Below, one piece after another: positions 1 to 29,576 of a stretch of 29,576 nucleotides of DNA. A program made the position numbers and the translations under genes. Below the pieces are notes generated by a model. That model ran no database searches and was not told the origin of the DNA. It worked only from the letters and a program-made list of their open reading frames with translations. How positions within the stretch are numbered: the stretch's first letter is position 1; each line of letters starts with the position of its first letter. Origin of the DNA: Ahrensia sp. (GTDB lineage Bacteria > Pseudomonadota > Alphaproteobacteria > Rhizobiales > Rhizobiaceae); NCBI GenBank assembly GCA_002698425.1, contig NZXU01000084.1:1-29576 (forward strand), written 5' to 3'.

Positions 1-111
1 CCTTCGCCAAATCCCTTGATCTTGGGCCAAACCTGCTCCGGCAGAATGGTTCAATCCAACCATGACAGGCTCTAAGCCGCCGGATCCGGCGATCGAAAGA
101 GGCAGGAGAGC
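1..111. other. Left edge, no gene assigned
   Basis: Two plus-strand frames are open to the window edge here. One closes with TGA at 63-65 and reads FAKSLDLGPNLLRQNGSIQP at its end; the other closes with TAA at 73-75. Either could be the tail of an upstream gene, but the pieces are too short to recognise. The TAA at 73-75 is in the frame of the next gene and limits how far that gene can extend upstream. A purine-rich ribosome-binding stretch (AGGCAGGAGAG) lies at about 100-110. Confidence 0.4.
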
Positions 112-945
112 TTGGCCTTCAAGGTGACCCGATACGCGTTCACGCCGCCGCACTGGCCGGCTGGCCTGCGGTTGCGCGCGGTGATGCTGTCGGACATCCA
201 TGCCTGCTGGCCCTGGATGACGCGGGCTCGGATCGAACAACTGGTCGGTGAGGCGAATGCGCTCGAGCCCGACATTTTCTTCCTGCTTGGCGATTATGTG
301 CAGGCGGTGAAGATCTTCGGCCGACCGGTTCCGCATCCGGATTTCGCCCATCCGCTGGCCGGCCTGTCGGCGCCGCTCGGCGTCCACGCGGTGCTCGGCA
401 ATCACGACTGGAGCGACGACGAGGAGGCCGTGAAGCGCGGCGCGGGGCCGACCGAGGCGGGCGAGGCGCTGGAGGCGGTCGGCATCCCGGTCTATCACAA
501 CAGGTCCGTGCGACTGGAGCATGGTGATGGGGCGTTCTGGTTAGCCGGACTGGAAAGCCAGCGCGCCTTCTGGCTGCCGCGCAAGGAACGGAGCCGGAAG
601 AACCATTTCCGGGGGCTGGACGACCTCGGCGGCACCCTGGCGCAGGTGACGACCGACGAGCCGGTAATCCTGATGGCGCATGAGCCGGACATTTTCGACA
701 GCGTGCCGGACCGGGTCTCGCTGACATTGTCCGGCCATACCCATGCCGGCCAGATCAATTTGTTCGGCTGGACGCCGGTGGTGCCGTCCTATCACGGCAC
801 ACGTTTCCTGCATGGCCATATCGTCGAGGACGGGCGGCATCTGATCGTTTCGGCGGGGCTCGGCCATTCGGGCGTTCCGTTCCGGTTCATGGCGCCGCCG
901 GAGATCGTGTTGCTGGAGATTGGCGGCGAGGGCGAAACGGCATGA
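112..945 (+). CDS. Calcineurin-like metallophosphoesterase, YaeI/YkuE type
   Basis: 277 residues. The full set of binuclear metal motifs is visible: D28 and H30 (SDIH), D61 (LGDYV), N97-H98 (LGNHDW), H190 (MAHEPD), and H209 and H211 (SGHTHAGQI). This is the arrangement of the YaeI/YkuE branch of calcineurin-like phosphoesterases, which cleave phosphomonoester or pyrophosphate bonds; some relatives act on lipid intermediates. The start is a TTG at 112 just after a strong AGGCAGGAGAG. An in-frame stop at 73-75 excludes a longer form, so the N-terminal signal or membrane segment common in this family is missing and the protein should be cytosolic. Its stop overlaps the next start (ATGA at 942-945), so the two genes are probably translationally coupled. 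The substrate cannot be read from sequence. Confidence 0.88.
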   Translation: MAFKVTRYAFTPPHWPAGLRLRAVMLSDIHACWPWMTRARIEQLVGEANALEPDIFFLLGDYVQAVKIFGRPVPHPDFAHPLAGLSAPLGVHAVLGNHDWSDDEEAVKRGAGPTEAGEALEAVGIPVYHNRSVRLEHGDGAFWLAGLESQRAFWLPRKERSRKNHFRGLDDLGGTLAQVTTDEPVILMAHEPDIFDSVPDRVSLTLSGHTHAGQINLFGWTPVVPSYHGTRFLHGHIVEDGRHLIVSAGLGHSGVPFRFMAPPEIVLLEIGGEGETA

Positions 946-1637
946 AGAAGATCGGGCTGATCGGCGGGCTGAGCTGGGTTTCGACGGCGGATTACTACCG
1001 GCGGCTGAACGAGATGATGCAGGCGCGCATGGGCGGCGTGACCTCGCCGCGCATCGTCCTCGAAAGCGTCAATCGCCAGGCCTATGTCGACGCGGTGATC
1101 GAGCGGGAGAACGAGGTCGAGGCGGGCGCGATCATCATGGAGGCGGCGCGGTCGCTGGAACTGGCGGGCGCTGATTTCATCATGATCTGCTGCAACGACG
1201 TACATCGCTTCGTGCCGGCGATCCAGCTCAGGGTTTCCATCCCCTTCCTGCATATCGCCGAAGCGACCGCGCAGGCGATCAAGGCGAAAGGCTTGCAGAG
1301 GGTCGCGCTGCTCGGCGTGCGCAAGACGATGGAGGAACGGTTCTATCCGGATATCCTCGCGCGGCACGGCATCGAGACGATCATTCCGGACGAAGACGAG
1401 AAGGCCTACGTGCATCGCACGATCTATGACGAACTGGTCAAGGACGAATTCAGGCCGGAAACCCGGGCCGGCTATGTCGAACTGATCGACGCGCTCACGC
1501 GGCGCGGGGCTGAGGGCACGATCCTCGGCTGCACGGAAATTCCGATGCTGATCGGCGAGGAGGACGTTCCGACGCCGGTCTTCTCGACAACGGAGATCCA
1601 TTGTCGCGCCGGCATCGAGATGGCGCTGCAGGCCTGA
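942..1637 (+). CDS. Aspartate/glutamate racemase family protein
   Basis: 231 residues, the usual length for the Asp/Glu/hydantoin racemase fold. The N-terminal MKKIGLIGGLSW is typical of the aspartate racemase branch. These cofactor-independent enzymes use two cysteines as acid and base. Here the second is C197 in TILGCTEIP, and the first falls in MICCNDVH (C83/C84), where the more usual text is CNTxH. The threonine after CN is replaced by aspartate (D86), so substrate preference may differ. It may interconvert D- and L-aspartate, glutamate or another amino acid; this is inferred from the family. It starts inside the stop of the phosphoesterase gene and is followed after 46 bases by ybgC, so the three genes look co-transcribed. 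Confidence 0.85.
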   Translation: MKKIGLIGGLSWVSTADYYRRLNEMMQARMGGVTSPRIVLESVNRQAYVDAVIERENEVEAGAIIMEAARSLELAGADFIMICCNDVHRFVPAIQLRVSIPFLHIAEATAQAIKAKGLQRVALLGVRKTMEERFYPDILARHGIETIIPDEDEKAYVHRTIYDELVKDEFRPETRAGYVELIDALTRRGAEGTILGCTEIPMLIGEEDVPTPVFSTTEIHCRAGIEMALQA

Positions 1638-1683
1638 CGCCCGGGGTTGCGCCGGCTGCCGAAATCGCCGAGAGACCCGAGGC

Positions 1684-2166
1684 ATGACAGGCGTGACGCG
1701 ACAGGTGCAGGCGATGAATGACGACATGACGGCATTGTCCGGCCGGATGACCGATGCCGGCCACGAATTGCTGGCGCGGGTCTATTATGCGGATACGGAT
1801 TTTTCCGGCGCGGTCTATCACGGCCGCTATCTCGAATTTCTCGAACGCGGACGGTCGGACTTCCTGCGGGTGCTGGGCGTGCACCATACCGACCTGCAGG
1901 CGGGCCAGACCGGTGAGCCGCTGTTTTGGGTAGTCAGGCGCATGGAGATCGACTTCGTCGCGCCGGCGCGCATCGACGACGTACTGACGATTTCGACCAA
2001 GGTTGCGGAGCCGGGCAAGGCGCGCATTCGCATGGCGCAGGAAATCCGCCGTGGCGAGACGCTGCTGATCGCGGCGACGGTCGAGGCGGCGGTGATCAAC
2101 GGCGCCGGCAGGCCGCGCCGCTTTCCCAGGGAATGGCTGGCTTTGTTCGCCCCGCCGGGGGCATAG
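1684..2166 (+). CDS. ybgC: Tol-Pal associated acyl-CoA thioesterase YbgC
   Basis: 160 residues with a hot-dog fold. The YbgC signature is clear: RVYYADTDFSGAVYHGRYLEFLERGR, shown here as YADTDFSGAVYH then YLEFLERGR, which carries the catalytic aspartate of DTD. YbgC enzymes hydrolyse acyl-CoA or acyl-ACP thioesters and sit with tol-pal in most proteobacteria; a link to phospholipid metabolism at the inner membrane has been proposed. The start is uncertain. ATG 1684 has GAGAGA upstream; ATG 1714 is preceded by AGGTGCAGG and would give a 150-residue protein, closer to usual family length. In many rhizobia ruvB lies just upstream, but here the phosphoesterase and racemase occupy that place. A 230-base gap with its own candidate control elements separates it from tolQ. 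Confidence 0.93.
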   Translation: MTGVTRQVQAMNDDMTALSGRMTDAGHELLARVYYADTDFSGAVYHGRYLEFLERGRSDFLRVLGVHHTDLQAGQTGEPLFWVVRRMEIDFVAPARIDDVLTISTKVAEPGKARIRMAQEIRRGETLLIAATVEAAVINGAGRPRRFPREWLALFAPPGA

Positions 2167-2218
2167 GCCCCGAATTCCGGTAAAATGTCATGAAATGAAC
2201 GCAATTGGCCCCGTTTCA

Positions 2219-2234
2219 CTAACGAGCCGTTAAC
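2219..2234 (+). promoter_or_regulatory. Near-consensus CtrA box before tolQ
   Basis: CTAA, seven bases, then TTAAC: one mismatch from the CtrA recognition sequence TTAA-N7-TTAAC. It lies 163 bp before the tolQ start in the ybgC-tolQ gap. Exact copies occur upstream of pal and of both outer-membrane barrel genes. Two GANTC sites, the target of the CcrM methyltransferase, also lie in this gap, at 2241-2245 and 2381-2385. Whether CtrA binds here is inference. Confidence 0.4.
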
Positions 2235-2396
2235 GATAACGATTCATGAATGGGCAGGCCCTGATACGGCCTCGGCGACGCCTTTGTTTAACCCAATTTG
2301 TCGTCGAGAGCCTGAGCGGTCCGCGCTCGGGATGGTCCATGACAGGCGGGCCGCATAACGCAATTCAACCTCACATCCGGGACTCGAGGGGAAGAC

Positions 2397-3125
2397 ATGG
2401 AACAAATCGGGTTGGCCGCGCCAGGAGCAGAATTGTCGCTCTGGGCGCTGTTCATGCAGGCGGGCTTCGTCGTCAAGATCGTCATGATCGGTCTGCTGGC
2501 CGCTTCGGTGTGGTCCTGGGCGGTGATGATTGACAAGACGCTGGCCTATGGCCGCATGCGCCGCGCCTTCAACCGTTTCGAGGATACGTTCTGGTCCGGC
2601 CAGTCGCTGGAAGAACTCTACCGTTCGCTTGCCGAAAAGAAGCCGACGGGCATGGGCGCACTCTTCGTCGCGGCGATGCGCGAGTGGAAGAAATCGTTCG
2701 AGCGCGGCGCGAAATCGCCGATCAGCCTGCAGACGCGCATCGACCGCGCCATGGATGTGGCGCTGTCGCGCGAGATGGAGGCGATCGAGGGCCGGCTCGG
2801 CTTTCTTGCGTCCGTCGGTTCGGCCGCGCCCTTTATCGGACTGTTCGGCACGGTGGTCGGCATCATGACTTCCTTCCAGGCGATCGCCGGTTCGGAATCG
2901 ACTAATCTCGCCGTCGTTGCGCCGGGTATCGCGGAGGCGCTTTTGGCGACCGCGCTCGGCCTGGTCGCCGCCATTCCCGCCGTCATCGGCTACAACAAGC
3001 TGACCTCCGACGCGGCCAAGCTCAGCGCGCGCATGGAAGGCTTCGCCGACGAGTTCTCGGCGATCCTGTCGCGCCAGATCGACGAGCGCTCGGCGGCCGG
3101 CCAGCGCGCCCAGGCGGCGCAATGA
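2397..3125 (+). CDS. tolQ: Tol-Pal proton channel subunit TolQ
   Basis: 242 residues, normal length for TolQ (MotA/TolQ/ExbB family). Three membrane helices are visible at about 20-44, 136-158 and 175-198, with the large cytoplasmic loop between the first two (includes DRAMDVALSREMEAIEG). The second and third helices contain the conserved GLFGTVVGIM and ALLATALGLVAAIPAV. TolQ forms a pentamer around two TolR subunits in the inner membrane and turns proton flow into force on TolA, which pulls Pal to the division site. GAGGGGA upstream gives a good ribosome site. tolR follows after 24 bases, as in most tol-pal operons. Confidence 0.97.
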   Translation: MEQIGLAAPGAELSLWALFMQAGFVVKIVMIGLLAASVWSWAVMIDKTLAYGRMRRAFNRFEDTFWSGQSLEELYRSLAEKKPTGMGALFVAAMREWKKSFERGAKSPISLQTRIDRAMDVALSREMEAIEGRLGFLASVGSAAPFIGLFGTVVGIMTSFQAIAGSESTNLAVVAPGIAEALLATALGLVAAIPAVIGYNKLTSDAAKLSARMEGFADEFSAILSRQIDERSAAGQRAQAAQ

Positions 3126-3149
3126 GGCGGCGGAACACGGGGTGATCCG

Positions 3150-3605
3150 ATGGCCATGTCAATGAACACAGGCGGCGCCCGTTCGGGACGCCGGGGACGC
3201 AGGGGCCGCAGCAAGGCGCTGATGTCGGAGATCAACGTCACGCCCTTCGTGGACGTGATGCTGGTGCTCCTGATCATCTTCATGGTCGCCGCGCCGCTGC
3301 TGACGGTCGGCGTGCCGATCGACCTGCCCGAAACGCGCGCGTCGGCGCTCAATTCCGACACGCAGCCGATCACGATCTCGATCCGTGACAATGGCGAGAT
3401 CTATATCCAGGAGACAGCGATCCCGATCGATGAAGTCGTGCCGAAGCTCGAGGCTATCGCCCAGACCGGCTATGACGAGCGCATCTATATCCGTGGCGAC
3501 CAGAACGCCGATTACGGCACGATCATGCAGGTCATGGGCCGGATCAACCAGGCGGGTTTCAAGAATCTCGGCCTCGTAACCCTGCAGGAACAGCAGGACC
3601 AATAA
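3150..3605 (+). CDS. tolR: Tol-Pal proton channel subunit TolR
   Basis: 151 residues. A short basic N-terminus (RRGRRGRSK) is followed by one membrane helix at about 34-55, beginning INVTPFVDVMLVLLIIF. D35 in that helix matches the proton-carrying aspartate of the ExbD/TolR family. The rest is the periplasmic domain with the conserved ITISIRDNGEIYI strand. TolR couples proton flow through TolQ to TolA and can engage the cell wall. The first of several close ATG codons is used (3150, 3156, 3162); a GGGGTGATC stretch upstream favours 3150 but does not decide it. tolA begins 4 bases after the stop. Confidence 0.96.
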   Translation: MAMSMNTGGARSGRRGRRGRSKALMSEINVTPFVDVMLVLLIIFMVAAPLLTVGVPIDLPETRASALNSDTQPITISIRDNGEIYIQETAIPIDEVVPKLEAIAQTGYDERIYIRGDQNADYGTIMQVMGRINQAGFKNLGLVTLQEQQDQ

Positions 3606-3609
3606 ATCC

Positions 3610-4653
3610 ATGCGCGTAGGCCTCGTCACATCGGGCATTCTGCACGCGGTCGTCCTCACCTGGGGGATGGTCGCGTTGCACGCGCCGGACGCGTTCGACG
3701 TGCCGGACGTGGAATCGCTGCCCGTCGAACTGGTGACGCTCGCCGAGATCACGCAGGTGCAGAAGGGCGCGGAAGACGCCAAGAAGGACGGGCCGGCGAC
3801 TCCGGTGCCGACCGAGAAGCCGCCCGTCGATCCGGAAGCCGAGAATGTCGGCGACCAGAAGCTCGACCAGCAAACGCCCGAGACCGCCGAGCAGAAGCCG
3901 GTCGAAGTCGACCAAGCGCAGCTGCCGAAGCCGTCGGAAGCACCGACCCCCGAACCGGAGCCCGCTCCCGAGCCGATCGAGCAGGTTGCGCCGGAACCGG
4001 AACCCGAGCCGACGACCGAGATGGCCGCGTTGCCGGAGCCGAAGCAGGAGGTCGAACCCGACCCCGTGCCCGAGGTCGCGCCGCAGCCGGCGGAGACGCA
4101 GCCGCAATCTCGCATCCCGGACCGCGTGCCGCTGCCGACGCGGCGGCCCGAACCGCCCAAGGCCCAGACCGCCAAGACCGACGAGCGCCGCAAGACCGAG
4201 CCGGAGCCGGCACAGTCGGCGCAGCGCACCCCGGAAAGCGACTCGAAGGATGACGAGGTCGCGGCCCTTCTGAACCAGGAAAAAGCTTCCGGCGGCGGCG
4301 CGCAGCGCACGACCCGTGACGCGTCGCTCGGCGGCCAGCGCAACACGGGTGGCTCGGAACTGACGCAGAGCGAGATGGATGCGCTGCGCAACCAGATCCA
4401 GGCGTGTTGGAGCCCGCCGGCGGCGGTCGATGCGGCGGAACTGAAGGTGTCCATCCGCTTCAAACTGGATTCTTCGGGCATGGTCGACGGCTCGCCGTCG
4501 GTCACCAAGAGCTCCGGAAACCGCGCCGCCGACGACAGCGCCAAGCGCGCGATCCTGCGATGCGGCCAGAACGGCTATAACCTGCCACCGGAAAAATACG
4601 ACGCCTGGCGCGACGTGGTGGTGAATTTCGATCCGAGCGAGATATACAGGTGA
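3610..4653 (+). CDS. tolA: TolA, inner-membrane to Pal/TolB linker protein
   Basis: 347 residues in three parts. An N-terminal membrane anchor at about 4-23 ([20 protein letters not shown]) includes the S-x3-H pattern used by TolA/TonB proteins to contact their motor. A long linker at about 60-225 is rich in Pro, Glu and Gln ([15 protein letters not shown]). A C-terminal domain at about 252-347 contains [19 protein letters not shown] and [16 protein letters not shown], the alphaproteobacterial TolA/TonB C-terminal fold; C266 and C318 could form a disulfide. TolA carries force from TolQR to Pal and TolB across the periplasm. The linker resembles TonB linkers more than the Ala/Lys-rich helix of E. 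coli TolA. The gene begins 4 bases after tolR. Confidence 0.94.
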
Positions 4654-4708
4654 GGCCAGCCTCCCGCGTGACGCCCGGATCAGGAACGGGACGAGAAGGA
4701 CAGACGGA

Positions 4709-6022
4709 ATGAAAAAGCTGACCCTGCGATCGATCGCCTTCGTGATGATGGCCATTAGCGCACTCGCCTTCGGTGGACAGCCGGCCCGCGCGCTGGTCGA
4801 GATCGACATCAACCAGGGCAATATCGAGCCATTGCCCATCGCGATCACCGATTTCATCTCTTCCGACGGCATCGGGGCGCAGATCTCCGGCGTGATCGCC
4901 AACGACCTGAAGAGTTCCGGCCTGTTCGCGCCGATCGGCAAGGGCGCCTTCATCGAGAAGGTGTCCAATCCCGATGTCTCGCCGCGTTTCGAGGACTGGC
5001 GGGTGATCAACGCGCAGGCGCTGGTGATCGGCCGCGTCGTCGAGGAGGGCGACGGACGCCTGCGCGCCGAGTACCGGCTGTGGGATACGTTCGCGGGCGA
5101 GCAGATGGCCGGCGAGCAGTATTTCACCAATCGCGACAACTGGCGCCGGGTCGCCCACATCATCGCCGACGCGATCTACCAGCGTCTGACCGGCGAGAAG
5201 GGTTATTTCGATACGCGCGTCGTCTTCGTTTCCGAATCCGGCCCGCGCGACGCTCGCGTCAAGAAGCTGGCGATCATGGACCAGGACGGGGCGAATGTGC
5301 GCTATCTGACGCGCGGCGACAACATCGTGCTGACGCCGCGCTTCTCGCCGACACGCCAGGAAATCACCTATATGGATTTCGCCGGCGGCGAACCGAAGGT
5401 CTATCTGCTGCAGCTCGAAACCGGGCAGCGCGAACTGGTCGGCGATTTCCCCGGCATGACCTTCAGTCCGCGCTTTTCGCCGGACGGCCAGCAGGTGGTG
5501 ATGAGCCTCGAGCAGGGCGGCAACGCCAATATCTACTCGATGGATTTGCGCACGCGCCGCACGACGCGGCTGACCAATTCCAACGCCATCGACACTTCGC
5601 CGTCCTTCTCGCCGGACGGGTCGCGGGTGGTGTTCGAATCCGACCGGGGCGGGCGCCAGCAGCTCTATGTGATGGGCACCGGCGGCGGCGAGCCGCAGCG
5701 CATCTCGTTCGGCAACGGCTCCTACTCGACGCCGGTCTGGTCGCCGCGCGGCGATCTGATCGCCTTCACCAAGCAGTCGGGCGGGCAGTTCTCCATCGGC
5801 GTGATGCGCCCGGACGGGTCCGGCGAGCGTATCCTGACGACGGGTTTCCACAATGAAGGGCCGACCTGGGCCCCGAACGGCCGCGTGCTGATGTTCTTCC
5901 GCCAGGCTGCCGGGGCGGGCGGCCCGCAGCTCTACTCGATCGATCTGACCGGCCGCAACGAGCGGCAGATTCCGACGCCGGAATTCGCCTCCGACCCGGC
6001 ATGGTCGCCGCTTTTGGAGTAG
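4709..6022 (+). CDS. tolB: Tol-Pal periplasmic protein TolB
   Basis: 437 residues, normal TolB length. A signal peptide ends at ARA, residues 26-28. The N-terminal TolB domain (about 30-165) begins with [18 protein letters not shown] six-bladed beta-propeller follows, with the WD40-like PD40 repeats visible as [53 protein letters not shown] and [13 protein letters not shown]. In the cell TolB binds Pal and is displaced when TolA pulls. It lies 55 bases after tolA and shares its transcript; 143 bases before pal contain a separate regulatory site. Confidence 0.97.
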
Positions 6023-6069
6023 CCGCCCGGAAGACGCCGCATTTTCGCCATATCGCGGAAACGAAGCGA

Positions 6070-6085
6070 TTAACGCCCGATTAAC
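6070..6085 (+). promoter_or_regulatory. CtrA box (TTAA-N7-TTAAC) before pal
   Basis: An exact TTAA, seven bases, TTAAC, ending 80 bp before the pal start codon in the tolB-pal gap. This is the full recognition sequence of the cell-cycle regulator CtrA of alphaproteobacteria. Another TTAAC occurs at 6105-6109. The position suggests a promoter for pal separate from the tolQRAB transcript. The match is seen in sequence; binding and direction of regulation are inferred. Confidence 0.55.
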
Positions 6086-6165
6086 CCTGTTTCTTGTGCC
6101 GCGGTTAACTCCGACAAGGTTACCAAAGCTTCAACGAATTCATTCAAATCCCAGGAGAACCGGCC

Positions 6166-6663
6166 ATGCGCCGAATTCCAAATACTCCCGTCAAGATCGC
6201 CGCGATCTGCCTTCTCGCCGGCTTCGCCGTCACAGGCTGCGCCAGCAAGAAGCCGCTGCCGAACAGCGCCAGCGAACTCGGCCTGAACGGAGCCGTCGCG
6301 GGCTCCTCGCAGGACTTCACCGTCAATGTCGGCGACCGCATCTTCTTCGATACGGACTCTTCCGCGATCCGCGCCGACGCCCAGCAGACGCTGGCCCGCC
6401 AGGCGCAATGGCTGAACCAGTATCCGCAATATTCGATCACCATCGAGGGCCATGCCGACGAACGGGGCACGCGCGAATACAACATCGCGCTGGGCGCGCG
6501 CCGTGCCGCCGCAACCCGCGACTTCCTCGCCTCGCGCGGCGTGAATGCAAGCCGTATTCGCACGATCTCCTACGGCAAGGAACGCCCGGTTGCGACCTGC
6601 GACGACATCTCTTGCTGGTCGCAGAACCGCCGCGCCGTCACGGCCCTGGGCGGCGGAAGCTGA
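6166..6663 (+). CDS. pal: Peptidoglycan-associated lipoprotein Pal
   Basis: 165 residues. A lipoprotein signal peptide ends in the lipobox VTGC, with C25 as the lipidated residue. The OmpA-like peptidoglycan-binding domain covers about 60-163: RIFFDTDSSAIRADA, TIEGHADERGTREYNIALG and RIRTISYGKERP, including the Asp and Arg residues that hold diaminopimelate. Pal anchors the outer membrane to the cell wall and is concentrated at the division site by TolQRAB. A good CAGGAGAA ribosome site precedes the ATG. The gene has a CtrA-type box upstream and a strong terminator 22 bases after the stop, so it can be a separate unit even though readthrough from tolB is likely. Confidence 0.97.
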   Translation: MRRIPNTPVKIAAICLLAGFAVTGCASKKPLPNSASELGLNGAVAGSSQDFTVNVGDRIFFDTDSSAIRADAQQTLARQAQWLNQYPQYSITIEGHADERGTREYNIALGARRAAATRDFLASRGVNASRIRTISYGKERPVATCDDISCWSQNRRAVTALGGGS

Positions 6664-6684
6664 TCCAATCGACATAGCTTAGGG

Positions 6685-6710
6685 AAATAGCGGCTTCGGC
6701 CGCTATTTTC
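6685..6710 (+). terminator. Intrinsic terminator after pal
   Basis: A perfect 10-bp stem (AAATAGCGGC with its complement) closed by a TTCG tetraloop at 6695-6698. The 3' arm ends in TTT and one more T follows before a C, so the U-tract is short. It separates pal from cpoB. Confidence 0.8.
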
Positions 6711-6723
6711 GTTTCGGATTTCA

Positions 6724-6737
6724 GACAAAGTTTTGTC
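6724..6737. promoter_or_regulatory. 14-bp palindrome before cpoB
   Basis: GACAAA, GT, TTTGTC: perfect 6-bp arms around a 2-base centre, between the pal terminator and cpoB. The tiny centre suits a protein-binding DNA site better than an RNA hairpin. It lies about where a cpoB promoter is needed, since the terminator cuts cpoB off from pal. The regulator is unknown and the site may be chance. Confidence 0.3.
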
Positions 6738-6792
6738 GAATTGGACCTCTTAATGATACAGGCTGTCCCAGCCGTGTCCGAGAAAGCGGGAG

Positions 6793-7761
6793 ATGTCAGA
6801 CATAATGGTTTCAATGCCGGTTTTATTCAGAGCGACATTCGCCGTCGCCGCGCTCGCCGCTGGCGGGACGCAGGCCGCCGAATTGCGCGCGCTGCCGCAA
6901 GGCAGCTACGAGGTGGCGCAGGCGGCCGATCCGCGCGTCTACCAACTCGAAGAACAGGTTCGCTCGCTTAACGGCAAGGTCGAGGAGCTGACGTTTCAGC
7001 TTCTCGAATTGCAGGAGCAGCTGCGCAAGATCCAGGAAGACAACGAGTTCCGCTTCCAGCAACTGGAGGGCGCCGGCCAGCCTATGGATGGCAACGGTAC
7101 GTCCGGCGATGCCGGCGACATGGCGGTCCCCGGGGCAACCGAGACGGCCAATGCCGCCCCGCAGGCCGCTCCGGCGCAGTCGCCGCAGCCTGCGCCGGAC
7201 GTCAATGTCGCGCGGAACAGCGGCAACAGCAGCCGGGTACTCGGGGCCGCGCCCCGCAATCTCGGGACGCTGACTGTCGACGGAAAGGGCAATGTCGTCG
7301 ACGGGAGCGTCGATTTCTCGCCGAACCAGATCGATCAGGCGATTGACGGCGAGGCCGTCGCCAGCGTTCCGCCCGCCGAGGAACCGGAAGCCTATTACCG
7401 CTCGGGCTACCAGCGCGTGCTCAATGGCGACTACAAGGATGCCGAGGGCATCTTCCGCTCCTTCGTCGAATTGTTCCCGAACGATCCGCTGGCGCCGGAT
7501 GCGCGCTTCTGGCTTGCCGAGAGCGTGCGCGCGCAAGGCCGTCCGGAAGAGGCCGTCGAAATCTTCATCGCCTTGCGCAAGGCCTATCCGGACATGCAGA
7601 AGGCGCCGGAGACGCTGCTCAAGATCGGTCAGATCATGTTCGACCTCGGCGACCGCGATGTTGCCTGCGTCACCTTTGCGGATGCCGAATCGAGCTATCC
7701 GAACATGTCCGCTACGGTGCGTGCGCGCATCAGCGAAGAGCGCATCCGCGCCAAGTGCTGA
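6793..7761 (+). CDS. cpoB: Tol-Pal associated periplasmic protein CpoB (YbgF)
   Basis: 322 residues. It has a signal peptide (hydrophobic about 10-26, ending TQAA), then a coiled coil at about 48-92 (YQLEEQVRSLNGKVEELTFQ and following), a low-complexity Ala/Pro/Gln linker at about 100-140, and TPR repeats at about 198-320 (AYYRSGYQRVLNGDYKDAE, FWLAESVRAQGRPEEAV). In E. coli CpoB links Tol energy use to PBP1B and septal wall synthesis. The start is uncertain: GGGAG touches the ATG at 6793, so ATG 6805 (12 bases downstream of it) or 6814 may be used; all keep the signal peptide. tilS begins inside its last codons. Confidence 0.94.
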   Translation: MSDIMVSMPVLFRATFAVAALAAGGTQAAELRALPQGSYEVAQAADPRVYQLEEQVRSLNGKVEELTFQLLELQEQLRKIQEDNEFRFQQLEGAGQPMDGNGTSGDAGDMAVPGATETANAAPQAAPAQSPQPAPDVNVARNSGNSSRVLGAAPRNLGTLTVDGKGNVVDGSVDFSPNQIDQAIDGEAVASVPPAEEPEAYYRSGYQRVLNGDYKDAEGIFRSFVELFPNDPLAPDARFWLAESVRAQGRPEEAVEIFIALRKAYPDMQKAPETLLKIGQIMFDLGDRDVACVTFADAESSYPNMSATVRARISEERIRAKC

Positions 7762-8858
7762 ACGCCGACAACGTGGCCGCCACGGTCCGGCGTATCCTTT
7801 CCTCCGTCCATTTCGACACCCATCACCGGATTGCGATCGCCCTTTCAGGCGGCGGCGATTCGACGGCACTCCTCTGTCTCCTGCATGACTTTTTCTCGCA
7901 ACGCGGCGAGGAAGACCGTCTCTTCGCGGTAACGGTCGATCACGGCTTGCGTCCGGACTCCGCTGCCGAGGCTCGGCGCGCCGGAGAATTCTGCGCGGCG
8001 CTCGGCATTCCCCACACCATCCGGCGCTGGGAGGGCGAGAAGCCCGTCGCCGGATTGCAGGCGGCGGCGCGCGAGGCGCGCTACCGGTTGCTGGCGGAAG
8101 CCGCGGACGATGCAGATTGCAGCCTGGTGATGACCGGGCACACGCTCGATGACCAGGCCGAAACCGTGGCGATGCGCCGGGAACGCGGCGCCGGACGCGG
8201 GCTTTCCGGCATTGCACCGGCGACGCTCCATGACAAACGGATCTGGTTCGTCCGCCCGCTGATCGGTCAGCGCCGCGCCGCCTTGCGGGCCTTTCTGACC
8301 GAACGCCGGCAGGACTGGATCGATGATCCGTCGAATACCGACCCGCGCTTCGAGCGGGTGCGGATGCGCGCGGCCATCAATCCGGAACAGTGTGATGCGG
8401 CGGATTTCCGCGTCGCCTTCGAGGCGCGACGCGGGGAGGCGGAACGCGCGGCGGCGATCCTTGGCGACGAGGACGTCTGGCTGTTCGACCGCACTAAGCG
8501 GACCGCCGAACTCGTCGCTGACACGGCGACGGGCAAGGAGGCGTTTCCTCTGGCGCTCGCCGTCGTCATGGGCTGGGCGGGACATGGCGCGCATCTGCCG
8601 ACCGGGCCTGTGCTGGAGAAGGCGGCGGCCTTCTGCCGCGACGCGACTGGCGGGCAGAAGATCACGGCGGCGGGATGCCTGTTGGCAAAGGCGCAGGGAC
8701 GCGTAACAATCGGGCGCGAGACCCGCAACAGGCGGGAGGCGGGATTCGGTTTCGACCATCTCCTGCCGAGCCCCGACCATGCGCTCGCCGAGGCGCTGGC
8801 GCGACGGATCGGGGCGACGTCCTATCCGCCGCCGCCGCTTTCCGGTTACCCTGATTGA
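7755..8858 (+). CDS. tilS: tRNA(Ile)-lysidine synthase TilS
   Basis: 367 residues. The PP-loop ATPase motif SGGGDST is at 31-37 (IAIALSGGGDSTALLCLLHDF), followed by VTVDHGLRPDSAAEARRAG and MTGHTLDDQAETVAMR, the TilS signature region. The enzyme attaches lysine to C34 of the tRNA that reads AUA, turning CAU into an isoleucine anticodon; it is essential in most bacteria. It starts with GTG at 7755, seven bases inside the end of cpoB, so the two are translationally coupled. At 367 residues it is shorter than the roughly 430 of E. coli TilS, mostly in the C-terminal part, and ends in a Pro-rich tail. The catalytic half is complete. Confidence 0.94.
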   Translation: MLNADNVAATVRRILSSVHFDTHHRIAIALSGGGDSTALLCLLHDFFSQRGEEDRLFAVTVDHGLRPDSAAEARRAGEFCAALGIPHTIRRWEGEKPVAGLQAAAREARYRLLAEAADDADCSLVMTGHTLDDQAETVAMRRERGAGRGLSGIAPATLHDKRIWFVRPLIGQRRAALRAFLTERRQDWIDDPSNTDPRFERVRMRAAINPEQCDAADFRVAFEARRGEAERAAAILGDEDVWLFDRTKRTAELVADTATGKEAFPLALAVVMGWAGHGAHLPTGPVLEKAAAFCRDATGGQKITAAGCLLAKAQGRVTIGRETRNRREAGFGFDHLLPSPDHALAEALARRIGATSYPPPPLSGYPD

Positions 8859-8887
8859 ACAGAAACGTCGCAGAACTGCCGGATTGC

Positions 8888-8919
8888 CTTGGCAATGTCC
8901 GGCATCGCACCTATGTTTG
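8888..8919 (+). promoter_or_regulatory. Heat-shock (sigma-32) promoter for ftsH
   Basis: CTTG at 8888-8891, 18 bases, then CCTATGTTTG at 8910-8919. This fits the alphaproteobacterial sigma-32 consensus as I recall it (CTTG, N17-18, CYTATNTNNG) at every defined base. It lies in the tilS-ftsH gap and would start transcription near 8925. ftsH is a heat-shock gene in many bacteria. The rpoH gene in this window has the same elements with the same spacing. Confidence 0.65.
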
Positions 8920-8930
8920 ACTGAAGAATT

Positions 8931-8951
8931 GCCGCCGGCGTAATCGGCGGC
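8931..8951 (+). other. Leader stem-loop before ftsH
   Basis: GCCGCCG, 7-base loop, CGGCGGC: a 7-bp GC stem ending 17 bases before the ftsH ATG. It would lie near the 5' end of an mRNA started from the heat-shock promoter just upstream and adjoin the GAGACGGA ribosome site at 8960-8967. No U-run follows, so it is not a terminator. A role in mRNA stability or translation is only a possibility. Confidence 0.4.
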
Positions 8952-8968
8952 CCAGCTATGAGACGGAA

Positions 8969-10906
<1,938 letters not shown>

Positions 10907-10936
10907 GCCCCTTAACCGTGTCCGAGAATCAAAGGG

Positions 10937-10961
10937 AAAGGCCGCCTCGGCGGCCTTTTTT
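10937..10961 (+). terminator. Intrinsic terminator after ftsH
   Basis: AAAGGCCG pairs with CGGCCTTT around a short CCTCGG loop, followed by a T-run to 10961. It lies 30 bases after the ftsH stop, between ftsH and glmM, which is then likely to need its own promoter in 10962-11034. I see no convincing -35/-10 pair in that stretch. Confidence 0.85.
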
Positions 10962-11034
10962 CGTTGAGTCGCGTGGTGTATAGGAGAGCGCCAGGCAGGG
11001 CGCAGAATCATCCCGTGCAACCGGCAGGCATTTC

Positions 11035-12384
11035 ATGAAACGCAAATATTTCGGCACCGACGGCATACGCGGAACCGCCAACGCTCATCCTATGACGCCC
11101 GAAGTGGCGATGAAGGTCGGCATGGCGGTCGGCGTGACGTTCCGGCGTGGCGCGCATCGCAATCGCGTCGTCATCGGCAAGGATACGCGGCTGTCGGGCT
11201 ATATGCTGGAAAACGCCATGGTCGCCGGCTTCACCGCCGCCGGGATGGACGTGTTCCTGCTCGGCCCGGTGCCGACGCCCGCCGTGGCGATGCTGACGCG
11301 GTCGCTGCGCGCCGATATCGGGGTAATGATCTCCGCGTCCCACAATCCCTTCCACGATAACGGCATCAAGCTGTTCGGCCCCGACGGCTACAAGCTGTCG
11401 GACGAGAAGGAGCTGGAGTTGGAGCGGCTGCTCGGCCAGGACCTGTCGCGCAAGCTCGCCAAGCCGGACAAGATCGGCCGGGCGAAACGCGTCGAGGGCG
11501 ATCTCTACCGCTATATCGAGTTCGCCAAGCGGACCTTCCCGAAGGACATGACGCTGTCGGGCATGCGCATTGTCGTCGACTGCGCCAATGGCGCGGCCTA
11601 CAAGGCGGCGCCGGCGGCGTTGTGGGAGCTGGGCGCCGAGGTAGTGACGATCAATAACGAGCCGGACGGCTTCAACATCAACCTGGAATGCGGTTCGACC
11701 AATCCGACCGCCCTGTCGAGGAAGGTCGATGAAGTCCGCGCCGATATCGGCATCGCGATGGATGGCGACGCGGACCGCATGCTGATCGTCGACGAGAAAG
11801 GCGTGGTTGTCGACGGCGACCAGCTGATGGCGATGATCGCGGAGGACTGGCATGCCGGCGACCGCCTGACCGGCGGCGGCATCGTCGCGACGGTCATGTC
11901 CAATCTGGGGCTGGAGCGCTTTCTCGAAGACAAGGGTCTCGGACTGGCCCGCACAAAGGTCGGCGACCGCTATGTGGTCGAGCACATGCGCGAGAACGGC
12001 TACAATATCGGCGGCGAGCAATCCGGCCATATCGTCCTGTCGGACTATTCGACGACCGGCGACGGCCTCATCTCCGCGCTGCAGGTTCTCGCCTGTATCC
12101 GCGCCGCCGATCGGCCGGCGAGTGAAGTCTGCAAGAAATTCGAACCGGTCCCGCAGATTTTGAAGAATGTCCGCTTCGCCGGCGGCACGCCGCTGGAAGA
12201 GAAATCCGTGCAATCTGCCATCGACGCCGGTCGCGATCGTCTCGGCAGCGGCAGGCTGGTCATTCGTCCGTCGGGAACGGAACCGGTGATCCGCGTGATG
12301 GCGGAAGGTGATGACCGCATGTTGGTCGAACAAGTCGTGGACGATATTGTTGGCGTTATTGCGAGTCACAAGACGGCTGCTTGA
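11035..12384 (+). CDS. glmM: Phosphoglucosamine mutase GlmM
   Basis: 449 residues, normal length. It begins [13 protein letters not shown], the typical start of the enzyme. The phosphoserine loop [15 protein letters not shown] places the active serine at S102; the magnesium loop DGDADR is at 243-248; the sugar loop GGEQSGH and the C-terminal phosphate-binding [12 protein letters not shown] are present. It converts glucosamine-6-phosphate to glucosamine-1-phosphate for UDP-GlcNAc, the precursor of cell wall and lipopolysaccharide. The ftsH-glmM order is widespread in proteobacteria, and both are envelope-related. Terminators lie on both sides. Confidence 0.98.
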
Positions 12385-12408
12385 ACAATAGAAATCAATA
12401 TTTTGAAG

Positions 12409-12433
12409 ACGGCGCCGCGAGGCGCCGTTTTTT
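12409..12433 (+). terminator. Intrinsic terminator after glmM
   Basis: A perfect 8-bp stem ACGGCGCC / GGCGCCGT with a GCGA (GNRA) tetraloop at 12417-12420, then six T to 12433. It lies 25 bases after the glmM stop. Confidence 0.9.
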
Positions 12434-12458
12434 GTTTGTCGTGCGCGACATGGTGAAC

Positions 12459-12480
12459 AAACACGGTAAAAAAACACGGT
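12459..12480 (+). repeat. Two AAACACGGT direct repeats before the first porin gene
   Basis: AAACACGGT at 12459-12467 and 12472-12480, a 13-bp period. The last base of the second copy is the first base of the CtrA box that follows. The pair is a plausible operator for a second regulator on the same face of the promoter region, or chance in an A-rich stretch. Confidence 0.4.
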
Positions 12481-12495
12481 TAAGTGCGTTTTAAC
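12480..12495 (+). promoter_or_regulatory. CtrA box (TTAA-N7-TTAAC) before first porin gene
   Basis: Exact TTAA, GTGCGTT, TTAAC. It ends 71 bp before the start codon at 12567, almost the same distance as the matching boxes before pal and the second barrel gene. No other gene lies between it and the porin gene. Binding by CtrA is inferred from the sequence match. Confidence 0.6.
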
Positions 12496-12566
12496 CTTTC
12501 AAGGGCAATTTGAGGCACGAGGTTGCAATAAGCCTGTAACGAGTTTGGGCCTTGGAAGGACACATC

Positions 12567-13433
12567 ATGAAGACTGCAGCGAAATATCTGCTCGGCGCCG
12601 TGGCGCTTGCAGCATCCGGCACCGCCCCGGCGATGGCCGCGGATATCTACGAACCGGCGGTCATCGAGACGCCGGCCTATTCGCCGCCGGAGGTGATGCC
12701 CGCCAAGGTTTCCGGCTGGTACCTGCGCGGCGATGTCGGCTATGCCTGGCACCGGACGATGGACGCCACCTATGCGATCGCCGATACGGGACCGACACTC
12801 ATCGAAGCGGCGCTCTACGGCGAGAGCTTCCGCGGCTCCTACACGATCGGCGCCGGCGCCGGTTACAAGTTCAACAATTACCTGCGCGCCGACCTGACGC
12901 TGGACTGGTGGGGCAATGGCAGGTTCACCGGCCACACCTACGGCACCTGTGACTATGGCGGCGGTCCGGAAGCCTGCACATCCACCGATATCGCGACGTT
13001 CAGCGCGCTGACGCTGATGGCCAACGCCTATGTCGACTTCGGCACATATGGCCGTTTCACCCCCTATGCGGGCGGCGGCTTCGGCGGATCTTATGTCCAC
13101 TGGGGCACGCTCGAAAACGAGGCCTGCCTCGATTCCGACTCGGCGAACTGCCAGACCTTCTACCATGGCGGCAAGTATGAATACCGCTTCGCCTATGCCC
13201 TGATGGCCGGCGTTTCCGTCGACGTCTCCTGCAAGCTCGCCGCGGATGTCGGCTACAAGTTCCAGCACATCGCCAGCGGCAGCATGTTCGGCACGGTGGC
13301 CAATGCCGGCTACGGACGCGACAGCGGCATCACCTCGCATCAGGTCAAGGCCGGTCTGCGCTACAAGTTCGGCGCCTGCCAGCCGGCACCGGAGCCGGTC
13401 TACATTCCCGAACCGCTTCCGGTCTACAAGTAA
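12567..13433 (+). CDS. Outer-membrane beta-barrel protein, Omp25/31 type
   Basis: 288 residues. A signal peptide ends AMA after residue 24. The mature protein starts with a short Pro/Tyr-rich segment, then GWYLRGDVGYAW, YTIGAGAGYKFNNYLRADLTLDWWG, MANAYVDF, RFTPYAGGGFGGSYV and HQVKAGLRYKF: the alternating strands of the Omp25/Omp31 (opacity-like) eight-stranded barrels abundant in Rhizobiales outer membranes. ATG 12567 is chosen because GGAAGGA at 12554-12560 fits it; an in-frame TTG at 12552 would overlap that site. Oddly, the barrel is followed by a Pro/Glu tail (QPAPEPVYIPEPLPVYK) instead of ending in an aromatic residue. It is a tandem paralogue of the next gene. Exact function is not known from sequence. 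Confidence 0.9.
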   Translation: MKTAAKYLLGAVALAASGTAPAMAADIYEPAVIETPAYSPPEVMPAKVSGWYLRGDVGYAWHRTMDATYAIADTGPTLIEAALYGESFRGSYTIGAGAGYKFNNYLRADLTLDWWGNGRFTGHTYGTCDYGGGPEACTSTDIATFSALTLMANAYVDFGTYGRFTPYAGGGFGGSYVHWGTLENEACLDSDSANCQTFYHGGKYEYRFAYALMAGVSVDVSCKLAADVGYKFQHIASGSMFGTVANAGYGRDSGITSHQVKAGLRYKFGACQPAPEPVYIPEPLPVYK

Positions 13434-13460
13434 GACCGGGTCACTCCGGACACATCGACG

Positions 13461-13488
13461 CCCGGCTGCGCAAGCAGCCGGGTTTTTT
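13461..13488 (+). terminator. Intrinsic terminator after first porin gene
   Basis: A perfect 9-bp stem CCCGGCTGC / GCAGCCGGG with a GCAA (GNRA) tetraloop at 13470-13473, then TTTTTT. It lies 27 bases after the stop codon. Confidence 0.92.
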
Positions 13489-13523
13489 CGTGCCCGGCGA
13501 AAAATCGCAGTTAATGAACATGC

Positions 13524-13539
13524 TTAACCACGACTTAAC
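13524..13539 (+). promoter_or_regulatory. CtrA box (TTAA-N7-TTAAC) before second porin gene
   Basis: Exact TTAA, CCACGAC, TTAAC, ending 78 bp before the ATG at 13618. An extra TTAA half-site lies at 13511-13514, and a GANTC methylation site (GAATC) at 13581-13585. With a terminator just upstream, this gap must hold the promoter of the gene. Confidence 0.6.
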
Positions 13540-13617
13540 CCTTGTCCTTAATAGTGCGTGAAGAGGGCGTAGTCGGATGCGAATCCGCCGTGTCCAGGTC
13601 AGCGAGAGAGTTGAACC

Positions 13618-14589
13618 ATGACGACTTTGACAAAACGGATCGGAGCCATCGGTGTGGCGGCAGTGTGTCTTGCCGCCATTCAGGCGAGGGCCGCGGATTT
13701 GGACGGCATTTTCATCGATGATGCGAATTTCATCGAGAAACCGGCGGAACTGGGCTCCGGTTGGTATCTGCGCGGCGATATTTACTACAACGTCGCGAAG
13801 AATCAGCGCCAGGGCTATTTCTACGACGAGTTTTCGGGCGACACGGTCGATTACACATTCGGCGACGGTTTCGGATACGGCGTCGGCATGGGCTACCGGT
13901 TCAACAGCTGGTTGCGCATGGATGCGACGGTGGATCGTCCGGTCTTCTCGGAGGTGACCTCAACGGCCAGCGAAACCTTCAGGGGATCGCGCTATATCGA
14001 TGCGACCTATATCGATGGGGGCGGCAACCAGGTCACCAACACCCGTCTTATCACTTTCACGGCGAACGGCACCGTGACCGCGAGCGAGTGTAACGCGGCC
14101 GAATTGGCCGGCGGCTGCGCGGGTGTCGGAGACATCGTGGCGCCGATCGACGGTTCGCGTGTTGACGAACTCGGTTATTCCGTCTGGACGGCGATGGCCA
14201 ACGCCTATGTCGATCTGCCGACAGTGGCGCGGTTTACGCCCTATGTCGGCGGCGGTATCGGCCTGTCACGTGCTGCGGCATGGTACAAGCTGACCGTCGA
14301 CTGCGTTCCCAATGGCGCCGAAGCTTGCGGCTACCCTGCAGGTGGCACAGGCGAGATCCTCAACGACCAGGTGCTGGTGGATTCCACTTATACGAGGTGG
14401 CTGCCGACATGGTCGGTTCAGACCGGCGTATCCTACGCGGTCACCGACAATCTCGATCTGGATCTCGGCTACAAATATATGCGGATCATGAATGTGGCCT
14501 CCGTCCTCGAGGACGCGGGATTCACGATGGAGAAGAAGGATCTGGATCTGCACCAGGTTCGCGTCGGCCTGCGCTATTCCATCTGGTAG
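13618..14589 (+). CDS. Outer-membrane beta-barrel protein, paralogue
   Basis: 323 residues. A signal peptide ends ARA at residue 25. Barrel strands parallel those of the preceding gene: SGWYLRGDIYYN, GYGVGMGYRFNSWLRMDATVD, MANAYVDL, RFTPYVGGGIGLSRAA, LDLDLGYKYMRI and HQVRVGLRYSIW. It has longer surface-loop candidates at about 112-180 (Thr/Asn-rich, and ECNAAELAGGCAG with two Cys) and 220-250. It ends with an aromatic residue (Trp), the usual sorting signal for the barrel assembly machinery, unlike its neighbour. The pair looks like an old tandem duplication that has diverged. GAGAGAG precedes the ATG. Confidence 0.9.
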   Translation: MTTLTKRIGAIGVAAVCLAAIQARAADLDGIFIDDANFIEKPAELGSGWYLRGDIYYNVAKNQRQGYFYDEFSGDTVDYTFGDGFGYGVGMGYRFNSWLRMDATVDRPVFSEVTSTASETFRGSRYIDATYIDGGGNQVTNTRLITFTANGTVTASECNAAELAGGCAGVGDIVAPIDGSRVDELGYSVWTAMANAYVDLPTVARFTPYVGGGIGLSRAAAWYKLTVDCVPNGAEACGYPAGGTGEILNDQVLVDSTYTRWLPTWSVQTGVSYAVTDNLDLDLGYKYMRIMNVASVLEDAGFTMEKKDLDLHQVRVGLRYSIW

Positions 14590-14615
14590 ACACATCACCA
14601 ATTCGGTGGGGACGG

Positions 14616-14643
14616 AAGGGTCGCTTCGGCGGCCCTTTTTCTT
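14616..14643 (+). terminator. Intrinsic terminator after second porin gene
   Basis: AAGGGTCGC pairs with GCGGCCCTT (one T-G wobble) around a TTCG tetraloop at 14625-14628, followed by a T-rich tract. It lies 27 bases after the stop. Confidence 0.88.
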
Positions 14644-14714
14644 TTGCCGATCACTTTTGCCGCAGCCGCATGAATCCACTTGACCGGAAATGAGCAAAGG
14701 AATATCGCCGCACG

Positions 14715-14763
14715 TGGGACACCTCTCCCCAACGAGAGGCAACTATCTGAAAGGGTAGCCACG
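14715..14763 (+). ncRNA. serC leader RNA (alphaproteobacterial serC motif)
   Basis: Two hairpins lie directly before serC. The first is CCTCTC / GAGAGG at 14722-14727 and 14734-14739 with a six-base loop. The second is CTATC / GGTAG at 14743-14747 and 14754-14758, with TGAAAG in the loop. The second stem and loop contain AAAGGG, the ribosome-binding site of serC, five bases before the ATG. This layout matches the serC leader described in alphaproteobacteria (a conserved RNA motif upstream of serC-serA whose last stem overlaps the ribosome site). The ligand or signal is unknown to me. The family match is from memory of structure and context, not a model search. Confidence 0.75.
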
Positions 14764-15942
<1,179 letters not shown>

Positions 15943-16010
15943 CGATTGTTCCCGGGCGGCCGCCGGCCGCCCCGTTTCCCCGATTTCATTCACATTGAAG
16001 GAGGCCTTTC

Positions 16011-17603
16011 ATGGCACCTCGCGTTCTCGTATCGGACAAGCTGTCCGAAACCGCCGTCCAGATCTTCAAGGATCGCGGCATCGATGTCGATTTCCTGCCG
16101 GAAGTCGGCAAGGACAAGGAAAAGCTGCTCGAGATCATCGGCCAGTATGACGGGTTGGCGATCCGCTCGGCCACCAAGGTGACCGAGAAGGTCATCGAGG
16201 CGGCGACCAATCTCAAGGTAGTCGGCCGCGCCGGCATCGGTGTCGACAATGTCGATATCCCGGCTGCCTCACGGCGCGGCATCATCGTGATGAACACGCC
16301 CTTCGGCAACTCGATCACCACCGCCGAACACGCCATCGCGATGCTCTTCGCCGTCGCTCGCCAGCTTCCCGAGGCGCATGCCTCAACGTCCGCCGGCAAG
16401 TGGGAAAAATCGAAATTCATGGGCGTCGAGATCACCGGCAAGACGCTGGGTCTCATTGGTTGCGGCAATATCGGCACGATCGTCGCCCAGCGCGCCATCG
16501 GCCTGAAGATGCATGTCGTCGCCTTCGATCCGTTCCTGTCGCCCGAACGCGCGATGGAGCTGGGTGTGGAAAAGGTGGAACTGGACGATCTGTTCGCCCG
16601 CGCCGACTTCATCACCCTGCACACGCCGCTGACCGACAAGACACGCAATATCATCGACGCGAAAGCGATCGCGAAGATGAAAAAGGGCGTGCGCATCGTC
16701 AACTGCGCACGCGGCGGGCTGATCGTCGAAGACGATCTGGTCGAGGCGCTGAAATCGGGCAAGGTCGCCGGTGCGGGCATCGACGTCTTCGAGGTCGAGC
16801 CAGCCACCAAGAACGAGCTGTTCCACCTGCCCAACGTGGTCTGCACGCCGCATCTGGGCGCGTCGACGGCGGAAGCGCAGGAAAATGTCGCCCTGCAGGT
16901 TGCCGAGCAGATGTCAGAATATCTGCTGAAGGGCGCGGTCTCCAACGCGATCAACATGCCGTCGATCACGGCGGAGGAAGCGCCGCGGCTGAAGCCCTTC
17001 GTCAAGCTCGCCGAAACGCTCGGCGCCTTTGTCGGCCAGGTCACCGAAAGCGCCATCAAGGAGGTGGAAATCCTCTATGACGGCATCACCGCCGACATGA
17101 ACACCAAGGCGTTGACCAGCGCCGCGCTCGCGGGTCTGATCCGTCCGCAGGTCGCCGACGTCAACATGGTCTCAGCGCCGATCATGGTGAAGGAAAAAGG
17201 CATCATCGTTTCGGAGGTCAAGCGCGACAAGTCGGGCGTGTTCGACGGTTATATCAAGCTGACCGTGAAGACCGCCAACAACACCCGCTCGGTCGCCGGC
17301 ACGGTGTTCTCGGACGGCAAGCCGCGCTTCATCCAGATCAAGGGCATCAATCTCGATGCCGAGATCGGCCAGCACATGGTATACACGACCAACAACGACG
17401 CGCCGGGCATCATCGGTATCCTCGGCACTACCTTCGGCAAGAACGGCGTCAACATCGCCAACTTCCAGCTCGGCCGCAACCGGCCCGGCGGCGATGCGAT
17501 CGCGCTGCTCTATGTCGATGAGCCGGTGAGTGAAGCGGTCCTGGACGAAGTCCGCGCCTTCCCGGAAATCCTGTCGGCGAAGCCGCTCGTCTTCGAGGTC
17601 TAG
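16011..17603 (+). CDS. serA: D-3-phosphoglycerate dehydrogenase SerA
   Basis: 530 residues, the long (type I) form. The NAD-binding Rossmann motif GCGNIG is at 150-155. The catalytic Arg is R234 (NCARGG), Glu E263 (FEVEP) and His H281 (TPHLGAS). After about 315 come the intervening allosteric substrate-binding domain and a C-terminal ACT domain (about 455-530, beginning MVYTTNNDAPGIIGILGTTF), which in this family senses serine. It carries out the first step of serine synthesis, oxidising 3-phosphoglycerate. An excellent GAAGGAGG ribosome site precedes the ATG. Downstream are a strong terminator and a convergent gene. Confidence 0.98.
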   Translation: MAPRVLVSDKLSETAVQIFKDRGIDVDFLPEVGKDKEKLLEIIGQYDGLAIRSATKVTEKVIEAATNLKVVGRAGIGVDNVDIPAASRRGIIVMNTPFGNSITTAEHAIAMLFAVARQLPEAHASTSAGKWEKSKFMGVEITGKTLGLIGCGNIGTIVAQRAIGLKMHVVAFDPFLSPERAMELGVEKVELDDLFARADFITLHTPLTDKTRNIIDAKAIAKMKKGVRIVNCARGGLIVEDDLVEALKSGKVAGAGIDVFEVEPATKNELFHLPNVVCTPHLGASTAEAQENVALQVAEQMSEYLLKGAVSNAINMPSITAEEAPRLKPFVKLAETLGAFVGQVTESAIKEVEILYDGITADMNTKALTSAALAGLIRPQVADVNMVSAPIMVKEKGIIVSEVKRDKSGVFDGYIKLTVKTANNTRSVAGTVFSDGKPRFIQIKGINLDAEIGQHMVYTTNNDAPGIIGILGTTFGKNGVNIANFQLGRNRPGGDAIALLYVDEPVSEAVLDEVRAFPEILSAKPLVFEV

Positions 17604-17628
17604 GCCGGCGAAGGCCTTATCCCTTGCG

Positions 17629-17661
17629 CGGCCCCGGACCTGAACGGTTCGGGGCCGTTTT
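17629..17661 (+). terminator. Intrinsic terminator after serA
   Basis: CGGCCCCG pairs with CGGGGCCG, extended inward by GACC / GGTT, loop TGAAC, then TTTT. Its 3' end touches the stop codon of the convergent VOC gene. It lacks a T-run in the other direction, so it should act mainly on serA. Confidence 0.85.
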
Positions 17662-18065
17662 CACATCGGCAGGCCAAACTTCCTTTTCGCATCCGCGCTG
17701 ACCGGCGTGAACAGGTTGATCAGCGCGCCGTCGGGATCGCGGAAAAGCAGGGAGCGGTTGCCCCAAGGCAGGGTTTTCGGTTCCTGAACGACATCCTTCA
17801 GGAGCGGCTTTAACCGTTCGTACTCGGCATCGACATCGTCGACGAGAAACTCGATGATCGCGCTGCGATTGGCGCCTGCGCGGGTGTCGCCGGCCTCGAA
17901 CATCTTCAGCGTGCGCGTGCTGCCGATCGCCAGGGTACAGGAAGCCGCGGCGATCTCGGCAAAATCCTCGCCGAACCAGGACGGCTCCGACCGCGTGACC
18001 CGTGCATAGAACCCGACGAGGCGTTTGATGTCATCGGTGATGATGCGTATCGACGTGAATTTCAC
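17661..18065 (-). CDS. VOC (glyoxalase/bleomycin-resistance fold) protein
   Basis: 134 residues. Typical features of the vicinal oxygen chelate fold are the opening FTSIRIITDDIKRLVGFYARVT and the closing NRSLLFRDPDGALINLF; both halves of the paired beta-alpha-beta motif are present. Family members include glyoxalase I, dioxygenases and drug-binding proteins. The specific reaction cannot be told; similar small proteins are often annotated only as glyoxalase-like. Translation starts with GTG at 18065, supported by AGAAGGAG nine bases upstream; no ATG start is available near it. It is convergent with serA. The EamA gene lies upstream on the same strand, 234 bases away. Confidence 0.85.
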   Translation of the reverse strand: MKFTSIRIITDDIKRLVGFYARVTRSEPSWFGEDFAEIAAASCTLAIGSTRTLKMFEAGDTRAGANRSAIIEFLVDDVDAEYERLKPLLKDVVQEPKTLPWGNRSLLFRDPDGALINLFTPVSADAKRKFGLPM

Positions 18066-18299
18066 GGAGGCGCTCCTTCTGGCAAGTGTCCCACGGGCGG
18101 CGGGAATCTGCCTGAACCTTATCAGGAGGCTGCTGACACCCTTCCGTCAGGAGGCCGCGACCGCGAGGGATTGCTTGAAAAGTGATCAAGCGCCGCCTTC
18201 GTCCGGAGGTGTTTTCGTGCTATTGTCTTAGTTCCAATCCGGTTGCTGCCCGGACGCGCCACAAGACCGACGGATAATGTGACGGAGCGCGGTCCGACG
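18066..18299 (-). other. Gap before VOC gene with candidate operator
   Basis: No gene recognised. It holds a dyad GCTTGA, seven bases, TCAAGC at 18173-18191, and a 9-base direct repeat TCAGGAGGC at 18122-18130 and 18147-18155 (25-bp period). The promoter for the VOC gene should lie here. I cannot point to a convincing -35/-10 pair, nor to a terminator for the EamA gene that ends at 18300. Confidence 0.4.
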
Positions 18300-19214
18300 T
18301 CAGCGGCCGGATTTGCTTGTCCGCGCGGCTCCAATCTCCGCCAAGCCGATGCCGCCTATGACCAGCGCCAGTGCAATGGCGTGGAACAGGTGCAGCCTCT
18401 CTCCAAGGACCAGAATTGCCAGCATCGTTCCGAAGACCGGGACGAGATTGATGAACAGGCCGGCGCGGTTGGAGCCGATCATCTCGATACCGCGCATGTA
18501 GAAGACCTGCGAGAGGATCGAGGGGAAGATCGCGGTATAGGCCGCGGCGGCAAAGCCCCTCGCGTCGGGCATGTAACCACCGCCGAAAAGCTGTTCCCAG
18601 ATCGCGAGCGGCCAGGCGGCTATCATCGCGGCGAAAGCCATGGCGACCATCGTGGACCGCCAGTCGAGCACCGGCCTGTAGCGCAGCGCCACGGTGTAGA
18701 CGCCATAGGCGGCGATGGCGATCACGACGATGGCGTCGCCGCGGTTGATCTCCAATGCGGCGAGGCGGGCGATATCGCCCCCGGAGACGACGACCGCGAC
18801 GCCGATGAGCGACAGCACGAAACCGAAGATCTGCGCGAGACCGACGCGTATCCGGAACAGCAGGAAGTTGGTCACGAACACGAAGAGCGGAATGCCGGCC
18901 TGCTCGATGGTGATGTTGACCGCCGACGTATATTGCGCCGCCGAATAGAGCGCCATGTTGAACAGCGAGAAACCGACGGCGCCCAGCCCGAACAGGACCG
19001 GGAGATTGGCGCGCACCGTTGGCCAATCGCGGCGGAAGGACGGCCAGCCGAGGCCGAGGATAAGCAGGAAGGCTACCGTCCAGCGAACCGCGTTCAGCGT
19101 CATTGGCGGGATATGGCCGACCGCGAACTTGCCGGCGACGGCGTTCCCGCCCCAGAACAGGGCGGTGGCCGTCAGCAATAGATAGGCGACGCTGCGTGAG
19201 GAGGGGGCGGACAT
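18300..19214 (-). CDS. EamA (DMT superfamily) transporter
   Basis: 304 residues with about ten membrane helices in two repeated EamA halves (about 8-140 and 160-295). The first half opens YLLLTATALFWGGNAVAGK, and FNMALYSAAQYTSAVNITIEQAG is the typical end of that repeat; the second half includes SQVFYMRGIEMIGSNRAGLFINLVPVF. Such proteins export or import metabolites such as amino acids; the substrate here is unknown. The ATG at 19214 (MSAPSSRSVA) is chosen because the in-frame extension upstream to 19283 is hydrophilic, Cys/Arg-rich and unlike the family start. No strong ribosome site is visible for it. It is divergent from purA, with 196 bases between the two starts. Confidence 0.88.
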   Translation of the reverse strand: MSAPSSRSVAYLLLTATALFWGGNAVAGKFAVGHIPPMTLNAVRWTVAFLLILGLGWPSFRRDWPTVRANLPVLFGLGAVGFSLFNMALYSAAQYTSAVNITIEQAGIPLFVFVTNFLLFRIRVGLAQIFGFVLSLIGVAVVVSGGDIARLAALEINRGDAIVVIAIAAYGVYTVALRYRPVLDWRSTMVAMAFAAMIAAWPLAIWEQLFGGGYMPDARGFAAAAYTAIFPSILSQVFYMRGIEMIGSNRAGLFINLVPVFGTMLAILVLGERLHLFHAIALALVIGGIGLAEIGAARTSKSGR

Positions 19215-19410
19215 GGGGATTCCAAAAGAAAGGCAGGGTCGTGCTATCCGAACGGACGCGCCGGGTAAACAGCAACGTCTCACCGGGTGCCGGGGATGTC
19301 CGGGCGATTTTGCGTCGCATTCGGGAATTATCTGAATTGCCTATCGCGATTTCGGCCGGCAGCGTTTAAAAGGCCGCGGGTTTGCAGATGAAATTCGGGA
19401 CAATGACCAA
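19215..19410. promoter_or_regulatory. Divergent control region of the EamA gene and purA
   Basis: The 196-base gap between two divergent start codons must contain both promoters. It is A/T-richer than its flanks near 19366-19400. GGGAC about ten bases before the purA ATG is the likely ribosome site. I found no known operator and no clear consensus promoter by eye. Confidence 0.35.
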
Positions 19411-20709
19411 ATGAGCAACGTTGTGGTGATCGGCAGCCAGTGGGGCGACGAGGGCAAGGGCAAGATTGTCGACTGGCTTTCCGAACGCGCCGATGTCGTG
19501 GTGCGCTTCCAGGGCGGCCACAATGCCGGTCACACGCTCGTCATCGACGGGGTGAGCTACAAGCTGTCGCTGTTGCCCTCCGGCGTCGTACGCAAGGGCA
19601 AGTTTTCCGTCATCGGCAATGGCGTGGTGTTCGACCCGCATGCCTTCGTCGCGGAACTGGGCCGCCTGGCGGAGCAGGGCGTGACGGTCGGCCCGGACCG
19701 GCTGCGCATCGCCGAGAACACGGCGCTTATCCTGTCGGTTCACCGAGAGCTGGACGGCATTCGCGAGGACGCGGCGTCGAACTCGAACACCAAGATCGGC
19801 ACGACGCGGCGCGGAATCGGCCCGGCCTATGAGGACAAGGTCGGCCGGCGGGCGATCCGGGCCATGGACCTGAAGAACATGGAAACGCTGCCGGCCAAGG
19901 TCGACCGGCTGCTGACGCATCATAACGCGCTGCGCCGGGGTCTCGGCTATGACGAGGTGGCGCACGAGACACTGATGGAGGAACTCCGCTCGGTCGCCGA
20001 CACCATCGTTCCCTATGTCGACCGGGTCTGGAAAATCCTCGACGAACACCGCAAGCGCGGCGCGCGCATCCTGTTCGAGGGTGCGCAGGGCACGCTACTG
20101 GACATCGATCACGGCACCTACCCCTTCGTGACGTCGTCGAACACCACGGCCGGACAGGCGGCGACGGGCTCCGGCATGGGGCCGGGTAGCGTCGGCTATG
20201 TGCTCGGCATCACCAAGGCCTATACGACACGCGTCGGCGAGGGGCCGTTCCCGACCGAGCAGGACAACGAGATCGGCCAGTTCCTCGGCGAGAAGGGGCA
20301 CGAGTTCGGAACCGTGACGGGGCGCAAGCGCCGTTGCGGCTGGTTCGACGCCGTGCTGGTTCGCCAGGCGGTGGCGATCAACGGCATTACCGGCATCGCC
20401 TTGACCAAGCTCGACGTTCTCGACGGTCTCGACGAGATCAAGATCTGCGTCGGCTACATGCTGGACGGGGAGGAAATCGACTATCTGCCCGCCAGCCAGG
20501 GCGCACAGGCGCGTGTGGAACCGATCTACGAAACGGTGGAGGGCTGGAAGGCGACAACGGCCGGCGCACGGACCTGGAACGACCTGCCGGCGCAGGCTGT
20601 TAAGTATGTCCGGCACATCGAGGAACTCATCGGCGCGCCGGTCGCGCTCCTCTCGACCAGCCCGGAACGGGACGACACCATCCTTGTGACCGATCCCTTT
20701 CAGGATTAG
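19411..20709 (+). CDS. purA: Adenylosuccinate synthetase PurA
   Basis: 432 residues, normal length. It opens [23 protein letters not shown], the GTP-binding GDEGKGK loop of the family, followed by [13 protein letters not shown] with the catalytic histidine. Also present are [13 protein letters not shown], the IMP-binding region [24 protein letters not shown], and the C-terminal guanine-binding [12 protein letters not shown]. It joins IMP and aspartate using GTP to form adenylosuccinate in AMP synthesis. No intrinsic terminator is visible before the next gene 88 bases on, so readthrough into that gene is possible. Confidence 0.98.
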
Positions 20710-20797
20710 ACCAAGGGTGACGGGGCGATTCACATTTCCATTTTTTTGCCTCTTGACTAGGTTACAGGCGCAAAAAACACGCGTGGAATGATTCTTC

Positions 20798-22189
20798 ATG
20801 GCAGATTTCGAGGCGGTCCTTAGAAAAACGCTGAGCGGGATGGTCGACCCGTCGGCGGACGCGCGCACCAAGGTCTATGACCGCGCGCGCGCGACCATCG
20901 AGCGGCAGATCGCCGCGATGCCGAAGCGCCCGCCGGATTCGGTCATCCAGCGCCAGTACGAGAAGCTGGACGCGGCCATCGCGATCATCGAGGAGGAATA
21001 TACCGAGCCGGATTACAACGAGCCGGAGGAGATTCCTGTCGCCGACCAGGAGGATCCGCTTGCGAGTTTCCTCGCCGAGCAGGAATCGGGCGGCGGGCCT
21101 TTCTCCAGTTCGCCGCGCCGCGGCGAGGACGGGGACGAGGGCATTCGCGCCGAGCGCGACACGGGCCGCCGTCCGCCGGAAATGGCGCCGCCGCCACCGC
21201 GCAGCGGCCGTCATCCGGTGTTCTGGGTGGCGATCGGCCTCGCGGTCCTCATATTTGCCGGCGCGATCGGCTATGCGGGCATCTCGATCTTCGGATCGCC
21301 GGGTGGGACCCAGGTGACCGGCGATGACGGATTGCCGATGCGCGAGGTGCCGAGCACCCGCGTGACGGTCGACGACACCGATCGCAGCGGAACCGGGACC
21401 GAGACGGCCAATGCCGACCAGGGCGCAAGCGACGGACCGCCGAAATTCACGCAGCGGCTGACACCGGACGGCCGCGAGGTCGATGACGGTCCGGCCAATG
21501 CGCCGGGCTCCGGCGGCGAGGGCACGTCGGTTGCCGGCCAGTCGCCGGGCGACGGCGCGGCCCAGCCCGATGCCGGCTCCGCCGGAACCGATGCGGAGGC
21601 AGCGCAGGACAACACTCAGCGGGCGAGCCTGCCGGTCGGTCAGCGGGCGATTTTCTACCAGGAGCGTACCGGCGCGCAGGCGGGCACGGCGGAGGCCGGC
21701 TCGACGATCTGGACGGTCGTGCAGGAATCGCCCGGCGGCGACGCGCCGCTGGAGCCGGCCATCCGCGCCGAGGCGAACATTCCGGAACTCGGCCTGACGA
21801 TGGAAATGACGGTCCGCCGCAATCTGGATCAGACATTCCCGGCGAGCCATGTGATCGAGCTGTTCTTCCGCGTGCCGGACACGTTCGAGGGCCGCGGCAT
21901 CGCCGACGTGCAGCGCATTACCTTCAAGGGTACCGAGCAGGATCCCGGCAATGCGCTGATCGGCGTCGCGGCGCCGCTCGACACCAATATCTTCCTGATC
22001 GCGCTGACCGATGCGGATACGGCGATCGAGACCAATCTGAACCTGATGCAGCGCCAGGACTGGATCGACATTCCGATGCAATATATCAGCGGCCGCCGCG
22101 CGCTGATCACGCTCGAGAAGGGCGTGCCGGGCGAGCAGGTTTTCAACGAGGTTCTGGCGGCCTGGGAACAGGCAGGGCAGGCGGGCTGA
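20798..22189 (+). CDS. Conserved single-pass membrane protein, function unknown
   Basis: 463 residues, not recognised as a named family. Four parts are visible. A soluble, mainly helical N-terminus at 1-75 (FEAVLRKTLSGMVDPSADARTKVY onward) and an acidic, Pro- and Arg-rich segment to about 138 come first. One membrane helix follows at about 141-164 (VFWVAIGLAVLIFAGAIGYA). After a Gly/Asp/Ala-rich linker at about 170-280 comes a folded C-terminal domain at about 282-455 that resembles nothing I can name but has regular strand patterns (AIFYQERTG, MEMTVRRNLDQTFPASHVIELFF, LITLEKGVPGEQVFNEVL). Topology is likely N-inside with the C-terminal domain in the periplasm. A protein of this layout between purA and rpoH is, as far as I recall, common in Rhizobiales. 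Confidence 0.8.
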   Translation: MADFEAVLRKTLSGMVDPSADARTKVYDRARATIERQIAAMPKRPPDSVIQRQYEKLDAAIAIIEEEYTEPDYNEPEEIPVADQEDPLASFLAEQESGGGPFSSSPRRGEDGDEGIRAERDTGRRPPEMAPPPPRSGRHPVFWVAIGLAVLIFAGAIGYAGISIFGSPGGTQVTGDDGLPMREVPSTRVTVDDTDRSGTGTETANADQGASDGPPKFTQRLTPDGREVDDGPANAPGSGGEGTSVAGQSPGDGAAQPDAGSAGTDAEAAQDNTQRASLPVGQRAIFYQERTGAQAGTAEAGSTIWTVVQESPGGDAPLEPAIRAEANIPELGLTMEMTVRRNLDQTFPASHVIELFFRVPDTFEGRGIADVQRITFKGTEQDPGNALIGVAAPLDTNIFLIALTDADTAIETNLNLMQRQDWIDIPMQYISGRRALITLEKGVPGEQVFNEVLAAWEQAGQAG

Positions 22190-22214
22190 GCCGCGCCGCG
22201 GCATCGCTTCCATG

Positions 22215-22244
22215 AAAAAAGGCCGGGCAGTGCCCGGCCTTTTC
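22215..22244. terminator. Bidirectional terminator between convergent genes
   Basis: A stem of about 12 bp, AAAAGGCCGGGC with GCCCGGCCTTTT, around a 3-base loop. A-run on the left and T-run on the right make it a terminator on both strands. It serves the unknown membrane protein gene (+) and rpoH (-). Confidence 0.88.
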
Positions 22245-22266
22245 GCATTTCAAAGCGTATTCGCGA

Positions 22267-23172
22267 TCACGCGGTTGCTTCGGGCTGCCGCAGCGCCTTT
22301 TGCTGGGCCAGAGCGGCCGCCTTGACGGCGTCCTGGACCTTTTCGAACGCGCGGACCTCGATCTGGCGCACGCGTTCGCGGCTGATGTCGAACTCGCCGG
22401 AGAGTTCTTCCAGCGTCAGCGGATCCTCGGCGAGGCGACGCGCCTCGAAGATGCGCCGTTCGCGGTCGTTGAGGACGTTAATCGCATCGTGGAGGAGAGC
22501 GGAACGCTGTTCGCGTTCGTCCTCTTCCATCAGGATTTCCTCCTGGCTGTCGCTGTCGTCGACGAGCCAGTCCTGCCATTGGCCGCTTTCGCCGTCGGTC
22601 GCCTTGATCGGCGCGTTGAGCGAAGCGTCGCCGGCCATGCGCTGGTTCATCGACAGGACCTCTTCCTCGGAGACCTGCAATTCGGTCGCGATCTGCTTGA
22701 CCTGATCCGGATTGAGATCGGCGTCGCCGAGCGCGCGGATCTTGTTCTTCGCCTTGCGCAGGTTGAAGAAGAGACGCTTCTGGTTCGCGGTCGTGCCCAT
22801 CTTCACAAGGCTCCACGAGCGCAGGATGTACTCCTGGATCGAAGCCTTGATCCACCACATGGCATAGGTGGCGAGGCGGAAGCCGCGTTCCGGTTCGAAG
22901 CGCTTGACGGCCTGCATGAGGCCGACATTGCCTTCCGAAATCACTTCGCCGATCGGCAGGCCATAGCCGCGATAACCCATCGCGATCTTGGCGACGAGAC
23001 GCAGGTGGCTGGTTACGAGTTTGTGCGCGGCCTCCGGATCGTCATGCTCGTTGTAGCGCTTGGCGAGCATGTATTCTTCCTGGGGCTGCAGCATCGGGAA
23101 ACGGCGGATTTCCTCGAGATAGCGGGTCAATCCGCCTTCGCCGCCGTAAAGGCTGGGGAGAGTCTGGGCCAT
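22267..23172 (-). CDS. rpoH: Heat-shock sigma factor RpoH (sigma-32)
   Basis: 301 residues. Region 2 includes DLxxEGNVGLMQAVKRFEP-type text (ISEGNVGLMQAVKRFEPERG) and LATYAMWWIKASIQEYILRSW. The RpoH box QKRLFFNLR at 131-139 separates it from RpoD. Region 4 has the helix-turn-helix LTLEELSGEFDISRERVRQIE near the C-terminus. It directs RNA polymerase to heat-shock promoters; many Rhizobiales carry two or more copies, so this may be RpoH1 or RpoH2. AAAGGGTG upstream is its ribosome site. The sequence before it holds a sigma-32 type promoter, so autoregulation is likely. rluD lies upstream on the same strand. Confidence 0.96.
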   Translation of the reverse strand: MAQTLPSLYGGEGGLTRYLEEIRRFPMLQPQEEYMLAKRYNEHDDPEAAHKLVTSHLRLVAKIAMGYRGYGLPIGEVISEGNVGLMQAVKRFEPERGFRLATYAMWWIKASIQEYILRSWSLVKMGTTANQKRLFFNLRKAKNKIRALGDADLNPDQVKQIATELQVSEEEVLSMNQRMAGDASLNAPIKATDGESGQWQDWLVDDSDSQEEILMEEDEREQRSALLHDAINVLNDRERRIFEARRLAEDPLTLEELSGEFDISRERVRQIEVRAFEKVQDAVKAAALAQQKALRQPEATA

Positions 23173-23293
23173 TCAGTCAGCACCCTTTCATTTTTGGAGG
23201 TTCCCGCATGATTGCGGCAAACCGTGGGCGCGCCCGTCATTTCGACCGGGCGCAAAAGGTTGGGCAAGCGGCAGAGCCTTCTCGCCCACATGG

Positions 23294-23325
23294 CCGAGAT
23301 AGGTATTGACGCAAGCGGTTTCAAG
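23294..23325 (-). promoter_or_regulatory. Heat-shock (sigma-32) promoter for rpoH
   Basis: On the minus strand: CTTG at 23325-23322, 18 bases, then CCTATCTCGG at 23303-23294. This fits the alphaproteobacterial sigma-32 consensus CTTG-N17/18-CYTATNTNNG at every defined base, and the -35 extends to CTTGAAA as in E. coli. The -35 overlaps the rluD stop codon. Transcription would start near 23288, giving a leader of about 115 bases. Exactly the same spacing is seen before ftsH. Confidence 0.68.
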
Positions 23326-24364
23326 TCTTGGGAAAGGAACGGCGAAAGCCCGCAACAAGTTCCGCCATATCGGCAGGAGGCGGCGTTTCGAAGCTCAGAA
23401 GCTTGCCCGTTGCCGGATGGGTGAAGGTCAGGTGCGCGGCGTGCAGGGCCTGCCGGGAAAAGCCGGCGACGAGCGCGCGCAGAGCATCGGGCAGCGCGTT
23501 CGCCTTGGTGGCGAAACTCTTCCCGTAATCGCCGTCGCCGATCAGCGGGTTGCCGATATGGGCCATGTGCACGCGGATCTGGTGGGTGCGGCCGGTCTCG
23601 AGCCGGCATTCGACGAGGCTGGCGACCGGCGCGGCGCCGGCCGGATCGCCGAAACGCTCCTTGACCTGGTAATGGGTGACGGCGTGGCGCGCATCGGGCT
23701 GGTGCTCGGAGACGACGGCCTGTTTCAGCCGGTCGCGCGACGAACGGCCGAGCCAGGTTTCGATCGTGCCGGCCATGCGGGGCGGCGCGCCCCAGACCAG
23801 CGCCAGATAGGCGCGGCGCATCCCGGTGGTGCGGCCGTGATCGGCGAATTGCGCCGACAGCGCCTGGTGTGCGCGGTCGTTCTTGGCGACGACCATGACG
23901 CCGCTGGTCTCCTTGTCGAGGCGATGGACGATGCCCGGCCGTCGCACGCCTCCAATGCCGGAGAGGCTGTCGCCGCAGTGGGCCAGAAGCGCATTGACGA
24001 GGGTGCCGGAGGGATTGCCCGCACCCGGATGGACGACAAGGCCGGCCGGCTTGTCGATGACGATGACGTCGTCATCCTCGTAAAGCACCGACAGCGGGAT
24101 ATTCTCGGCAACCGGTTCCGCCGGTTCGGGGTCCGGCAGGGCGATTTCGGCGATGTCGCCCGATTTCAGCTTGCGCTTCGGTTCGGTGACGGGCTGGCCA
24201 TTGAGGCGCACATGGCCCTGTTCGATCAATTGCTTGATGCGGCTGCGCGACAGGCCGGAGGCGCTCTCCGCCGCAAGCCACTGGTCGAGGCGCAGCCCTG
24301 CGGCATCGTCGCCGGCGGACAAGGCTTCCAATTCGCTTTCCGCTTCGTTATGGCCGTTCGTCAT
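23321..24364 (-). CDS. rluD: Pseudouridine synthase, RluA/RluD family
   Basis: 347 residues. An S4 RNA-binding domain spans about 25-75 (RLDQWLAAESASGLSRSRIKQLIEQGHVRLNG, shown in part: SRSRIKQLIEQGHVRLNG). The catalytic domain has GIVHRLDKETSGVMVVAK, with catalytic aspartate D150 in HRLD. It changes uridines to pseudouridine in 23S rRNA; the size and the S4 domain fit RluD (positions 1911, 1915 and 1917 in E. coli) rather than RluA, but RluC cannot be excluded. Its ATG (24364-24362) overlaps the ATG of the divergent gene at 24363. No strong ribosome site is visible. Confidence 0.92.
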   Translation of the reverse strand: MTNGHNEAESELEALSAGDDAAGLRLDQWLAAESASGLSRSRIKQLIEQGHVRLNGQPVTEPKRKLKSGDIAEIALPDPEPAEPVAENIPLSVLYEDDDVIVIDKPAGLVVHPGAGNPSGTLVNALLAHCGDSLSGIGGVRRPGIVHRLDKETSGVMVVAKNDRAHQALSAQFADHGRTTGMRRAYLALVWGAPPRMAGTIETWLGRSSRDRLKQAVVSEHQPDARHAVTHYQVKERFGDPAGAAPVASLVECRLETGRTHQIRVHMAHIGNPLIGDGDYGKSFATKANALPDALRALVAGFSRQALHAAHLTFTHPATGKLLSFETPPPADMAELVAGFRRSFPKT

Positions 24365-24713
24365 GACGAAAATCTCGGACGATCAAGACGACGACAAGCC
24401 GCTCGATCCGGCTATGGAAAAGGTGCGGCGCAAGCTGGCGCGGCTGATGGTGGTGTCGATCGGCATCATGCTGGTGGGCCTTATGGCCGTGCTGGGCGCG
24501 GTTGTCTACAAATCCGGCGCGGGATCGGGCACGACCGAGACAGCGCGGGCGAGGCTGGAACTGCCAGCGGGATTTTCTGTCGACGATACCGCCGTTTCGG
24601 AAACGCGCATCCTGTTTCGCGGCGCCGGTGAAGATGGGGGTCAGCGCGTGCTCGTCTATGACCTTGCGACCGGCCGCCTCGTCGCGGATCACGCCATCGA
24701 GCCCGCGAATTAG
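24363..24713 (+). CDS. Small single-pass membrane protein, possibly DUF6476
   Basis: 116 residues. A charged N-terminus (DDQDDDKPLDPAMEKVRRKLAR) precedes one membrane helix at about 28-49 (LMVVSIGIMLVGLMAVLGAVV). A small periplasmic domain with strand-like text follows (ARLELPAGFSVDDTAVSETR, RVLVYDLATGRLVAD). The PLDPAMEKVRRKL opening and the divergent rluD neighbour recall a small alphaproteobacterial family that I believe is called DUF6476; I am not certain of the number. The ATG at 24363 shares two bases with the rluD ATG on the other strand. An open frame extends upstream to 24153, but that part is antisense to rluD. ATG 24414 is an alternative start. Function unknown. Confidence 0.75.
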   Translation: MTKISDDQDDDKPLDPAMEKVRRKLARLMVVSIGIMLVGLMAVLGAVVYKSGAGSGTTETARARLELPAGFSVDDTAVSETRILFRGAGEDGGQRVLVYDLATGRLVADHAIEPAN

Positions 24714-24919
24714 ACTTTAGATCTAGTCTCCAGGGTCAGCTTGCGCATTTTTATGGCGGAATCAGACGCGTGACCAAAAAATTCGCGGATATCTCTTTAC
24801 GACGGGGAACAGTTTCGCTTTCATATTCGAGGCCTTCGGTTCCGCTTGCCTGAAAGGGTGCCGTTGCCGCTGACATCACACGAGCCCTCGTGTGTTGCCG
24901 CCAAAAACAGGGAGACGAC
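24714..24919 (+). promoter_or_regulatory. Upstream region of the transporter operon
   Basis: 206 bases before the ABC ATPase gene that should contain the operon promoter. A/T-rich stretches lie at 24774-24800 and near 24822. The only clear element is the palindrome at 24877-24894, listed separately. I see no terminator for the small gene ending at 24713. Confidence 0.4.
24877..24894. promoter_or_regulatory. 18-bp palindrome before the transporter operon
   Basis: CACACGAG, CC, CTCGTGTG: perfect 8-bp arms with a 2-base centre, ending 25 bp before the ATG at 24920 and 16 bp before its GGGAGA ribosome site. The small centre favours a dimeric regulator site (operator) over an RNA hairpin. The regulator is not in this window. 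Confidence 0.5.
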
Positions 24920-26014
24920 ATGAGTTCAAACCGTGGTGCGGCTGTTCGCTTCGAGAGCGTGCAGAAAAGTTACGATGGTGAAACGCTGGTCGTCAAAAAC
25001 CTGAACCTCGATATCGCCCGCGGCGAATTCCTGACCATGCTCGGGCCGTCCGGCTCCGGAAAAACCACCTGCCTGATGATGCTGGCGGGGTTCGAACCGG
25101 CGACGCATGGCGAAATCTTTCTCAATGACAAGCCGATCAACAACGTGCCGCCGCACAAGCGCGGCATCGGCATGGTGTTCCAGAACTACGCACTGTTTCC
25201 GCATATGTCGGTGGCCGAGAACCTGGCGTTTCCGCTGCAGGTTCGCGGCATGGACCGCTCCGAGCAGGAGCGGCGCATCAAGCGGGCGCTAGACATGGTC
25301 GAGCTCGGCCGGTTCGGCTCGCGCCGTCCGGCGCAGCTGTCCGGCGGGCAGCAGCAGCGTGTCGCCGTGGCTCGTGCGCTGGTGTTCGACCCGGAACTGG
25401 TGCTGATGGACGAGCCCCTCGGCGCTCTGGACAAGCAGCTGCGCGAGCAGATGCAGTACGAGATCAAGCACATTCACGAGAATCTCGGCGTCTCCATCGT
25501 CTATGTGACGCATGACCAGACCGAGGCCCTGACCATGTCCGACCGGGTCGCCGTGTTCAATGACGGCGTCATCCAGCAATTGTCGCCGCCCGACGTGCTG
25601 TACGAAAATCCGCAGAATTCCTTCGTTGCCCAGTTCATCGGCGAGAACAACAAGCTCACGGGCGAGGTCACCGAAGTGAATGGCGACCAGTGCAAGGTGC
25701 GCCTCGACGACGGCACCGAGCTCCTCGCCGATGCGGTCAATGTCGAGGGCGTCGGCGGCAAGACAACCATTTCGCTCAGGCCCGAACGCATCGAGGTCGT
25801 GCCGACCGACCAGCATGAAAACCACGTCGAAGGCCTGGTCGAGGAACTGATCTATCTCGGCGACCATATCCGCGTGCGCATGAAGGTCGCCGGCAATGAC
25901 GAGTTCATCGTCAAGGTCCGCAATCGCGGTCAGCGCTGGGATCTGGAACAGGGCCAGACCCGCACGATCGGCTGGTCGGCCAAGGACTGCAAGGCGCTGG
26001 ACGCCGTCGCCTGA
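24920..26014 (+). CDS. ABC transporter ATPase, PotA-like (spermidine/putrescine type)
   Basis: 364 residues. Walker A GPSGSGKT (42-49), the Q-loop in MVFQNYALFPHMSV, signature LSGGQQQR (140-147), Walker B LVLMDE (160-165) and the H-loop VTHDQTEA are all intact. A C-terminal TOBE domain (about 275-355) includes SLRPERIEVV. This is the polyamine/opine/iron-type importer class (COG3842). ATG 24920 is preferred to the in-frame GTG at 24890 because CAGGGAGACGAC precedes it and the GTG lies inside the palindrome. It is first in an operon with binding protein and permeases. The substrate is not fixed by the ATPase. Confidence 0.95.
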   Translation: MSSNRGAAVRFESVQKSYDGETLVVKNLNLDIARGEFLTMLGPSGSGKTTCLMMLAGFEPATHGEIFLNDKPINNVPPHKRGIGMVFQNYALFPHMSVAENLAFPLQVRGMDRSEQERRIKRALDMVELGRFGSRRPAQLSGGQQQRVAVARALVFDPELVLMDEPLGALDKQLREQMQYEIKHIHENLGVSIVYVTHDQTEALTMSDRVAVFNDGVIQQLSPPDVLYENPQNSFVAQFIGENNKLTGEVTEVNGDQCKVRLDDGTELLADAVNVEGVGGKTTISLRPERIEVVPTDQHENHVEGLVEELIYLGDHIRVRMKVAGNDEFIVKVRNRGQRWDLEQGQTRTIGWSAKDCKALDAVA

Positions 26015-26023
26015 ATCCGGATT

Positions 26024-26043
26024 GCCGCCCCGAAACGGGCGGC
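26024..26043 (+). other. Intercistronic stem-loop, ATPase to binding-protein gap
   Basis: GCCGCCC pairs with GGGCGGC around a six-base loop, ten bases after the ATPase stop. A second hairpin, GACGGG / CCCGTC, follows at 26056-26074. Neither has a T-run after it, so they are not classical terminators. Such hairpins often shape the relative mRNA levels within transporter operons. Confidence 0.5.
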
Positions 26044-26103
26044 GAAAGCGGTTGTGACGGGGCGTTTTCCCGTCCGGCCTTCATCGAAAGGGAGTAACTA
26101 CAG

Positions 26104-27231
26104 ATGAAACTCAAACTCATGCTTCTGGCGGCCACCGCCAGTTTCGCAACGACGGGAGCGGCCTTTACCCAGGAACTGCCGGCTTGCGAGAATTGCGCCG
26201 ACGAAATCACCGTCGTTTCCTGGGGCGGCGCCTATCAGGCTTCGCAGGTCAAGGCCTATTCCGATCCCTACTCGGAAATGACCGGCACCAAGTTCGTCTA
26301 CGACGAGTCCTCCAACGAGGCGGTCGCCAAGCTGCGCGCGATGAACGAAGCCGGCAACATCACCTGGGATCTCGTCGACGCGGAAGGCCCGGACGCCGTG
26401 CGTCTTTGCGACGAAGGTCTCGCCATGGAAGTCGATGTCGACGAAATCCTCGCGGAGGCGCCCGACGGCACGCCGGCTTCCGAGGATTTCGGCGAGTCGC
26501 TGATCTCGCCGTGCTTCATTCCGCAGATCGTCTTCTCCACGACCTTCGGCTACCGCACCAATGTCGACGAGTGGAACGGCGCGACGCCGACCTCGCTCTG
26601 CGATATCTTCGACACCGAGAAGTTCCCGGGCAAGCGCGCGCTCGAGAAGCGCCCGAAGAAGAACCTCGAATGGGCGCTGATCTGCGACGGCGTCGCCAAG
26701 GCCGATCTCTATGACGTCATGGAGACCGACGAAGGCATCGACCAGGCGCTCGCCAAGCTCGACACGATCAAGGACGACGTGATCTGGTGGTCCGCCGGCG
26801 CCGACACGCCGCAGCTGCTCGCCGACGGCGAAATCGTCATGGGCTCGACCTATAATGGCCGTCTCTTCTCGGTGATCGCCGAGCAGAACCAGCCGGTCGC
26901 CATGCTGTGGGACTACCAGGTGTTCGATTTCGACGGCTGGATCATCCCGACCGGCCTGCCGGAAGACCGCCTGAACCGCGTCAAGCACTTCCTGCATTTC
27001 GCGACCGATACGCAGCGCCTCGCGGACCAGGCGAAGTACATCTCCTACGGCCCGGCTCGCGCCTCGTCCGCACCGCTGGTCGGCAAGCACGCCGAACTCG
27101 GCATCGAGATGGGTCCGCACATGCCGACCGACCCGGACAACATGAAGAACTTCATCGTTAACAATATCGACTGGTGGTCGAGCTACCAGGATGACGTAGA
27201 CGCGAAGTTCCAGGCCTGGCTTGCCCGGTAA
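26104..27231 (+). CDS. Extracellular solute-binding protein, PotD-like
   Basis: 375 residues. A signal peptide at about 1-22 (MKLKLMLLAATASFATTGAA) is followed by EITVVSWGGAYQASQ, the characteristic start of COG0687-type (PotD family) binding proteins, which carry polyamines, opines or related amines in the periplasm. The family text WDLVDAEG and the C-terminal KHFLHFATDTQRLADQAKYISYGPAR are also typical. It has six cysteines (C28, C31, C102, C137, C166, C194), unusual for the family and able to form up to three disulfides. GGGAGTAACTACAG precedes the ATG. A stable hairpin follows the stop, consistent with high mRNA stability of the binding protein relative to the permeases. The ligand is unknown. 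Confidence 0.94.
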   Translation: MKLKLMLLAATASFATTGAAFTQELPACENCADEITVVSWGGAYQASQVKAYSDPYSEMTGTKFVYDESSNEAVAKLRAMNEAGNITWDLVDAEGPDAVRLCDEGLAMEVDVDEILAEAPDGTPASEDFGESLISPCFIPQIVFSTTFGYRTNVDEWNGATPTSLCDIFDTEKFPGKRALEKRPKKNLEWALICDGVAKADLYDVMETDEGIDQALAKLDTIKDDVIWWSAGADTPQLLADGEIVMGSTYNGRLFSVIAEQNQPVAMLWDYQVFDFDGWIIPTGLPEDRLNRVKHFLHFATDTQRLADQAKYISYGPARASSAPLVGKHAELGIEMGPHMPTDPDNMKNFIVNNIDWWSSYQDDVDAKFQAWLAR

Positions 27232-27249
27232 GAGCTGACACAACCACTG

Positions 27250-27275
27250 AGGCGCGGCGGTTCGCCGCCGCGCCT
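27250..27275 (+). other. Strong intercistronic stem-loop after binding-protein gene
   Basis: A perfect 11-bp stem AGGCGCGGCGG / CCGCCGCGCCT with a TTCG tetraloop at 27261-27264, 18 bases after the stop. No T-run follows. By analogy with transporter operons such as malEFG it likely protects the binding-protein mRNA from 3' decay so that this protein is made in excess of the permeases. That role is inferred. Confidence 0.65.
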
Positions 27276-27301
27276 GCATTCCAGCAAGGCCGGGGCACAC
27301 C

Positions 27302-28582
27302 ATGAGCAGCACGACCACGGACCAGTTCGGCGCATCAGACGACGGCATCATGCGCGCCGCCGACGGCACGCCGCTGAAACGCTCGCTGGCGCGCGCGCTG
27401 CGGCGCGAGAAGCTTCGCAGCTTCATGCTAATCCTGCCCCTGCTGGCCTTCATCACGCTGACATTCCTGCTGCCGATTGCCGACATGCTGTTCCGTTCGG
27501 TGGAAAACGGCATCGTGGAAGAGACCATCCCGCGCACGGTGGTGGCGCTGCAGGATTGGGACGCGTCCTCCGGGGAACTGCCCAGCGAAGAGGTTTTCGC
27601 GGCGTTCCAGCAGGATTTCGCGGAGGCCTTCAAGAACAAGACCCATACACGGCTCGGCCTTCGGCTGAACTATGACGAGCCGGGCATGTCCGGGCTGTTC
27701 CGCAAGTCCGGCCGCAAGGCGACCAATCTCGAACCTCCCTACCGGGAAGGCTTCATCGATATCGACGAAGACTGGGGAAAGCTTGAAACCTGGCGTGTGA
27801 TCAAGCGCGCGAGCCCGCCGCTGACGGACGGTTACTTCCTCGCGGCGGTCGATGCCGAACGCACCACCGACGGCCTCCAGATGAAGCCGGAGAAGGAGCG
27901 GATCTATCTCTACCTGTTCTGGCGGACGATGTTCCTGTCGATCGTGATCACGGGATCCTGCCTGCTGCTCGGATATCCGATCGCCTATCTGCTCGCCAAT
28001 CTGACGGTGCGAACGTCCAACCTGCTGATGATCCTCGTGCTGCTGCCGTTCTGGACATCGCTCTTGGTGCGGACGTCGGCCTGGAAGGTGCTGCTGCAGC
28101 AGCAGGGTGTGATCAATGACTTCCTGGTCTGGATCGGCGTCATCGACGATGCGGGCAGGCTGATCATGATCAACAACCAGACCGGCACGATCATCGCGAT
28201 GACGCATATCCTGCTGCCCTTCATGATCCTGCCGCTGTTCTCGGTGATGAAGACGATCTCGCCGTCCTATGTGCGCGCGGCCAAGAGCCTCGGCGCCAAT
28301 GACTGGACGGCGTTCTGGCGGGTCTATTTCCCGCAGACCGTGCCCGGCATCGGCGCCGGCGCGATCCTCGTCTTCATCCTCGCCATCGGCTATTACATCA
28401 CCCCGGAACTGGTCGGCGGCACCAGCGGCATCTTCATCTCGAACCGTATCGCCTATCACATCTCGACATCGCTCAACTGGGGCCTTGCCGCCGCGCTCGG
28501 CACGATCCTGCTCGGCCTCGTGCTGCTGCTCTTCTATGTCTACGACAAGATCGTCGGCATCGATAACGTGAAGCTGGGATAG
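27302..28582 (+). CDS. ABC transporter permease, PotB-like, with large insert
   Basis: 426 residues, against roughly 290 for typical PotB. A hydrophilic N-terminus of about 40 residues is followed by helix 1 (FMLILPLLAFITLTFLLPIA, 41-60). A segment at about 65-203 has no membrane helix and would face the periplasm. The conserved permease core then begins at about 205 (YLFWRTMFLSIVITGSCLLLG). The EAA loop that docks the ATPase is intact at about 325-350 (VRAAKSLGANDWTAFWRVYF). It pairs with the second permease downstream to form the inner-membrane channel. The insert may contact the binding protein. The next gene starts 5 bases after the stop. Confidence 0.93.
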   Translation: MSSTTTDQFGASDDGIMRAADGTPLKRSLARALRREKLRSFMLILPLLAFITLTFLLPIADMLFRSVENGIVEETIPRTVVALQDWDASSGELPSEEVFAAFQQDFAEAFKNKTHTRLGLRLNYDEPGMSGLFRKSGRKATNLEPPYREGFIDIDEDWGKLETWRVIKRASPPLTDGYFLAAVDAERTTDGLQMKPEKERIYLYLFWRTMFLSIVITGSCLLLGYPIAYLLANLTVRTSNLLMILVLLPFWTSLLVRTSAWKVLLQQQGVINDFLVWIGVIDDAGRLIMINNQTGTIIAMTHILLPFMILPLFSVMKTISPSYVRAAKSLGANDWTAFWRVYFPQTVPGIGAGAILVFILAIGYYITPELVGGTSGIFISNRIAYHISTSLNWGLAAALGTILLGLVLLLFYVYDKIVGIDNVKLG

Positions 28583-28587
28583 CCGGG

Positions 28588-28971
28588 ATGAGCGTTGCGA
28601 CCGACGACCGGAACCTCGAAGACAGGATCGCCGCAGGGCGGAGCCAGAACGCGCTCCTTGCCGCTCTGGCGCTGCTTTTCATCCCTGCGCTCGTCGGGCT
28701 CTACGTGAACGGCGACTACCGGATCGGCGGGATGATCGGCCTGGCGACCGCAGTCATTCCGGCACTGCTGCTGCGCGACCGGCTGAGCGGCAATCGCAAG
28801 CTCGCCTTGGCCGTCACGCCGGCGCTTGCGGCCATTGGCGCCTATGTGAACGCTTTCGAAATCTGGGTTGCGGGTCTCGGCGCAATCTGCGGCTTCGCGG
28901 CCGCATGGGTCTTCTTCATGATCAAGGACAACGAGAATTATCGTCCGAGCCTGCTGGGGGAAAAGAAATGA
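28588..28971 (+). CDS. Small four-helix membrane protein between permease genes
   Basis: 127 residues, not recognised as a known family. Four hydrophobic stretches are visible at about 21-40 (NALLAALALLFIPALVGLYV), 46-62, 72-89 and 92-112 (IWVAGLGAICGFAAAWVFF). A charged N-terminus (DDRNLEDRIAAGRSQ) and C-terminus (KDNENYRPSLLGEKK) flank them. It starts 5 bases after the first permease stop and overlaps the second permease by ATGA (28968-28971), so it is translated with both. It lacks the EAA loop and is not itself a permease. An accessory subunit of the transporter is the simplest inference. Confidence 0.8.
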   Translation: MSVATDDRNLEDRIAAGRSQNALLAALALLFIPALVGLYVNGDYRIGGMIGLATAVIPALLLRDRLSGNRKLALAVTPALAAIGAYVNAFEIWVAGLGAICGFAAAWVFFMIKDNENYRPSLLGEKK

Positions 28972-29576
28972 GTGCGCTTCCGCCCTATTCCTCGAGCCTG
29001 CAGGTCTTCTGGTACTACGCCTTCCGGGTGATCTGCGGACTGATCTTCTTCTTCCTGATCTTCCCGATCCTCGTGATCATGCCGCTCTCCTTCAACGCGG
29101 AGGATTTCTTCACCTTCACGCCGAAGATGCTGGCCTTCGATCCGGACGGCTATTCGCTGAAGCATTATGTCGATTTCTTCACAAATCCGGACTGGCAGCA
29201 GGCGCTGTGGAATTCGGTGACGATCGCGCCGGTGGCGACGATCTTCGCGACCGGGTTCGGCACGGTGGCCGCGATCGGCCTTTCGCAAAGCCATGTGCCC
29301 TTCAAGTCGGCGATCATGGCGATCCTGATCTCGCCGATGATCGTGCCGCTGATCATCTCGGCGGCCGGCATGTATTTCTTCTATTCGCGCATCGGGTTGC
29401 AGGGCACCTATTGGGGTGTCGTTATGGCGCATGCGGCGCTTGGAACGCCTTTCGTGATCATTACCGTGACGGCGACACTGGTCGGATTCGACCGATCGCT
29501 GACTCGCGCGTCGGCAAGTCTTGGAGCCAATCCGGTGACGACCTTCTTCAAGGTGCAGATGCCGCTGATCATGCCG
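28968..29576 (+). CDS. ABC transporter permease, PotC-like (cut by window end)
   Basis: 203 codons are in the window, with no stop, and the gene continues beyond the edge; a full PotC-like protein is about 270-300 residues. Helix 1 at about 18-38 (FRVICGLIFFFLIFPILVIM) is followed by the usual PLSFN. Further helices lie at about 83-105, 115-140 and 145-170. The EAA loop begins at about 175 (TRASASLGANPVTTFFKVQMP) and is cut near its end. It starts inside the stop of the preceding small gene. It forms the second half of the membrane channel of this importer. Confidence 0.92.
   Translation, partial: MSALPPYSSSLQVFWYYAFRVICGLIFFFLIFPILVIMPLSFNAEDFFTFTPKMLAFDPDGYSLKHYVDFFTNPDWQQALWNSVTIAPVATIFATGFGTVAAIGLSQSHVPFKSAIMAILISPMIVPLIISAAGMYFFYSRIGLQGTYWGVVMAHAALGTPFVIITVTATLVGFDRSLTRASASLGANPVTTFFKVQMPLIMP

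Follow-up and report, generated by a model that had tools for sequence, protein, structure and literature searches.

CtrA is a response regulator that controls the cell cycle of bacteria. In Caulobacter, its full-site promoters carry TTAA-N7-TTAA near -35, activating full boxes have their 5' end near that position (at -39 in the ctrA promoter P2), and ftsK is among the targets, as described in the main text of a promoter study from which the Tol genes are absent (PMC4287350). The same motif is found in the window, which is the whole stretch of 29,576 nucleotides of Ahrensia sp. DNA analysed here, and the box-to-start distance predicted for its genes omp1 and omp2 is about that of Caulobacter. 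Caulobacter Pal is unchanged over the cell cycle (PMC10790692), and upon starvation the Tol proteins rise while CtrA falls (PMC3073932, Table 3). In Brucella abortus, CtrA binds promoters of outer-membrane genes and the Omp25 level depends on CtrA (PMC10787603, PMC6377625, PMC10538546), so the link to outer-membrane composition named in the original prediction is a published one; pal and tolQ are not named as CtrA targets in the passages of these papers that were covered. The CtrA-bound region of omp25 extends from -389 to -337 (PMC10538546), whereas the exact boxes in the window end 71 to 80 bp before a start codon. Sinorhizobium meliloti CtrA has 54 direct target genes including cell-envelope genes and the flagellins, which are proven direct targets; the main text of that paper does not mention pal or omp, and its sole match to "tol" is the word "tolerated" (PMC4433202). 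A study of Tol-Pal in S. meliloti does not mention CtrA (PMC7327166). CtrA regulons predicted for 10 alphaproteobacterial organisms are enriched in envelope-biogenesis genes, and tol, pal, omp and "outer membrane" do not occur in the main text (PMC2877005). The CenKR system of Rhodobacter sphaeroides likewise has a response regulator that directly activates tolQRAB, but its motif is TGA-N8-TGA and pal is unregulated (PMC9275681). That CtrA controls Brucella Omp25 is already known; for tolQ and pal, a report of such control was not found in the main texts (without supplements) of the literature searched.

CtrA-type boxes in the window

TTAA-N7-TTAAC occurs exactly upstream of pal, omp1 and omp2, and a one-mismatch copy precedes tolQ (Table 1), as the original prediction had stated. 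Not one exact copy appeared in 100 dinucleotide shuffles, and the seven matches with at most one mismatch (at four places) compare with a mean of 0.48 and a maximum of 4 in the shuffles. The four boxes are real, and chance is excluded. The coordinates also confirm the predicted distances from box end to start codon (71 bp for omp1, 78 bp for omp2 and 80 bp for pal) and give 162 bp for the tolQ box. The four box-bearing gaps, 739 bp together, hold 11 of the window's 19 TTAA. Some of the boxes are overlapped by mechanically called open reading frames on the opposite strand.

Other parts of the prediction need to be read with more caution. All boxes are intergenic, each lying between genes with Pfam support, but this is weak evidence because 16 of 18 TTAA pairs with other spacings are intergenic as well in G001, the nearest relative (18 of 21 distinct control sites, the three adjoining an N7 site being left out), compared with 15 of the 16 exact sites there. 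All boxes do point the same way on the forward strand, but the motif is nearly palindromic and orientation is therefore weak evidence, too: positions 12479-12494 are also exact on the minus strand, where the pal and omp2 sites have one mismatch. Location and orientation were both discarded as evidence for CtrA, and so was the information content of the box columns, since the sequences had been chosen by matching the box. The two supposed porins match OMP_b-brl (PF13505), a family of small barrels; omp2 in addition passes, just barely, the "Opacity family porin protein" model PF02462 (23.0 bits, cut-off 21).

Table 1. Boxes, promoter elements and genes of the tolQ, pal and omp regions (positions in the window).
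Feature	Position	Strand	Remarks
CtrA-type box CTAACGAGCCGTTAAC, 8/9	2219..2234	+	Upstream of tolQ; NTAA-N7-TTAAC in 69/78 relatives
ATAA directly after tolQ box	2236..2239	+	Possible -10 or second half-site
tolQ	2397..3125	+	TIGR02796, 287 bits, cut-off 221
tolR, tolA, tolB (rest of tolQRAB cluster)	3150..6022	+	Pfam ExbD, TonB_2, TolB_N/PD40
Exact CtrA-type box, distal	6070..6085	+	Upstream of pal; second half alone widely conserved
Proximal pal box TTGTGCCGCGGTTAAC, 7/9	6094..6109	+	TTGA-N7-TTAAC in most relatives
pal	6166..6663	+	TIGR02802, 146 bits, cut-off 125
TAAA, third half-site at -13 from omp1 box	12467..12470	+	T.AA at -13 in 55/75 OMP promoters
Exact CtrA-type box of omp1	12480..12495	+	Also exact on minus strand, one-base shift
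Predicted -10 CAATTT of omp1	12506..12511	+	A+27/T+31 in 72/75 relatives' OMP promoters
omp1, small outer-membrane beta-barrel (OMP_b-brl)	12567..13433	+	PF13505, scan from 12552
TTAA, third half-site at -13 from omp2 box	13511..13514	+	OMP promoter comparison
Exact CtrA-type box of omp2	13524..13539	+	0 exact in 100 shuffles
Predicted -10 AATAGT of omp2	13550..13555	+	OMP promoter comparison
omp2, small outer-membrane beta-barrel (OMP_b-brl)	13618..14589	+	PF13505

Conservation and genome-wide distribution

The comparison of the four gaps across relatives, proposed together with the original prediction, came out in its favour. Among the best 80 of 591 relatives found, which we take to be Rhizobiaceae-like families and which include close kin, so that counts are not independent events, a box matching at least 8 of 9 positions precedes tolQ in 70 of 78, pal in 63 of 79, and the outer-membrane protein (OMP) genes that follow glmM in 81 of 85 cases (73 exact), with shuffle means of 2.3, 2.3 and 3.1, respectively. 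The boxes sit at similar positions in most of these 80 relatives. The OMP denominator counts distinct genes in 56 loci; in a separate count, which also covered the neighbouring genes, the omp1 and omp2 tallies overlap, as one gene can be the best match of both. Rows were dropped if the aligned start was absent from the first 60 residues or if less than 300 bp of upstream sequence was available, and the smaller denominators of the separate count (72 instead of 78 for tolQ, 77 instead of 79 for pal) result from dropping loci with a match starting before base 5500. Upstream of the neighbouring genes of the same best 80 relatives, such a box was found at 0/74 tolR, 1/76 tolB, 0/74 ybgF, 0/75 tilS, 3/75 ftsH, 4/68 glmM, 0/43 serC and 0/13 serA. 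Distant alphaproteobacteria were sampled as 20 of 111 matching genomes, mainly those with better TolB matches, and scored over 350 bp upstream; in one of them neither tolQ nor pal was within reach, and among the remaining 19 an 8/9 box was present at tolQ in one and at pal in one, leaving 18 of 19 without a box at each gene.

The genome-wide motif scan, also proposed earlier, gave a divided answer in the three near relatives G001 (the genome of locus L001, whose TolB is 99% identical), G002 and G003. Spacing N7 yielded 22, 25 and 22 matches, N4-6 pooled 12, 13 and 6, and N8-10 pooled 12, 18 and 4; counts at spacing 7 thus exceed the mean of spacings 4-6 and 8-10 about sixfold. However, the reversed pattern is about equally common (20, 11 and 18 exact matches, and 405 versus 179 with one mismatch in G001), and the motif is therefore not enriched against every control. 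Two of the 16 exact sites in G001 are not clearly promoters, the first being located between gene ends and the second within a called open reading frame. Gene calls in G001 and S. meliloti and the placement of control sites come from a simple GC-position caller, not from annotation.

Selected neighbour genes were scanned in G001 and G002. Exact boxes precede an FtsK gene and a PdhS-like kinase gene in G001; in G002, where the scan of RepA-type loci covered L084, one precedes a RepA-type gene. The fragments of PdhS and FtsK do not reach the NCBIfam cut-offs; FtsK is confirmed by Pfam in G002. In S. meliloti, the scan covered 15 proteins next to 13 of the 19 distinct exact sites, in addition to the two OMP sites, and exact boxes precede flagellin, FtsK, FtsE and RepA genes. 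The tolQ and pal boxes of S. meliloti (L012) match at 8/9, and two of its OMP genes behind glmM have exact boxes. CtrA itself is encoded in all three relatives searched (420-426 bits, cut-off 350); in G001 and G002, ctrA is itself preceded by an 8/9 box at a distance of 262 bp, and none was found in the stretch examined around S. meliloti ctrA (L130).

Promoter layouts and the proposed role of CtrA

The four sites show the TTAA-N7-TTAA(C) of CtrA operators with its 7-bp spacer, three exactly and one at 8/9, and among the chosen neighbours the box recurs at known types of CtrA targets in related genomes. Because of the preferred spacing, the conservation, the sites at FtsK, PdhS-like, RepA-type and flagellin genes, and the presence of CtrA genes, we read the boxes as CtrA operators; the original interpretation is supported in part, co-timing with division being a prediction. 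With a probability of roughly 0.75, the four sites would be CtrA operators that most likely activate omp1 and omp2 and probably pal, and that at tolQRAB probably bind CtrA for control in either direction. CtrA binding, activation, start sites and timing at the four promoters are what we infer from the DNA sequence.

The OMP promoters share a single layout: in 72 of 75 promoters from the best 80 of 591 relatives the box is followed by a -10 at +26 to +31, and this geometry played no part in choosing the 75. Judged by the predicted -10, the omp1 and omp2 boxes would overlie the -35 region of sigma-70-type promoters: the predicted starts, near 12518 for omp1 and 13562 for omp2, are some 38 bp downstream of the box 5' ends. 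Each box has an extra half-site 13 bp further upstream. A box at -35 combined with an upstream half-site argues that phosphorylated CtrA most likely activates both genes, in which case expression would peak in predivisional cells. The half-site array TTAA-N9-TTNN-N7-TTAA precedes pal in 67 of 79 cases (best 80 of 591 relatives), with G at +2 of the proximal box in 81% and A at +3 in 73% of the 67. The exact pal box is a local version, most relatives keeping the distal half-site and a proximal TTGA-N7-TTAAC. Given the same array, pal would probably be activated likewise. Placement of the box at a -35 region fits in 37 of the 67 at pal, and a clean fit is seen at neither pal nor tolQ.

The box at tolQ has a layout different from that of omp1, omp2 and pal. 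Its conservation argues that CtrA probably binds there, too. Offsets +17 to +20 are kept at 83-97% in 69 of the best 80 of 591 relatives. A known RNA element in the tolQ leader was rejected, as Rfam gave no match, and the GATTC beside the box was rejected as a conserved CcrM site because, among the rows listed, it stands at that position in the window and in L001-L003 and in none of the others.

CtrA could bind at tolQ and yet repress the operon or merely modulate it, a CATAAT-like element acting as the -10 under CtrA. This is a real, if lesser, possibility: C A T A A is found at +16 to +20 in 81-97% of the 69 loci (best 80 of 591 relatives), and in Caulobacter, half-sites that overlap the -10 act in repression (PMC4287350). 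However, a full box near -28 suits neither published class well, and in the window the element begins with G instead of C. That the boxes belong to another envelope regulator unrelated to the cell cycle, such as CenR or ChvI/BvrR, is improbable. Besides the role of CenR at Rhodobacter tolQRAB, several papers report BvrR bound upstream of omp25 in Brucella (PMC10538546), altered Tol-Pal genes upon PBP1a depletion in Agrobacterium (PMC9731437, a ChvG-ChvI paper), and decreased tolB at unchanged ctrA upon RdsA depletion in Rhizobium etli (PMC9022086). The reported CenR motif is unlike TTAA-N7-TTAAC, for which reason CenR was discarded as the owner of the boxes (PMC9275681), and the box in the window recurs at flagellin, FtsK, RepA-type and PdhS-like genes. 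Regulators other than CtrA could act alongside it. The least likely reading is that the boxes have no effect on regulation and are relics kept by conservation or ordinary AT-rich promoter sequence; the 16 of 18 intergenic control pairs are in line with this, but spacing 7 is preferred, and positions are similar in most of the best 80 of 591 relatives, with 63-81 boxes seen where shuffles give 2-3.

Returning to CtrA operators as the preferred reading, the steady Pal level of Caulobacter and the 18 of 19 distant genomes without a tolQ or pal box imply that any timing would be lineage-specific. Tentatively, and at somewhat less than even odds, CtrA may have taken over both Tol-Pal halves and the neighbouring barrel pair as one envelope module in the Rhizobiaceae-like families, with pal and the OMP genes sharing a three-half-site promoter (TTAA-N9-TTNA-N7-TTAACC, then a -10). 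Such rewiring would be missing in the other alphaproteobacterial orders, in which the Pal level does not vary (Caulobacter) or CenR governs tolQRAB (Rhodobacter).

Implications for division and envelope growth

Depletion of TolQ or Pal in S. meliloti leads to predivisional cell doublets, as if the final division step was blocked; TolQ as well as Pal co-localises with RgsP in the growth zones (PMC7327166). The conserved CtrA-type boxes at the tolQ and pal units are a candidate answer to the question of what sets the TolQ and Pal supply in unipolar growers. They could also help to explain why Brucella that lose CtrA show defects in division as well as in the outer membrane. The pattern suggests that in this group of bacteria the building of the envelope may be coupled to the division cycle and, if true, the proposed CtrA rewiring would link outer-membrane constriction to the cell-cycle clock.

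Boxes in the window and their conservation

The plus strand encodes, in this order, a 4HBT thioesterase gene, tolQ, tolR, tolA, tolB, pal, ybgF, a tilS-type gene, ftsH, glmM, two small outer-membrane beta-barrel (OMP) genes, serC, and serA. The DNA belongs to a member of the Hyphomicrobiales; its TolB shares 99% identity with the TolB of the Ahrensia sp. SAT55 draft genome, and 92-93% with those of two Oricola genomes. The original prediction had located three distinct exact copies of the CtrA-type box TTAA-N7-TTAAC and a fourth with one mismatch (8/9 fixed bases), and all four are present at those positions (see table). Given 16 distinct exact sites in the approximately 5.1 Mb genome of the nearest relative, 0.09 would be expected in DNA of this length. 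Three or more would occur with a Poisson probability of about 1e-4, a rough value because the boxes themselves were the reason for choosing this finding.

Features of the window (plus-strand coordinates)
Feature	Position	Detail
tolQ box	2219-2234	8/9
tolQ leader	2236-2300	
pal box	6070-6085	exact
omp1 box	12480-12495	exact
omp2 box	13524-13539	exact
Called serC ORF start	14680	
serC leader RF00517	14712-14763	70.5 bits (Rfam cut-off 35)

The true start of serC is probably located further down than the called one.

A comparison of the four box-holding gaps across relatives had also been proposed, and there most of the loci scored keep a box. Genes were placed by tblastn in the best 80 of 591 TolB loci from one scan, each with up to 10 kb per side, and boxes of at least 8/9 were scored within 300 bp upstream. 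Among these best 80 loci such a box precedes 70/78 tolQ, 63/79 pal, and 81/85 OMP genes after glmM, 73 of the latter boxes being exact. Over 100 rounds of dinucleotide-kept shuffling of the same upstream DNA, the mean was 2.3 for both tolQ and pal (maximum 6 each) and 3.1 for the OMP genes (maximum 8). At neighbouring genes of the same loci the box is rare (tolR 0/74, tolB 1/76, ybgF 0/74, tilS 0/75, ftsH 3/75, glmM 4/68, serC 0/43, serA 0/13).

Promoter layout

Among the best 80 of 591 loci, 75 of the 85 OMP genes have TTAA-N7-TTAA in their promoters and were analysed for layout. Counted from the box start, A+27 and T+31 occur together in 72/75, while any other offset from 17 to 49 reaches at most 14. 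This pair reads as a -10 hexamer, which would place the 5' end of the box some 38 bp ahead of the start, where activating full sites of Caulobacter also lie (excerpts of PMC4287350). A half-site T.AA is found 13 bp upstream of the box in 55/75. The same array, as TTAA-N9-TTNN-N7-TTAA, is present in 67/79 pal upstream regions of these loci; among these G+24 and T+26 never vary, and 37/67 have the A/T pair. In the window's own pal promoter a good -10 was not found at the expected place, which reads TTACCA; its gap holds an extra full exact distal box where most relatives keep only the half-site TTAACC. The tolQ layout is unlike both, with NTAA-N7-TTAAC in 69/78, ATAA directly after, and then T+28 and A+30. 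In the window's tolQ leader these conserved positions are followed by a further conserved, CTTT..CCAAATTT-like block. None of the explanations accounts for these stretches, and the leader has no Rfam match.

Spacing and the candidate regulator

In three near relatives, both strands together hold 22, 25, and 22 matches with the 7-bp spacer, compared to 12, 13, and 6 for N4-6 pooled and 12, 18, and 4 for N8-10 pooled, so that N7 is roughly sixfold commoner than the mean of these other spacings. In the best 80 of 591 loci, with the four gaps set aside, N7 occurs 49 times and each other spacing from 0 to 21 at most 14 times, although this set retains some second OMP genes. However, a reversed-pattern control is about as common as the exact box in the three near relatives (20, 11, and 18), and at one mismatch it is commoner in the nearest one (405 versus 179). 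Because the background use of AATT and TTAA probably differs, the spacing test was given more weight.

Exact boxes in the nearest relative are found at genes for FtsK, a PdhS-like kinase, a LapG-like protease, MscS, and others. Two more stand roughly 64 bp upstream of genes for a curlin-like protein (L111, 2188) and a FeeM-type N-acyl amino acid synthase (L116, 2020). In Oricola (G002) they are found at a Cache/HAMP sensor and a RepA-type (ParA/MerR) gene; several target names in these two genomes are matches below the NCBIfam cut-off. The RepA-type boxes lie 86 bp upstream in Oricola (L084) and 65 bp upstream in S. meliloti (L209), and plasmid replication may be coupled to the cell cycle. Two further G002 contigs (L119, L120) share the gene arrangement of L084. 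Similar exact boxes in two relatives (L088, 1501; L123, 2024) lie between converging 3' ends, a setting that is not obviously a promoter. The 19 distinct exact sites in S. meliloti include those at flagellin (two boxes), FtsK, FtsE, RepA, a BTLCP protease, and both OMPs after glmM, but also others at DksA, RpoD, and an acetyltransferase. In this species, flagellins have been proven to be targeted directly by CtrA (PMC4433202, in part).

A CtrA gene scoring above the model's cut-off is present in 3/3 genomes searched. In two of these, ctrA itself has an 8/9 box 262 bp upstream, and the S. meliloti stretch around ctrA has no such box. GANTC, the CcrM methylation site, is strongly depleted across the window (52 observed versus 171 expected from shuffles), as expected if CcrM methylation operates. 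CtrA is the best candidate for the regulator that reads the boxes.

Distribution and meaning

In 19 scorable of 20 distant alphaproteobacterial stretches (TolB 58-64% identical), boxes of at least 8/9 were found at tolQ in 1/19 and at pal in 1/19, about the shuffle level. The wiring of tolQ and pal therefore looks specific to Rhizobiaceae-like families. In keeping with this, Pal stays at a steady level in Caulobacter (part of PMC10790692), and tolQRAB is under CenR control in Rhodobacter (part of PMC9275681).

It is known from Brucella that CtrA controls outer-membrane composition, Omp25 above all (PMC10787603, PMC6377625, PMC10538546, each in part). To this the present analysis adds that tolQ and pal have fixed boxes, that pal and OMP promoters have a common layout, and that these features have apparent limits in the tree. 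We hypothesize that the barrel and Tol-Pal genes are timed together with division.
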